DNA from: Ferrovibrio sp. MS7
GTDB lineage: Bacteria; Pseudomonadota; Alphaproteobacteria; Ferrovibrionales; Ferrovibrionaceae
DNA length: 64,000 bases
Direction: 5' to 3'
Assembly: GCF_038404985.1 (NCBI RefSeq)
Contig: NZ_JBBKBA010000001.1
Coordinates: forward strand, 1,950,001 to 2,014,000
Part shown: positions 1-64,000 of the stretch, in pieces
Position numbering within the stretch: position 1 is the stretch's first letter
Layout of the letters: each line of letters opens with the position of its first letter
The notes under the pieces: model-generated
What the model was told of the DNA's origin: nothing
Seen by the model: the letters and a program-made list of their open reading frames with translations, nothing else
The model's database searches: none
Translations under genes and position numbers: made by a program

Positions 1-176
1 ATTTCGTACCGATGCCGGCCTCGATCCTGGACTGGATGCAGGATTATGTGCGGCGGCATCCGCCGACCAAGGAGCATTACAAGCGCAAGCGCGACCGGGC
101 CAATCCGGAAGCACTGGCGCGGCGCACGCGGCTGTATGAATCCGATCCGCTGCGCCAGGTGCCCGAGGACGAGTGA
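1..176 (+). CDS. DUF3305 family protein, C-terminal part (formate dehydrogenase-associated)
   Basis: The reading frame is open from the window edge and ends at TGA 174-176, leaving about 57 C-terminal residues; the start lies outside. The visible part reads FVPMPASILDWMQDYV and then a very basic stretch (HYKRKRDR), the usual tail of DUF3305 proteins. These small proteins are encoded next to DUF3306 proteins and membrane-bound formate dehydrogenases in many proteobacteria; their biochemical role is not established. The call rests on the short tail together with the DUF3306 gene directly downstream, whose start codon is 8 bp past this stop. The operon therefore extends to the left of the window. 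Confidence 0.7.
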   Translation, partial: FVPMPASILDWMQDYVRRHPPTKEHYKRKRDRANPEALARRTRLYESDPLRQVPEDE

Positions 177-184
177 GGCAACAG

Positions 185-793
185 ATGGCCGCAGGCGAAC
201 GCGACAAACCCGAGCAGGACGACGGCGAGGCCGGCGGCTTCCTGTCGCGCTGGTCGCGGCGCAAGGCGGAAGCGCGGCGCGAGCCGCCGCCGGTGGCAGA
301 GCCGGTTGTTGAGGCAGAGGTCCCTGCGCTGGAGATCGATCCGGCGACGCTGCCGCCGATCGAGAGCCTGACCGCTGAGAGCGATTTCAGCGTTTTCCTG
401 CAAAAGGGCGTGCCGTCAGGTCTGCGTGCCGCTGCTTTGCGCAAGCTCTGGCTGGTCGAGCCCAGCGTGGTGAACTACAAGGCGCTGGTCGAATACAACT
501 GGGACTTCAACGCGCCGGGCTATGGCGAATTGCTGCCCACCGACGACATCGCGCAGATGGCGCAGCGGGTATTCTCCGGTTTCAGCCAGGACCCGAAGCC
601 GGAAGACCAGCCGCCGGCGGCTGGTGACGAGGCGGTGCCGCAGGCTTTGCCAGCACCGCAGGAAGAGGCGGTTGCGACAGTGCCGGCTGCCGAGCCTGCC
701 ATCGAGGCGGTGCCCGTCGTGGACGTTGAGCCACAGCCTGAACCTGTGATGCCATCGCCGCGGCGGCGGCATGGCGGGGCGCTGCCGACCTGA
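185..793 (+). CDS. DUF3306 family protein (formate dehydrogenase-associated)
   Basis: About 202 residues. An N-terminal FLSRWSRRK motif (near residues 17-25) is followed by a Pro/Ala/Glu-rich linker, then the conserved core around residues 65-135 (ESDFSVFLQKGVP, LRKLWLVEPSVV, WDFNAPGYGE), and a low-complexity acidic, proline-rich tail. This is the typical DUF3306 pattern. ATG 185 is chosen because GAGG (175-178) sits 6 bp upstream; an alternative GTG at 173 overlaps the preceding stop. DUF3306 proteins accompany DUF3305 proteins, a TorD-like chaperone and FDH genes, as here, so a role in FDH maturation or electron transfer is inferred. The molecular function is unknown. Confidence 0.85.
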   Translation: MAAGERDKPEQDDGEAGGFLSRWSRRKAEARREPPPVAEPVVEAEVPALEIDPATLPPIESLTAESDFSVFLQKGVPSGLRAAALRKLWLVEPSVVNYKALVEYNWDFNAPGYGELLPTDDIAQMAQRVFSGFSQDPKPEDQPPAAGDEAVPQALPAPQEEAVATVPAAEPAIEAVPVVDVEPQPEPVMPSPRRRHGGALPT

Positions 794-887
794 GGCCACA
801 GATCCGGGCCGTTTTCGTGCCTGCTTCGCCTGGCGAAACCCGCCGGCTGAAACCGCCTTATTCATTTTATCCCGTAAAAGCTCGATA

Positions 888-920
888 AAATCTTGCAACT
901 GAGAGTCGCTTGCAAGATTT
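888..920. promoter_or_regulatory. 11-bp perfect inverted repeat upstream of the HTH-TorD gene
   Basis: AAATCTTGCAA (888-898) and its exact reverse complement TTGCAAGATTT (910-920) are separated by 11 bp, so the half-site centres lie 22 bp apart, about two helical turns. A second, overlapping repeat (CGCTTGC 907-913, GCAAGCG 922-928) shares the right arm. The site lies about 100 bp before a gene whose product carries an N-terminal helix-turn-helix domain, so an operator is plausible. It is not a terminator because no T-run follows. Confidence 0.45.
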
Positions 921-951
921 CGCAAGCGCAGCAAATGCCCTGACAAATCAG

Positions 952-999
952 TTACTTACTGCGATTTCGGTTGCGTCCAACAAATGAATTTGTAAGTAA
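952..999. repeat. 8-bp inverted repeat in the leader of the HTH-TorD gene
   Basis: TTACTTAC (952-959) and its reverse complement GTAAGTAA (992-999) flank 32 bp and end just before the Shine-Dalgarno of the next gene. In RNA the arms could pair and partly occlude the ribosome site; in DNA they could be a second operator. This is observation only; pairing has not been tested. Confidence 0.3.
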
Positions 1000-1017
1000 T
1001 AACAATTGGAGGGAATC

Positions 1018-1827
1018 GTGAGCGCTGCACTGGCAAAAGTTGTAGAGATCGTGGGCGGGCAAACCCAGCTCGCGCGGCTGCTTGGCGTCAAGCAGGCCAA
1101 TGTGTGGCATTGGCTGAACAAGGCTGACCGCGTGCCGGGCGAATATGTACTGGCGATCGAGACCGCGACCGGCGGTCAGGTGACGCGCCATGACCTGCGC
1201 CCCGACCTCTATCCTGATGCCCAGGCGCTTGATGCCGCCCCGTCTATCCCTGAAGAAGATCTCTGGCGGGCACAGATTTATGCGCTGCTTGGCCGTTGCC
1301 TCGCGCGGCGCCCCGATACGGCGCTGCTGACCGCCCTGGCGCAGCTCAAGGGCGATGAAAGCCCGATGGGGCAGGCGCTGGGCGCGCTGGCCGAAGCCGC
1401 CCGCACCACATCGCTGGAGCGCGCCCAGGAAGAATACGATGCCTTGTTCATTGGTTTGCCGCGCGGCGAACTGGTGCCCTATGCCTCGTTCTATCGCACC
1501 GGCTTCCTCTACGAGCGCCCGCTGGCCAAGCTGCGCGGCGATATGCAGCAACTCGGCTATGCGCGCGCCGATCACGTCACCGAGCCGGAAGACCATATGG
1601 GCGCGCTGTGCGAATTGATGGCACTGCTGATCCGTGGCGGTGATGGTCGCGGCCCGGCGGAACTGAAGACGCAGGAGCGGCTGTATCAGCAGCATCTGGC
1701 ACCCTGGGGCGAACGCTTCTTCGCCGATCTGGAGCAGGCCGCCAGCGCGAAACTCTATCGGCCGCTCGGCACTGCCGGCCGGCTGTTCATGTTGATCGAA
1801 ACCCAGGCATTTGTGATGGCCGCCTGA
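1018..1827 (+). CDS. YdaS-type helix-turn-helix domain fused to a TorD-family molybdoenzyme chaperone
   Basis: About 269 residues from GTG 1018, preceded by a strong GGAGGG Shine-Dalgarno (1008-1013). Residues 1-66 form a Cro/YdaS-like DNA-binding domain (IVGGQTQLARLLGVKQANVW, VPGEYVLAIE, HDLRPDLYP). Residues 80-265 form an all-helical TorD/DmsD-type chaperone with the family motif EPEDHMGALCELM near residues 189-201. TorD-family proteins bind the Tat signal peptide and apo form of molybdoenzymes and help insert the cofactor before export; the client here should be the formate dehydrogenase encoded 0.3 kb downstream. The HTH fusion is unusual and suggests regulation coupled to enzyme maturation, which is an inference. 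Both domains are recognised with good confidence. Confidence 0.88.
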   Translation: MSAALAKVVEIVGGQTQLARLLGVKQANVWHWLNKADRVPGEYVLAIETATGGQVTRHDLRPDLYPDAQALDAAPSIPEEDLWRAQIYALLGRCLARRPDTALLTALAQLKGDESPMGQALGALAEAARTTSLERAQEEYDALFIGLPRGELVPYASFYRTGFLYERPLAKLRGDMQQLGYARADHVTEPEDHMGALCELMALLIRGGDGRGPAELKTQERLYQQHLAPWGERFFADLEQAASAKLYRPLGTAGRLFMLIETQAFVMAA

Positions 1828-1861
1828 GCGGCCATCGGGAAATTTTGATGGAGGACCTGCC

Positions 1862-2089
1862 ATGAGCAAGGACAACACCCCAGAGCAGAAGACACCGGAG
1901 AAGAAAGCGGCGCTCGATCGTCGCAGCTTTCTGCGTGCCGCTGGTGCGGGCGCTGCTGCTGCGGCGGCGGTGACCGTTGCGGCCAAGCCGGAACAGGCGG
2001 CGGCAACGGAGAATGCCGCGACCCGCAAGAAGCAGCGGTATCGGGAAACCGAGCATGTGAAGCGCTACTACGACAGCAACCGGCTTTAA
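1862..2089 (+). CDS. Small Tat-signal protein of the formate dehydrogenase region
   Basis: A 75-residue protein beginning 35 bp after the chaperone gene, with a GGAGG ribosome site. The basic N-terminus carries the twin-arginine motif DRRSFLRAAG near residues 19-28, followed by an alanine-rich hydrophobic stretch and a short polar tail (RYRETEHVKRYYDSN). It matches the conserved small 'formate dehydrogenase region Tat target' proteins that precede FDH catalytic subunits. Its role is unknown; a structural or assembly subunit of the exported complex is possible. There are no cysteines, so it is not itself a metalloprotein of the Fe-S type. Confidence 0.85.
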   Translation: MSKDNTPEQKTPEKKAALDRRSFLRAAGAGAAAAAAVTVAAKPEQAAATENAATRKKQRYRETEHVKRYYDSNRL

Positions 2090-2149
2090 GTGCCGGCCAG
2101 CCCTGTCGACCAGCCCCTTTGAACTAACTCCCGATCACGGAGAGCCCCG

Positions 2150-5047
2150 ATGCTGATCAAGAAAAGCTCCACTACCGGCGCAGCCGCCAAGACTGGTGGC
2201 AAATTGTCCGGCCTGCTTGCCGGCGCCACCCTGCAGACGATGGATCGTCGTGGTTTCCTGAAAGCATCCGGCCTTGCGGCTGGTGGTCTGGCTGCCGTTT
2301 CGGCGCTGACCCCGGCGATGGTCAAGCAGGCCAAGGCGATGCCCTCGACCGGCGCCAATGTCGTCAAGAAGAAGAACATCTGCACCCATTGCTCGGTCGG
2401 CTGCACGGTCACCGCCGAAGTCGAGAATGGTGTGTGGGTCGGCCAGGAGCCGGCCTGGGAGAGCCCGATCAACCTCGGCACGCATTGCGCCAAGGGCGCC
2501 TCGATCCGCGAGCTGACCCATGGCGACCGCCGCCTGAAGTATCCGATGAAGCTGGTGGACGGGAAGTGGACCCGCATTAGCTGGGATACCGCGATCAACG
2601 AGATCGGCGACAAGCTGCTTGAGATCCGCCAGAAGTCCGGCCCGGAATCGGCCTACTGGCTCGGTTCGGCCAAGTTCTCCAACGAAGGCGGCTATCTGTT
2701 CCGCAAGTTCGCCGCCTTCTGGGGCACCAACAACATCGACCACCAGGCGCGTATCTGCCACTCGACCACGGTCGCCGGCGTAGCCAATACCTGGGGCTAC
2801 GGCGCGATGACCAACTCGTATAACGACATTCACAATTCCAAGTGCATCGTGATCATGGGCGGCAACCCCGCCGAGGCGCATCCGGTGTCGCTGCAGCATG
2901 TGCTGCGCGGCAAGGAGCAGAACAAGGCGCCGATGATCGTAATTGATCCGCGCTTCACCCGCACCGCCGCGCATGCCACCGAATACATGCGCATCCGTCC
3001 GGGCACCGATATCCCCACCATCTACGGCCTGCTGTGGCACATCTTCCAGAATGGCTGGGAAGACAAGGAATATATCCGCCAGCGCGTCTATGGCATGGAT
3101 GACATCCGCGCCGAAGTCGCCAAGTGGACGCCGGACGAAGTGGAGAAGGTCACCGGCGTTCCGGGCGAGCAGATGAAGCGCGTCGCCGAGCTGATGGCCA
3201 AGAACAAGCCCGGCACCCTGATCTGGTGCATGGGCGTGACGCAGCATACCGTGGGCACCGCCAACGTGCGTGCCCTGTCGATCCTGCAACTCGCGCTCGG
3301 CAATATCGGCGTGGAAGGCGGCGGCGCCAACATTTTCCGCGGCCACTGCAATGTTCAAGGCTGCACGGACCTTGGCCTCGACGTTACCACCCTGCCGGCC
3401 TATTACGGCCTGGTAGAAGGCGCCTGGAAGCATTGGGCCCGCGTCTGGGAAGTCGATTACAACTATCTGCTCGGCCGCTTCGCCGACAAGAAGTTCATGG
3501 AAGGCAAGGGCATCCCCTCGACCCGCTGGTTCGATGCCGTGCTGGTCGACAAGAAGGACCTGGAGCAGCCCGACAACGTGAAGGCGATGTTCTTCTGGGG
3601 CCATGGCGGCAACACCGTGCCGCGCATGCCCGAGATGCGCACCGGCATGGAGAAGGTGGAACTGATGGTCGTGGTCGATCCGCACCCGACCACTGCCGCC
3701 GCCCTGCCGGACCGCAAGAACGGCACCTATCTCTTGCCGGCCTGCACGCAGCTTGAAACCCGTGGCTCGCGCACCGCCTCGAACCGCTCGCTGCAGTGGG
3801 GCGAGCAGGTGGTGAAGCCGATCTTCGAATCGAAGCCGGATCACTGGATCCTGTACAAGCTGGCCCAGAAGCTCGGCTTCGATAAGGAGATGTTCAAGAA
3901 CATCAAGATCGACGAAGGCGACGAGCCGAATGTCGAGGACATCACCCGCGAGTTCAACCGCGGCACCATCTCGATCGGCTATTCCGGCCAGTCGCCGGAG
4001 CGCCTGAAGGAGCATATGGCGCATCAGGGCGATTTCGACATCGTGTCGTTGCGCGCCACCAAGGGCCCGCTCAAGGGCGAGTTCTACGGCCTGCCGTGGC
4101 CGTGCTGGGGCACGCCGGAGATGAAGCATCCGGGCACCCATGTGCTCTACAACACCAACCTGCCGGTGAAGGATGGCGGCGGTGCTTTCCGTGCCCGCTT
4201 CGGCGTCGAGCGCAATGGCGTTTCGCTGCTGGCCGATGGTTCCTACCCGAAGGATTCGGAGATTCAGGACGGCCATCCCGAATTCACCTATGGCCTGCTG
4301 AAGAAGATGGGCTGGGACAAGGAACTCACCGACGCCGAGCGCGCCACGATCGAGCGGATCGGCGGCAACAATCCGGATGCGGTGGGCTGGGCGATTGACC
4401 TGAGCTGCGGCATCATCCGCGTCTGCATGGCGCATGGCGTGCAGGCGATGGGTAACGCCAAGGCGCGTGCCAATGCCTTCGGTCTGCCCGATCCGATCCC
4501 GGTGCATCGCGAACCGCTCTACACCTCGCGTCGTGACCTGGTCGCCAAGTACCCGGCCATGGCCGACCGCCGCGACTACCGCCTGCCGCATCTCGGCAAG
4601 AGCGTGCAGGACAAGGATGTCACCAAGGACTTCCCGCTGATCCTGACCTCTGGCCGTCTGGTGGAATACGAAGGCGGTGGTGAAGAAACCCGCTCGAACA
4701 AGTGGCTGGCCGAGTTGCAGCAGAACATGTTCGTGGAAATCAATCCCGAGGATGCTGCCCGCCTTGGCATCAAGGAAGGCCAGAATGTCTGGGTCTATGG
4801 CCCGGAAAACAAGGCCAAGGCCAAGGTCAAGGCAATGGTTACGCCGCGTGTTGGCAAGGGCGTCGCCTTCATGCCGTTCCACTTCTCCGGCTTCTGGCAG
4901 GGTGTGGATCAGCGCAAGAACTATCCGCCGGGGGCCGATCCGATCGTGCTGGGCGAAGCCGTAAACGGCGTCACCACTTACGGCTACGATCCGGTCACTC
5001 ATATGCATGAGAACAAGGCCACCCTCTGCCGCATTGAAGCGGCCTAA
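2150..5047 (+). CDS. fdhA: Formate dehydrogenase catalytic (alpha) subunit, Mo/W-bis-MGD, Cys-containing
   Basis: A 965-residue member of the molybdopterin oxidoreductase family, which oxidises formate to CO2. A Tat signal (MDRRGFLKASG, residues 31-41) shows export, so the active site faces the periplasm. The N-terminal [4Fe-4S] site is C78-x2-C81-x3-C85...C113. The metal-ligand position lies in DHQARICHSTT: Cys203 (TGC 2756-2758) followed by His204, where selenocysteine enzymes such as E. coli FdnG use TGA. Central bis-MGD-binding domains and the C-terminal dinucleotide-binding domain (ILTSGRLVEYEGGG onward) are present and full length. ACGGAGAG (2137-2144) is the ribosome site. With the next two genes it forms a three-subunit membrane complex. 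No selenocysteine machinery is needed. Confidence 0.96.
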   Translation: MLIKKSSTTGAAAKTGGKLSGLLAGATLQTMDRRGFLKASGLAAGGLAAVSALTPAMVKQAKAMPSTGANVVKKKNICTHCSVGCTVTAEVENGVWVGQEPAWESPINLGTHCAKGASIRELTHGDRRLKYPMKLVDGKWTRISWDTAINEIGDKLLEIRQKSGPESAYWLGSAKFSNEGGYLFRKFAAFWGTNNIDHQARICHSTTVAGVANTWGYGAMTNSYNDIHNSKCIVIMGGNPAEAHPVSLQHVLRGKEQNKAPMIVIDPRFTRTAAHATEYMRIRPGTDIPTIYGLLWHIFQNGWEDKEYIRQRVYGMDDIRAEVAKWTPDEVEKVTGVPGEQMKRVAELMAKNKPGTLIWCMGVTQHTVGTANVRALSILQLALGNIGVEGGGANIFRGHCNVQGCTDLGLDVTTLPAYYGLVEGAWKHWARVWEVDYNYLLGRFADKKFMEGKGIPSTRWFDAVLVDKKDLEQPDNVKAMFFWGHGGNTVPRMPEMRTGMEKVELMVVVDPHPTTAAALPDRKNGTYLLPACTQLETRGSRTASNRSLQWGEQVVKPIFESKPDHWILYKLAQKLGFDKEMFKNIKIDEGDEPNVEDITREFNRGTISIGYSGQSPERLKEHMAHQGDFDIVSLRATKGPLKGEFYGLPWPCWGTPEMKHPGTHVLYNTNLPVKDGGGAFRARFGVERNGVSLLADGSYPKDSEIQDGHPEFTYGLLKKMGWDKELTDAERATIERIGGNNPDAVGWAIDLSCGIIRVCMAHGVQAMGNAKARANAFGLPDPIPVHREPLYTSRRDLVAKYPAMADRRDYRLPHLGKSVQDKDVTKDFPLILTSGRLVEYEGGGEETRSNKWLAELQQNMFVEINPEDAARLGIKEGQNVWVYGPENKAKAKVKAMVTPRVGKGVAFMPFHFSGFWQGVDQRKNYPPGADPIVLGEAVNGVTTYGYDPVTHMHENKATLCRIEAA

Positions 5048-5070
5048 GCGAAGGTTAGGGGAGATAAACC

Positions 5071-5664
5071 ATGGCCCGCATGAAATTCCTCTGCGACTCC
5101 GAACGTTGCATCGAATGCAATGCCTGCGTCACCGCCTGTAAGAACGAACACGAAGTGCCCTGGGGCATCAATCGCCGCCGCGTCGTCACCCTGAATGACG
5201 GCGCCAAGGGCGAGCGTTCGATCTCGATGGCCTGCATGCATTGCGAAGATGCGCCCTGCATGGCCGTCTGCCCGGTCGATTGCTTCTACAAGACCGAGGA
5301 AGGCGTGGTGCTGCATTCCAAGGATCTGTGCATTGGCTGCGGCTATTGCTTCTATGCCTGCCCGTTCGGCGCGCCGCAGTATCCGCAGGTCGGCAATTTC
5401 GGCAGCCGTGGCAAGATGGATAAGTGCACCTTCTGCGCCGGCGGCCCCGAGGCTGACAACAGCAAGGAAGAATATGCCAAGTACGGTGCCAACCGCTTGG
5501 CCGAGGGCAAGCTGCCGCTCTGTGCCGAGATGTGCTCGACCAAGGCGCTGCTCGCCGGCGATGGCGACGTGATCGCGCAGATCTACAAGGAGCGCGTCAG
5601 CCGTCGTGGTTATGGGTCGGGTGCTTGGGGTTGGGCGACGGCCTACAAGGGCACGGCGGTTTGA
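5071..5664 (+). CDS. fdhB: Formate dehydrogenase iron-sulfur (beta) subunit
   Basis: 197 residues with sixteen cluster-ligand cysteines in four sets: C13/16/19/23, C55/58/63/67, C87/90/93/97, and C119/122 with C151/155. This is the four-[4Fe-4S] arrangement of FdnH/DmsB-type electron-transfer subunits. There is no signal peptide, so it would be exported by piggy-back with the Tat-bearing alpha subunit. It passes electrons from the alpha subunit to the cytochrome b subunit. It begins 23 bp after fdhA with a GGGGAG ribosome site and lacks the C-terminal membrane anchor seen in FdnH, a difference shared by shorter FdhB forms. Confidence 0.95.
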   Translation: MARMKFLCDSERCIECNACVTACKNEHEVPWGINRRRVVTLNDGAKGERSISMACMHCEDAPCMAVCPVDCFYKTEEGVVLHSKDLCIGCGYCFYACPFGAPQYPQVGNFGSRGKMDKCTFCAGGPEADNSKEEYAKYGANRLAEGKLPLCAEMCSTKALLAGDGDVIAQIYKERVSRRGYGSGAWGWATAYKGTAV

Positions 5665-5687
5665 GCCGGTTGGGGAGGAAAAACCAC

Positions 5688-6671
5688 ATGACCCTTTTCA
5701 ACATGCGCAAGGTCACGATGTCCAAACTCTGGGCCGCTCTGGCGCTTGGCCTGATGCTCAGCATCGCCAACATGGCACCGGCTTCGGCTCAATCGCAGCA
5801 GCAGGCTGATGAAGCCGCGCTGCTGCAGCAGCTCAAAGGTGCGCCGGTTGCCGGCCGGGTCTCGATCCCGGATGCCAAGTCCGGCGTGCTGATTCAGCCG
5901 CAGGGCCGCGAATGGCGCCAGACCCTGGAAGGTCCGGTGAAGTCGGCTGGCGGCTGGCTGCTGGTTCTCACCGTGGTGGCCATTGCCGCCTTCATGGCGA
6001 TCCGCGGCCGTATCAAGATCGAGCATGGCCCCTCAGGCCGCACCATCGAGCGGTTCAAGGGCATCGAGCGTTTCGCCCATTGGCTGACGGCAATCTGCTT
6101 CGTCATCCTCGGCCTCAGCGGTCTCAATATTTCCTTCGGCCGCAGCCTGCTGCTGCCGGTGATGGGGCCCGAGGCTTTCACCGCGATGAGTGCTTTCGGC
6201 AAGCTGGCGCATAACTTCCTCAGCTTCCCGTTCGTGCTTGGTGTTTTCCTGATGGCTGTGCTGTGGATCGCCCACAACATCCCGAATGCCATCGATGTGG
6301 AATGGATCAAGCAGGGCGGCGGCCTGTTCAAGAAGGGCGTGCATCCGCCGGCCGGCAAGTTCAATGCCGGCCAGAAGCTGATCTTCTGGTCTGTCGTGCT
6401 CGGCTCGACCGCGCTGGCGATCAGCGGCTACATCCTGATGTTCCCCTTCTATGTCACCGACATTGCCGGCATGCAGCTGGCGCAACTGGTGCACGCGATT
6501 GCCGGCATCCTGATGGTGGCGGTGATCCTGGGGCATATCTACATCGGCAGCATCGGCATGGAAGGCGCCTTCGATGCGATGGGCAGCGGCCAGGTCGATA
6601 CCAACTGGGCCAAGGAACATCACAGCCTGTGGGTGAAGGATGTGACCGCGCGCGGCGCGGGCGACGACTAG
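5688..6671 (+). CDS. fdhC: Formate dehydrogenase cytochrome b (gamma) subunit
   Basis: 327 residues from ATG 5688, chosen because GGGGAGGAA lies just upstream; an upstream in-frame extension would overlap fdhB. The N-terminus looks like a cleavable signal (MSKLWAALALGLMLSIANMAPASAQ) followed by a periplasmic segment, then four hydrophobic helices (about residues 88-105, 130-150, 175-198, 235-290). Candidate heme-b ligands are His131 (FAHW), His175, His269 (LVHA) and His283 (GHIY). The protein anchors the complex and transfers electrons to quinone. An extra N-terminal signal and periplasmic segment of about 85 residues is present, as in some FdoI-like proteins of non-enteric bacteria. Confidence 0.93.
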   Translation: MTLFNMRKVTMSKLWAALALGLMLSIANMAPASAQSQQQADEAALLQQLKGAPVAGRVSIPDAKSGVLIQPQGREWRQTLEGPVKSAGGWLLVLTVVAIAAFMAIRGRIKIEHGPSGRTIERFKGIERFAHWLTAICFVILGLSGLNISFGRSLLLPVMGPEAFTAMSAFGKLAHNFLSFPFVLGVFLMAVLWIAHNIPNAIDVEWIKQGGGLFKKGVHPPAGKFNAGQKLIFWSVVLGSTALAISGYILMFPFYVTDIAGMQLAQLVHAIAGILMVAVILGHIYIGSIGMEGAFDAMGSGQVDTNWAKEHHSLWVKDVTARGAGDD

Positions 6672-6693
6672 GCTTCCTGGTTGGAGCGGAAAT

Positions 6694-6726
6694 AAAAAGG
6701 GCGGGGGAAACCTCGCCCTTTTTCGT
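6694..6726 (+). terminator. Rho-independent terminator after the fdh operon
   Basis: A 10-bp stem (AAAAAGGGCG 6694-6703 with CGCCCTTTTT 6714-6723) encloses a 10-nt loop and runs into a T-rich stretch. It lies 22 bp after the fdhC stop. Confidence 0.85.
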
Positions 6727-6795
6727 TTCATGCCCGTCTTGAGAATGCAGCCGCCCGCCGTCATGATGTGCAGGCCGGAGTGAAAGTTCATATTC

Positions 6796-7767
6796 ATGCG
6801 AAGGGCGAACATGCGGCGACTGGCGGCGGCAATCGGTTTGATCCTGGGATTGGCCTGTCCTGCCGTGCCGGCGCAGGCCGATATGGTCGGCCACGGTGCC
6901 ATGGTCAATGCGGTATCGGTATCCGCCGATGGGCGCCGGTTGCTCTCAGCCAGTTGGGATTACACGGTTCGTCTCTGGGATCTGGCGAAGCAGAGCGAGT
7001 TGAAGGTTTTCGATGGCCATACCGCCAGCGTGAATGCTGTGCTGTTCATGCCCGATGGCAAGTCGGCACTATCGGCAAGCTGGGATCACACGGTGATCCG
7101 CTGGGATCTGAACAGCGGCAAGGAAACCGCAAAGCTCACCGGCCATGTCAACAACATTGCCGGCATGGCACTTAGCCGTGATGGCAAATGGCTGGCCACC
7201 GCCAGCTGGGATCGCAGCATCAAGCTTTGGAATCTCTCGACCAACAAGCTGGAGCGCAGTTTTGAAGGCCATGAGGCGAATGTGATGCAGGTCGCCTTCG
7301 CCATGGATGACAAGCAGCTTGTTTCGGTGGCGTATGATCTCACGGTGCGGTTATGGGATGTGGCCAGTGGCAAGGAGCTTGCCGCCATGACCGGCCATCA
7401 GGCGAGCGTGAATGCCGTCGCGGTTTCGCCGGATGGCAAAACCGCGCTGACCGGCAGCACGGATGGTACGATCAAGCGTTGGGATCTCGCCGCGCAGCGT
7501 GAAAGTGGCAGTCTGCCTGGCCATGGCGCGTTCATCACTTCGATCGCAATTTCGAAGGATGGCCGTTATGCGCTGTCGGGCGGCGGCGATCGGCTGATGC
7601 GGCTATGGGATTTAAACACCGGGCGCCAGATGAAGCAGTTTGCTGGCCATGAAAAGCCGGTCTGGTCTGTGGCGTTCACGCCCGATGGCAAACGCGCGGT
7701 GTCAGGCGGTTACGACACGGTGATCAAGGTTTGGTCGCTGGAGACCGGCGCGCTCATCAACAACTGA
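6796..7767 (+). CDS. Secreted WD40-repeat beta-propeller protein
   Basis: 323 residues. A signal peptide (RRLAAAIGLILGLACPAVPAQA) is followed by about seven WD40 blades, each ending in RLWDL, IRWDL, KLWNL or KVWSL, so one closed seven-bladed propeller is expected in the periplasm. A second ATG at 6811 is also possible as start. Propellers of this type are binding scaffolds with no catalytic motif. Its position after the fdh operon and before a cytochrome c suggests a link with the periplasmic respiratory chain, but the terminator between it and fdhC means it has its own promoter. The specific partner is unknown. Confidence 0.88.
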   Translation: MRRANMRRLAAAIGLILGLACPAVPAQADMVGHGAMVNAVSVSADGRRLLSASWDYTVRLWDLAKQSELKVFDGHTASVNAVLFMPDGKSALSASWDHTVIRWDLNSGKETAKLTGHVNNIAGMALSRDGKWLATASWDRSIKLWNLSTNKLERSFEGHEANVMQVAFAMDDKQLVSVAYDLTVRLWDVASGKELAAMTGHQASVNAVAVSPDGKTALTGSTDGTIKRWDLAAQRESGSLPGHGAFITSIAISKDGRYALSGGGDRLMRLWDLNTGRQMKQFAGHEKPVWSVAFTPDGKRAVSGGYDTVIKVWSLETGALINN

Positions 7768-7795
7768 GCAACGCCAGTCTGGACGCGGCGAGCGA

Positions 7796-7939
7796 TCAGT
7801 TCTGATGCGCTTCCGGGCTGACGCGGGCACCTTCGGTGCTGAAGGCGACATCGACCGATTTATTGACAGTATTCAGGATGAAGGCGGAACCGACCGCGAT
7901 GACCAGGGCAGCGATCAGGCCGGCGACAAAGGCTTTCAT
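7796..7939 (-). CDS. 47-residue single-pass membrane peptide
   Basis: A short gene on the minus strand: ATG at 7939, stop at 7796-7798, with an excellent GGAGGAAG ribosome site. The product starts MKAFVAGLIAALVIAVGSAF, one hydrophobic helix, followed by a polar segment (NTVNKSVDVAFSTEGARVSP). No family was recognised. The good ribosome site, the clear membrane helix and the position between the WD40 gene and the cytochrome c gene (same strand as the cytochrome) support a real gene, perhaps a small subunit or assembly factor of a respiratory complex. Confidence 0.6.
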   Translation of the reverse strand: MKAFVAGLIAALVIAVGSAFILNTVNKSVDVAFSTEGARVSPEAHQN

Positions 7940-8008
7940 GGGGCTTCCTCCAAACTGCTGATTTCACTGGATTATATATGAATTAATGGACAAAGGGAAA
8001 GGGTTTGG

Positions 8009-8410
8009 CTAGGGCGCCGTGGCCTGTTTCAGCCAGGCAATCAGGTCAACCCGGTCCTGCGCGATGGCCAGCCCGCCATACATCTTGTTGCCTGGCATGA
8101 AGTCCTGCGTCGCGGCCAGGTACGCATCCATCGTCTGCTCGGTCCAGACCACGGCCGATTTCTTCATGGCCTCGGAATAGCGGTAGTCAGGTAAGCTGCC
8201 GGCGCGGCGCCCGAACACGCCATGCAGGCGCGGGCCGACGATGTTGCGGCCTTTGGCGTCGAGCGTGTGGCAGGCGCGGCATTTGCCCCAGAGTTCCTCG
8301 CCGCGCTCAAGGCTTGGCGGCTCCAGTTGATCGGCATTCGCAGCTTGTGCCCGGGCATCGCCGGCGCACAAAAAAAGCGCTGGAAGCAACATCCAAATCG
8401 CAGTCCGCAC
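8009..8410 (-). CDS. Periplasmic class I c-type cytochrome
   Basis: 133 residues from GTG 8410, chosen because GGAGG stands 5 bp upstream and a signal peptide (MRTAIWMLLPALFLCAGDARAQA) follows directly; a longer in-frame start exists but adds 21 residues that do not fit a signal. Heme attachment is C44-R-A-C47-H48; the axial methionine is probably Met110 in PGNKM. The pattern (GRNIVGPRLHGVFGR, DAYLAATQDFMPGNKM) is that of small soluble cytochromes of the c2/c550 group. It may accept or donate electrons near the formate dehydrogenase; the partner is not shown by the sequence. Confidence 0.93.
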   Translation of the reverse strand: MRTAIWMLLPALFLCAGDARAQAANADQLEPPSLERGEELWGKCRACHTLDAKGRNIVGPRLHGVFGRRAGSLPDYRYSEAMKKSAVVWTEQTMDAYLAATQDFMPGNKMYGGLAIAQDRVDLIAWLKQATAP

Positions 8411-8494
8411 CAAGGCCTCCGGCTGGTTTTCGTATTGTTGCAACACTATAATCAGAGACGTGTAGTTTACCATATTGTCGGGTGAAAACAGGCC

Positions 8495-10540
8495 ATGCGG
8501 CTGGACGGAAAACGCGTCCTGGTGTGCAACTGCGAAGGCACGATGCCGCTGGATGGCAAGGCGCTGGCGCGTGCCTGCGGCGCTGCCGAGGGCGGTGACG
8601 TCGCCAGCCAGCTTTGCCGTGCCCAGATCAAGAATTTCCAGGCGGCATTGCAGGCCGGCGAACCGCTGGTGGTGGCCTGCACCCAGGAAAGCCCGCTGTT
8701 CGACGAGCAGCGCGAGGAACTGGGCAGCGATGTTCCGGTCACCTATGTCAATATCCGCGAAACCGCCGGTTGGTCGGCGGAGGCGCCGGCGGCAACGCCG
8801 AAGATCGCCGCGCTGATTGCCGCCGCCACGGTGCCGTCGCCGGTCCTGCCGGCTGTCACGATGAAATCCGAAGGCGTGGCCCTGGTCTATGGCCGCGACG
8901 AGCAGGCAATCGCCGTGGCGCGACAGCTCAGCGACCGGCTCGATGTCACCATCATGCTGGACCGGCCGAAGGATGTGTCACCGCCTGCGGTGATGGATTT
9001 GCCAATCGTGCAGGGTCGCATCGCAACGGCACGCGGTCATCTCGGTGCGTTCGATCTGGTGATCGACGATTACGCCTTGCCGCTACCTTCCTCGCGCCGC
9101 AGCCTGCAATTCGGGGCACCGCGCAATGGTGCCAAATCGCGCTGCGATATCATCATCGATCTCACTGGCAGTGCACCGCTGTTTTCCGCCCATGAAAAGC
9201 GCGATGGCTATTTCCGCCCGGACCCCAAGGATCCGGCCGCGGTTCAGCTTGCGCTGTTCGAGGCCGCAGACCTGATCGGCAGTTTTGAAAAGCCGATCTA
9301 TGTCAATTTCCATGCCGAACTCTGCGCCCATAGCCGTTCGAAGAAAACCGGCTGCACACGCTGTCTCGATGTCTGCCCCACCGGGGCGATCACGCCGGCC
9401 GGCGACCATGTGGCCATCGATCCCTATATCTGCGGCGGCTGTGGCAATTGTGGCGCGGTCTGCCCGACCGGGGCCGCTGAATACAGCCTGCCACCGCCGG
9501 CCACGCTGACCGACCGCCTGCGCAGCCTGTTGCTGGCTTTTCGCGAAGCTGGCGGCAGCCAGGCCGTGATCCTGCTGCATGATGCCAAGCATGGTGCGCC
9601 GCTGATCGATGCGCTGGCGCGCTATGGCGATGGCCTGCCGGCCCGCGTGCTGCCTTTCGCCGTGCATGCGCTAGGCGAATGCAATGTGGCTTTCTTTGCG
9701 TCCGCCTTTGCCTATGGCGCCGCCGATCTGCGCATGCTGGCGCCGGCCAAGCGCAGCGACGATGTAGCCGGGCTGGGCCAGCAGCTGGCGCTGACCGAAA
9801 GCGTGCTGGTGGGCCTGGGCTATGAAGGCGGCCGCGTGGGCCTGATCGAGGCCGATGATCCGGACCGGCTGGCGGCGGCGCTTACCGCGCTGCCGCGCCG
9901 TGAAGGGCCAAGCGGTGCCAGCTATCTGCCGATGGGCCGCAACCGCGACCTGTCGCGCCTGGCCTTCCGGCATCTGCATGCGGTGGCGCCGCAGCCGGTG
10001 GATGCCGTGGTGCTGCCACCGGGCGCGCCGTTTGGCAGCCTGCAGGTCGATGCCGCGAATTGCACGCTTTGCCTGGCCTGTGTTTCCTCCTGCCCGACCG
10101 GTGCGCTGAGCGATGACCCGGAGCGTCCGCGCCTGACTTTCACCGAGGATGCCTGCGTGCAATGCGGCCTGTGCAAGGCGACCTGCCCTGAGAAGGTGAT
10201 CGCGCTCGAGCCGCGGGTGAATTTCACTGCCCAGTCGGCCCAGCCGCGCCTGGTGAAGGAAGAGGAGCCGTTCCACTGCATTCGCTGCGCCAAGCCGTTC
10301 GGCACCAAATCCTCGATCGAGAAGGTGATCGCCAAGCTGGAAGGCAAGCACTGGATGTATGGCCAGAGCGCCGTTGCCGACCGCATGCGGATGTGCGCCG
10401 ATTGCCGCGTGATCGTGCAGAGCGAAAGCAAGATCGATCCCTATGCCGGCGCACCACGCCCCGAAGTCCGCACCACGGATGATTACCTTGCCGAGCGCGC
10501 GGCAGCGGAATTCAAGGCTGCCGGCAAGAAGCCGTCATGA
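8495..10540 (+). CDS. Large cytoplasmic polyferredoxin (four [4Fe-4S] sites) of the fdh cluster
   Basis: 681 residues without signal or membrane segment. The N-terminal 270 residues contain scattered cysteines (VCNCEGTM, SQLCRAQ, VACTQES) and a Rossmann-like part. The first ferredoxin pair is C287/290/294 (with C277) and C313/316/319/323; a second pair (CTLCLACVSSCP and CVQCGLCKATCP) lies around residues 520-560. A C-terminal zinc-ribbon-like HCIRC...MCADC module follows. Such proteins recur beside DUF3305/DUF3306 and FDH genes in Alpha- and Betaproteobacteria. It probably moves electrons in the cytoplasm during FDH maturation or turnover. The stop overlaps the mobB start as ATGA, so the two are translationally coupled. 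The exact reaction is unknown. Confidence 0.85.
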   Translation: MRLDGKRVLVCNCEGTMPLDGKALARACGAAEGGDVASQLCRAQIKNFQAALQAGEPLVVACTQESPLFDEQREELGSDVPVTYVNIRETAGWSAEAPAATPKIAALIAAATVPSPVLPAVTMKSEGVALVYGRDEQAIAVARQLSDRLDVTIMLDRPKDVSPPAVMDLPIVQGRIATARGHLGAFDLVIDDYALPLPSSRRSLQFGAPRNGAKSRCDIIIDLTGSAPLFSAHEKRDGYFRPDPKDPAAVQLALFEAADLIGSFEKPIYVNFHAELCAHSRSKKTGCTRCLDVCPTGAITPAGDHVAIDPYICGGCGNCGAVCPTGAAEYSLPPPATLTDRLRSLLLAFREAGGSQAVILLHDAKHGAPLIDALARYGDGLPARVLPFAVHALGECNVAFFASAFAYGAADLRMLAPAKRSDDVAGLGQQLALTESVLVGLGYEGGRVGLIEADDPDRLAAALTALPRREGPSGASYLPMGRNRDLSRLAFRHLHAVAPQPVDAVVLPPGAPFGSLQVDAANCTLCLACVSSCPTGALSDDPERPRLTFTEDACVQCGLCKATCPEKVIALEPRVNFTAQSAQPRLVKEEEPFHCIRCAKPFGTKSSIEKVIAKLEGKHWMYGQSAVADRMRMCADCRVIVQSESKIDPYAGAPRPEVRTTDDYLAERAAAEFKAAGKKPS

Positions 10541-11094
10541 AGGCCGAGCGTGAAGCGTCTGGGATGAAGGTTCTGGGCATTTCCGGCTGGAGCGGCGCAG
10601 GCAAGACCACGCTGCTGGTGGAACTGATCCCGCTGCTTGTGGCCCAGGGCGTGAAGGTCTCGACCATCAAGCATGCGCATCACGAATTCGATGTCGACAA
10701 GCCCGGCAAGGATTCCTATCGTCATCGCGAGGCCGGTGCCAGCGAGGTCGTGATCAGCTCGGCCCGGCGCTATGCGATCATGCATGAATTGCGTGATGAG
10801 GCCGAGCCGACGCTGGAAGAGTTGCTTGCACGCCTTGGCCCGGTGGATCTGGTGCTGGTGGAAGGCTTCAAGAAATCCAGTCATGCCAAGATCGAGGTCT
10901 GGCGCGCTTCGGTTGGCAAGCCGATGCTGCAGACGGAGGATGCCACGATCATTGCGGTAGCCAGCGATGCCGCGATACCGGCTTTGCCGGTGCCGCAACT
11001 GGATGTGAATCGACCGCAGCAGGTGGTTGCGTTCATTCTCGCCTGGATGGCGGGCGGCGGCAGGCACGAGGTGCAGCGTGGCGCAGCTGAGTGA
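10537..11094 (+). CDS. mobB: Molybdopterin-guanine dinucleotide biosynthesis adaptor protein MobB
   Basis: 185 residues with a Walker A loop GWSGAGKT at residues 17-24 and the MobB motifs TIKHAHH, DSYRHREAGA and LVLVEGFKKS. MobB is a GTP-binding partner of MobA, which attaches GMP to molybdopterin to make the bis-MGD cofactor required by formate dehydrogenase. The start overlaps the preceding stop by 4 bp; a later ATG at 10564 would also give a complete domain. The gene links cofactor supply directly to the fdh cluster. Confidence 0.95.
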   Translation: MKAEREASGMKVLGISGWSGAGKTTLLVELIPLLVAQGVKVSTIKHAHHEFDVDKPGKDSYRHREAGASEVVISSARRYAIMHELRDEAEPTLEELLARLGPVDLVLVEGFKKSSHAKIEVWRASVGKPMLQTEDATIIAVASDAAIPALPVPQLDVNRPQQVVAFILAWMAGGGRHEVQRGAAE

Positions 11095-12349
11095 CGACTG
11101 CTTTGCCCATGGCGGCACGTTGCTGCGGCTGGATGCCGCCTTGGCTGAACTCTCTTCCCGTCTGGTTCCGATTGCGCCGACTGAAGCCCTGCCATTGGCA
11201 CTTTGCCATGGCCTCATCCTGGCCGAGCCTCTCGTAGCCAAGGTCGCGGTGCCGCCGCGCGATAATTCCGCCGTCGATGGGTATGCGGTCTATTACGATG
11301 ATCTGTCGCGTGATGGCGAAACCCGCCTGCCGGTGATCGGCCGCTCTGCTGCGGGCCATCCGTTTCCCATGCCGCAGCCGCGTGGCACAGCGGTGCGGGT
11401 ACTCACCGGTGCCCTGATGCCGCTGGGTGCAGGCAGCAATCACCCCGATACGGTGATGATGCAGGAGGATTGCCGGGTCGAGGGTGATGCGGTGGTGATT
11501 CAGCCCGGTATCAAGCGCGGCGCCAACTGCCGACTGGCGGGCGAGGATCTGGCGGCCGGGGAAACCGTGCTGCCTGCCGGTCGCATCCTGTCGGCGCAGG
11601 ACCTGGCGCTGGCGGCTGCCAGCGGCCATGCCGTGCTGACGGTGCGGCGGCCGCTGCGCGTGGCCTTGGTGTCGACTGGCGATGAATTGCACGAAGCCGG
11701 TGGTCCGCTGCCTGATGGCGGTATTTACGATGCCAACCGCCCGATGCTGGCGGCTCTGCTCGCCGCTGCGGGCTGCAAGGTGAGTGATCTTGGCATTCAG
11801 CCGGATCGCCGCGATCACCTTACCGCCTTTTTCGCCGCTATGGCGCGCGACTATGATGCGGTGGTGACATCCGGCGGCGTTTCGACCGGCGAGGAAGATC
11901 ATGTGAAGGCCGCCATCCAGGCGCAGGGCCGCCTGGATTTCTGGCGTCTGGCGATCAAGCCGGGGAGACCGGTGGCGCTGGGCATGATCGGGCATGTGCC
12001 TTTCTTCGGCCTGCCGGGCAATCCGGTGGCGGCAATGCTCACCTTCTGTTTCTTCGCACGGCCGCTGCTGCAACGCTTGAATGGCGCAACGCCGCTGCCG
12101 CCGCGCAGTTTCGCGGTCACGGCCGGGTTTTCCTACAGGAAGAAGGCGGATCGCCGCGAATGGGTGCGCGTCTCGCTGCAGGATGATGGCCGGGGCGGCT
12201 GGCGGGCCGAGAAATATCCCATTGATGGCGCAGGCGTGATCACCTCGCTGACGCGCACCGATGGCTTGATCGAGCTGCCGGAAGACCTGTTGCGCCTGGA
12301 ACCGGGGGAGACTGCCCGCTTCTATCCGTATGAAGCGCTCGGGCTCTGA
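11078..12349 (+). CDS. moeA: Molybdopterin molybdenumtransferase MoeA
   Basis: About 423 residues from GTG 11078, chosen because GAGGTG precedes it and an in-frame start further upstream would place the N-terminus deep inside mobB. Conserved motifs are VPPRDNSAVDGYA, ALVSTGDEL, YDANRPML, TSGGVSTGEEDHVK and GLPGNPVAAM. MoeA inserts molybdate into adenylylated molybdopterin. The gene overlaps the end of mobB by 17 bp, so the polyferredoxin, mobB and moeA genes form one operon. There is no adjacent mogA in view. Confidence 0.96.
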   Translation: MAQLSDDCFAHGGTLLRLDAALAELSSRLVPIAPTEALPLALCHGLILAEPLVAKVAVPPRDNSAVDGYAVYYDDLSRDGETRLPVIGRSAAGHPFPMPQPRGTAVRVLTGALMPLGAGSNHPDTVMMQEDCRVEGDAVVIQPGIKRGANCRLAGEDLAAGETVLPAGRILSAQDLALAAASGHAVLTVRRPLRVALVSTGDELHEAGGPLPDGGIYDANRPMLAALLAAAGCKVSDLGIQPDRRDHLTAFFAAMARDYDAVVTSGGVSTGEEDHVKAAIQAQGRLDFWRLAIKPGRPVALGMIGHVPFFGLPGNPVAAMLTFCFFARPLLQRLNGATPLPPRSFAVTAGFSYRKKADRREWVRVSLQDDGRGGWRAEKYPIDGAGVITSLTRTDGLIELPEDLLRLEPGETARFYPYEALGL

Positions 12350-12616
12350 CGCGTGACGGGGCCGGGGTTCCGGCCGGCCAGTAAACCTTAATAAACAAGT
12401 ATTAATGAGCCCTGGCGGCAGCATTGCTGGTATTTTTGTAACAAAACACCAACCTTGGGATTACTCTACTTTCAGTCGCTGTTTTTTGTGCGAGGTCTCG
12501 CGGGGAGGGGCCGGTGTCGCCGCTGTCGGCCAGGGGCCAATCTTCGCACACAAGTTTGAGCATGAAGCGGCTGCCAGGCTGGGCAGGATAAACTGGGTGG
12601 AAAACAGGGGTGACGC

Positions 12617-14281
12617 ATGTTCGGTCTATTCGCACGCAAGGACGAGGCATTCGCGGCTGCCAAATTCGAGGCGATCAACCGCTCCCAGGGCATGATCGAG
12701 TTCGGCCTCGATGGCACCATCCTGCAGGCCAATGAAAACTTCCTCGCCGCCATGGGCTATACGCTGTCGGAAGTGCAGGGCAAGCATCACAGCATTTTCG
12801 TCAGCCCGGAATACAAGGCGAGCGCCGAATATCGTGGCTTCTGGGAGAAGCTGCGGCGCGGCGAATATGATGCCGGGCAATATCTGCGGCTTGGCAAGGG
12901 CGGCCGCGAGGTCTGGATCCAGGCCAGCTACAATCCGATCTTTGACAAGAATGGCCAGCCGGTGCGGGTGGTGAAAATCGCCGCCGATATCACCGAGCAG
13001 AAGCAGCGCGCCGCCGATTTCGAGGGCCAGCTTGCGGCGATACGCAAGTCGCAGGGCATGATCAGCTTCACCCTGGATGGCATTGTGCTGGATGCCAATG
13101 AAGCGTTTCTCGCCGTGCTCGGCTACAGCCTGGATGAAGTGCGCGGCAAGCATCACCGCCTGTTTGTCGAGCCGGCTTATGCCGAGAGCCAGGCCTACCG
13201 GGACTTCTGGGCCAAGCTGCATCGCGGCGCCTACGATGCCGGGCAGTATCGCCGTGTTGGCAAGGGTGGCAGGGAGGTCTGGATCCAGGCTTCCTACAAC
13301 CCGATCCTCGATGCCAGTGGCCGGCCCTACAAGGTGGTGAAATTCGCCACCGACATCACGGCACAGGTCCGGTCGGCGCAATTGATGCGCCAGGCGGTGG
13401 ACAAGGTGATCGCCGCCGCGCGCGCCAACGACCTGACGCAGCGTATCGACATTGCCGAACTCAATGGCGATATCCGCGAGCTCTGCCAGGGCATCAATGA
13501 ATTGCTCGATTCCACCAGCGAAGTGATCCGGGCGCTGAAAGCCGCATCGGAAGCCATTGCCGCATCCACGGATGAAATCTCCGTTGGCAGCAGCGACATG
13601 GCTTCGCGCACCGAGAGCCAGGCGGCCAGCATCGAGCAGACCGCCGCCGCGATGCACCAGATCACCGCAACCGTGCGGCAGAATGCCGATAATGCCCAGG
13701 CGGCAAACCAGCTCAGCCAGGCGGCGCGCGAAACCGGTGAGCGCGGCGGAGTCGTGGTGAATGATGCGGTGGCGGCGGTCAGTCGCATCGAGGATAGCGC
13801 GCGGCGGATTTCCGATATTGTCGGCCTGATCGACGAAATCGCCTTTCAGACCAACCTGCTGGCGCTCAATGCTTCCGTCGAAGCCGCACGGGCAGGGGAG
13901 GCGGGCAAAGGATTTGCTGTCGTGGCGCAGGAAGTGCGAGCCCTGGCGCAGCGTTCCGCCAGCGCCTCCAAGGATATCAAGGGGCTGATTTCGGAATCCA
14001 ATGCTCAAGTGAAATCAGGTGCCGAGCTGGTTGGCCGCACCGGCACCGCGCTGCATGAAATCCTGTCGGCAATCAAGAAAGTGAGCGATATCGTGGCGGA
14101 GATCTCGGCTGCCAGCCGCGAGCAATCCACCGGCCTGGAGCAGGTCAACACCGCCGTCACCAGCATGGATGAACTGACCCAGCGCAATGGCGCACTGATC
14201 GAGGAGAGTGCCGCCTCCGCCCAGGCCCTGGCCGATCAGGCCGCCAAACTGGCCGCGCTGGTGCAGAGTTATCGCGTCTAG
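12617..14281 (+). CDS. Soluble methyl-accepting chemotaxis protein with two PAS domains
   Basis: 554 residues with no transmembrane segment. Two near-duplicate PAS domains occupy roughly residues 18-128 and 140-250: the pairs [24 protein letters not shown] and [14 protein letters not shown] (repeated) are offset by 122 residues. A HAMP-like linker follows ([11 protein letters not shown]), then a full MCP signalling domain with the hairpin [21 protein letters not shown]. This is the architecture of cytoplasmic Aer-like energy or redox sensors, which relay to CheA through CheW. The cofactor is not evident. No che genes are adjacent, so it is an orphan receptor. Confidence 0.95.
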
Positions 14282-15366
14282 GCGCTGTCGCGGTCGAAGC
14301 GCGGCAGCAGCAGCGATTGCAGGATGCCGCGTTCGAGTGTGCTGCTGTTGATTGGCGTTGCGCTCGGTTGCAGATTCTCCACATCGCCTTCGGGCCAGAC
14401 CTGCAGCGTCATCACCTGTGAAACACGATGGCCATCGATGGTCAGCGGCAGCATCAGTCGCCGGGTGCGGCCGTGGCGGCCCAGGTCCCAGCGGAACGAG
14501 CTTTCGGAATAGACCGGGCTGGCAGTATCGTAGACGCGACGGAACAGGCCACGAATATAGACGGCATAGTCGTCGCGCATCAGGTCGTCGATGCGCTCGC
14601 CGGAGAAGTCGCGACCGAATTTTTCCACCATGGCGGCACCGACCATGTGGAAGCGCACATCGAAAGGATCATGCAGCAATTCGGCAATGACTAAGTGCGG
14701 CAGTAGCTGCCGTGGCAGGTCGATGGGAGAAATATCGCTGCGAAATGGCGCGAAGCGCGAACTGCGTTTTGATGCCCAGTATATTGCCGCTTCCAGCAGC
14801 AGTGGATCGTCGTAAAAGGGCAGGCCGGTATCAAACAAGGCACGCTGTGCGGCATTGCCGGTTTGGTATTGCAGCGTCCCGGTGATGAATTCCGCCAAGC
14901 TGTAGAGGGTTACCAGGTCACGCTCGCGCCATTGCCGGGGTGCGCCAGTTTGCTCACAGCACAGGATTGCTGCCGGCGTGCCGTCGCGGTCATGGATCAG
15001 GAAATCCAGCAGCGAATAGATGTCATTGTCGGTGAAGTAGTCTTTAGTGAAGCAGCGTGTTGCGGGATGCTGTCGCGCCTCCTCTGCGGCGATCACGCGC
15101 TCGGCGAGGATGGCATCCAGGTAGGAGGCATACTGGTCGCGGCTGATCACCATGCCGGCCGGTGCATTGGCGATGCGGCGGTCGATCAGGTATTGGCAAG
15201 AAATGCTGCCATTGGCCTCGAAATACCAGATGCTGGCGCGTGTAGCCTGGGTAGCGTCTAGCGCATCACGGCACACGGCGTTGAAGAGATTGCGTAGGCC
15301 CGCCGCGTTTAGGGCATGGGCCACGGCCAATCGCGACCGGTCGAACACTGCTGCTTCCCAATCCAT
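14278..15366 (-). CDS. GAF domain plus PAS_5-type domain protein
   Basis: 362 residues. The N-terminal half (about residues 15-165) resembles a GAF sensor domain ([41 protein letters not shown]). The C-terminal half (about 195-335) resembles the alphaproteobacterial PAS_5 family ([23 protein letters not shown] split over two strands, then [16 protein letters not shown]). There is no output domain, so it may act through protein-protein contact or be an adaptor. It converges on the chemotaxis receptor and the two stop codons overlap by 4 bp (CTAG), which suggests joint evolution but not co-transcription. Function unknown. Confidence 0.75.
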
Positions 15367-15606
15367 ACCTGCCGCAACGAAACGGCTAAGCCCTGCTTTA
15401 TCGTCGTTATACGACGCATCGGCGGAAACGCTGCGGTCACGTTCATGTGTAGCGGGTGTTCGCCCCGCGTTGAAGTCGAATTCTGTCCAATCCTGTCTAA
15501 TTTTGATAGCAACTACAGTATGTTACCGCAAATTTATATCGCATATACGGCGAGTATATATGATTTTTATTAGGGTCGAAGCGCCTACCCCAAGGAGCTT
15601 CGAATC

Positions 15607-16614
15607 ATGGCACGCGCTGCCGCCAATCCGTTTCCCGCCCCGGTCAAGCTGCGTCGATTGCAGATCGAAATCACCACCGGCTGCAATCTGAAATGCGCCG
15701 GCTGTCCGCGCACCGTGGCGATGCAGGCTGACGAATGGCACAACCGCCATATGCCGGTGCAGCGTTTTCGCGCCGTGATCCAGAATGCGCCATTGGCCGA
15801 TGTGGCGGTGCTGCAGGGCGTAGGCGAGCCAACCATTCACCCCAAGCTGCCGCAGTTGCTGGATATCGCGCTTGAGAGCGGCAAATTCGATCTGGTCAGC
15901 TTCAACACCAATGCCCTGGTGCGCGACCTTGGCTACTACATGCGGCTGGCGCAGCGCGGCCTGCGGCATTTGAGTGTCTCTGTCGATGCGCTGGACCAGG
16001 AAGGCGCGGCGATCACCCGCGCCGGCACCGACGCCGAGAAGCTGAAAAAACAGCTAAGCGGTTTGCTGCGGCTGTTTCCCGGTCTCACGGTTTCCATCGT
16101 GCTGAGCCGGATGAATCTGGATCGGCTGGAAGGCCTGCTCGACTACCTGATCGGTATCGGTACCAAGGTGATCGAGGTGCAGCCGCTGGTCAGCTATGCC
16201 GCCAGCACCAACGCGCTCGGCCTGAATCCGCAGGATATCGCCCGGGGCCTCGGGATCATCCGGGAGGCGCGGGCACGCTACGGGCAGCAATCCATGATCG
16301 TTGCGGCGCCGGGCATGGAGCCGAGCGGCAAGCGCTGCCACCGGCCGCTGAATGCCGCCTATTGCACGGTGGAGGGCTTGCTGACGCCCTGCTGCGTTAC
16401 CAACGACACGGCCTATTTCGACCGCACCAGCCTGGAGCACCAGAGCTTCACCTCGGCCTGGCAGAGCCAGGGCGTGGCGCAATGGATGGAGCAATTCCGC
16501 CAGCGCGAGCCGGAAATGTGCCAGGGCTGCGGCTATAATCCGCGCGGTTTCGAGGCCGAAAGCGGTGCCATGAACGAATATGCCCGCAGCCCACGCGATG
16601 GCGCCCAGGCTTGA
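15607..16614 (+). CDS. Radical SAM protein with C-terminal cysteine-rich region
   Basis: 335 residues. The radical SAM [4Fe-4S] motif is C26-x3-C30-x2-C33 (CNLKCAGC), followed by the GE-like motif (GVGEPTIHP near residue 77) and TIM-barrel strands (LSVSVDAL). The C-terminus has a SPASM-like set of cysteines (CHRPLNAAYC, LLTPCCV, CQGCGYN), suggesting an auxiliary cluster as in enzymes that modify peptides or carry out difficult oxidations. No candidate precursor peptide is obvious within 300 bp. An AT-rich promoter-like region precedes it. The substrate is unknown. Confidence 0.85.
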   Translation: MARAAANPFPAPVKLRRLQIEITTGCNLKCAGCPRTVAMQADEWHNRHMPVQRFRAVIQNAPLADVAVLQGVGEPTIHPKLPQLLDIALESGKFDLVSFNTNALVRDLGYYMRLAQRGLRHLSVSVDALDQEGAAITRAGTDAEKLKKQLSGLLRLFPGLTVSIVLSRMNLDRLEGLLDYLIGIGTKVIEVQPLVSYAASTNALGLNPQDIARGLGIIREARARYGQQSMIVAAPGMEPSGKRCHRPLNAAYCTVEGLLTPCCVTNDTAYFDRTSLEHQSFTSAWQSQGVAQWMEQFRQREPEMCQGCGYNPRGFEAESGAMNEYARSPRDGAQA

Positions 16615-16660
16615 AACGGGTGCTGGCTTGAAACGGGTGGCCTGAGGTTTATGGCCTGAG
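16608..16660. repeat. Short tandem duplications at the end of the radical SAM gene
   Basis: GGCTTGAAACGGGTG occurs at 16608-16622 and again at 16625-16639 (17-bp period); the first copy contains the stop codon TGA (16612-16614). TGGCCTGAG then occurs twice (16638-16646 and 16652-16660). These look like replication-slippage duplications in the gap before the convergent glutathione S-transferase gene. Confidence 0.6.
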
Positions 16661-16665
16661 CCGGC

Positions 16666-17322
16666 TTAGAACTCGACGTCGAGTTCTTCCACTTCCGCCG
16701 GCTCGAGCTGCGCTTCGGCATTCCATTCGCGCATCGCCGGCAGGTCGAGGATCAGCTTCTTGTAGTCGGCGGTAACGCTGTCGAGCTTCACGTCATAGGT
16801 CTCGAAGCGGGTGCAGACCGGCGCATACATGGCATCGGCCAGCGTCGGCGTGGCGCCGAACAGGAACGGCCCGCCATAGGTTTCCAGGCATTCGCGCCAG
16901 ATCGCCAGAATGCGGTCGATATCGGCCTGGGCGCCGGCCCAGATCTTGAAGTTGGGATGCTTCGCCTTCAGGTTCATCGGCAGCGCGGCGCGCATGTTGG
17001 CAAAGCCGGAATGCATTTCGCCGGCCACCGCGCGACAATGCGCGCGCTGCGCCAGGTCTTTCGGCAGCAGCCCTGCCTTGGGCTTGATTTCGTTCAAGTA
17101 TTCGGCAATCGCCAGGGTATCCCAGACCTTTACCTCGCCATCGGTGAGGCAGGGCACCAGGAAAGACGGCGAGAGCAGCAGCAGCTCGGCGCGGGAGGAG
17201 GGGTCGTCGGCGGAAAGCCGTACCTCCTCAAAATCCAGCTTCGCCATCTTGCACAGCAACCAACCGCGCAACGACCAGGACGAATAATTCTTGCTGCTGA
17301 TGGTAAGCGTGGCCTTCGCCAT
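16666..17322 (-). CDS. Glutathione S-transferase family protein
   Basis: 218 residues. The N-terminal thioredoxin-like domain starts TISSKNYSSWSLRGWLL, with the Ser/Asn-rich loop typical of zeta-like bacterial GSTs, and has the conserved cis-proline region (SFLVPCLTDGEVKVWDTLAIAEYL split across residues 52-77). The helical C-terminal domain contains FLFGATPTLADAMYAPV. It conjugates or isomerises electrophiles using glutathione; the substrate is unknown. It is divergent from the PHB depolymerase gene, with 178 bp between the starts. Confidence 0.9.
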   Translation of the reverse strand: MAKATLTISSKNYSSWSLRGWLLCKMAKLDFEEVRLSADDPSSRAELLLLSPSFLVPCLTDGEVKVWDTLAIAEYLNEIKPKAGLLPKDLAQRAHCRAVAGEMHSGFANMRAALPMNLKAKHPNFKIWAGAQADIDRILAIWRECLETYGGPFLFGATPTLADAMYAPVCTRFETYDVKLDSVTADYKKLILDLPAMREWNAEAQLEPAEVEELDVEF

Positions 17323-17392
17323 GGCGTCATCCCTTGGTGCCGCCCCGCCGGGGAGACCGGCCGGGCGATGCTGCTCTGCATTATTATCTCGC

Positions 17393-17412
17393 AGTGCAAT
17401 AAAAAATGCACT
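17393..17412. promoter_or_regulatory. phaZ: Perfect inverted repeat AGTGCA-N8-TGCACT between the gst and phaZ genes
   Basis: AGTGCA (17393-17398) and TGCACT (17407-17412) flank an A-rich 8-bp spacer in the divergent intergenic region, about 70 bp from the gst start and 90 bp from the phaZ start. An extra CTGCA stands at 17376-17380. TGC/GCA-rich palindromes are known targets of PhaR-type regulators of polyhydroxyalkanoate genes, so PhaR or a similar factor is a candidate. The assignment is inference. Confidence 0.4.
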
Positions 17413-17500
17413 AGCCTTTTATCGTCTCGGTTGGGATTGCGGCGCTGGAAACGCCCGGTCCGGGTCCGGCAACGTCCAGCAGCATGGGTTTTCCGCCCGC

Positions 17501-18718
17501 ATGATGTACTACGCCTATCAAGCTTACTCCGATCTGATGGAGCCGGTCCGTGCGGTTGCGCGCATGGCGCAAGGGGCCTTTAACGATCCGTCCAATCCGC
17601 TGCGCGATACCTCGCTGTTCCGCCACATGGCCGCTGGCGCCGAGATGGTGACGCGCGCGACTCTGACCCATCACCGCCCGCCCTATGGCATCGAGTGGGT
17701 CAAGCTCGGCAACCGCGAGGTGGCGGTGACCGAACGCGCCGCCCTGGTCACGCCCTTCGGTACCCTGCTGAATTTCAAGAAGGACAGCGATGTAGTGCAG
17801 CCGCGCGTGCTGGTGGTGGCGCCGCTCTCGGGCCACTACGCCACGCTGCTGCGCGGCACGGTGGAGACGCTGCTGCCGGAACACGATGTCTATATCAGCG
17901 ACTGGCATAATGCCCGCGACGTCAGTCTGTCCGATGGCCGCTTTGGCTTCGATGAATATGTCGACCATGTAATCCGCTTCCTGGAACATCTTGGCCCTGG
18001 CGCCCATGTGGTGGCCGTGTGCCAGCCCTGCGTGCAGGTGCTGACTGCCGTGGCGCTGATGGCGGAGAGCGGCAACAAGGCGCAGCCGCGCACCATGACG
18101 CTGATGGCCGGCCCGATCGATTGCCGCGTCAATCCGACCGAAGTGAATAACCTCGCCACCGGCAAGCCCATCGAGTGGTTCGAGCGCAATCTGATCGATA
18201 CGGTGCCGCAGCGTTTCAAGGGCGCCGGCCGCCGCGTTTATCCCGGCTTCGTGCAGCTTACCGCCTTCATGTCGATGAACATGGACCGCCATGTGAAGGC
18301 GCATGTCGAGCTTTACGAGAATATCGCTGCCGGCGAACTGGCGAAGGCCGAGGCGACCAAGACCTTCTACGACGAATATTTTGCCGTGCTCGACCTGCCG
18401 GCGGAATTCTATATCGAGACCGTGCAGCGCGTGTTCCAGGAATACCATCTGGCTGAAGGCCGCCTGGTGGTGCATGGCCAAAAGGTCAATCCCAAGGCTA
18501 TCCGTCGCACCGCCCTGCTTACCGTTGAAGGCGAGAAGGACGATATCTGCTCAGTTGGCCAGACACTGGCGGCGCATGATCTCTGCACCGGCCTCAAGCC
18601 CTATATGCGCAAGCACCACCTGCAGCCGGGTGTCGGCCATTACGGCGTGTTCAATGGCCGGCGCTGGAATACGCAGATTTACCCGCTGGTGCGCAACCTG
18701 ATCCTGGCGCACGACTGA
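17501..18718 (+). CDS. phaZ: Intracellular poly(3-hydroxybutyrate) depolymerase
   Basis: About 405 residues from ATG 17501 (MMYYAYQAYSDLMEPVR), the usual start for this family. The alpha/beta-hydrolase contains VVAVCQPCVQV with Cys174 at the nucleophile position; intracellular PhaZ enzymes use cysteine rather than serine. Other family motifs are APLSGHYATLLRGTVE, DWHNARDV, TLMAGPIDCRVNPTEVN and the C-terminal GVGHYGVFNGRRWN containing the catalytic histidine. It degrades native PHB granules to hydroxybutyrate during carbon limitation. No PHB synthase is in the window. Confidence 0.95.
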   Translation: MMYYAYQAYSDLMEPVRAVARMAQGAFNDPSNPLRDTSLFRHMAAGAEMVTRATLTHHRPPYGIEWVKLGNREVAVTERAALVTPFGTLLNFKKDSDVVQPRVLVVAPLSGHYATLLRGTVETLLPEHDVYISDWHNARDVSLSDGRFGFDEYVDHVIRFLEHLGPGAHVVAVCQPCVQVLTAVALMAESGNKAQPRTMTLMAGPIDCRVNPTEVNNLATGKPIEWFERNLIDTVPQRFKGAGRRVYPGFVQLTAFMSMNMDRHVKAHVELYENIAAGELAKAEATKTFYDEYFAVLDLPAEFYIETVQRVFQEYHLAEGRLVVHGQKVNPKAIRRTALLTVEGEKDDICSVGQTLAAHDLCTGLKPYMRKHHLQPGVGHYGVFNGRRWNTQIYPLVRNLILAHD

Positions 18719-18730
18719 GGTCAGCCGGTT

Positions 18731-19138
18731 TCAGAGGATGCCGCGGCTCTTGAGCAGGGTATCCAGACGCTGCTTCAGGACCTGCAGCGATACCGGCTTT
18801 ACCATGTAGCCATCCACCTGCAGCTTTTTGGCCGTCAGCACGGTTTCCTGCTGCTTGTCGGCCGTGAGGAATACCACCGGCGTTTCCGCGACGCTGGGAT
18901 TGGCCATGCCGCGTACCTTTGCCAGGAAGCCGAGGCCGTCGAGCGGCTGCATATGCACATCGCAAAGCACCAGCAATGGCCGCACCCGCACCAGTTCCTT
19001 GAAACCGGATTCGCCATCGGATGCCTCATGCAGCAGCCGGTAGCCTAGCTGGCGCAGGAGCTGGCAGATGATCTGCCGGGTGTAATCTTCATCCTCCACC
19101 ACCAGGATGCGGATCTTATCGAGTGGAATACCGACCAT
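18731..19138 (-). CDS. Single-domain response regulator (CheY-like receiver)
   Basis: 135 residues forming only a receiver domain: acidic pair E15/D16, phospho-acceptor D60 (LLVLCDVHM), Thr92 (FLTAD) and Lys114 (MVKP). All key residues are intact, so it should be phosphorylated. It is encoded 18 bp downstream of the hybrid histidine kinase on the same strand and is likely the partner that receives phosphate from the kinase HPt domain. Without an output domain it would act by protein contact or as a phosphate sink. Confidence 0.93.
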   Translation of the reverse strand: MVGIPLDKIRILVVEDEDYTRQIICQLLRQLGYRLLHEASDGESGFKELVRVRPLLVLCDVHMQPLDGLGFLAKVRGMANPSVAETPVVFLTADKQQETVLTAKKLQVDGYMVKPVSLQVLKQRLDTLLKSRGIL

Positions 19139-19156
19139 GTGCTTAGCGGCCTCGTC

Positions 19157-22100
19157 TCAATGCCGCAGGATCTGCGGCAGGGTTTCATTCAATTCGCGCC
19201 AGGTGTCGGGCAGCAATTCTGCCATCAGCGCGGCGGTATCGGTGTCGTTGGCATCGCAGGCATCCTGCAGATCGGACGCCAAGTTGCCGAGCCGGTTGGC
19301 GCCCATGGAGCGGCCGGAGCCTTTCAGCGTATGGGCGGCAAAGCGCGCCGCTTCCAGGTCGCCCTTTGCCATGGCCGCTTCTACCTCTGCTACGCGCGTG
19401 GCGGCATCGGCGACGAAGTTGCTCAGGAAGCCCTTGGCGGCATCGTTCAGACTGCCGAACATTTCCGCGAGCGGGGCTGGATCGAAAATGTCGGTGTCCC
19501 AATCGGGACCGGGCGTGGCGGCGGGCACAGCCGTGGTGGCCTTTGGTGCGGCCGCCTTGCTCGCCGGTACGCGCAGGGGCAAGGCCTGCGGCAGCCATTG
19601 CGTCAGCATGTCGCCCAGCGCCCGGCTGTTGATCGGCTTGGTCAGGTAGCCATCCATACCGGCATCCAGGCATTGCTGCTCGGTGCCGGTCAGCGCATCG
19701 GCCGTCAGTGCCACGATTGGCAGGCGCGGGCCATTGGGGCTTTCGGCGCCGCGGATCGCGGCGGTCAGTTCGAAGCCGTCCATTTCCGGCATATGGAAGT
19801 CGGTCAGCAGCAGGCCATAGCCTGAATTGTTCCGATACATCTCCAATGCCTGGGCACCGTTGTCGCCGATCTCGCAGGCGAAGCCCATGCGGCTCAGCAT
19901 CTGGCGGATCACCACCTGATTTGTCAGGTTGTCCTCCGCTACCAGCACCAGGGCGTTGCCGGCCCGTGCGGTTTCGATATCCGGCGGCGCCCAGGCCATG
20001 TCCTCGCGGAAGGCGCTTTCCGCCTCATCGCCAGCTATCAGGTCGAGCGCCAGGGCGGCGGCACGCCACAGGCCATGGCGGTTGAGCGGGTAAGTCAGCG
20101 CCAGGCGGAAATGCGCGCGCGCGGCGGCATCCAGGGTCGATACCAGGCTGCGCGGCGCCACCAGGGCGAAACGGGCATCTGTCGCCTGGCTGGCCGGTAG
20201 ATCGAGCACGCTGGTGTGATCCGCGCCGCCAGGGCTGCGCGCATCCACCAGCACCAGGTCGATATCGCCGGCAGCAAGGCGCTGGCGTGCGGTCGGCATG
20301 GTCGATTGCATGTCGATCGCCGTGATTCCTGCGGCACGCAGATACTGCGCCGCCAGGGCTGCCTGCTCTGCCGGCAGGCCAGCCAGCAGGACGCGACACG
20401 ATGCGATATCCTGTTTTGGCCGCGGTGCCTCGGCGCCGTCTTCTGGCGGCAGCGGCAATTCGAACCAGAAAGTGGAGCCATGGCCGGCGGTACTGGTGAC
20501 GCCGATGCGACCACCCATCAATTCGCACAGCCGGTTGCAGATCGAGAGGCCGAGGCCGGTGCCGCCGTATTTGCGTGCCGTGGAACTGTCCGCCTGGCTG
20601 AAGGGCTGGAACAGCCTAGCCTGCTGCTCCTCGGTGAGGCCAATGCCGCTGTCGATCACCTCGAAGCGCAGCCAATGCGGTTCAGCCATCGGCTGGATGC
20701 GGATGGTGATGCTGCCTTCATGGGTGAATTTCACCGCGTTGCCACCGAGATTGAGCAGGACCTGGCGCACGCGGGTCGGGTCGCCAAGCCGCTTGTCCGG
20801 CACAGTTGGATCAATGTCGACAACCAGTTCCAGCATCTTGTCGTCGGCGCGCGGCGCCAGCAGCTCGCCGATGCCATCGGCCAGATCGCCAAGGCTGAAC
20901 GGCACGCTTTCGATATCCAGCTTGCCGGCTTCGATCTTGGAGAAATCCAGGATGTCGTTGATCACCGTGAGCAAGGCCTGCGCCGACTCGCGGATCACCT
21001 TCGACATGCGGCGCTGCTCACCATCCATCGGTGTCAGTTCCAGCATTTCCGCCATGCTCATCACGCCATTCATCGGCGTGCGGATTTCGTGGCTCATGGT
21101 GGCGAGGAAGTTGGACTTCGCGCGCGTAGCGTCCTCGGCGACGACGCGGGCAGCGCGCGATTCCTCCTCGGCTTTGGCCAGGGCGACAGATTTCTCGCGC
21201 AGCTTGAGAGTGTAGAAGGCGCCAATGGAAAACAGCACAAAGCCGGCGAAGGCCAACATCAGATTACGCCGCAGCCGCTGCTCGGCATCGCGCAGCACGG
21301 CTGTTTCCGGCAGACCGACATAGGTATAGAAGGGGGCGCTCGGAATGTCGGAACGATTGGCGGCGCCGACCAGCAGGCCGCGCGGCGTTTCGATCAAACG
21401 CGACGTGCTATCGTCGCGCAAAGCCTCGAAGAGTGCCGAGGCATCCGGATCGCCCAGATCGCCGACACCGCCTGAGCGGCTGTTATTTTGGGCGCGGAAG
21501 CGGCGCATCAGCGCCGAATGGCCCAGCACCTCGCCTTCGCCGGTGGCAATGAACACGGTGCCGCCAATGCGGCGCGATTCCGCGTCGACAATGCGTGATA
21601 CTTCGCTCAACTCGATATCGACGCCAATTACCGCCCGCAACACACCGCCGGCATCGAATACCGGCACGGCATAGGTGATGCCTAGCGTGGCGGCGGTGGC
21701 GAAGGTGTAGGGCTTGGTCCAGATCGGGCGTTCAGCCTTTTGGGCGCCGATATACCAAGGCCGCTGGCGCGGATCGTAAGGAGGCGCTTCATGATCGGAG
21801 CGCAGGAAGCCGCCGCCCTGAGTGGGCATGACGAATTCATTGCGCACGATTTCGCCGTTGGCTGGATCGCGCACCAGCTCACGCATCAGGATGGTACGCT
21901 TGCCGGTGATATCAAAGCCGACCCAGGCCGAATCCTGGTTTGAAAATGCCTGCACGGCATGGAACGAGCCATCCGGCAGGCCGACATAAACGCCGTTGAG
22001 AAAGACGTTGCGCTGCATCAGCGCATTGGCCATCGGCAGGAACAAGCTGAGGAAAGCATCGCGGTCTGGCACTTCGCGGGCCAGATCGCGGATAAAGCTG

Positions 22101-22303
22101 GTGGTGATCAGCAGGCCGTCGAAGCGGCGGTCGGTCTGCTGCTTGATGGTGGCGGCGTATTCCTCGGCACTGGACAAGCCATCGCTCAGCAGGGCATTCC
22201 GCTGCTCATGGTAGAGCTGCAGAAGGCCATACACTGCGCCGGCGAAAATGACGCAGAAGCCAAGCACAAGCTTGATCAGTCCGGTATACCGGCTCACACG
22301 CAT
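19157..22303 (-). CDS. Hybrid sensor histidine kinase: dCache - HisKA - HATPase - REC (degenerate) - REC - HPt
   Basis: 1048 residues. Transmembrane helices at about 10-30 and 348-368 bracket a periplasmic dCache sensor (about 35-340, with DPRQRPWYIGA). The kinase core follows: H-box SHEIRTPMNG with His405, then HATPase boxes (NAVKFTHEG, DSGIGLT, GGTGLGLSICNRL). A first receiver (about 635-760) keeps Asp687 but has lost the acidic pair and the conserved Lys. A second receiver (about 783-905) is intact with Asp835 and Lys889, and the C-terminal HPt has His991 (AAHTLKGSG). This BarA/EvgS-like phosphorelay most likely feeds the adjacent CheY-like protein. The ligand is unknown. Confidence 0.95.
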   Translation of the reverse strand: MRVSRYTGLIKLVLGFCVIFAGAVYGLLQLYHEQRNALLSDGLSSAEEYAATIKQQTDRRFDGLLITTSFIRDLAREVPDRDAFLSLFLPMANALMQRNVFLNGVYVGLPDGSFHAVQAFSNQDSAWVGFDITGKRTILMRELVRDPANGEIVRNEFVMPTQGGGFLRSDHEAPPYDPRQRPWYIGAQKAERPIWTKPYTFATAATLGITYAVPVFDAGGVLRAVIGVDIELSEVSRIVDAESRRIGGTVFIATGEGEVLGHSALMRRFRAQNNSRSGGVGDLGDPDASALFEALRDDSTSRLIETPRGLLVGAANRSDIPSAPFYTYVGLPETAVLRDAEQRLRRNLMLAFAGFVLFSIGAFYTLKLREKSVALAKAEEESRAARVVAEDATRAKSNFLATMSHEIRTPMNGVMSMAEMLELTPMDGEQRRMSKVIRESAQALLTVINDILDFSKIEAGKLDIESVPFSLGDLADGIGELLAPRADDKMLELVVDIDPTVPDKRLGDPTRVRQVLLNLGGNAVKFTHEGSITIRIQPMAEPHWLRFEVIDSGIGLTEEQQARLFQPFSQADSSTARKYGGTGLGLSICNRLCELMGGRIGVTSTAGHGSTFWFELPLPPEDGAEAPRPKQDIASCRVLLAGLPAEQAALAAQYLRAAGITAIDMQSTMPTARQRLAAGDIDLVLVDARSPGGADHTSVLDLPASQATDARFALVAPRSLVSTLDAAARAHFRLALTYPLNRHGLWRAAALALDLIAGDEAESAFREDMAWAPPDIETARAGNALVLVAEDNLTNQVVIRQMLSRMGFACEIGDNGAQALEMYRNNSGYGLLLTDFHMPEMDGFELTAAIRGAESPNGPRLPIVALTADALTGTEQQCLDAGMDGYLTKPINSRALGDMLTQWLPQALPLRVPASKAAAPKATTAVPAATPGPDWDTDIFDPAPLAEMFGSLNDAAKGFLSNFVADAATRVAEVEAAMAKGDLEAARFAAHTLKGSGRSMGANRLGNLASDLQDACDANDTDTAALMAELLPDTWRELNETLPQILRH

Positions 22304-22676
22304 ACCTGAGAGTAGGATGTTGATGCCGCCATGTTACCGCTGATTGCGTTGTCGTGGAAATTAAATGTCGGGAAAATCACAATAATTCCACTAGGCAGGA
22401 TTTGCCGGGTGCTGGGTGAAAGCTGCCGCCTTGGGTTGTAACTCTGTCATTGCCGGTGGGGCGCTTTCATGGTTAACTGCTTCCCAGGCGAAGGCGGAAG
22501 CAAGCTGAAAAATCGGCAGAAATCCGTAAATGCTGTAAGATCGCCTGGGCCCGACAGTAAGTCGCTGGCCATACCGTTGTGCTCTGGCACGAGGTTTGCG
22601 CTTGTCCTTGGGAGCTTGTCCTCCCGGATAAGCATGGCCCGTGTTCAACGGCGTCTCAGAAGGAGAGGATTACGCA
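22304..22676. other. 373-bp intergenic region upstream of the giant repeat protein
   Basis: This region separates the divergent histidine kinase and giant-repeat genes and must hold both promoters. A small AT-rich patch (GGAAAATCACAATAATTCC, about 22371-22389) is the best promoter candidate. No hairpin with a T-run, no tRNA and no convincing small ORF were found; short ORFs here lack ribosome sites. Confidence 0.5.
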
Positions 22677-25600
22677 GTGCCCGTGGTGGTCAATCTCGGT
22701 GACGGTGGCAACACCCAGACCTATGGCAAGGTTGATATCCTTGTCAGCGGATCGGGTGCTGATGCCATCACGATCACCAGTCCCGCCGCTGCGGCCAATA
22801 TCAATCTCGGCGGCGGCGCCGACAGCCTCGTTCTCCAGGGCGCCAGCAACACGGCCACGGTCGGCAATGTCGAAACCCTGACCGGCGGCAGCGGCGCCGA
22901 CACGATCACACTGGGCGCTCCGCTTTCGGGCGGCCAGATCGATCTCGGCGGCGGCAATGACAGCCTGCGGCTGGCCCACGGCACCAACAGTTTGACCCTA
23001 CTCAATGTCGAGACCGTCATCGGCGGCACCGGGGCCGACAACATCACGCTAGGCAACGCGGTTACGAAAGGCAGCTTCAGCCTTGGCGATGGCGCCGACA
23101 AGCTGCAACTGGCCAATGGCGGCAACACCATCAGCGTCGCTGGCGTCGAGACCCTGACCGGCGGCAGCGGCGCGGATATCGTCATCGCCACCGGCGCGCT
23201 GCCGAATGCCCAGATCGATCTTGGCGGCGGCGCCGACAGTTTCATGCTCGGCACTGGCGTTAACAATGTCACGCTGGCCAATGTCGAGACCATCACCGGT
23301 GTTGGCGGTGCCGACACGGTGACGCTCAGCACGGATCTCACCGGCGGCAAGGTGGACCTTGGCGGCGGCAATGACAGCCTGAAGCTGACCAATGGCGGCA
23401 ATAACGGCACGGTTTTGAATGTCGAAACCCTGACCGGCGGCAATGGCGCCGATCAGATCACGCTGGGCGGCAAGGGCAGTGCCGATCTTGGCCTTGGCAA
23501 TGACAAGGTGACCATTACCGATGCCGGCGGCAGCTTCACGCTGGCCAATATCGAAAGCATCCAGGGCGGCGCTGGCGCCGACAAGATTACGCTCACCACC
23601 TCGCTCACCACCTCCAGCAGCGTCGATCTGGGGGCCGGTAGCGATAGCATCGCGCTGGCGAATACCGGCAATACCGCCGTGATCAGCAATGCCGAAACTG
23701 TCCAAGGCGGCAGCGGCGGCGATGCCATCACGCTTGGCACCGCCGTATCAAATGGCAGTGTCGACCTCGGCGGCGGCAATGACAGCCTGAAACTGGCCGA
23801 TGGCGGCAATACCATCACGGTGGCGAATGTCGAAACCATCACCGGCGGCGCCGGCGCCGATGTGGTGACGGTTTCCACCCCGCTGGTGAACTCGACCCTG
23901 GATCTTGGCGGCGGCAACGATCAGATCAAGCTGGCTGCCGGCACCAACACGCTGACGCTGGCGAATGTTGAAACCATCACCGGCGGCACCGGTGCCGATA
24001 CGGTGACGCTGTCCACCGAGCTGAATGGCGGCAAGGTCGATCTCGGTGGCGGCAATGACAGCCTGAAGCTGGCCAATGGCGGCAATTCCGCCACGATCGG
24101 CAATGTTGAAACCATCACTGGCGGTTCCGGTGCCGATGTCATCACCGTCAGCGGCAAGGCCAGCATCGACTTGGGCGGCGGCAGTGACAAGGTTACGCTT
24201 TCGGCGGCCTCCACGGTGACGCTGGCCAATGTCGAAAGCGTCACCGGCTCCTCAGGCGCCGATACCGTCACCCTGACCGGAACGCTTGGGGCCGGTTCCA
24301 GTATCGATCTCGGTGGTGGCACCGACAAGCTGGTGCTGGCCAATGGCAGCAACAGTGCCACGATCAGCAATGTCGAGAATATCTCCAGTGGCATCGGCAA
24401 CGATACGATCGTGCTGGGCCAGACGATTTCCAAAGGCAGTGTCGATCTTGGTGCTGGCAGCGACAAGCTGACCCTGGCCGATGGCGTCAACAGCCTGGGC
24501 GTCTCCAATGTCGAGACCCTGGTGGGCGGCAGCGGCGCCGATACGGTGGCAATCTCGAGCAAGCTGACCAATGCCAGTATCGATCTGGGCGGCGGCAGCG
24601 ACAAGCTGACCCTAGTCGGCGCGGGCAACAGCGCCAGTATCGCCAATGTCGAGACCCTGGTGGGCAGCAGCGGCAACGATACCCTTACGATCACCACCGG
24701 CCTGACCAATGCGAGTATCGATCTGGGTGCCGGCAACGACAGCCTGAAGCTGGCCGATGGCGGCAACAGCGCCACCATTGCCAATGCGGAAACCATCACT
24801 GGCGGCAATGGCGCCGACCTGATCACGCTTTCCGCCGCCGCCAAGGCCAGCATTGATCTCGGCGGCGGCAACGATGCGCTCAAGCTCGCCAACGCGGCCA
24901 ATACTGTTACCGTTGCCTCGATCGAAACGCTGACCGGCGGCACGGCCAATGATTCCGTGGTGATCACATCGGCGCTGGCCTCCGGTGCGGTGATCGATCT
25001 TGGCGGTGGCCTCGATAAACTGACCCTGCAGAATGGCGGCACGCTTACCGTCACCGGTATCGAAACACTGATCACCGGCTCGACCAATGACAGCATCACC
25101 CTGGCCAACGCAGTCGCCAAGGGCAATATCGATCTCGGCGATGGCCAGGATAGCCTGACCCTCGCCGCCGGCGACAATACCCTGCAACTGACCGGCATCG
25201 AGACTGTTACCGGCAATAGCGGCGCCGATAGCATCACCTTCACCACCCAGGCGACAGCCACGGTCAACCTCGGTGCCGGCAACGACAAGCTCGCGCTCGG
25301 CAAGGGCAATAATGCGGTGACGCTGACCGGCGTCGAGACGGTGACCGGCAATGCCGGATTCGACACTGTGACGCTGATGGACACGGCGGCAAGCCGCATT
25401 GATCTCGGTGCCGGGGTCGACAAGCTGATCCTGACCAATGGCAACAACACCATCACCCTTGCTGGTGTTGAGAATCTTGTTGGTGGCAGCGGCGACGATG
25501 CTATTTCCGTCACCGGCGGCATTACCGGCGCGACCTATGATCTGGGCGCCGGCAGCGACAAGCTGAGCCTCGGCCTTGGCACTAATACGCTCACTGTCAG

Positions 25601-28600
25601 CAATGCCGAGACCATTCTGGGCGGCAATGCCAACGACACGATCACGCTGGGCAATGCCGTCACCGGCATAAGCATCGACCTTGCCAATGGCAACGACAGC
25701 CTGAAGCTGGCCCATGGCGGCAACAGCCTGACATTGAGCAATGTCGAAACCATCACCGGCGGCAATGATGCCGACCTGATCACGCTCGCAACCACGCTGG
25801 CGCGCGGCAGCATCGAACTTGGCGCCGGCGCCGACAAGCTGACGCTTGCCGATGGCGGGCCGCAGACTCTCACCATCGGCAATGTCGAAACGCTGATCGG
25901 TGGCAATGGCAATGACAGTATCGTCTTTACCACCGGCGTTACCGGCCTGGTCGATCTCGGCGACGGCAAGGACAAGCTGACGCTGGGCAATGGCGGCAAC
26001 ACGCTGACCCTGAACAATATCGAGACCATTGTCGGCGGCACTGGCGCGGACGTCATCACGCTCGGCGCGGCCTTGTCTGCCGCCAGCATCGATCTCGGCA
26101 TCGGCAACGACAAGCTGGTGCTGGCCAATGGCGTCAACAACATCACGCTCGGCGGGGTTGAAACCCTGATCGCCGGCAATGGTGACGACACGATCACCCT
26201 GGTCAATGCTGTCGGCACCGCCGGCAGCTTCGATTTCGGCGGTGGCAGCGACAAGCTGATCCTGGCCGCCGGCATCAACACGGTGACGCTGAGCAATATC
26301 GAAACCGTGATCGGCAATAGCGGCACCGATAGTGTGACGCTGACCAACACGCTCAACGGCAGCGTTGATCTCGGTGCCGGCAGCGACAGTCTGACGCTGG
26401 CGAATGGCGGCAATATCCTGACGTTGACCAATATCGAGACGATTGTTGGCGGCAGTGGCGCCGATCTGATCACCCTGACCGGCGGTATCGCCAAGGGCAG
26501 CATCAGCCTGGGTGCCGGCAGCGACAGCCTGACGCTTGGCGCCGGTGCCAACACCCTGACCGTGAGCGGGGTCGAGACCCTGATCGGCAATTCCGGCGCC
26601 GATATCATCACCCTGCTCGATGCGGTGAATGGCAGCATCGATCTCGGCGACGGCAATGACAAGTTGACCCTGGCTGGCGGCAACAACACGCTGACCCTTA
26701 GCAATATAGAGAGTGTGATCGGCAATAGCGGCGTCGATGTCATCACGCTCAATACCGCCGGCACCAAAATCTATGTCGAGCTTGGCACCGGCGGCGACAA
26801 GCTGACGCTTGCCAATGGCGGCAATACGGCAACGATCGGCAATGTCGAAACCATCACCGGCGGTACCGGTGCCGATATCATCACCCTGCAGGCGGCCCTT
26901 ACCACCGGCGGCAAGATCGATCTGGGTGATGGTGCCGACAAGCTGGTGCTGGCCAATGGCATCAACACGCTGACCTTGAGCAACATCGAGACCATCACCG
27001 GCGGCACGGGCGCTGATGCCGTTACGCTGACCCATGCGGTGACCGGCATCGATATCAACCTCGGCCTTGGCAGTGACAGCCTGGCGCTGACCAATGGCGG
27101 CAATGTGTTGACCATGAGCGGTGTCGAGACCCTGACCAGCGGCAGCGGCAATGACAGCATCACCTTCGGTGCGGCCGTGGCCAAGGGTAGTGTCGATCTT
27201 GGTGGCGGCAATGACAGCCTGACCCTGGCTTCGGGCACCAATACGCTGACCCTGGCCAATATCGAAACCGTCACCGGAAATTTCGGCGCCGACCTGCTCA
27301 CCTTCACCACCACGCTGAATGGCGGTCTGATCGATACCGGCCTTGGCAATGACAAGGTGGTGCTGGCCGATGGTGGCAACACGGTCACCCTGACTGGCGT
27401 AGAGACCGTGATTGGCGGTGTCGGCAGTGACTATGTCACGGTTGCAGCCGCCCAGGGTAATCTGCAGATCAATATGGGTGCTGGCGCCGACAAGATCGTG
27501 CTGGCGGACGGCAATAACAACGCGACCATCGGCGATACCGAAATCATCATTGGCGGCACTGGTGCGGACACGATCAAGCTCACCACCGCGCTGGTTGGCC
27601 AGATCGACCTGGCGGCTGGCAATGACCGGGTAACGCTGTTCAACGGCGACAACAATCTGACCCTGACCGGCGTCGAGACCGTGATCGGCGGCACCGGCAC
27701 GGATGATGTCAGGCTGACGGATGCGGTGACCAATGGCAGTTACTCGCTCGGTGCTGGCGTCGATACCCTGACGCTGGCAAATGGCACCAATGTCATCACC
27801 ATCAGCGGTGTCGAAAGCCTGTTCGCTGGCAGCGGCTGCGACACGGTGACGCTGGGGGCTGGCGGCAACACCATCACGCTGAGCAATGTCGAGACGCTGA
27901 TCGGCGGTGCCGGCGCCGATATCGTCACGCTGGCCACTACCTACAATGGCGAGATAGACCTCGGTGCCGGGGCCGACAAGCTGACACTTGCCGATGGTGG
28001 TAACAGTATCACGCTGAGCAATGTGGAATCGGTGATCGGCGGCAGCGGTGCCGATGTGATAACGCTCGATACCACGGTGGCTTCGGGTAATTTCGACCTT
28101 AATGGCGGCAATGACCGACTCTACCTGGCCGATGGCGGCAATACGCTAACGGTCACCGATGTGGAAACCCTGGTCGGTGGCAGCGGCAGCGACAAGATTA
28201 CCCTGAACAGCGTACTGGGTACCGGCGCCCTGATCGACCTGGGCGATGGTGATGACAGCCTGACGCTTGCCGGCAGTGGCAATATCGTCACCCTGACCAA
28301 TGTTGAAACCATCATCGCCAGCGCCGGCACCGACGATTTGACGCTCGCAACCACGGTAGACAACGGCAATATTTCGCTTGGCGCCGGCAGCGACAAGCTG
28401 AAATTCGCCGATGGCGGCAACACCGCCACGGTTACCTATGTCGAAACCATCACCGGCGGCGATGGTGCAGATATCATCACGCTGGGCACCGCGCCGGCCA
28501 GCGGCTCGGTCGATCTTGGCGACGGCGATGACAAGCTGGTGCTGACTGCCGCCAGCAACACCTTGCTGGTCGCGAATGTCGAAACCCTGATCGGCGGCAG

Positions 28601-30239
28601 CGGTGCGGATATCATTACCCTGGTCGGCTCGCTGGCCGCGAATACCCTGATCGATCTTGGCGTCGGCGCCGATAGCCTGACGCTGGCAGATGCGGTCAAC
28701 GAGATCACGCTGAGCAATATCGAAACCCTCCAGGGTGGTGCGCTCGCCGATACGGTGACGCTGAGCGGCACCATGAGCAATGCCAGCATTGATCTCGGCG
28801 ATGGTGGCGATGTGCTGGTGCTGGCTGATGGCGGCAACACGATCACGGTCTCGAATGTCGAAACCCTGACCGGCGGCAGTGGCAATGATGTCATCACACT
28901 GGGCGCCAGCCTGGCCGATGCCGTGATCGACCTTGGCGCCGGCACGGATACCCTGACGCTTTCGGCCGATGGCGGCAGCGCCACCATCGCCAATGTGGAA
29001 GTGCTGATCGGCGCGGCGGGCGACGATGTCATCACCTTGTTGGGCAATCTCACGGTGGCCAGCCTGGATCTTGGCGCCGGCAGCGACAGCCTGACGCTCG
29101 CCGATGGCGGCAACAGCCTGACGGCCAGCAATATCGAAACCCTGACCGGCGGCAGTGGCAATGATGTTGTCACGCTCGGTGCTGGCGGCAACACCATCCT
29201 GGTCGATGGCATCGAGACGCTGACCGGTGGTGCGGGTGCCGACAATGTCACGCTCGCCAATGGCGGCGTCACGCTCACCATCTCCGGCATTGAAACGCTG
29301 AATGGCGGCAGCGGTGCCGACAGCGTCACGCTTGTCGATGGCGGCAATACCATCACCATGAGCGGCATCGAAACCTTGATCGGCGGCAGTGGCAATGATG
29401 CCGTCACCTTCACGCAAGGGGTGGAGCCCGGCGCCATACTGGATCTTGGTGCCGGCAATGACAGTCTGAAGCTGGCCGATGGCGGCAACGAACTGACGGT
29501 CAGCAATATCGAGACGGTGATCGGCGGCACTGGCGCCGACAGCCTGACGCTCAGCGATGCCGGCGGCAGCATCACGGTCAGCAGCATCGAGACACTGACC
29601 GGCGGCAGCGGTGCCGACAATGTGACCCTGACTACCGCTTTCACCGGCGACAGCATCGATCTGGGTGCCGGCCTCGATACGCTGACCCTGGCCAATGGCA
29701 CCAATACCATTACCACTGCCGGCATCGAGACCGTGAATGGCGGCACCGGCGCCGACACTATCACGCTCGGCGGCAGTCAGGCCGGCTTCGTCTTCGGTGG
29801 TGGTGGCAACGACACGATCGCCGGCAGCGTCGGCGCCGATACCTTGGTCGGTGGCGGCGGCACCAACAGTCTTACTGGCGGTGCCGGCAATGACCGTTTC
29901 GTATTCGACAGCACCAGCGGCAATACCACGGTGCTGGACATGGGCAGCGGCGACAAGATCGCCTTTGATACCAATAACAACAGCACGCTGACCGGCAACG
30001 CCTTCGTGCTGGCCGATCAACTGGTCGATAACGTCAATATCAAGATGGTGGCCGATGCGGTGGCCCGCGCCGCGACGCAGCTTGGCGAGGGCGGCTTCGT
30101 CTATCAGCAGGATACCGGCCAGCTCTACTACGAGGCCAATGGCGACTTCTTCAGCGGCAGCTCCATGCTGATCGGCAAGGTCACCACCGATGGCAGCACG
30201 CCCTGGACTTACGATTTCAGCGTCTTCCGCGAACTCTAA
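22677..30239 (+). CDS. Giant RTX-like tandem-repeat surface or secreted protein
   Basis: About 2520 residues. GTG 22677 is chosen because AAGGAGAGG (22660-22668) lies 8 bp upstream; the frame is open slightly further back. There is no N-terminal signal peptide. About 52 tandem units fill residues 64-2348, each beginning with N/G-V/I-E-T-L/I and GGSGAD. Most are 45-47 residues (VETLTGGSGADxITL half plus IDLGxGNDSLxLADGGNT half); five are 26 residues. The end (from residue about 2370) has classical nonapeptides (GGGGNDTIA, GGAGNDRFV) and a roughly 110-residue tail ending DFSVFREL. This composition (Gly/Asp/Thr-rich, only one Cys) fits a calcium-binding beta-roll or beta-helix exported by a type I system. 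No ABC/MFP/TolC export genes are adjacent. It may be an adhesin, biofilm or S-layer-like protein; the function is unknown. Confidence 0.85.
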   Translation: MPVVVNLGDGGNTQTYGKVDILVSGSGADAITITSPAAAANINLGGGADSLVLQGASNTATVGNVETLTGGSGADTITLGAPLSGGQIDLGGGNDSLRLAHGTNSLTLLNVETVIGGTGADNITLGNAVTKGSFSLGDGADKLQLANGGNTISVAGVETLTGGSGADIVIATGALPNAQIDLGGGADSFMLGTGVNNVTLANVETITGVGGADTVTLSTDLTGGKVDLGGGNDSLKLTNGGNNGTVLNVETLTGGNGADQITLGGKGSADLGLGNDKVTITDAGGSFTLANIESIQGGAGADKITLTTSLTTSSSVDLGAGSDSIALANTGNTAVISNAETVQGGSGGDAITLGTAVSNGSVDLGGGNDSLKLADGGNTITVANVETITGGAGADVVTVSTPLVNSTLDLGGGNDQIKLAAGTNTLTLANVETITGGTGADTVTLSTELNGGKVDLGGGNDSLKLANGGNSATIGNVETITGGSGADVITVSGKASIDLGGGSDKVTLSAASTVTLANVESVTGSSGADTVTLTGTLGAGSSIDLGGGTDKLVLANGSNSATISNVENISSGIGNDTIVLGQTISKGSVDLGAGSDKLTLADGVNSLGVSNVETLVGGSGADTVAISSKLTNASIDLGGGSDKLTLVGAGNSASIANVETLVGSSGNDTLTITTGLTNASIDLGAGNDSLKLADGGNSATIANAETITGGNGADLITLSAAAKASIDLGGGNDALKLANAANTVTVASIETLTGGTANDSVVITSALASGAVIDLGGGLDKLTLQNGGTLTVTGIETLITGSTNDSITLANAVAKGNIDLGDGQDSLTLAAGDNTLQLTGIETVTGNSGADSITFTTQATATVNLGAGNDKLALGKGNNAVTLTGVETVTGNAGFDTVTLMDTAASRIDLGAGVDKLILTNGNNTITLAGVENLVGGSGDDAISVTGGITGATYDLGAGSDKLSLGLGTNTLTVSNAETILGGNANDTITLGNAVTGISIDLANGNDSLKLAHGGNSLTLSNVETITGGNDADLITLATTLARGSIELGAGADKLTLADGGPQTLTIGNVETLIGGNGNDSIVFTTGVTGLVDLGDGKDKLTLGNGGNTLTLNNIETIVGGTGADVITLGAALSAASIDLGIGNDKLVLANGVNNITLGGVETLIAGNGDDTITLVNAVGTAGSFDFGGGSDKLILAAGINTVTLSNIETVIGNSGTDSVTLTNTLNGSVDLGAGSDSLTLANGGNILTLTNIETIVGGSGADLITLTGGIAKGSISLGAGSDSLTLGAGANTLTVSGVETLIGNSGADIITLLDAVNGSIDLGDGNDKLTLAGGNNTLTLSNIESVIGNSGVDVITLNTAGTKIYVELGTGGDKLTLANGGNTATIGNVETITGGTGADIITLQAALTTGGKIDLGDGADKLVLANGINTLTLSNIETITGGTGADAVTLTHAVTGIDINLGLGSDSLALTNGGNVLTMSGVETLTSGSGNDSITFGAAVAKGSVDLGGGNDSLTLASGTNTLTLANIETVTGNFGADLLTFTTTLNGGLIDTGLGNDKVVLADGGNTVTLTGVETVIGGVGSDYVTVAAAQGNLQINMGAGADKIVLADGNNNATIGDTEIIIGGTGADTIKLTTALVGQIDLAAGNDRVTLFNGDNNLTLTGVETVIGGTGTDDVRLTDAVTNGSYSLGAGVDTLTLANGTNVITISGVESLFAGSGCDTVTLGAGGNTITLSNVETLIGGAGADIVTLATTYNGEIDLGAGADKLTLADGGNSITLSNVESVIGGSGADVITLDTTVASGNFDLNGGNDRLYLADGGNTLTVTDVETLVGGSGSDKITLNSVLGTGALIDLGDGDDSLTLAGSGNIVTLTNVETIIASAGTDDLTLATTVDNGNISLGAGSDKLKFADGGNTATVTYVETITGGDGADIITLGTAPASGSVDLGDGDDKLVLTAASNTLLVANVETLIGGSGADIITLVGSLAANTLIDLGVGADSLTLADAVNEITLSNIETLQGGALADTVTLSGTMSNASIDLGDGGDVLVLADGGNTITVSNVETLTGGSGNDVITLGASLADAVIDLGAGTDTLTLSADGGSATIANVEVLIGAAGDDVITLLGNLTVASLDLGAGSDSLTLADGGNSLTASNIETLTGGSGNDVVTLGAGGNTILVDGIETLTGGAGADNVTLANGGVTLTISGIETLNGGSGADSVTLVDGGNTITMSGIETLIGGSGNDAVTFTQGVEPGAILDLGAGNDSLKLADGGNELTVSNIETVIGGTGADSLTLSDAGGSITVSSIETLTGGSGADNVTLTTAFTGDSIDLGAGLDTLTLANGTNTITTAGIETVNGGTGADTITLGGSQAGFVFGGGGNDTIAGSVGADTLVGGGGTNSLTGGAGNDRFVFDSTSGNTTVLDMGSGDKIAFDTNNNSTLTGNAFVLADQLVDNVNIKMVADAVARAATQLGEGGFVYQQDTGQLYYEANGDFFSGSSMLIGKVTTDGSTPWTYDFSVFREL
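22866..29720 (+). repeat. Array of about 52 coding tandem repeats (138-bp and 78-bp units)
   Basis: Units were counted by the recurring V/I-E-T/S/N motif. About 47 units are 42-47 codons and five are exactly 26 codons (27807-27884, 29130-29207, 29208-29285, 29286-29363, 29505-29582). The short units keep the VET...GGxGxD half and the final GGNTIT strand but lack the roughly 20-residue IDLGxGNDSLxL block, so lengths change by one structural module without breaking the frame. Four of the five short units lie in the last 0.6 kb. Confidence 0.9.
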
Positions 30240-30242
30240 GGT

Positions 30243-31712
30243 TTAGAAGCTGTAGCCGAGCACGAACTGGCCGAGCCAGATGGTGCGGTCCACTGCTTCA
30301 CCATTACCGGCATTGTTCGCCGTCGCCGACTGCTTCTGGCCGTCGCCGGGCTTGCCCATGCCGCCGACCAGGGTGAGGTTGAGGCCCTTCAGCGGCGTCT
30401 CCCACTGGGCATAGAGGTTCACTTCGTCCATCAGGCGGCGGGAACTGGCGCCATTCGGCACGGCATCGAAGTCATGCCGGTAATAGATGCCACCGAGGCT
30501 GAAGGCTTCGTCGGGCTGCAGCTTCAGATGTATCATCTGGCTGCGCAGATTGCTGTTGCCACCGATATAGCGGGCATAGATTTCGCCCTGATCCCAGGTG
30601 CCGAAGCCACGTGGACCGCCGCCGCTGTAGAGCGAGTCCCAGGATTTGTCGGTGGTGTCGTTGGTGTTGTCGTCGCCGCTGAAGCGTGAGAAGCGATAGC
30701 TCAGCCGCGGCTGCCAGGGCAGGGCGCTGGCCGTGTATTGCGGCTCGGCATACCAGGCCCTGGCCTTCACCTTGCTGCCGGTCTTGTCGTTTTCCTGCAA
30801 GGCATATTCGCCATAGAGGCCGAAGCCGTGGAACCTGTCGGATGGCACCAGGCCGGCACGCAGCGCATAGACATTCAGGCCATCGCGGTTGGCGCCGCCG
30901 CCGGTGGCAGTGGTGTCGGCGTCGTAGATATGCAGATAGGTGGCGCCGAGATACCAGGCGCGCTCCTCGTATTCGCTGCGGCCGTGATCGAGATGCGCGG
31001 AGCCGAACCATTCCAGGTTGGCGCCATAAAGCTGCGTGCTGGGCGAGTCGTTGCCCCGCATGCGCTTCTGGTCGACGCGGCCGGCGAGGTGGAAGAAGTC
31101 GGCGCGCACCGGGTCGGTATTGAGCTTGAGGATGGCGGTGCGCTCGAAGGCACCGCGCGGTCCCATCACATAGGCGCCGCGGCGCCAGCCTTCGGCGGTG
31201 CCATCCACGATCAGGAAGCCATCGCCAATGCTGAAACCCTGGTTGCCGGCGGAGATATCCACGGCATCCTCGCCCAGCGCGGCAAAGGTGGCGCCCGAGC
31301 GCCAGCCGATAAAAGCGTCTTCCAGCGCAAAGTGATCCGGCTGCTGCGCCGTGCCGGCAGTGGCCTGGGCCTCGCCATTGCCGCGCGTGAAGCTGCCGAT
31401 GGCCGAAAGGCCGGCATAGGCGGTGCCGTCGCCGATCGGCTGCTCGATGCCCAGGCCGGGCTTCACGAAGCCCTCGAACCAGTTGCGTTTGCCAGCGCGC
31501 TCGCCATTCGGGCTGTTCGAGGCCCCACCGAATTGTGGATTGGTGACGCTGAAGCCGCCGAAACCTGCATCGAAGGTGAAATTCAGCGTGGCACTGCCAA
31601 GCTCGGTGCTGATGCCCTTCTTTTCATGGTCATCTTCAGCATGAGCGGGCGATGCTGCAAGGTAGAGGCTGGCGGTGAGCAGGAGCAGGGCTGAGGGGCG
31701 GGGCAGGGGCAT
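30243..31712 (-). CDS. Outer-membrane beta-barrel protein (porin-like, alginate-export-family type)
   Basis: About 489 residues from ATG 31712, with signal peptide MPLPRPSALLLLTASLYLAASPAHA; a TTG 12 bp upstream is an alternative. The mature protein alternates polar and aromatic residues in many predicted strands (GWRRGAYVMG, RAWYLGATYLHIYD, GEIYARYIGG) and ends in the aromatic C-terminus LGQFVLGYSF required for outer-membrane insertion. Overall it resembles the AlgE-like 'alginate export' barrel family, which here more probably means a general or substrate-specific channel than alginate secretion. It starts 84 bp after the TonB receptor stop on the same strand with no clear terminator between, so co-expression is likely. 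The substrate is unknown. Confidence 0.75.
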   Translation of the reverse strand: MPLPRPSALLLLTASLYLAASPAHAEDDHEKKGISTELGSATLNFTFDAGFGGFSVTNPQFGGASNSPNGERAGKRNWFEGFVKPGLGIEQPIGDGTAYAGLSAIGSFTRGNGEAQATAGTAQQPDHFALEDAFIGWRSGATFAALGEDAVDISAGNQGFSIGDGFLIVDGTAEGWRRGAYVMGPRGAFERTAILKLNTDPVRADFFHLAGRVDQKRMRGNDSPSTQLYGANLEWFGSAHLDHGRSEYEERAWYLGATYLHIYDADTTATGGGANRDGLNVYALRAGLVPSDRFHGFGLYGEYALQENDKTGSKVKARAWYAEPQYTASALPWQPRLSYRFSRFSGDDNTNDTTDKSWDSLYSGGGPRGFGTWDQGEIYARYIGGNSNLRSQMIHLKLQPDEAFSLGGIYYRHDFDAVPNGASSRRLMDEVNLYAQWETPLKGLNLTLVGGMGKPGDGQKQSATANNAGNGEAVDRTIWLGQFVLGYSF

Positions 31713-31795
31713 GGCGGAGTCCAATTTGGTACAGTTTCACCCTGCCAAGAATCCCCTAACCGTGTAAAGCTGGATCGCCGCCCCTTGTTGCCGGT

Positions 31796-33745
31796 TCAGA
31801 AGGCCATGGCCAGTCCAAGGGTGATTTCGCGGCCACGGATTGGCGCTTCCTCCTTCAATAGGGAGACATGATTGCGTCCCAGCCGATCCGTCAGGTTGTT
31901 GCCTTTGAGTTGCAGCTCAATTGCGCGATTACTCTCGAAGGGGCGGAACGTGAAGGCAGTATTCAGCACTGTGTAGCCGCTGGTGCCGGTTTCGTTGAGG
32001 CCAGTGCGGTTCTGCGCCAGGCGGCCAACCGCCTCAAAGCGAAAACCCAGCATTTCGCTATCGGCAGCGAAGCCGGCGCGGTAGCCGATGGGCGGGATCA
32101 GCGGCAACGGCCGGCCATTGCCACGATCCTCGGCGCGTACATAGTCGAGTCCGCCATCGACACTGAGGTCGAAGCCGGCCCATTGCATGAAGCGCCAAGC
32201 GGCTTCTATTTCGACGCCACGAAAGTCCGCGTCGGTCTGGCTGTACAGCAGTTCATCCAGGCCGGCCTGCTGCGCCCCGGTGAAAGCGCCATAGATGAAG
32301 TTACGGTATCGCGTATTGAACAGGTTAAGCGCGCCGGTGACGTCACCTTGATTCTTGCGCAGCGACCATTCGGCATGCAGCGCGCTTTCCTTGCCCAGGC
32401 CGGTATTGCCGATCTCGAAGGAGCGTGTGGCAAGATGGGCGCCGTTGGAGAACAGCTCCTCTGCCGTCGGTCCGCGCTCAGTGCGCGACAGCGATAAGCC
32501 GGTGGAATAGAGCTTGTTGAAGCGGTAGATGGCGCTGGCGGCAACGCTGCCATTGGTGAAGCTGCGTTCCTGTGCCTGCGAGGGAACGTCGATATTTTGG
32601 TATTCAAGGCGGCCACCCAGCGAGAACTGCCAGGGGCCGGTCTCGAACCGTTCCAGCACAAACAGCGCGTGGCTGTCGGTGACGTTCTGCGGCAGATAGG
32701 CTTCCTCGCCGAGCGCGGTAAAGTCCCGCCGGTTGCTTTGCAGGCCAACGACGCCATCGATGCCGCCGATCTTGTGCACTGCTTCGAGGCGGCCTTCCCA
32801 ACTGTCACTGTTGAAGCGGGTGGCGATTTCCCCTGACGGCTCGATCTCGTCATGCTTGTAATCGCCATAGCCGAGTTTGCCGCGTAATTCGCTGACCAGT
32901 GGCAATGGATCATAAAGACCGAACTGCATGTCGAGGCGAGTCTGGCGCATTGCCAGATGTACCGGATCAGCGCCGGGGATGCCGTAGTAGCTGTGGAAGC
33001 GCGATACCGCCATGCCGGCATAGCCGCCATCGGCAAATATACTGCCGCCCAGCGCACCATTGCGACCGCGCATCGCGGTATTGTCCACGCGACCAGTGGC
33101 GGCGTGATAATCCTCGGCATTGAGGAAGCCGCCTTCGGCATGCAGGGCGACGCGATCCCCGGCTGCCGTGGTGACACTGGCGAAGCTGTCATTGTCGCTG
33201 CTGCTCAGGCTTTTGCCGAGCCGCAGGCTACCGCTGGCACCGTCTTTCGGCATCGCCTGCGGAATCCGGCCATCGATCACGTTGACCACGCCGCCAATGG
33301 CCGAACTGCCATAGAGCAAGGTCGCCGGGCCACGCAGCACTTCGATGCGCGTGGCGCCGCCAATCGGCGTTCCCACGGCATGGTCCGGGCTGACGCTGGC
33401 GGCATCGAAGCTGTCCACGCCATTCTGCAGCACCCGCACACGCGGGCCGCCCTGGCCACGGATCACCGGCCGGCTGGCACCCGGGCCGAAAGCCGTGGCG
33501 GCGATGCCTGGAGTGTGGTCCAGGGCCTCACCCAAGGTGGCGGCATGGCGCAGTCGCAGCGTCTCACCCTCCAGAACCGTGCTGCCTTCCGGGATATCAT
33601 CGGCCTGGGTCGGCAGGGGAGCGCTTACCAGCACCGGCGGCAGCGTTGTTGGAGTCTCGGCGGTCTGCTCTTGGGCCAGCAAAGGCTGAGAAATCAGAGG
33701 AAAAAGGGCGGCGCAGGCGGAGAGCAGGCGGGCGGGCTTGGACAC
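31796..33745 (-). CDS. TonB-dependent outer-membrane receptor, ZnuD-like (probable zinc uptake)
   Basis: 649 residues from GTG 33745 with GAGGA 6 bp upstream and a signal peptide ending SQPLLAQ. The plug domain contains LGEALDHTPGIAATAFGPGASRP-type elements (residues about 70-95), RIEVLRGPATLLYGSSAIGG split across the plug, and VNVIDGRIP; the barrel ends in ITLGLAMAF. The C-terminal NLTDRLGRNHVSLLKEEAPIRGR-type segment (split here) matches the ZnuD zinc receptor group, in which this region is highly conserved. A Zur-like palindrome directly upstream supports regulation by zinc. Energy would come from TonB-ExbBD encoded elsewhere. The metal assignment is inference from family and operator. Confidence 0.88.
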   Translation of the reverse strand: MSKPARLLSACAALFPLISQPLLAQEQTAETPTTLPPVLVSAPLPTQADDIPEGSTVLEGETLRLRHAATLGEALDHTPGIAATAFGPGASRPVIRGQGGPRVRVLQNGVDSFDAASVSPDHAVGTPIGGATRIEVLRGPATLLYGSSAIGGVVNVIDGRIPQAMPKDGASGSLRLGKSLSSSDNDSFASVTTAAGDRVALHAEGGFLNAEDYHAATGRVDNTAMRGRNGALGGSIFADGGYAGMAVSRFHSYYGIPGADPVHLAMRQTRLDMQFGLYDPLPLVSELRGKLGYGDYKHDEIEPSGEIATRFNSDSWEGRLEAVHKIGGIDGVVGLQSNRRDFTALGEEAYLPQNVTDSHALFVLERFETGPWQFSLGGRLEYQNIDVPSQAQERSFTNGSVAASAIYRFNKLYSTGLSLSRTERGPTAEELFSNGAHLATRSFEIGNTGLGKESALHAEWSLRKNQGDVTGALNLFNTRYRNFIYGAFTGAQQAGLDELLYSQTDADFRGVEIEAAWRFMQWAGFDLSVDGGLDYVRAEDRGNGRPLPLIPPIGYRAGFAADSEMLGFRFEAVGRLAQNRTGLNETGTSGYTVLNTAFTFRPFESNRAIELQLKGNNLTDRLGRNHVSLLKEEAPIRGREITLGLAMAF

Positions 33746-33762
33746 GACATCCTCGTTTTTGT

Positions 33763-33794
33763 TACGTTATAATATAATGTTATATTATAACGTA
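33763..33794. promoter_or_regulatory. 32-bp AT-rich palindrome, probable Zur operator
   Basis: TACGTTATAATATAA (33763-33777) and its exact reverse complement (33780-33794) are separated by only 2 bp. The sequence contains two overlapping matches to the Zur-box pattern TGTTATAnTATAACA and -10-like TATAAT hexamers on both strands. It lies 18 bp before the receptor gene start and about 97 bp before rph on the other strand. Binding of zinc-loaded Zur here would block transcription of the receptor under zinc-replete conditions. Confidence 0.75.
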
Positions 33795-33890
33795 TGCGGA
33801 TCGAGCAAGACCTAGATGGCTCGCCCCTTGCCGCTCAAGGTTGGGTCCACTAGAACGACGTATTGTCTTTTCCAGCCAAGGAGTTCGCCC

Positions 33891-34607
33891 ATGCGCCCGA
33901 GCGGCCGCGCCCCCGATCAACTGCGCGCCATCCGGCTCGAGCCGGGCTTCGCCAAATACGCCGAAGGCTCCTGCCTGGTGAAATTCGGCGAGACCCATGT
34001 GCTTTGTGCCGCCACGGTGGAAGAACGCGTGCCGCCGTTCCTGCGCAATACCGGCCGCGGCTGGGTGACGGCGGAATACGGCATGCTGCCGCGCTCCACC
34101 CATAGCCGCACCGAGCGCGAGGCGGCGAAAGGCAAGCAGTCCGGCCGCACGCAGGAAATCCAGCGCCTGGTTGGCCGCTCGCTCCGCGCCGTCACCAAGC
34201 TCGATGGTTTCGGCGAGCGCCAGATCCGCCTCGATTGCGATGTACTGCAGGCCGATGGTGGCACCCGCACCGCCGCGATCACCGGCAGTTGGGTGGCGCT
34301 CTATTTTGCATTCCAGAAGCTGGTGCAGTCCGGCGCCATTCCGGCCATTCCGCTCACCGGCCAGGTGGCGGCGGTAAGCTGCGGCCTGGTGCGCGGCGAG
34401 CCGGTGCTGGATGTCGATTATATCGAAGATAGCGGCGCCGAGGCGGACGCCAATTTCGTGCTCACCGATGCCGGCCATATCGTCGAGATCCAGGGCACGG
34501 CGGAGAAGGAAGCATTCCCCGAGGATGTGTTCCTCGGCATGCTGCGGCTGGCCAAGAAGGGTGTCAGCGAACTGATCACGCTGCAGCGCCAGGCTATAGG
34601 AAAGTAA
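33891..34607 (+). CDS. rph: Ribonuclease PH
   Basis: 238 residues from ATG 33891, with AAGGAG (33878-33883) as ribosome site. Family motifs include [57 protein letters not shown] and [11 protein letters not shown]. RNase PH is a phosphate-dependent 3'-5' exoribonuclease that trims tRNA 3' ends. It is followed after 6 bp by rdgB, then hemW, a gene order common in Alphaproteobacteria. Full length, nothing unusual. Confidence 0.97.
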
Positions 34608-34613
34608 ACTGCC

Positions 34614-35219
34614 ATGGCGCGGCGCTTTGACGGCGGCAAGCTGGTCATCGCCAGCCATAACAAGGGCAAGCTGCGCGAAATCGCGGATCTGCTGCGGCCC
34701 TATAATGTCGATACGGTGTCGGCTGGCGACCTCGGCCTGCCGGAGCCGGAAGAGACCGGCAGCACCTTCGTTGCCAATGCCGAATTGAAGGCGCTGGCTT
34801 CGGCGCGCGGCGCCAACCTGCCGGCTTTGGCCGACGATTCCGGCATGAGCGTCGATTGCCTGCATGGCGATCCCGGCATCTATTCCGCCCGCTGGGCCGG
34901 GCCCGAGAAAGATTTCCAGCTTGCCATGCGCAAGGTGTGGGATGCGGTGGAGAAATCCGGAGTGCAAGGTGTGGTGGTGGCGCAGTTCGTCTGCGTGCTC
35001 ACGCTGGCCTGGCCCGATGGCCATGTGGAAAGCTTTTCCGGCATCCTGCCGGGCCAGCTCGTCTGGCCGCCGCGCGGTCTCAAGGGCTTTGGCTATGATC
35101 CGATGTTCGTCGCCGATGGCCAGGGGTTAAGCTTCGGCGAAATGGAGCCGGAGGCGAAGCACGCGATCAGCCATCGTGCGCTGGCCTTCCGTCAGCTCAT
35201 CGATGCCTGTTTCGCCTGA
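34614..35219 (+). CDS. rdgB: XTP/dITP diphosphatase (RdgB/HAM1 family)
   Basis: 201 residues with the family signatures [52 protein letters not shown] and AISHRALAF. It hydrolyses non-canonical purine triphosphates such as dITP and XTP to keep them out of DNA. Six bp after rph; its end overlaps the start of hemW by 17 bp, indicating an operon. Confidence 0.97.
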
Positions 35220-36387
35220 CAGCATCCCGCAACGCGGTTTCGGCCTCTATGTGCATTGGCCCTTCTGCGTCTCGAAATGCCCCTATTGTGACTTCAATTC
35301 CCATGTCCGCGAGCGTGTCGACGAGGCGCGCTGGCGCTCGGCCTTGCTGGCCGAACTCGATCATTATGCTGCGGCCGGCTATGGCCGGGGCGAGAAGCTG
35401 ACCTCGGTGTTTTTCGGCGGCGGCACGCCTTCGCTGATGGCACCGGAAACCGCTGCCGCCATCCTGCGGCGCGCGGAAAGCCTGTGGGGCTTCGCCGCTG
35501 ACATCGAGATCACGCTGGAAGCCAACCCGAATTCGGCGGAAGCGGCGAAATTCGCCGGTTTCGCCGCAGCCGGCGTCAACCGGCTTTCCATCGGCGTGCA
35601 GAGTTTCGATGCGCAGGTGCTGAAATTCCTGAGCCGCGCCCATGATGCCGATGAAGCGCGCCGCGCCATCGTAGCCGCCCGCGCCGCCGTGCCGCGCTAT
35701 TCCTTCGACCTGATCTATGCCCGGCCCGAGCAATCCGCCGCCGCCTGGCGCGACGAATTGCTTAGCGCTCTCGATCTCGCTGGCGACCACCTTTCGCTCT
35801 ACACCCTCACCATTGAACCGAATACCGGCTTTGCCGGCGCGGTGGCACGCGGCACGCTGCGGCCGATGCCGGCGGATGATCAGGCGGCGCTCTATGACCT
35901 GACGCAGGAGATCATGGCCGAGGCCGGCATGCCGGCCTACGAGATTTCCAACCATGCTAAGCTGGGCGGCGAGAGCCGGCACAACCTGGTCTACTGGCGC
36001 TCTGGCGCCTATCTCGGCATCGGCCCCGGTGCCCATGGCCGCGTGCGCGATACGGCTGGCATCTGGCAGGCGACACAGACCCGGCGCAAGCCGGAAATCT
36101 GGCTGGAGCAGGTAGAGGCCCAGGGCCATGGCCGCGAAACCATCACAGCGATTGATCATCGCGAACGCGCCGAGGAAGCGTTGATGATGGGGTTGCGCCT
36201 GGCGGAAGGCGTGCATGATGCCAACCTGCGCGCGGTCTGCGGCATCGGCCTTGATGATCTGGTGCCGCGCCAGCGTTCGCAGCCACTGGAGGCCGCCGGA
36301 TTGCTCAAGCGCGACGAAGCGCGGCTGGTGGCGACCACGGAAGGCCGGGCTGTGCTGGATGGCCTGCTCGCACGGTTATTGGCCTAG
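35203..36387 (+). CDS. hemW: Radical SAM heme chaperone HemW
   Basis: 394 residues from ATG 35203, which overlaps the rdgB end. The radical SAM motif is C22-x3-C26-x2-C29 followed by Asp-Phe rather than a fourth cysteine, the feature that separates HemW from true coproporphyrinogen oxidase HemN. Other motifs: [48 protein letters not shown] and [20 protein letters not shown]. HemW carries heme to respiratory-chain proteins. The neighbourhood contains two further heme-related genes. Confidence 0.92.
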
Positions 36388-36396
36388 GGGGCTGAC

Positions 36397-36918
36397 ATGA
36401 CCGACATCATCGTGACGCCCGATCCTGATGGCCGCGCCGGCTGGCTGGAGCGTAGCGGCATGCGCATGCGCTGCGCGCTTGGCAAGGGCGGCTGCAAGCC
36501 GGCGCTTGAGAAGCGCGAAGGCGATGGCGCCACGCCCTTGGGCCGCTGGCCGCTGCGGCTGGTCTTCATCCGTCAGGATCGCGTGGCGCCGCCCCGCTGC
36601 GCCCTGCCGCTGGTGCCGCTGGATAGCGGCATGGGCTGGTGCGACGATCCGGCCGACCCGGCCTATAACCGGCCCATACGGCTGCCCTTTGCCGCCAGCC
36701 ATGAAAAGCTGTGGCGAGAGGATCACGTCTACGATCTGATCGTGGTGCTGGGGCATAATGACGATCCGCCCGTGCCGGGCATGGGCAGCGCCATTTTCCT
36801 GCATGTCGCGCGCGAGGGTTATGCCCCCACCGAGGGCTGCGTCGCGCTGACGCGGGAAGACCTCGTTGCCCTGCTCGAACGCGTGAGCGTTGATGACGCG
36901 CTGGTGATCGGGAATTAG
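36397..36918 (+). CDS. L,D-transpeptidase (YkuD) family protein
   Basis: 173 residues. The YkuD catalytic signature is present as His136 and Cys148 in HVAREGYAPTEGCVAL, with the preceding WREDHVYDLIVVLGHND typical of the short family members. There is no signal peptide or membrane segment, unlike peptidoglycan-crosslinking enzymes of the periplasm, so the location and role are uncertain. It starts 9 bp after hemW and is probably co-transcribed. Confidence 0.88.
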   Translation: MTDIIVTPDPDGRAGWLERSGMRMRCALGKGGCKPALEKREGDGATPLGRWPLRLVFIRQDRVAPPRCALPLVPLDSGMGWCDDPADPAYNRPIRLPFAASHEKLWREDHVYDLIVVLGHNDDPPVPGMGSAIFLHVAREGYAPTEGCVALTREDLVALLERVSVDDALVIGN

Positions 36919-36955
36919 CTTGCTGCGCTGCAATCGGACGGGCTAGCATTTTCAT

Positions 36956-37504
36956 ATGCCTCCTCCGCTTCCTGTCGCCTTCGTGGCCGGCGATACCGGC
37001 CCCTGGCGGATCGAAAAAGTTGCTGCCTATATCGGCGATGGCCTGGCGCCCGCCGCGAGCCTTGCGGTGATCGAAGGGCCGGCAACCCTGCCTGTCGGGG
37101 CCGCATGGCGGCTGCGCGGCGTCACGTCCAACACGCGCTATACCAGCCGGCCCGAACTTGCCGCCCTTGCCGCCGTGCAGGAAGGGCTCGGCCGGCCACA
37201 GGCGACGCGCGCGGCACTGATCCCGATCCGCAAGTCGGAAGCCTGGTGGGCACTGGCGCAGGATGAGCGCCGGGCGATCCTGGAGGAACAGTCGCGCCAT
37301 ATCGCCATCGGCCTGGAATACCTGCCGGCGGTGGCACGCCGGCTGCACCATAGCCGCGACCTTGGCGAGCCGTTCGATTTCCTCACCTGGTTTGAATATG
37401 CACCCGAGCAGGCCGAAGCCTTCGAGGAACTGGTGCGGCGTCTGCGCCAGAGCGAGGAATGGCGCTACGTCGAGCGCGAGGTCGATATCCGCCTGAGCAG
37501 ATAG
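36956..37504 (+). CDS. Chlorite dismutase-family heme protein (short, clade 2 type)
   Basis: 182 residues, the length of the small dimeric chlorite dismutases. Typical segments are PIRKSEAWWALAQDERRAIL, ARRLHHSRDLGEPFDFLTWFE (split around residue 140) and EEWRYVEREVDIRLSR. His132 in HHS aligns with the proximal heme ligand of the family. Members may degrade chlorite to chloride and O2 or act in heme metabolism; without chlorate-reductase genes nearby, a heme or peroxide-related role is more likely. It follows the YkuD gene by 37 bp and lies close to hemW and hemA. Confidence 0.82.
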   Translation: MPPPLPVAFVAGDTGPWRIEKVAAYIGDGLAPAASLAVIEGPATLPVGAAWRLRGVTSNTRYTSRPELAALAAVQEGLGRPQATRAALIPIRKSEAWWALAQDERRAILEEQSRHIAIGLEYLPAVARRLHHSRDLGEPFDFLTWFEYAPEQAEAFEELVRRLRQSEEWRYVEREVDIRLSR

Positions 37505-37507
37505 GTC

Positions 37508-38014
37508 TCAGGCCGGCAGCGGCGAAGCCGGGAATTTGCAGTCGACCTTGAAGCGTTCTTCCGTTGAATCGGGATCAGGCTCGACGCCGATCAGGATCAG
37601 GTCCTTGCGCGCGGCAACGCCTGGATTGAAGAAATGCAGAATCTGGAAGATCTGCGGCACTTTCGGCTCGGCGATCACACTGGTGGCCAGCGACACCATG
37701 CGGCAATCGGCGGCATAGACCACTTTGGTCAGGTCCGCCTGGGTAGCCACTTCGTTGAAGAACAGGCCATGGGTGCCCTGGCGCGCGGCATCGCGCACGC
37801 CTTCATTGGTGAGCTGCGCGCCATCGGCGCGAAAAGGGCGCTTCATGCCCTGGAACAGGAACCAGCCGAGCATGGTGGCGCAGGCGGTCTTGCCGCCGCC
37901 GGGCGGGCCGGCAATGAACACCACGTGGGAATAGCGCAGCCGTTGAGCCAGATGCTGCGCATCCGCCGGCATGAAGCCGAAATCCTCGAGCGACTTGTAT
38001 ACGCGAGCAACCAT
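37508..38014 (-). CDS. Stand-alone P-loop NTPase resembling the core of PilT/GspE secretion ATPases
   Basis: 168 residues from ATG 38014 (a TTG 15 bp upstream is an alternative). Walker A is GPPGGGKT (residues 36-43). The segment THGLFFNEVATQADLTKVVYAADCRMVSLATS recalls the Walker B and helical region of PilT/GspE ATPases (GEIRD...A..AA.TGHLV..T), but the acidic and histidine boxes are eroded and the normal N-terminal domain is missing. No pilus or secretion genes are near. It may be a small regulatory ATPase or a decayed remnant with an intact frame. It converges on the chlorite dismutase-like gene with a 3-bp gap. Confidence 0.6.
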   Translation of the reverse strand: MVARVYKSLEDFGFMPADAQHLAQRLRYSHVVFIAGPPGGGKTACATMLGWFLFQGMKRPFRADGAQLTNEGVRDAARQGTHGLFFNEVATQADLTKVVYAADCRMVSLATSVIAEPKVPQIFQILHFFNPGVAARKDLILIGVEPDPDSTEERFKVDCKFPASPLPA

Positions 38015-38212
38015 GATCCCCAAGCCCAAGCACTGAATGCAAGCGGCCCAAAGCTCCCATACTCATGGTCCGCACTCGATTGATTCTGACCACGAATGCA
38101 GCCTGACGCAAGGCCGTGGTCGGGCGTTTTATACAACAGCGTGTCGGCGCACCAAAATTAGGCAGAGTCGTCAGGTCAAAAAACCATAATATGACGAAAT
38201 CAGGCTGCCCGA

Positions 38213-39427
38213 TCAGGCAGCTTGGCGGCGCAGGCCCAATTGCTGCCAAACGCTGAGCAGCGCATGGGTCAGGTCATGCATCATCGCGTCGGTATGTACC
38301 GGCGTCGGGGTGATGCGCAGTCGCTCGGTGCCGCGCGGCACGGTGGGATAGTTGATCGGCTGGATGTAGATGCCGTGTTCGGCCAGCAGCAGGTCGCTGG
38401 CCTGCTTGCACAGGGCAGGATCGCCCACCATCACCGGCACGATATGGCTCTTGTTCACCAGTACCGGCAGCCCGGCATTGAGCAGCAGGCGGCGGAGCGT
38501 GGCGGCACGCTCCTGGTGCCGGGCGCGTTCCACCTGGCTCTGCTTCAGATAGCGCACGCTGGCGGCGGCGGCGGCGGCGACCGCCGGGGGCATCGTGGTG
38601 GTGAAGATGAAGCCGGCGGCATAGGAGCGGATGGCGTCCACCAGATTGCGTGAGCCGGCGATATAACCGCCGACCACGCCGAAAGCCTTGCCCAGCGTGC
38701 CCTGGATCACCGTGATGCGCTGCATGGCATTGTCGCGGTCGGCGACGCCGCCGCCTCGGTTGCCATAGAGGCCGACGGCATGCACCTCGTCCAGATAGGT
38801 CATGGCGCCATACTTCTCGGCTAGGTCGCAGATGGCATGGATCGGGGCGATGTCGCCATCCATGGAATAGACGCTCTCGAAGGCGATCATCTTCGGCCGT
38901 TCCAGCGGCTGTTCCTTGAGCAGCTCCTCCAGATGCGCCAGATCGTTGTGGCGCCACACCCGGCGCTCGCAGCCGCTCTGGCGGATGCCTTCGATCATCG
39001 AATTGTGGTTATCGGCATCGGAGAGGATGATGCAGCCGGGCAGCAGTTTGCCCAGCGTGGAAAGCGTCGCTTGGTTGGCGACATAACCCGAGCCGAAGGC
39101 CAGCGCCGCTTCCTTGCCATGCAGGTCGGCGAGTTCCGCTTCCAGCGCCACGATGGCGTGGTGGTTGCCGGAAATGTTGCGCGTGCCGCCGGCACCGGCG
39201 CCATAACGCTGCACCGCCGCCACCATGGCTTCCGTCACCACCGGATGCTGGCCCATGCCGAGATAATCGTTGGAGCACCAGATGGTGATACGGGCCGGGC
39301 CAACGCCGGAAAAGTTGTCAGCAACAGGGAAGCTGCCCGCCTCGCGTGCCAGTTCAGTGAAGACACGATAGCGCTTCTCGGCGCGGAGCGCGTCGACGGC
39401 ACGGCCGAATTGGCTTTCGTAATCCAT
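38213..39427 (-). CDS. hemA: 5-aminolevulinate synthase
   Basis: 404 residues. PLP lysine Lys247 in [11 protein letters not shown]; other motifs are [67 protein letters not shown] and [12 protein letters not shown]. It condenses glycine and succinyl-CoA to 5-aminolevulinate, the first step of heme synthesis by the C4 route used by Alphaproteobacteria. The upstream 168 bp on its strand contain no clear operator. Confidence 0.97.
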
Positions 39428-39595
39428 GGGGCACGCTCCGGGCTAGCGGGCAACAGATGCTGTACTGGCCGCCAAGGCCTTGAATTGCTTGAACTGCTGG
39501 TGGGGCACATTCTAGCGGCCCCGGCGCCGGGCTGGCTAGGGGGTGAATGCGGGACGGATCGTCGCAGGGATCATACTTATGTGTTAAGCTCGGCC

Positions 39596-40093
39596 ATGGC
39601 TTTCGACCTGGCGCGCCTCTCTGTGGTGGTCCTGGATGGCGAGCCGGGCGCGGCGCCGTTATGGCGCCAGCTCGGGGTTGGGCTTGGCCTGCGCAATCTT
39701 CAGGTTTTGGGGGATGTAGGCCAGGTTTGGCCGCGGCTTGGCGGCCAGGGGGCGGCGGATGTACTGCTGCTGCGCTGGGACGATGCCGGCAAGGCGGCCG
39801 GGTTGATGCGCCGGTTGCGCCGCGATGTGGACTCGCCCAATCCCTTCCTGCCCTGCCTGACAGTGGTTACGGCGTTAACCCTGGAGCGCGCCCGCGCCGC
39901 CCTGGATGCCGGTGTGCATGGCATCCTGGTGCCGCCGCTCTCCCCGCAGGCGCTGCGTCAGAAGCTGACCGAGGTGATCGAGACGCCGCGCAAGTTCATC
40001 CGCGTGGAGAGCTATTTCGGCCCCGACCGGCGGCGCCAGGCCCGCGCCGATTATGCCGGGCCGTTCCGCCGCGCCGCTGACAAGAAGCGGTAG
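39596..40093 (+). CDS. Degenerate receiver-like protein with a GPDRRR tail
   Basis: 165 residues from ATG 39596. It follows the receiver fold (LSVVVLDGEP, ADVLLLRWDD, LTVVTALTLERARAALDAGVHGILVPPLSPQAL), but the phospho-acceptor position is Arg60/Trp61 with Asp62 shifted, and the conserved Lys before Pro is replaced by Val (LVPP). Phosphorylation is therefore doubtful. A basic C-terminus with YFGPDRRR follows, a motif shared by other alphaproteobacterial receiver-like proteins. It converges on an HPt gene with 24 bp between, and may act as a phosphorylation-independent adaptor. Confidence 0.7.
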   Translation: MAFDLARLSVVVLDGEPGAAPLWRQLGVGLGLRNLQVLGDVGQVWPRLGGQGAADVLLLRWDDAGKAAGLMRRLRRDVDSPNPFLPCLTVVTALTLERARAALDAGVHGILVPPLSPQALRQKLTEVIETPRKFIRVESYFGPDRRRQARADYAGPFRRAADKKR

Positions 40094-40117
40094 GGCGGTA
40101 AAAAGCGACAGAACCGT

Positions 40118-40522
40118 TCAGCGTGCCGCCGCCGCCAGGCTGGCGAGGATTTCCTTGCCCAGTTCGCCGGCATCGCCCTGCACGCGATTGTCGATCACCG
40201 TGCGCAAGGCCTGCACATGGGCATCGATCACCGCCGGATCATAGGTGTTGCGCTCCTGGGACAGATGCAGATAGCGGCAGAGCAGGGCGCCGATATCCGT
40301 GACCAGCCGGTAGCCGAACGTAGCGCCCTGGCCCTTGATGTCATGCGCCACTTCATAGACACCCTTGAGGCCCATGGCCGGATTGGCGGCGTCGATGCGG
40401 GTGATGGCCTGATCGAGCCGCTCAAGGTCGGCCGTGACCCAGCCGATATACTGGTCGGCCATGCCGGCCACGGCGGCCTGGGCCTGGGCCAGGGCGGCGG
40501 CAAAGTCGTCCTCCTGACTCAT
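40118..40522 (-). CDS. HPt (histidine phosphotransfer) domain protein
   Basis: 134 residues, a four-helix HPt domain with His60 in EVAHDIKGQGATFGY, the normal phosphotransfer site. Its ATG overlaps the stop of the upstream RND permease by 4 bp (ATGA), so translation is coupled to the efflux genes, an unexpected partnership. The nearest receivers are the degenerate receiver at 39.6 kb and the kinase/CheY pair at 19-22 kb. The relay it serves is unknown. Confidence 0.88.
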   Translation of the reverse strand: MSQEDDFAAALAQAQAAVAGMADQYIGWVTADLERLDQAITRIDAANPAMGLKGVYEVAHDIKGQGATFGYRLVTDIGALLCRYLHLSQERNTYDPAVIDAHVQALRTVIDNRVQGDAGELGKEILASLAAAAR

Positions 40523-43500
40523 TCCGCAGGCTCCGGCTTGGCATTGTCGACATCGGGGCGGCTCTCCATCTCGGAGAGGCGCTTGGCAATATAGCCGGCC
40601 GGCTTGGTGAAGCGGGCCAGCAGCAGATACAGCACCGGCACCACGAACAGGCTGAGCAGGGTGGCAAACGACATGCCGCCGACGATCACCCAGCCAAGCG
40701 CCTGCCGGCTCTCGGCACCGGCGCCATGGGCATAGGCCAGCGGCACGGCACCGAAGATGGTGGCGATGGTGGTCATCAGGATCGGCCGCAGGCGGGCGAT
40801 GGAGGCCTCCACGGCGGCATCATAGATATTGCGGCCTTCATCGCGGAGCTGATTGGCGAATTCCACGATCAGGATACCGTTCTTGGCGATCAGGCCGACC
40901 AGCATGATGATGCCGATCTGGCTGTAGACATTCAGCGTCTGGCCCGAGAGCAGCAGGGCCGCCAAGGCGCCGGTCACCGCCAGCGGTACCGACAGGATGA
41001 TGATGATCGGGTGAATCCAGCTTTCGAACTGGCCGGCCAGCACCAGGAACACCACGATCAGCGCCAGGGCGAAGGTAATGAAGATTGCCGAGGAAGAGTC
41101 CTTGTATTCACGGCTCTGGCCGGCATAGGAGATGCGCACTTCAGGCGGCAGCACTTCGGCGGCAACGCCATCGAGATAGTCGAGCGCCTGTCCAAGCGTG
41201 TAGCCCGGCGTCATCGACGCCTCGATCATCACCGAGCGCAGGCGGTCGGTACGCACCAGCTCGCGGGCATTGGCGCCTTCCTTCAGCGATACCAGGCTGG
41301 CCAGCGGCACCAGCTTGCCGCCGGTATTGCTGCCGCGCACATAGATGTTGTTCATGTCGTTCGGCGTCACGCGCTGCTCGACCGGGGCCTGTACCAGCAC
41401 CTTGTATTGCTTGCCATCGCGCTGGAAGTTGGTCACTTCGCGCGAGCCCAGCATGGTCTCCAGGGTGCGGCCGATGGTTTCGATCGGCACGCCGAGATCG
41501 GCGGCGCGGTCGCGATCGATCTGCACCTGGATTTCCGGCCGGGTCGGCAGGTAATTCTTCTTCACGCCGAGCAGGTTCGGATTCTGCAGCGCGCGTTCGA
41601 TGATGCGGTCGGACCAGTCGTCGAGCTGCTGGTAGGTGGAGCCGCCGAGGATGAAGCGTACCGGCGTCTGAGCGCCGGGCAGGCCAAGGCTCGGCGGGTT
41701 GACCACCACGGCACGCACGCCAGTCTGTGCCTGCAGTTCCTGGAATACCTGGCGCGCCACCTGCTGCTGCTTAACGCTGCGGTCAGCCCAATCCGCCATG
41801 CGCACCACGATCATGCCGGAATTCACCGGCGAGGGGCGACCGCCCCAGGCCGGTGCCACGTTGGACTGCACCACGGTGACGGCACCGGACTTGATATGCT
41901 TTTCCAGCACGCGTTCGATCAGAACTATGTTGCGCCGGGTGTAGTCATAGGACGAGCCTTCCGGCCCCTCGATGATGACGAAGAAGGCGCCACGATCCTC
42001 GGTGGGGGCGAATTCACGCGGCAGCGACTTGAACATCAGGAAGGCCGCGCCGGAGGCTAGCAGGCCGAGTGCCAGCACGACGATCGGTGCGTTCATCGAC
42101 ATACGGACCAGGCGGCCATAGGTATTGCCCATGCCGACGAAGAATTTCTCCGTCACGCGGTAGAACCAGCCTTCGTCCTTGGCTTCGTGCAGCAGCTTGG
42201 AACACATCATCGGCGTCAGTGTCAGCGCGACGAATCCTGAGAATAATACTGCGGCTGCGACACTCATGCCGAATTCGCGGAACAACCGCCCGGTATTGCC
42301 TTCCATCAGCGAAATCGGCACGAACACCGCAATCAGCACCACTGTGGTGGCGATCACCGCGAAGCCGATCTGGCGCGCACCGCGCAAACTCGCCAGCAGC
42401 GGCGGCTCGCCAAGCTCGATGCGGCGATGGATGTTTTCCAGCACCACGATGGCATCATCCACCACCAGGCCGATGGCCAGCACCAGTGCCAGCAGGGTGA
42501 GCACGTTGATCGAATAGCCGAGCGCGCCGATCACCATGAAGCTGCCGATCACTGAGACTGGAATGGCGACAGCCGGGATCAGCGTGGCACGCCAGGAGCG
42601 CAGGAACAGGAAGATCACGCCGATCACCAGCGCCAGCGCCACGCTCAGCGCATGGAACACTTCGTAGATCGACTGGCTGATGAATTTCGACTGGTCGTAG
42701 GTCACTTCCATGCGCACGCCGGTCGGCAGGCTGCCTTGCAGGCGCTCCACCGTGGCGGTCACGCCGTTGGAAATTTCCATCGCGTTGGCCTTCGACTGGC
42801 GGATGATGCCAAGCCCGATGGCGGTGACGCCGTTGATGCGCTGCTCGGTGCGGTCGTCCTCGGCGCCGAGTTCGACCTTGGCGACTTCGCCCAAGCGCAG
42901 CAGGTAGCCATCCTGCTCGCGCAGCACGACATTGCGGAATTGCTGCGCGGTGCGCAGGCCGGACTCCGAGCGCACAGTGAATTCGCGCATGTTGCTTTCG
43001 ATGCGGCCTGATGGCAGCTCGACATTCTGGCGCCGGATCGCTTCCTCGATATCCTGCACCGTGACATTGCGGGCCGCCATCGCCATGCGGTCGAGATAGA
43101 CGCGCATGGAATAGCGCCGCGCGCCGTAGATATTCACCGAGGCAACGCCATCGATGATCGACAATTGGTCGACCAGATAGCGGTCGGCATAGTCGGTCAG
43201 TTCGAGCAGGCTGAGGCGGTCGGAGAACAGCGAGATATAGATGATCGGACGGGCATCGGCCTCGGTCTTGGCGATGATCGGCTGGTCGGCCTCGTCAGGC
43301 AGCCGCGACAGGATGCGGCCGACCTTGTCGCGCACGTCGTTGGCGGCGGCATCGACATTGCGCGAGAGGTTGAACTCGATGCTGATGGCGCTGGATTCCT
43401 CGCGGCTGGTCGAGGTGATGGTGCGGATACCCTCGATGCCGGCAACCGAATCCTCGATCACCTGGGTGATTTTGCTCTCGATGATCTCGGCCGAGGCGCC

Positions 43501-43656
43501 GCGATAGATAGTGGTGATATTCACCGCCGGCGGATCGATATCGGGATATTCGCGCACCGCCATGCCGCGCAGCGCGAACAAGCCGAAGATGATCAGCACC
43601 AGCGACATCACGGTGGCGAAAACCGGGCGCTTGATCGAAATATCGGAAAGAACCAT
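40519..43656 (-). CDS. RND-family multidrug efflux inner-membrane permease (HAE1 type)
   Basis: 1045 residues, the length of AcrB/MexF-type proteins. It starts MVLSDISIKRPVFATVMSL and has twelve transmembrane helices in two sets of six around large periplasmic loops; proton-relay aspartates are in LALVLAIGLVVDDAIVVLENI. Pore-domain motifs GASAEIIESKITQVIED and FEFNLSRNVDAA-like segments are present. It works with the adaptor encoded upstream and an outer-membrane channel encoded elsewhere to expel drugs or lipophilic compounds. The operon order is adaptor, permease, HPt. Confidence 0.95.
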   Translation of the reverse strand: MVLSDISIKRPVFATVMSLVLIIFGLFALRGMAVREYPDIDPPAVNITTIYRGASAEIIESKITQVIEDSVAGIEGIRTITSTSREESSAISIEFNLSRNVDAAANDVRDKVGRILSRLPDEADQPIIAKTEADARPIIYISLFSDRLSLLELTDYADRYLVDQLSIIDGVASVNIYGARRYSMRVYLDRMAMAARNVTVQDIEEAIRRQNVELPSGRIESNMREFTVRSESGLRTAQQFRNVVLREQDGYLLRLGEVAKVELGAEDDRTEQRINGVTAIGLGIIRQSKANAMEISNGVTATVERLQGSLPTGVRMEVTYDQSKFISQSIYEVFHALSVALALVIGVIFLFLRSWRATLIPAVAIPVSVIGSFMVIGALGYSINVLTLLALVLAIGLVVDDAIVVLENIHRRIELGEPPLLASLRGARQIGFAVIATTVVLIAVFVPISLMEGNTGRLFREFGMSVAAAVLFSGFVALTLTPMMCSKLLHEAKDEGWFYRVTEKFFVGMGNTYGRLVRMSMNAPIVVLALGLLASGAAFLMFKSLPREFAPTEDRGAFFVIIEGPEGSSYDYTRRNIVLIERVLEKHIKSGAVTVVQSNVAPAWGGRPSPVNSGMIVVRMADWADRSVKQQQVARQVFQELQAQTGVRAVVVNPPSLGLPGAQTPVRFILGGSTYQQLDDWSDRIIERALQNPNLLGVKKNYLPTRPEIQVQIDRDRAADLGVPIETIGRTLETMLGSREVTNFQRDGKQYKVLVQAPVEQRVTPNDMNNIYVRGSNTGGKLVPLASLVSLKEGANARELVRTDRLRSVMIEASMTPGYTLGQALDYLDGVAAEVLPPEVRISYAGQSREYKDSSSAIFITFALALIVVFLVLAGQFESWIHPIIIILSVPLAVTGALAALLLSGQTLNVYSQIGIIMLVGLIAKNGILIVEFANQLRDEGRNIYDAAVEASIARLRPILMTTIATIFGAVPLAYAHGAGAESRQALGWVIVGGMSFATLLSLFVVPVLYLLLARFTKPAGYIAKRLSEMESRPDVDNAKPEPAE

Positions 43657-43686
43657 GGCTTGAGCCTCGTATTATATCCTGCCGGT

Positions 43687-44808
43687 TCAGCTTGCGGTTT
43701 TCTGCGCCGTGGGGCCGGGGGCCGGGGTGTCCGGGGCATTGGTCTGGCGCACGCGCGAACCATCGCGCAATTGCTGCAAGCCGGTGACGGCAACCTGGTC
43801 GTCCGGGCGCAGGCCGTTGGTGATCTGGGCCAGGCCGGGCAGGCGCTGGCCAAGCGTGACGCGGGTGCGTGCGGCGCGGCCGTCGCGGATCACGAACACG
43901 AACTGTTCACCGCCCTGGGCCAGCAGCGATTCTTCCGGCACCACCATGGCGTCGGCCACCTTGCCCATGTTCAGCGTTACGGTCATGAACATGCCGGGCT
44001 TCAGGGCGTCGTCGGCATTGGGGATGTTGGCGCGCACGCGGATCGCCCGCTTGGTCGGGTCGATGCGGGTGTCGACGGTGGTGACAGTGCCCTCGAATTT
44101 GCGGTTCGGCATCGACGTCGCCCTAGCGCTCACCGCGCTGCCCTGGGCGATGCCGCTCAGCACGGTTTCCGGCACATCGAATTCCAGCTTGATCACCGAG
44201 GTGTCGTCCAACGTGGTGATGGCGTCGCCGGGCTTCACCAGGGCGCCGAGCGAGACGCGGCGCATGCCGAGCCGGCCGGAGAAGGGGGCGCGGATCACGC
44301 TGTCGGAGAATTTCGCCTGCTCGCCGCGCAACCGCGCCTCGGCGGCCTCGAAGGCCTTGCTCAGTTCATCGACGCGGGCCTGGGCGACGTTCTTGGTATC
44401 GAGCAGCGACGCGGCGCGCTCATAGGCCAGCTTGGCGGCGTCGCGGGCGGCGCGCAGTTCGGCCAGCTTGGCGGTGGACTCGCCGGCTTCCAGTTCCACC
44501 AGGATGACGCCGGCCTTGACCAACTGGCCTTCCTGGAAATTGATCCGCTCGATGGTGCCGTTGCCCTTGGCGGTGATGGTCACCGCCTCATTCGACTGGG
44601 CCGTGCCCACGGCTTCCATGGTGCGCGCCACATCCATGCGCCGCACCGGCTGGGTCTCCACCGGAATGACCGGGGCGGTACCGGCGGGCCGTGCCGCCGT
44701 GGGTTGCGCACCGGTGCCGATGAACGGCAGCTTGTCACGGTACATATATCCGGCTGCGCCCGCCCCCAGGATGATGCCGGTGACGACGATCTGACCCCAT
44801 AGTTTCAT
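43687..44808 (-). CDS. RND efflux periplasmic adaptor subunit
   Basis: About 373 residues from ATG 44808 (MKLWGQIVVTGIILGAGAAGYMY), which places an N-terminal anchor helix first; an upstream in-frame extension is probably not translated. The lipoyl and alpha-hairpin halves (NGTIERINFQEGQLVKAGVIL, VIRAPFSGRLGMRRVSLGALV) and beta-barrel domain (DPTKRAIRVRANIP) are typical of MexE/AcrA proteins. It bridges the permease (30 bp downstream) and an outer-membrane factor. No repressor gene is adjacent. Confidence 0.93.
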   Translation of the reverse strand: MKLWGQIVVTGIILGAGAAGYMYRDKLPFIGTGAQPTAARPAGTAPVIPVETQPVRRMDVARTMEAVGTAQSNEAVTITAKGNGTIERINFQEGQLVKAGVILVELEAGESTAKLAELRAARDAAKLAYERAASLLDTKNVAQARVDELSKAFEAAEARLRGEQAKFSDSVIRAPFSGRLGMRRVSLGALVKPGDAITTLDDTSVIKLEFDVPETVLSGIAQGSAVSARATSMPNRKFEGTVTTVDTRIDPTKRAIRVRANIPNADDALKPGMFMTVTLNMGKVADAMVVPEESLLAQGGEQFVFVIRDGRAARTRVTLGQRLPGLAQITNGLRPDDQVAVTGLQQLRDGSRVRQTNAPDTPAPGPTAQKTAS

Positions 44809-45021
44809 TGGCTTTGGTAATCCTTCCTGTCTTGCATGCAGAATACACGGGGCGCCAGAGCGTTGCCTAGCCATGTCTTTGCATGACAGAATTAGCGTCA
44901 ATCACACGGTCGGGAAGCTGCTTTCCTGCGCTCAAAGCTTGCAGTATCCCGGCCCTGATCATCACGCCGGCCTGACGGTTTTGGCGTGCAATACCAATAC
45001 CACCCGGAGGGAATTTCCGTC

Positions 45022-45951
45022 ATGGCTACGGCCCTGTTCAGCCATAGCGCCTGTCTGCACCACGATACCGGGCCGGGTCACCCTGAATGCGCGGACAGGT
45101 TGCGGGCCATCCTGGCGCGGCTGGAAACCGAGGAGTTCGCCTGGCTGGACCGCCGCGAGGCGCCGCTGGCCGAGGTGTCACAAATTGCCCGTGTGCATGG
45201 CGAGGGCTTTGCCGAGGCCCTGCTGGATGCCGTGCCGGCGGAGGGCTATGCCGCCATCGACGGCGACACGGTGATCTCACCGGGCTCGGGCGAGGCGGCT
45301 TTGCGGGCAGCCGGGGCGGTCTGCGCCGCCGTGGACGCCGTGATGCAGGGCGAGATCCGCAATGCCTTCTGCGCCGTGCGACCGCCCGGCCACCATGCCG
45401 AGCCGGATCAGGCCATGGGCTTCTGCCTGTTCAACAATGTCGCCATCGGGGCGCTGCATGCCCGGGCCCGCTGGGGCGTGCGCCGGGTTGCGGTGATCGA
45501 TTTCGATGTGCATCATGGCAACGGCACCCAGGCCGCCTTCAACAATGACCCCGACCTGTTCTACGCCTCCACGCACCAGTCGCCGCTTTATCCCGGCACC
45601 GGCCAGGCCCATGAGCATGGCGTTGCCGGCAATATCCTGAACCTGCCGCTGCGGCCGTTTGCCGGCTCGGCCGAGTTCCGCGCCCGCGTCGCCGAGCAGC
45701 TCTTGCCCGAACTGCGCCGCTTCAAGCCGGAATTGCTGCTGATTTCCGCCGGCTTCGACGCCCATGCGCGCGACCCGCTGGCACAGCTCAACCTCACCGA
45801 TGATGATTACTACTGGGTGACGGAACAGTTGCTGAAGATCGCCGCCGATACCGCCGAGGGCCGCGTCGTCTCGGCGCTGGAAGGCGGCTATGACCTGCGC
45901 GCCCTGGCCAGCGCCTCGGCAGCCCATGTGCGCGCCCTGATGGCGGGGTGA
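45022..45951 (+). CDS. Histone deacetylase-family amidohydrolase
   Basis: 309 residues from ATG 45022 with GGAGGG (45006-45011). Zinc ligands are Asp162 and His164 (DFDVHHGNG) and Asp246 (SAGFDAHARDP); the catalytic His pair is 124-125 (RPPGHHAE) and the final EGGYDL carries the glycine-rich turn. Bacterial members remove acetyl groups from polyamines, small molecules or proteins; which applies here is not shown. It stands alone between the efflux adaptor (divergent) and ettA. Confidence 0.93.
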   Translation: MATALFSHSACLHHDTGPGHPECADRLRAILARLETEEFAWLDRREAPLAEVSQIARVHGEGFAEALLDAVPAEGYAAIDGDTVISPGSGEAALRAAGAVCAAVDAVMQGEIRNAFCAVRPPGHHAEPDQAMGFCLFNNVAIGALHARARWGVRRVAVIDFDVHHGNGTQAAFNNDPDLFYASTHQSPLYPGTGQAHEHGVAGNILNLPLRPFAGSAEFRARVAEQLLPELRRFKPELLLISAGFDAHARDPLAQLNLTDDDYYWVTEQLLKIAADTAEGRVVSALEGGYDLRALASASAAHVRALMAG

Positions 45952-46046
45952 GTTTGGTCCCCGCGATTGCATAGACGCCCCGCTTTCTATAAAAATCCGC
46001 CACATTTCCCAGCATCCAGTCACAAGCATTCACCCGGAGCAGAACA

Positions 46047-47729
<1,683 letters not shown>

Positions 47730-47746
47730 TGGGGCTGCGTAGCTAA

Positions 47747-48778
47747 ATGAATCGCCGCGAGCGGCGCAGGCAGGGCAAGGCGGGGGCTGCGGCGCCGACT
47801 GCTGCCGCTGCGCCGCTTTCGGTCAGTTCCATGCTCATGGGTCTGGCTGGCCAGGGTGGTGCACCGCTGGCCATGGCCGCACCAACCATGCTGGCAGCCG
47901 ATCCGGTGCAGAGCCTGCTGGCGCGCGAGCGGCAGCAGCGCGAACTGGTGGAAGAACTGGCGCGGCAGCAGCGCGCCTTGGCCGCCGAACCGGATTCTGA
48001 ATTGCTGCTGCGCTCGGTCGGCCGGCTGCAATTGCGCCTGGAACGCCGCGCCGATGCGCTGATCACCTATCGCCGCCTGTTGCAGCTCAAGCCCGATCAT
48101 GCCGAAGCGGCGCATCTTGCCGCGATTCTTGCCGGCGCCACGCCGGAAAAGGCCAACGCCGACTATGTCACGAAACTATTCGATGCCTTCGCCGACAATT
48201 TCGACCGCACCCTGACCCATTGGCTCGACTATCGCGCGCCGCAGCATGTGGCGGAGACGGCACGCGCCGCATTGGCGGGCCGTGTTGCCGAGCATGCGCT
48301 GGATCTCGGTTGCGGCACCGGCCTGCTGGCGCCGGAGATGAACGGGGTGGTGCGGCGGCTGGATGGCATCGACCTGTCGCCGCGCATGATCGAGAAGGCG
48401 GCTGAACGCAAGCTCTACCACCAGCTCGAGGTTGCCGAGATTGTTGCCTATCTCTCAGGCCGCCCGGCGCGGTTCGACTTGCTGCTGGCCGCCGATGTGC
48501 TGGCTTATTTCGGCAAGTTGGACGAAGTCTTCGCAGCCGCTAAGGCGGCACTAAAGCCGGGCAGTCATTTCGTCGCCACGGTGGAAGCGCATTCGGGCGA
48601 TGGTTTCAGCGCCGGTAAAAGCGGCCGCTTCGCCCATGGCGAGGGCTATCTGCGCCAGGCGGCGCAGACAACAGGGTTCGCCGTTGTCTCCCTGCAGCCT
48701 GCCGCGCTGCGCATGGAAGATGGAAAGCCGGTGCCGGGCCTGGTCTTCGCGCTTGGCCATCACGCCGGCACTGAATAA
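47747..48778 (+). CDS. SAM-dependent methyltransferase with N-terminal helical (TPR-like) region
   Basis: 343 residues. An Ala-rich basic N-terminus (MNRRERRRQGKAG) and a helical repeat-like part (ALITYRRLLQLKPDHAEAAHLAAILAGATPEK, split between residues 104-136) precede a class I methyltransferase domain with motif I LDLGCGTGLLAPEM, motif II IDLSPRMIEKA and FDLLLAADVLAYFG. This arrangement occurs in alphaproteobacterial methyltransferases of unknown target. It begins 17 bp after ettA and may share its transcript. Confidence 0.85.
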   Translation: MNRRERRRQGKAGAAAPTAAAAPLSVSSMLMGLAGQGGAPLAMAAPTMLAADPVQSLLARERQQRELVEELARQQRALAAEPDSELLLRSVGRLQLRLERRADALITYRRLLQLKPDHAEAAHLAAILAGATPEKANADYVTKLFDAFADNFDRTLTHWLDYRAPQHVAETARAALAGRVAEHALDLGCGTGLLAPEMNGVVRRLDGIDLSPRMIEKAAERKLYHQLEVAEIVAYLSGRPARFDLLLAADVLAYFGKLDEVFAAAKAALKPGSHFVATVEAHSGDGFSAGKSGRFAHGEGYLRQAAQTTGFAVVSLQPAALRMEDGKPVPGLVFALGHHAGTE

Positions 48779-48784
48779 GGCGCC

Positions 48785-49237
48785 TTACTTTCCCCGCCGC
48801 TTCAGGCGGTGCAGGCAGGTGACGGTGAGGATCAGTTCACCGCGCTGATTGAACGTGTCGTGCCGCATCACCACGATGCCGCGGTCCGGCTTGGATTGCG
48901 ATGGTTTCACTTCCATTACCTCGGCTTCGACGCGGATGGTGTCGCCGGGGCGCAGCGGCTTTAGCCAGCGCAGGTCTTCCATGCCCGGCGAGCCCAGATT
49001 GGCCTTGGCGAAAACCTCGAGGCGGAAGAATTGCGCGAAGCTTAAGGACAGTGTGTGGAAGCCGGATGCGATCAGGCCGCCGAATTCGGTATCGCGCGCC
49101 GCTTCGCTGTCGATATGGAACGGCTGCGGGTCGTAGACGCGGGCGAAATCGAGAATCTGCGCCTCGCTCACCGTAACGCCGGGCGTGGTGAAGCTGTGGC
49201 CGGGCAGCAGATCATCGAAATACCAGTCAGCCGCCAT
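48785..49237 (-). CDS. MaoC-family (R)-hydratase/dehydratase
   Basis: 150 residues from ATG 49237, preceded by AAGGA; a longer start at 49261 is possible. A hot-dog fold with the hydratase signature YDPQPFHIDSEAA (catalytic Asp and His) and FGGLIASGFHTLSLS. The enzyme hydrates trans-2-enoyl-CoA or a related acyl-CoA; the (R)-specific form can feed PHB synthesis. It overlaps the end of the DMT transporter by 11 bp, so they are one transcription unit. Confidence 0.88.
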   Translation of the reverse strand: MAADWYFDDLLPGHSFTTPGVTVSEAQILDFARVYDPQPFHIDSEAARDTEFGGLIASGFHTLSLSFAQFFRLEVFAKANLGSPGMEDLRWLKPLRPGDTIRVEAEVMEVKPSQSKPDRGIVVMRHDTFNQRGELILTVTCLHRLKRRGK

Positions 49238-50180
49238 TGCCGGGGGTCCTTTGCGTGCCAAGCCGCGTCATCATCAGGCCGGCCAGCACCACGGCGGCGC
49301 CGATCAATTGTGCCATGCTGATGCTTTCGCCGAGCACCAGGGCGGCGCTGATCATGGCGAAGACCGGGATCAGGTAGGAATAGGTGGCGGCACGGGCCAC
49401 GCCCAGCTTGGCCACGCCCTCATACCACCACAGATACCCTAGCGCACCGGCGCCGACCGAGGTGAACAGGAAACCGGCCCAGATTGTGAGGGTGGTGGCG
49501 CCCCAGTCGGCGCGGGCGATATCGACGATGGACAAGGGGATCAGCAGCAGCGAGCCGAACAGCATCGACCAGGCGGTGACGCGCAGCGCACCCAGGCTGG
49601 CGATGTAGCGCGGCCCCATCACGGAATAGGTCGCCCAGCAGAAGGCGACGCCGAGGAACATCAGGTCGCCCACCAGGTCGCCGCCATCCAGCGTGATGCC
49701 GGTGAGGCTGTTGTTGATCACCAGGAACACCCCGGCAAACGACAGCAGCACGCCGCTCCAGGCCAGCGCGCCGGGCGTGCTCTCACGTTTGACCAGGTTG
49801 CGCACGGTGGTCATCAGCATGGCGAAGATCGGCGATACCGCCACCAGGATCGCGCCCTTCGAGGCGGCGGTGAAGGTCAGCGCGTTGGTCCACAGCAACT
49901 GCATCATGGTGACGCCGATAAAGCCGAGCAGCGCCAGGGCCGGAATGTCGCGCCGCCGGGGCGGTTGCAGGCCGCCGCGCATCGCCATCAGGCCGAGCAG
50001 CACCAGGGCGGCCAGCAGATAGCGGGTGGTGGCATAGGCCATCGGCGGCAGGAAGCCGAGGATATACTTCGCCACCGGGAAGGTGTTGCCCCAGATGAAT
50101 ACGGTGAGCAGCAGATAGAAATCGGCGGTGCTGAAGCCGAAGCCGGAGCCCTTTGGCGGGGAGTGCTGAGGCGCGCTCAT
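49227..50180 (-). CDS. EamA/DMT-superfamily permease
   Basis: About 317 residues from ATG 50180, chosen so that the first helix follows a short N-terminal tail. Ten hydrophobic segments in two EamA halves (LTVFIWGNTFPVAKYIL, and the second half starting LMFLGVAFCWATYSVMG). These exporters or importers carry metabolites, amino acids or drugs; the substrate is unknown. It is upstream of and overlaps the MaoC gene. Confidence 0.9.
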   Translation of the reverse strand: MSAPQHSPPKGSGFGFSTADFYLLLTVFIWGNTFPVAKYILGFLPPMAYATTRYLLAALVLLGLMAMRGGLQPPRRRDIPALALLGFIGVTMMQLLWTNALTFTAASKGAILVAVSPIFAMLMTTVRNLVKRESTPGALAWSGVLLSFAGVFLVINNSLTGITLDGGDLVGDLMFLGVAFCWATYSVMGPRYIASLGALRVTAWSMLFGSLLLIPLSIVDIARADWGATTLTIWAGFLFTSVGAGALGYLWWYEGVAKLGVARAATYSYLIPVFAMISAALVLGESISMAQLIGAAVVLAGLMMTRLGTQRTPGNGG

Positions 50181-50220
50181 GCCGCATGCCGCCTTTGCAT
50201 TTTTTGCAACCCTGGCTCCC

Positions 50221-50255
50221 AAAACAAAGACGGCAGGGGAATGCCCCTGCCGTCT
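50221..50255 (-). terminator. Rho-independent terminator after the NMT1-type binding protein
   Basis: A perfect 12-bp stem, AGACGGCAGGGG (50228-50239) with its complement at 50244-50255, around a 4-nt loop; the A-rich stretch at 50221-50227 gives a T-run on the minus strand. It follows the binding-protein gene, which ends at 50331, and separates it from the DMT gene downstream. Confidence 0.9.
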
Positions 50256-50330
50256 GTATTATTCATTCAGAGTTATATAGCGCGGATCGGGCGGCGCGTC
50301 ACGCCCCGCCCCATCTGGGTGGCCTGGTTC

Positions 50331-51359
50331 TTACTTGCTCGGCATCATGCGGTCTGCCTTCGGCGGCAGGAACGCATCGGTGAACAGCTCGGAAGCCTTC
50401 GGTGCACGGGCCAGGCCGACGGCCGAGGCCACGGCCTGCGCCGAACGCTCGAGACGTGCGGTGTCGACATCGCCGAAGCCGTTCTTCTTCACCCAGGGGG
50501 TGAGCACGTTGCGCTCCAGCGACATGTAGAGCCGCTCCAGTTCCAAACCCTCGTCGATCAGGCCGTCGCGGGTCTTGGCGGCACGCGCACCCAGGGTCGG
50601 GTCAGCGGCGATTTCCTTCCACGCCTTGATGGTGGCCTTCACGAAGCCCTTGATGGCATTCGGGTTGGCCTGCATGAAGGCCGGCGAGGCGATCACCGCA
50701 TTGCCGTAGAAGTCCATGCCGTAATCGGCATAGATCAGCGGCACGATGTCCTCGGGCTTCACGCCGATCTTCTTCAGATCGAGGAAGGACGAGAAATAGT
50801 GGCCGGAAATGAAGTCGACGCTGCCATTCTTCAAGGAAGGCTCGCGCAGCGGCGGCGCCAGGTTCACCGACGTGACCTTGCTCTTGTCGATGCCGGTCTT
50901 GGCGGCGAAGGCCGGGAACAGCTTGAAGGAGGCGTCAAACACCGGCGCGCCAAGCTTCTTGCCTTCCAGGTCCTTCGGCGTCTTGATGCCTGAGGACTTC
51001 AGCGCGTAGACGCCGAAGGGCGGGGCGTCATACGCCATCATCACCGCCTTCACCTGCTTGTCGGGGTTGGCGACATTGTACTCGATCAGCGCGTTCACAT
51101 CGGCGAAGCCCATCTCATAGGCGCCGGTGGCAACGCGCTGCAGTGCACCGGCCGAGCCCTGGCCGGCATCCAGCGTCACGTCCAGACCCTCGGCTTTGTA
51201 GTAGCCCTTCTGATCGGCATAGAGGAACGCCGAGGTCGGGCCCTGGAAGGCCCAGTCGAGGGTGAACTTGAATTTGGTTTGCGCTTCGGCAGGGCCGGTG
51301 GCGCCAAGGGCCAGGCCAAGGCCGAGCACGGCCGCCGAAAGCTTGAACATGGTGGTCAT
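50331..51359 (-). CDS. ABC transporter substrate-binding protein (NMT1/THI5/SsuA-like)
   Basis: 342 residues from ATG 51359, with GGGAGA upstream and a signal peptide (MFKLSAAVLGLGLALGATGPAEA). The mature protein has the NMT1-like pattern KFTLDWAFQGPTSAFLYADQKGYY-type opening, YKAEGLDVTLDAGQGS and LEGKKLGAPVFDAS. Such proteins bind pyrimidine precursors, sulfonates, nitrate or similar compounds in the periplasm. No permease or ATPase is beside it, so its transporter must be encoded elsewhere. A strong terminator isolates it downstream. Confidence 0.9.
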   Translation of the reverse strand: MTTMFKLSAAVLGLGLALGATGPAEAQTKFKFTLDWAFQGPTSAFLYADQKGYYKAEGLDVTLDAGQGSAGALQRVATGAYEMGFADVNALIEYNVANPDKQVKAVMMAYDAPPFGVYALKSSGIKTPKDLEGKKLGAPVFDASFKLFPAFAAKTGIDKSKVTSVNLAPPLREPSLKNGSVDFISGHYFSSFLDLKKIGVKPEDIVPLIYADYGMDFYGNAVIASPAFMQANPNAIKGFVKATIKAWKEIAADPTLGARAAKTRDGLIDEGLELERLYMSLERNVLTPWVKKNGFGDVDTARLERSAQAVASAVGLARAPKASELFTDAFLPPKADRMMPSK

Positions 51360-52903
<1,544 letters not shown>

Positions 52904-52923
52904 TCGCACTTCACCCCCATAGC

Positions 52924-52962
52924 AACGGGCCGGCTGCCGCAGCGGCAGGCGGCCCGTTTTTA
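52924..52962 (+). terminator. Rho-independent terminator after aspC
   Basis: AACGGGCCG (52924-52932) pairs with CGGCCCGTT (52950-52958) and an inner 7-bp stem (CTGCCGC/GCGGCAG) closes the hairpin; a T-run follows at 52957-52961. Confidence 0.92.
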
Positions 52963-53087
52963 GTGACCGCCGTCACGCGGCGGCGTCGCGGGCGCGGTTT
53001 TGCGCCAAACTTCACTTTGTCGTGCCCCATGGCAATGCTAAAGCCACCATACAGGGACGCGCGCGACGCAACGAATGGATCAGCACG

Positions 53088-53360
53088 ATGCCGACAACCG
53101 TAAAGAAGCGGTCGGTGGTCGTTGGTGGCCATCGCACTAGCATTTCGCTCGAACGCGCCTTCTGGGATGCGCTGCGTCGTCTCGCCCAGGCCGAGGGCAA
53201 GACCATCAATCAGATGGTGAGCGATATCGACGCGGCGCGGCAGGGCAATCTGTCCAGCGCGATCCGGGTCTATGTGCTCAGCCGCGCCAGCCAGGGCCAC
53301 CTGCCGCCGGAGAATAATCCCCCAGGCATATTGCCTGCGGAGGAAGACGACGACAGTTAG
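53088..53360 (+). CDS. Ribbon-helix-helix domain protein
   Basis: About 90 residues from ATG 53088; an in-frame ATG at 53022 exists but adds a tail not seen in the family. The core KKRSVVVGGHRTSISLERAFWDALRRLAQ-type sequence (residues 6-36) is the RHH_4 family, common in Alphaproteobacteria, with a conserved HRTSISLE strand and the helix pair of an Arc/MetJ-like DNA binder. An acidic tail ends EEDDDS. It sits 44 bp before the RND adaptor gene and might regulate it; this is not shown. Confidence 0.82.
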   Translation: MPTTVKKRSVVVGGHRTSISLERAFWDALRRLAQAEGKTINQMVSDIDAARQGNLSSAIRVYVLSRASQGHLPPENNPPGILPAEEDDDS

Positions 53361-53404
53361 GCGGCATCGCCAGTCTCGATGCCGCCGCAGGCGGAGACGA
53401 GACC

Positions 53405-54526
53405 ATGCGCAAGCCTTTCCTCATCCTGCTGCCGCTGCTGGCCCTGGGCCTGGCCGCCTGCGACCAGCCGGCGCCGCCGCCCGAACCGATCCGCCCGGTG
53501 CGCATCGCCACCGTATCGCCGCAGGCCTATGAAGGCCGCTCCACCTATACCGGCGAAGTGCGCGCCCGCTACGAGACCAATCTGGCTTTCCGCATCGGCG
53601 GCAAGATCGTCGCCCGTTATGTCGAGATCGGCTCGGAAGTGAAGAAGGGCACGCTGCTGGCCCGACTCGATCCCGAGGATACCCGGCTCGCCATCGAGAA
53701 TGCCCGCGCGCAGCTCAATGCCGCCCAGGCCGATCATAACCAGGCGCAGACCGATCTGGCGCGCTATCGCAAACTGTTCGAGACCAAGGTGATCAGCCAG
53801 GCCGAGATCGACCGCCGCACGACTGTTGCGGATTCGGCTCAGGCTAGGCTGGAAAGCGCGCGCTCGCAGTTGCGCGTGATGCAGAACCAGCAGGGCTATA
53901 CCGAGCTGCAGGCCGATGCCGATGGCGTCGTCACCTCGATCTCGGTGGAGGCAGGCCAGGTGGTGGCGGCCGGCCAGACCGTGCTGCGGCTGGCGCGGCC
54001 GGAAGAAAAGGAAGTGGTGTTCAGCGTCGCCGAGAACCGGCTCGACGAACTGCGCCATGCCTCGGCAATCCGCCTGGCGCTGTGGTCGCAGCCGGAGCAG
54101 ACCTATGCCGGCGTGGTGCGCGAGATCGCGCCGGGCGCCGACCCGGTGACGCGGACCTATGCCGTGAAGGTCAGCGTACAGAATCCGCCGCCGACCATGC
54201 GGCTCGGCATGACCGCCAGTGTCACCATCGTGCGGCGCGGCGACGAGCGCATGGTGGCCCTGCCGCTCTCCGCGCTCTACCAGGAACAGGCGGCGGCTCA
54301 GGCGGGTGGCCAGCCTTCGCAGATCCGGCCTGCCGTTTGGGTCTACGATGCGGCGACCGAAACCGTGAATCTGCGCCCGGTGCAGGTCTCTGCCTATGTC
54401 GAGAAGTATGTGCTGATCACCGATGGCCTGAAGCATGGCGAGAAGGTGGTGACGGCCGGCGTGCATAAGCTGATCCCGAACCAGAAAGTGCGGCTGCTGC
54501 CGGAGACGGCGGAGGCCAAGCTGTGA
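53405..54526 (+). CDS. RND efflux adaptor, lipoprotein type
   Basis: 373 residues. A lipoprotein signal (MRKPFLILLPLLALGLAAC, lipobox LAAC with Cys20) anchors it in the inner membrane. The lipoyl/hairpin and barrel domains (RIGGKIVARYVEIGSEVKKG, ADADGVVTSISVEAGQVV, RTYAVKVSVQNPPPTMRLGM) are typical. It pairs with the permease that starts 4 bp inside its stop codon. The outer-membrane channel is not in the window. Confidence 0.93.
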   Translation: MRKPFLILLPLLALGLAACDQPAPPPEPIRPVRIATVSPQAYEGRSTYTGEVRARYETNLAFRIGGKIVARYVEIGSEVKKGTLLARLDPEDTRLAIENARAQLNAAQADHNQAQTDLARYRKLFETKVISQAEIDRRTTVADSAQARLESARSQLRVMQNQQGYTELQADADGVVTSISVEAGQVVAAGQTVLRLARPEEKEVVFSVAENRLDELRHASAIRLALWSQPEQTYAGVVREIAPGADPVTRTYAVKVSVQNPPPTMRLGMTASVTIVRRGDERMVALPLSALYQEQAAAQAGGQPSQIRPAVWVYDAATETVNLRPVQVSAYVEKYVLITDGLKHGEKVVTAGVHKLIPNQKVRLLPETAEAKL

Positions 54527-57500
54527 ATCAGGCCGAGCTTGAACGCTACAATCTTTCCGCCTGGGCCCTGAAGCATCCATCATTGATCGGCTTCCTGATC
54601 GTGGTGCTGATGCTGGCCGGCACGATGTCATATTTCAGCCTGGGCCGGGCCGAAGATCCGGATTTCACGTTCAAGCTGATGATCGTGCGCACCAACTGGC
54701 CGGGCGCCACGGCGCGCGAGATGGAGCAGCAGGTCACCGACAAGGTGGAAAAGAAGCTGCAGGAGACGCCGTATTTAAGCCACGTGATGAGCTATTCCAA
54801 GGCGGGTGAATCCACGGTCTATGTCGTGCTGCGCGACGACACACCGCCGAAGCAGGTTGAGGGCGTGTGGTATCAGGTGCGCAAGAAGGTGAACGATATC
54901 CGGCATACCCTGCCGCAGGGTGCGCAGGGGCCATTCTTCAATGATGAATTCGGCGACACCTTCGGCACCATCTATGCCTTCACCAGCGATGGCTTCAGCC
55001 ACCGCGAATTGAAGGATTATGTGGAAGCGGTGCGCGAGGAAGTGTTGCGCGTGCGCGATGTCGGCAAGGCCGACCTGCTCGGCGTGCAGCCGGAACGCAT
55101 CTATATCGAATTCTCCAACAAGAAGTTGGCCAGTCTGGGCGTCTCGCCGCAGCAGATCATCAATATCGTGCAGCAGCAGAATAACCAGGTGGCTTCCGGT
55201 CTGGTGCAGACCGCATCTGACCGTATCTACACCCGCGTTTCGGGCGATTTCGAAGATGTTCGGGCGCTGACCGAACTCTCGATCCAGGCCAATGGCCGCC
55301 TGCTGCGGCTTGGCGACATCGCCGATATCAAGCGCGATTACATCGACCCGCCCTCGGCGCAGTTCCGCTATAACGGCGAACCCGCCATCGGCCTCGCCAT
55401 TTCGATGGCCAAGGGCGGCAACATGATCCAGCTCGGTGAGCGACTGGCGCCGGTGCTGAAACAGATCAAGGCCGACATGCCGATCGGCATCGATGTTCAC
55501 CAGGTCGCCGACCAGCCCAAAGTGGTGCAGCGCAGTATCGACGAATTCATGAAGGTGCTGCTGGAAGCCGTGGTGATCGTGCTCGGCGTCAGTTTCCTCA
55601 GCCTCGGCCTGCGCTCCGGTCTGGTGGTGGCGCTCTGCATCCCGCTGGTGCTGGCCATTACCTTCTCGGCGATGCAGATTTTCGGCATCGACTTCCAGCG
55701 TATTTCGCTTGGCGCCCTGATCATCGCGCTCGGCCTGCTGGTGGATGATGCCATCATCGCGGTGGAAATGATGCAGGTGAAGATGGAGGAGGGCATGGAC
55801 CGGTTCCATGCCGCCAGCTTCGCCTACAAATCCACTGCCTTCCCGATGCTCACCGGCACATTGATCACGGCGGCCGGCTTCGTGCCGGTGGGTTTCGCCA
55901 AGTCCTCGGCCGGCGAATACACCTTCTCGATCTTCGCGGTGGTCACCATATCGCTGGTGGTATCCTGGATCGTGGCGGTGATCTTCACGCCGTTCATCGG
56001 CTACAAGCTGCTGCCCAATCCGAAGCCGGGGCATTCCCATGAGGATGTCCATAAGCGCGGCATCTACCGCTTTATCCGCCCGGTGGTGGCCTGGTGCGTG
56101 CGCTTCAAGTGGATCGTCATTGCCGTCACGCTCGGCATCTTCGCGCTGTCGGTTTTCGGCTTCAAATTCGTGCAGCAGCAATTCTTCCCGTCATCGAACC
56201 GCCCGGAATTGATGGTGGACCTGCGGTTGCCGCAGGGCGCCAGCATTGCAGCCACGCAGGAAGAGGCGCTGAAGCTCGAGGCGATGCTGAAAGGTGATCC
56301 CGATATCGAGAATTTCACCACCTATGTCGGCAGCGGTGCGCCGCGCTTCTACCTGCCACTGGATATCCAGTTGCCGAACGACAATTTCGCGCAGGTCGTG
56401 GTGCTGACCAAGGGCGATGCCGAGCGTGAGCGCCTGCGTACCAAGCTGATGCAGGCCTTCCAGGAGGATTTCACCCTGCTGCGCGGCCGCGTCAATCGCC
56501 TGGAAAACGGCCCGCCGGTCGGCTTCCCGGTGCAGTTTCGCGTCAGTGGCCCGGATCCGCTGGAAGTGCGGCGCATCGCCTTCGCCGCCGCCGATGTGCT
56601 GCGCGCCAATCCGAATACCCGTGATGTAAACCTGGACTGGAACGAGCTGTCCAAGGTGGTGAAGCTGAATGTCGACCAGGCCAAGGCACGCCTGCTTGGC
56701 ATCTCCTCGCAGGATCTCGCCGGTGCGCTGAACGCGGCGCTTACCGGCGTTACCATCACGCAATACCGCGAAGGCAAGGAACTGATCGACGTGGTGGCGC
56801 GTGCCGAGGCCGCCGAACGCCTGAGCCTTTCCGGCATTAAGGATTTGAATGTCGGCGGTGGCGAAAGCGCGCGGCCGGTGCCGCTGACCCAGGTGGCGGA
56901 TGTGAATTACGCCATGGAGGAAGGCATCATCTGGCGCCGCGACCGACAGCCGGTGATCACCGTGCGTGCCGATGTGGTGGATGGCATCCAGGCGCCGGTG
57001 GTGTCGATGCAGATCGACCCGCTGCTGAACGAATTGCGCAAGCAGTTGCAGCCCGGCTATCGCATCGTCATGGGCGGTGCCATCGAGGAAAGTGCCAAGG
57101 GCAACGCCTCGCTGGCTGCCGTGATGCCGGTGATGGTGCTGATCATGGTGACGCTGCTGGTGGTGCAGTTGCAGTCGGTGTCGCGCATGCTGCTGGTGCT
57201 GCTCACCGCACCGCTCGGCCTGATCGGCATTACCGCAGCTTTGCTGCTCTTCAATGTGCCGTTCGGCTTCGTGGCTTTGCTCGGCGCCATCGCGCTGGCT
57301 GGCATGATCATGCGCAATTCGGTGATCCTGGTCGATCAGATCGAGCAGGATATCCGTGCCGGCCATGCCGCTTTCGATGCCATCGTGGACGCGACGATGC
57401 GGCGTTTCCGCCCCATCGTGCTTACCGCGCTGGCGGCAATCCTGGCGATGATTCCGCTCTCGCGCTCCAATTTCTGGGGCCCGATGGCGGTGGCGATCAT

Positions 57501-57600
57501 GGGCGGCCTGGCGGCGGCGACGCTGCTGACGGTGCTGTTCCTGCCGGCACTCTACGCCGCCTGGTTCCGCATCAAGCCCCAGGCGAAGCCGGTGGCGTAA
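54523..57600 (+). CDS. RND-family efflux permease
   Basis: 1025 residues from GTG 54523, overlapping the adaptor stop (GTGA), with GGAGG 7 bp upstream. Twelve helices and two periplasmic halves; the proton-relay segment is ALIIALGLLVDDAIIAVEMM. Different in sequence from the first RND pump (it starts LSAWALKHPSLIGFLIVV and belongs to the group close to the heavy-hydrophobe and metal-type exporters), so the substrate range is likely different. It converges on the dipeptide ABC operon with a 3-bp gap. Confidence 0.95.
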   Translation: MNQAELERYNLSAWALKHPSLIGFLIVVLMLAGTMSYFSLGRAEDPDFTFKLMIVRTNWPGATAREMEQQVTDKVEKKLQETPYLSHVMSYSKAGESTVYVVLRDDTPPKQVEGVWYQVRKKVNDIRHTLPQGAQGPFFNDEFGDTFGTIYAFTSDGFSHRELKDYVEAVREEVLRVRDVGKADLLGVQPERIYIEFSNKKLASLGVSPQQIINIVQQQNNQVASGLVQTASDRIYTRVSGDFEDVRALTELSIQANGRLLRLGDIADIKRDYIDPPSAQFRYNGEPAIGLAISMAKGGNMIQLGERLAPVLKQIKADMPIGIDVHQVADQPKVVQRSIDEFMKVLLEAVVIVLGVSFLSLGLRSGLVVALCIPLVLAITFSAMQIFGIDFQRISLGALIIALGLLVDDAIIAVEMMQVKMEEGMDRFHAASFAYKSTAFPMLTGTLITAAGFVPVGFAKSSAGEYTFSIFAVVTISLVVSWIVAVIFTPFIGYKLLPNPKPGHSHEDVHKRGIYRFIRPVVAWCVRFKWIVIAVTLGIFALSVFGFKFVQQQFFPSSNRPELMVDLRLPQGASIAATQEEALKLEAMLKGDPDIENFTTYVGSGAPRFYLPLDIQLPNDNFAQVVVLTKGDAERERLRTKLMQAFQEDFTLLRGRVNRLENGPPVGFPVQFRVSGPDPLEVRRIAFAAADVLRANPNTRDVNLDWNELSKVVKLNVDQAKARLLGISSQDLAGALNAALTGVTITQYREGKELIDVVARAEAAERLSLSGIKDLNVGGGESARPVPLTQVADVNYAMEEGIIWRRDRQPVITVRADVVDGIQAPVVSMQIDPLLNELRKQLQPGYRIVMGGAIEESAKGNASLAAVMPVMVLIMVTLLVVQLQSVSRMLLVLLTAPLGLIGITAALLLFNVPFGFVALLGAIALAGMIMRNSVILVDQIEQDIRAGHAAFDAIVDATMRRFRPIVLTALAAILAMIPLSRSNFWGPMAVAIMGGLAAATLLTVLFLPALYAAWFRIKPQAKPVA

Positions 57601-57603
57601 ATC

Positions 57604-58590
57604 CTAGCCGTTGAGATGGCAGGCGGAGAGGCGGCCCGGCGCGATCTGGCGCAGGGCCGGCTTCTCCGTCTTGCAGCGCGCCATGGCCTGCGGGCAGCGG
57701 GGATGGAAATGGCAACCGCTCGGCGGTTCCAGCGGTGAGGGGATTTCGCCGCTGATCGGCATGTAGTCGCGCCGCTTGGCTTCCAGCTTCGGTGCCTCGG
57801 CCAGCAGGGCCTGGGTGTAGGGGTGGTTGGCGCCCTTGAACAATTCTTCCGTTGGCGCGCTTTCCACCACGCGGCCGAGATACATGATCACCACGCGGTC
57901 GGAGAGATGCTCTACCACGGCCAGGTTATGGCTGATGAACAGGTATGTCAGGTTCAGCCGCTCGCGCAGGTCCATGAACAGGTTCAGCACCTGGGCCTGG
58001 ATAGACACGTCGAGCGCGGCCACGGCCTCGTCGCAGACGATGAAGCGCGGCTTCACTGCTAACGCGCGGGCGATGCCGATGCGCTGGCGCTGGCCACCGG
58101 AGAACTGGTGCGGAAACCGCTTCTTGTAGCGCGGATCCAGGCCGACCTGCAGCAGCATTTCCTCGACATAGGAATCGAACTGCGACCGCGTGATCAGGCC
58201 ATGGGCCAGCGGCGCCTCGCCGATGATGTCTTCCACCCGCATGCGCGGATTGAGCGAGGCATAAGGGTCCTGGAAGATCATCTGCACGGCGAGCTTGTAT
58301 GCCTTGTGCTCGGCCGGCGTCATGCTGGCGAGGTCCTTGCCTTCGAAGCTGATCTGGCCGTCGCTCTGGTCCATGATGCCGGCGACGATGCGGCCCAGTG
58401 TGCTCTTGCCGCAGCCGCTTTCGCCTACCAGGCCGACCACTTCGCCCTGCTGGATTTGCAGCGACACGCTGTCCACCGCATGCACAGCGCGTTCTTTCAG
58501 CCCGGCGCCGAGCAGGTTGGCCAGCTTGGCGGCGAAATCGAGTTTCCACACGAAGCGCTTGGAAACGCCCTTGAGTTCGAGCATCGCCAT
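57604..58590 (-). CDS. Dipeptide/oligopeptide ABC transporter ATP-binding protein (DppF/OppF type)
   Basis: About 328 residues from ATG 58590 ([13 protein letters not shown]). Walker [10 protein letters not shown], signature [15 protein letters not shown], Walker [15 protein letters not shown], and the C-terminal oligopeptide extension with a cysteine motif ([14 protein letters not shown]) typical of Opp/Dpp ATPases. Its start overlaps the upstream ATPase stop by one base (TGATG). Last gene of the operon. Confidence 0.95.
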
Positions 58591-59573
58591 CACGCCGCTC
58601 CTTCCAGCGGATGCCAGCAACGTACGTCATGGCCCGGCGCCAGGGGCAACAGGTCTGGTATCGCCTCGCAGGCGGCATCGGCGCGGCTGCAGCGCGTCTT
58701 GAAGCGGCAGCCCGGCGGCAGGTTCAGCAGCGGCGGCGTCATGCCGGGAATCTGGAACAGCCGCTTGCCGCGCTGGCCGGTATTGGTATGTGCGCCGGGC
58801 ACAGAGCCGATCAGGCCGGCGGTGTAGGGGTGGCGCGGAGCTTCGATCACAGCGGCGACGCTGCCGGTTTCGACGATGCGGCCGGCATACATAACCATGA
58901 CACGGTCGGCGAGGCCGGCCACCACGGAAAGGTCGTGCGTAATCCAGATCAGCGCCGTGCCGGTCTCGCGACAGAGCTTGCGCACTTCATAGAGGATTTG
59001 GCCCTGGATGGTCACATCCAGCGCCGTGGTCGGCTCATCGGCGATGATCAGTTCCGGTTTGTTCAGCAGCGCGATGGCTATGGCGATGCGCTGGCGCATG
59101 CCGCCGGAAAGCTGGTGCGGATAGGCCTGCAGGCGGTCTTCCGGCGCGGCGATGCCGACAGCCTTCAGCGTCTCGATGCAGCGGGCGCGGGCGGCGGCCT
59201 CAGTGATCTTCTCATGCGCCAGCACGCCCTCGATCATCTGCGTGTCGACACGCAGCACCGGATTGAGCGTCATCATCGGGTCCTGGAAGATCATGGCAAT
59301 GCTTTTGCCGCGCAATTGGCGCAGCCGCGCCGGCTTGGCCTGGGCGATATCCTCGCCCTTGAACAGCACGCGGCCATTGGCGATATGGCCGGGCTGATCG
59401 AGCAGGCCGATGATGGAAAAGCCGGTGATGCTTTTGCCCGAGCCGCTTTCTCCCACCAGGCCCAGGATTTCGCCTGGCGCTACTTCAAAACTGACGCCAT
59501 CCACCGCGCGCACGATGCCGTCGCGCGTCGGGAAATGGGTCTCCAGATTCTCGACCTTCAGCGTGGGCGTCAT
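58590..59573 (-). CDS. Dipeptide/oligopeptide ABC transporter ATP-binding protein (DppD/OppD type)
   Basis: 327 residues. Walker [11 protein letters not shown]-loop [10 protein letters not shown], signature [15 protein letters not shown], Walker [14 protein letters not shown] and the C-terminal [12 protein letters not shown] oligopeptide motif. It pairs with the second ATPase to drive import through the DppBC-type permeases. A 3-bp gap separates it from the upstream permease gene. Confidence 0.95.
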
Positions 59574-59576
59574 GGA

Positions 59577-60491
59577 TCAGCGCTTCAAACGGGGATTGAG
59601 CACGTCGCGGAGCTGGTCGCCCACGAGATTGATGGCGACGATCACCACGGTGAGCGCGATGCCCGGGAACATGGAAATCCAGTAGACGCCGGAAAGCAGG
59701 TAGTCGAAGCCGTTGGCAATCAGCATGCCCAGCGAAGGTTCCGTGACGGGCACGCCAAGGCCGAGGAAGCTGAGCGTGGCTTCCAGCGTGATCGCGCGCG
59801 CGATGTCGATGGTGGCGATCACGATCAGCGGCGGCAGGCAGTTCGGCAGCAGGTGGCGCCACAGGATGCGGCTCTGCTTCAGGCCCAGGCAGCGCGCGGC
59901 TTCCACGTATTCCTTGTTGCGTTCCACCAGGGCGGCGCCGCGCGCGGCACGGGCGAAATACGCCCATTGCACCGCCACCAGTGCCATGATCACCTTGTCG
60001 ACGCCGTTGCCCAGCACCGCCAGCAGGATCAGCGCCACCAGGATGGCGGGGAAGGAAAGCTGGATATCGACGATGCGCATGATCAGGGCTTCGACGCCGC
60101 CGCCGAAATACGCCGCGGCGAGACCGGCGGCCGCACCGATCGCAAGGGCGCAGGATACGGCGACCACGCCGACGAACAGGCTGATGCGCAGGCCATGCAG
60201 CATGGCGGAAAGCATGTCGCGGCCCTGGCCATCGGAGCCGAGCATAAAGACGAAGCCATCGCCCGAGAGCGCGCCGGGCGGCAGGCGCGAATCCATGATG
60301 TCGAGCTTGGCGAGATCGTAGGGATTCTGCGGCGACAGCCAAGGTGCCAGCAGAGCCGCCGTGATGGCCAGCACGAACAGCGCGAGGCCGAACAGCGCCA
60401 GCTTGCTTTCGGCGAATTCCGAAACGATGCGCTGCAGCGGGGTTTGCGCTTTTACCAGTTTGACGGTGGCGGGGAGGGCTGCGTCGGTCAC
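59577..60491 (-). CDS. Dipeptide/oligopeptide ABC transporter permease (DppC/OppC type)
   Basis: 304 residues with a first helix (LALFGLALFVLAITAALLAPW) followed by a periplasmic loop and five more helices; the EAA loop is EAARCLGLKQSRILWRHLLPN. Second inner-membrane component of the importer. Overlaps the upstream permease by 4 bp. Confidence 0.95.
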   Translation of the reverse strand: MTDAALPATVKLVKAQTPLQRIVSEFAESKLALFGLALFVLAITAALLAPWLSPQNPYDLAKLDIMDSRLPPGALSGDGFVFMLGSDGQGRDMLSAMLHGLRISLFVGVVAVSCALAIGAAAGLAAAYFGGGVEALIMRIVDIQLSFPAILVALILLAVLGNGVDKVIMALVAVQWAYFARAARGAALVERNKEYVEAARCLGLKQSRILWRHLLPNCLPPLIVIATIDIARAITLEATLSFLGLGVPVTEPSLGMLIANGFDYLLSGVYWISMFPGIALTVVIVAINLVGDQLRDVLNPRLKR

Positions 60492-61462
60492 TTGGCACCT
60501 CCCAGCCGCACACGCGGATCCAGCACGGTGTAGAGGATGTCCACCACCAGATTGATCACTACCAGCAGGAACACCACGATGATCAGGTAGGCGACGATCA
60601 CCGGGCGGTCGAGCTGGTTGATCGAGTCGATCAGCAGCTTGCCCATGCCTGGCCAGGAGAAGATGGTTTCAGTGATCACCGCGAAGGCAATCAGCGCGCC
60701 GAGTTCCAGGCCGGTGACGGTGACGACAGGCACCAGGATGTTTTTCAGGATATGCACGCCGACCACGCGGCGTTCATCCAGACCCTTGGCGCGGGCGAAT
60801 TTCACATAATCCATCAGCATCACCTCGCGCGCCGTGGCGCGCGCCAGACGCACGATCAGGGCGCATTTCGACAGCGCCAGGGTGACGGCCGGCAGCAGGA
60901 TGTGGTGCCAGCCTTTCGCGGTCAGCACGCTCAAATGCAGGCCCATTACATCCACCGTTGGGCCACGGCCCGAGGCCGGCATCAGGCCGAGCTGCACGGC
61001 GAAAACCATGATCAGCATCAGGCCGACCCAGAAATTCGGCAGGCTGAAGCCCAGGATCGAGCCGGCCATGATGGCGCGGGCGCCGAAGCTTTCATGGCGC
61101 AGGCCTGCATATACGCCAAGCGGCAGGCCGATCACCACAGCCATTACCGTGGCGGTGATGGCGAGTTCCAGCGTCGCCGGCATGCGTTCCAGGATCAGGC
61201 TCATGGCCGGCTGGCCATAGACGAAGGATTTGCCGAATTCGCCGGAAAAGGCGGAGCCGACGAAGCGCATATATTGCACCCACACCGGCTGATCGAGGCC
61301 CAGTGCGGCGGCGATCTGCTCGCGGTCGATCTCGGTGGCCTCGGGGCTTGCCAGCACCGCCAGCGGGTCGCCCAGCAGGTAGATGCCGCCGAAAACCAGC
61401 ACCGACATAACCGCCACGACCAGCGCTGCCTGCAGCAGCCGCCGGATAATGAATACCAACAT
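60488..61462 (-). CDS. Dipeptide/oligopeptide ABC transporter permease (DppB/OppB type)
   Basis: 324 residues. N-terminal helix LQAALVVAVMSVLVFGGIYL, five further helices, and the EAA-like loop FARAKGLDERRVVGVHILKN. First gene of a four-gene import operon whose members overlap or abut (permease, permease, ATPase, ATPase). The usual periplasmic binding protein is not adjacent on either side, so it must be encoded elsewhere or the system borrows one. Confidence 0.95.
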   Translation of the reverse strand: MLVFIIRRLLQAALVVAVMSVLVFGGIYLLGDPLAVLASPEATEIDREQIAAALGLDQPVWVQYMRFVGSAFSGEFGKSFVYGQPAMSLILERMPATLELAITATVMAVVIGLPLGVYAGLRHESFGARAIMAGSILGFSLPNFWVGLMLIMVFAVQLGLMPASGRGPTVDVMGLHLSVLTAKGWHHILLPAVTLALSKCALIVRLARATAREVMLMDYVKFARAKGLDERRVVGVHILKNILVPVVTVTGLELGALIAFAVITETIFSWPGMGKLLIDSINQLDRPVIVAYLIIVVFLLVVINLVVDILYTVLDPRVRLGGAK

Positions 61463-61570
61463 CCCCCGATGTCCCTGTTGTTATACTGTCATGGATGCTA
61501 GCCGAAAGCCTGGCACGGAGCCAGCCTGATATACGGGCAGCCTGTTATTCGGGCGTTAGCAATCGCGCCG

Positions 61571-62428
61571 CTATTCAGGCGGCAGCAAGCGTGCCGTGCC
61601 GGAAACCCGGATCGATGCACCGGGCTCGGCGGAAATTTCCGCCCTGAGGCGCGAGCGCATGCCCATATCCTCGCCCTGCACGATGTCGATCACGCCACCA
61701 TGCGGCCAGCCGATCTCGCGCAAATAGCCGGCCAGCGCCGCTGTTGCCGCACCGGTTGCCGGGTCTTCATAGACGCCACCGGCGGCGAAGGGATTGCGCG
61801 TGTGGAAAAGCTGCGCGCTCTCGGCGTAGATGAGAATGATTGTTACCAGCCCAGCTTGCTGCATCAGGGCGCGCCCGGCCTCGAAGTCGTAGCGCATGGC
61901 GCCGAGTGCTGTGCGGCTGTTCAGTGCCAGCACCAGATGCCGCGCACCGGCATCGGCGATGGCCGGCGGAATGCGCCAATCCAGATCCGCATTCGTGTAG
62001 CCGAACAGCGCCAGTGTGTCGGCCACCAGTTTCGGCTCTGCAGTCCTGCTGCTGGTCGGCGGCGATTGCAGTGCGGCGGCGATGGTGCTGCCATCGCGCC
62101 GCCCGGTCACGGTGATGGCGGCATCATTCAGGGTCAAGGCGAATTCGCCATCGCCGCATTGCAGCGCCAGCGCGGCGCCCAGCGCAATCGTGGCATGGCC
62201 GCAGAACGGCACTTCCATGCCGGGCGCGAAATAGCGCACGCGCCAGGTTTTGTCGCTCAGCGGTGCCGCGAAAGCTGTTTCGGAATAACCGACTTCGGCG
62301 GCAATGGCCTGCATCTCGGCGGCAGACGGGAGCGCATCAGCAATCACCACGCCGGCGGGATTGCCGCCAATCTCGCCATCGGAAAATGCCGCTAACCGTT
62401 GTACCTGTATCGGGCGCTTTACCTGCAT
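61571..62428 (-). CDS. PhzF-family isomerase-like protein
   Basis: 285 residues with the PhzF pattern: FSDGEIGGNPAGVVI at the N-terminus, YSETAFAAPL, RYFAPGMEVPFCGHATIALG split across the first half, and EDPATGAATAALAGYL in the second. The fold is a diaminopimelate-epimerase-like duplicate; the catalytic glutamate aligns with YSETAF. Most family members are of unknown substrate and not involved in phenazine synthesis; no phenazine genes are present. Monocistronic. Confidence 0.9.
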   Translation of the reverse strand: MQVKRPIQVQRLAAFSDGEIGGNPAGVVIADALPSAAEMQAIAAEVGYSETAFAAPLSDKTWRVRYFAPGMEVPFCGHATIALGAALALQCGDGEFALTLNDAAITVTGRRDGSTIAAALQSPPTSSRTAEPKLVADTLALFGYTNADLDWRIPPAIADAGARHLVLALNSRTALGAMRYDFEAGRALMQQAGLVTIILIYAESAQLFHTRNPFAAGGVYEDPATGAATAALAGYLREIGWPHGGVIDIVQGEDMGMRSRLRAEISAEPGASIRVSGTARLLPPE

Positions 62429-62508
62429 GCTCAGCCTCGCTGGTGTTGCGTGAGGCTAACCAATGCGGCGCGAAGCAGCCAGAATTGAATTGTCAGGCTG
62501 CAATTGCT

Positions 62509-62533
62509 GCCGCAGCGTCAGGTGCGCTGCGGC
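62509..62533 (-). terminator. Hairpin downstream of trcR without a T-run
   Basis: GCCGCAGCG (62509-62517) pairs perfectly with CGCTGCGGC (62525-62533) around a 7-nt loop, 10 bp after the trcR stop on the minus strand. No U-rich tract follows, so it may be a weak or factor-dependent terminator or a 3'-end stabilising structure. Confidence 0.35.
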
Positions 62534-62542
62534 TAGCGTGAA

Positions 62543-63178
62543 TCAGGCGGCGTCTTCGCTGCCGTCGATCTCTTCCAGCGGCTCGGCGGCCACCGGTGCG
62601 TTGGCTTCGCGGTCGGCGCGGGCGCGCTCGCGGGCTTCGCGCTTTTCCTTGTTGTCGCGGCGCTTGGCGGCGAGCAGCAGCACGCGGTCGAGTTCCGACT
62701 GGCTGCAGATGCCGAGGCTGACCGGATCGCGCGGCTTGATGTTGGGCGCGTTCCAATGCGTGCGCGAACGCACCGAGTCAATCGTCGCCTTGGTGGTGCC
62801 GAGCAGCTTCTGCACCTGTGCATCGCCCACTTCCGGGTGATACTTCAGCAGCCAGGCGATGGCATCGGGGCGATCCTGGCGCTTCGAGAGCGGCGTGTAG
62901 CGCGCGCCCTTGGTCTTCTGGCGTGCCAGCGGCACGGTCGGCTCCAGCAGCTTCAGGTTCGCCGCCGGGTTGGCTTCGCAGCGCGCGATCTCTTCTGGCG
63001 TCAACTGGTTGTTGGCGATCGGGTCCTGGCCGACGATGCCGACGGCCACTTCGCCATCGGCAATGCCCTTCACTTCCAGCGGATGCAGGCCGCAGAAATA
63101 GGCAATCTGATCGAAGGTCAGCTTGGTATTGTCGATGAGCCAGACGGCGGTGGCTTTGGGCATCAACGGTAGGGCCAT
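62543..63178 (-). CDS. trcR: Cell-cycle transcriptional regulator TrcR (DUF1013)
   Basis: 211 residues from ATG 63178 (MALPLMPKATAVWLIDNTKL), which has AAGGATG upstream; an ATG 9 bp earlier lacks a ribosome site. The DUF1013 core includes LTFDQIAYFCGLHPLEVKGIADGEV-type sequence (residues 19-43) and KYHPEVGDAQVQKLLGTTKATI-type sequence. The family is essentially restricted to Alphaproteobacteria and is a marker of the group. The C-terminus is a charged helix (KRRDNKEKREARERARADRE). Confidence 0.92.
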   Translation of the reverse strand: MALPLMPKATAVWLIDNTKLTFDQIAYFCGLHPLEVKGIADGEVAVGIVGQDPIANNQLTPEEIARCEANPAANLKLLEPTVPLARQKTKGARYTPLSKRQDRPDAIAWLLKYHPEVGDAQVQKLLGTTKATIDSVRSRTHWNAPNIKPRDPVSLGICSQSELDRVLLLAAKRRDNKEKREARERARADREANAPVAAEPLEEIDGSEDAA

Positions 63179-63380
63179 GATACGCATCCTTCATAAACCA
63201 GCAGGCGGAAGCCGCGTGGCATAAGCCGGTATGGACCAGACAGCCGGGGGAGGTTCGCCGGGCAGCCCTTCCGGGACTGCCCCGGGCCACACCAGCTGGG
63301 AGTGTCCGGAAAACGGCGCCAACTATACCCAAGCCGGCGTCGCGCGCAACCACCGGACGGCCATGTTTACGCTTTTATGG
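63179..63380. other. trcR leader region with a GC-rich hairpin
   Basis: A stem formed by GGGCAG (63260-63265) and CTGCCC (63277-63282), with an inner CCC/GGG pairing around TTCC, lies 80-100 bp upstream of trcR. On the minus strand it reads as a hairpin capped by GGAA. No T-run follows on either strand, and it lacks the conserved bulge of SRP RNA. It may be part of the trcR 5' leader. Nothing else is seen in this stretch. Confidence 0.3.
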
Positions 63381-64000
63381 TCAAAGAGTTAGCAAAACTT
63401 TCCCGATATGGTCGCCGGCATCCAGGCGGGCATGGGCGGCTGCGGCCTCAGCGAGCGGGAAGCGGGAGTCGATGATCGGCTTGATCGTGCCAGCCGCCAG
63501 GCCGGGCCAGATTTTGGCTTCCAGGGCGGCGGCGATGGCGCCCTTGAAGGCCACCGGGCGGGGGCGGAGGGTCGAGCCGGTGATGGTCAGGCGGCGGCGC
63601 ATCACCAGGCTCAGGTCGCCTTCGCCCTTCGGCCCGCCCTGCAGTGCGATGATCACCAGCCTGCCCTCGTCGGCCAGGCACTTGATGTTGCGCGGCAGGT
63701 AGCTGCCGCCGACCATGTCGAGGATGACGTTGACGCCCTGGCCGCCGGTCTCCTGCTTGATGACTTCGGCGAAATCCTCGGTCTTGTAGTTGATGCCGCG
63801 CGCGGCGCCGAGCTGTTCGACGAAGCGGCATTTCGCATCGGTGCCGGCGGTGGCGAAGATGCGGCCCGCACCCAGCAGGCGGGAAAGCTGAAGCGCCGCC
63901 ACACCGATGCCTGAGGCGCCGCCATGGATCAGGATGCTCTCGCCGGCTGAGAGGCCGCCACGGTCGGCGATGTTGCTCCACACCGTGAACCAGTTTTCCG
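63381..64000 (-). CDS. NAD(P)H:quinone oxidoreductase, PIG3/zinc-independent MDR family (partial)
   Basis: The gene runs off the right edge; about 206 C-terminal residues are visible. The dinucleotide-binding motif ILIHGGASGIGVAALQLS and the start of the catalytic domain (ENWFTVWSNIADRGGL) match PIG3-type quinone oxidoreductases, which reduce quinones with NADPH and lack the structural zinc. The in-frame codons continue to position 64000, so the GTG at 63983 is not the true start. Confidence 0.9.
   Translation of the reverse strand, partial: ENWFTVWSNIADRGGLSAGESILIHGGASGIGVAALQLSRLLGAGRIFATAGTDAKCRFVEQLGAARGINYKTEDFAEVIKQETGGQGVNVILDMVGGSYLPRNIKCLADEGRLVIIALQGGPKGEGDLSLVMRRRLTITGSTLRPRPVAFKGAIAAALEAKIWPGLAAGTIKPIIDSRFPLAEAAAAHARLDAGDHIGKVLLTL

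Follow-up and report, generated by a model that had tools for sequence, protein, structure and literature searches.

The window analysed here is a stretch of 64,000 nucleotides from the genome of Ferrovibrio sp. MS7. Close to its start we find an operon for an FDH3-type formate dehydrogenase with the gene order torD-tat-fdhABC, whose first gene encodes a helix-turn-helix (HTH) domain fused to a TorD-type chaperone (Table 1). Genes of the DUF3305/DUF3306 type beside such operons have been noted in a survey of the chaperone family (PMC4464133), and a Bradyrhizobium plasmid shows the same gene order, including the DUF3306 neighbour. In all loci with enough sequence (45 out of 45), fdhA is located immediately downstream of the fused torD. 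No phage context was seen in the 10 kb of sequence examined. A WD40-repeat protein is encoded directly 3' of the fdh operon (6796-7767), and a polyferredoxin-like protein of 681 residues with several 4Fe-4S domains lies nearby (8495-10540).

Table 1. Features of the fdh region, in positions of the window.
Feature	Position	Strand	Basis or remark
Upstream gene, DUF3306, usual neighbour of such operons	173..793	+	profile match
11-bp inverted repeat AAATCTTGCAA / TTGCAAGATTT, N11 between the arms	888..920		outside the window, a strong dyad in L005 only
Conserved block TTGCAAGATTTCGCAAGCGCA (relatives: GCTYGCAAAATTTCGCANNTGC)	910..930		aligned upstream regions
Probable -35, TTGCGT	971..976	+	conserved promoter-like pair
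Best candidate operator ACAAA-TGAA-TTTGT, 14-bp dyad	980..993	+	conserved with this HTH type
Probable -10, TAAGTA, overlapping the last base of the 980-993 dyad	993..998	+	conserved promoter-like pair
Ribosome-binding site GGAGGG of the fusion gene	1008..1013	+	sequence
HTH-TorD fusion gene, opens the fdh operon	1018..1827	+	GTG start; orthologues L041-L047
Cro/YdaS-type HTH, residues 5-67	1030..1218	+	PF15943 profile, Xfaso 1 Cro fold, alignment
TorD/DmsD chaperone domain	1252..1824	+	PF02613; DmsD, YcdY and NarJ folds; EPEDH motif
Small Tat-signal protein, formate dehydrogenase region TAT target (TIGR02811)	1862..2089	+	above cut-off
fdhA, alpha subunit of formate dehydrogenase, Tat signal present, presumed client	2150..5047	+	profile matches
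fdhB, FDH3-type beta subunit	5071..5664	+	NF038355, 343.5 bits vs cut-off 240
fdhC, cytochrome b gamma subunit	5688..6671	+	TIGR01583, above cut-off

A preliminary description of the locus had read the first gene as an HTH joined to a TorD-family chaperone, and profile searches as well as the folds of a structure model agree with this. The YdaS profile PF15943 matches residues 5-67 (E 8.5e-25, 86.8 bits against a cut-off of 30), the P22 Cro profile (PF14549) also matches the N-terminal 67 residues, and the TorD/NarJ profile PF02613 matches residues 114-235 (E 3.9e-30, 105 bits against a gathering score of 22.2). The AlphaFold2 model of the protein rests on a shallow alignment and has a mean pLDDT of 68, with the HTH blocks mostly at 70-88. 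Its HTH superimposes on Xfaso 1 Cro (3bd1) with an rmsd of 0.9 A over 61 columns; a Foldseek search with the N-terminus also retrieves YdaS and N15 Cro, while the remaining, all-helical part matches DmsD, YcdY and NarJ. The EPEDH motif (E189 P190 E191 D192 H193) is invariant across the aligned copies, and all aligned copies from the Ferrovibrionaceae share one recognition helix, KQANVWHWLN. A protein with 100% identity is encoded in the MAG JAGOQS01.

By profile and fold, the N-terminal domain is the same as that of the YdaS and P22-type Cro proteins (PF15943, PF14549; 3bd1, 8co2). Cro/YdaS proteins bind palindromes in promoters, their own included; the YdaS encoded by prophage CP-933P, an analogue of Cro, acts as a repressor at palindromes of its own promoter (PMC8630535). 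Whether the YdaS Pfam family deserves its toxin label is disputed. In contrast to the phage YdaS/Cro proteins, which stand alone, the Ferrovibrio domain has a chaperone as fusion partner and belongs to a metabolic operon. The C-terminal domain shares with TorD, DmsD and NarJ the PF02613 family, the EPEDH motif and the position before a Tat-signal molybdoenzyme. TorD-type proteins bind the Tat signal peptides of molybdoenzymes.

As the operator of the fused HTH, an inverted repeat about 100 bp upstream of the gene had been proposed. The repeat is exact, with AAATCTTGCAA at 888-898 and TTGCAAGATTT at 910-920, and since it occurs a single time in the window even when three mismatches are allowed, and in none of 100 shuffles, it lies beyond chance. 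Its dyad symmetry is not kept in relatives, whereas that of the dyad at 980-993, which the preliminary description does not list, is better conserved. In the aligned upstream regions, all 11 positions are paired in the window and 10 in L005, and the count falls to 7, 6, 4, 4, 4 and 4 in other Ferrovibrionaceae and to 3 in the distant L054. The dyad is thus lost although the aligned Ferrovibrionaceae copies have an identical recognition helix; 888-920 was rejected as operator on grounds of conservation, and its assignment as such is probably wrong. That the HTH sits on this repeat and is released by client binding, as first suggested, appears very improbable to us: the exact arms, far beyond chance in the window, and the ten retained pairs in L005 speak for it, but orthologues with the same recognition helix have lost the dyad and kept 980-993. 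Moreover, a repressor released by its client would lead to positive feedback, because FdhA and the chaperone are encoded in the same operon.

The part of 888-930 that is conserved comprises the right arm of the repeat and the sequence 3' of it (GCTYGCAAAATTTCGCANNTGC in relatives). We consider the block at 910-930 as probably the site of another regulator. In the window, in L041-L047 and in L054, approximately 100 bp before the start codon, this block partly reads TTCGCA-NN-TGCGAA. In relatives it is preceded, at 888-910, by a stretch that resembles a Fur box by eye, TGCGAATAAGAATCGCTCTCA.

The ACAAA-N4-TTTGT dyad is kept in all relatives and its four central bases vary, as expected for a protein-binding dyad. 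In 9 out of 9 loci the dyad occupies the spacer between the two elements of a promoter-like pair, TTGNNN-N16/17-TA[AG]NNW. Because a strict sigma-70 scan calls no promoter at 971-998, where a strong consensus is absent, the torD promoter is proposed from this conservation. In whole-genome scans (4.1-4.9 Mb), five Ferrovibrio genomes matched the pattern ACAAAN4TTTGTRRG, each of them at the torD promoter only; in G012 this site is matched on both strands. The reversed pattern, used as control, gave no match in the Ferrovibrio scans. At four loci of family f128 (L055, L056, L058 and L063), which carry the WHW type of HTH described below, the dyad occurs twice, one copy near the start codon and the other about 220-230 bp further upstream, where it is followed by TATGTT or TATGCT.

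For a comparison across relatives, about 100 related genes were collected from searches of the family, the class, three further orders and the phylum. At least ten families of Alphaproteobacteria have the HTH-TorD fusion; outside this class, 32 genomes gave matches, none of them with the fusion at the threshold used. Two types of YdaS-like HTH can be distinguished, and each is found with its own dyad. The WHW type, with these three residues in its recognition helix, occurs in the Ferrovibrionaceae and in part of family f128, and ACAAA-N4-TTTGT is present within one mismatch at 16 out of 16 of its loci (families f1 and f128). Loci with the QPS type (QPSVS-W) show a different dyad, CATAG-N7-CTATG, within one mismatch in 27 of 29 cases and within two mismatches in all 29. 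Family f128 holds both HTH types, each with the dyad that belongs to it. Neither dyad was found within one mismatch upstream of any of 55 unfused torD genes. By first-order shuffling, 2% of the loci would be expected to carry ACAAA-N4-TTTGT and 0.2% CATAG-N7-CTATG. The first motif was read from family f1 and L013 and the second by eye from six loci, such that the remaining loci served as tests. Later finds outside the motif definition comprise an exact site (L200), a site with one mismatch (L202), a variant of the same spacing, GATAA-N7-TTATC (L201), and the site CTATAGCCTCAACCTATTG on the plasmid of Bradyrhizobium sp. 131. One genome, G562, contains both a fused torD and an unfused copy (L079 and L181), and the unfused copy is without the dyad.

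A third fusion (L019, the same locus as L074) carries an HTH_3/HTH_31 domain at the same position of the chaperone, and its upstream region contains the dyad TGCATCG-N4-CGATGCA with 7-bp arms. This is suggestive of a third HTH type that goes with its own dyad, as judged from the sequence of one genome. In L051 (genome G400), a deletion in the HTH shifts the frame of the YdaS-TorD fusion, and a CATAG-N7-CTATT site is still there.

The layout of the two main dyads recalls phage operators. ACAA-N6-TTGT within 14 bp is, as we take it, the arrangement of the phage 434 operator, and the 17 bp of CATAG-N7-CTATG presumably equal the lambda operator in length. Both HTH types have a Gln at the first position of the recognition helix, which we assume to be the residue that contacts the outer A in the 434 and lambda repressors. 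These repressors are only distant relatives of the fused HTHs, and the likeness is one of layout and of this Gln.

Since the dyads track the HTH type and the promoters of unfused torD genes have neither of them, the fused HTH very probably autoregulates the fdh operon, and the assembly chaperone probably doubles as a switch. The comparison gives good support to the earlier idea that the chaperone switches its own transcription: three fused HTH types, two of them well sampled and the third met once, have different promoter dyads, and unfused genes lack the two sampled ones. The choice of 888-920 as operator is probably mistaken.

The dyads might also be bound by other regulators, e.g., a LysR-type protein in case of CATAG-N7-CTATG, while the fused HTH acts elsewhere. 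CATAG-N7-CTATG fits the T-N11-A layout of LysR-type sites, and a site of this type adjoins some LysR genes (L136, L135). ATAG-N7-CTAT boxes, often GATAG-N7-CTATC, are located upstream of fdsG (L160, L161, L163, L165, L167, L168), approximately 100-180 bp before the operon of the NAD-dependent formate dehydrogenase, and perfect CATAG-N7-CTATG sites precede fdsG in two genomes with a fusion, G526 and G562. The same kind of box stands at fds promoters where the genome has no fusion, and for this reason the fds boxes are no evidence for the fusion protein, and the fds operon, once considered as its second target, was withdrawn. The box before fdsG is probably the site of a LysR-type regulator, and its T-N11-A layout keeps such a regulator in play for the CATAG-N7-CTATG sites at torD. 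For the torD promoters as a whole we consider this explanation unlikely. It does not account for a dyad at all fused torD promoters and at 0 of 55 unfused ones, for its absence from unfused genes nested among the fused, or for the different 14-bp dyad of the WHW type, which is not LysR-like. In G052, a further site is situated 8 kb from torD between convergent genes; it was excluded from the counts.

In a tree of the TorD part, a single supported clade unites the QPS-type fusions with eight unfused genes, none of which has the dyad. A single clade of all YdaS-type fusions was rejected (AU p 1.7e-4). Two separate origins of the WHW type are unsupported, as a single origin is not rejected by the tree test. 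At least two origins are counted for the fusion with YdaS-type HTHs, and one with another HTH. Independent contrasts gave two supported pairs and none to the contrary, and have little power. Some relatives do without the HTH, which might argue that it is a relic or merely dimerises the chaperone; we give this hardly any credence, as the recognition helix is invariant in the aligned Ferrovibrionaceae and a matching dyad is found in every lineage.

Implementing all facts, we propose the following model and consider it likely as a whole. Two copies of the Cro/YdaS-type HTH, presumably as a dimer, would bind ACAAA-N4-TTTGT at 980-993. Placed between -35 and -10, they would block RNA polymerase and repress torD-tat-fdhABC. 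The protein would then act as a one-component autoregulator, with the TorD-type chaperone of the downstream-encoded formate dehydrogenase as its second half. In a more weakly supported step, apo-FdhA or its Tat peptide on the TorD domain may alter DNA binding and in this way couple synthesis to assembly. Binding, repression and dimerisation of the fusion protein are predicted here from sequence comparison. Repression need not be general. QPS-type sites often overlap a possible -10; those of Bradyrhizobium-like genomes, by contrast, lie upstream of a good -35 and outside the spacer (e.g., L075, L077), and because of this position activation is possible in these genomes.

Within this autoregulation, the role of the client can be read in several ways, and the probabilities we attach to the alternatives overlap, the client-related ones being variants of the explanation we prefer. 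In the first suggestion the client lifts repression. Considering the circuit, a repressor that is client-bound, or autoregulation that is independent of the client, seems at least as plausible, since with client and chaperone in one operon both would act homeostatically. In the client-independent case, the HTH would steady the levels of chaperone and enzyme by negative autoregulation, and the TorD part would be a chaperone only. This fits all binding-site evidence equally well and is a serious possibility, albeit somewhat improbable in our view: control of this kind needs no fusion, and the at least three independent HTH fusions suggest a benefit of the physical linkage. Alternatively, the client-bound chaperone could be the DNA-binding form, with the client as corepressor, such that a build-up of apo-enzyme, e.g., upon shortage of the molybdenum cofactor, shuts the operon. 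Homeostatic feedback would follow from the shared operon, but a free Cro-like HTH is usually expected to bind unaided, and we regard this variant as possible though rather doubtful. The best hint that the linkage matters is the repetition of the fusion with different HTHs. We tentatively suggest, as a reading that is close to evenly balanced but falls slightly short of it, that the TorD-type chaperone of our autoregulator serves as sensor domain, that its occupancy by unassembled formate dehydrogenase sets the transcription of the operon, and that this solution was reached at least three times, each with a different HTH domain and with rewired operators.

A chaperone that doubles as regulator has a precedent in SicA, a type III secretion chaperone that co-regulates its own operon. 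Like the fusion protein it binds a client; unlike the fusion protein, which carries its own HTH, it needs a separate transcription factor, and the two are unrelated. The TorD/DmsD/NarJ survey (PMC4464133) and a review (PMC10609526) do not mention a DNA-binding domain, text searches of open-access papers returned no description of an HTH-TorD protein, and RefSeq labels the Bradyrhizobium fusion as TorD family chaperone only. Both halves are known, and their combination to a regulator with a chaperone as sensor appears to be undescribed. If the model is true, one protein would measure the assembly state of a molybdoenzyme directly and feed it to transcription, and no sensor apart from it would be needed. 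The matching of synthesis to cofactor loading in molybdoenzymes is an open question, which this protein makes testable, and the fusion is widespread in Alphaproteobacteria, including Bradyrhizobium.

Besides the dyads treated above, a TGCTGC-N3-GCAGCA-type dyad is observed upstream of torD in several families (L055, L056, L058, L051, L049, L073, L094). The CTGC-N3-GCAG inside it presumably recalls the site of PhaR.
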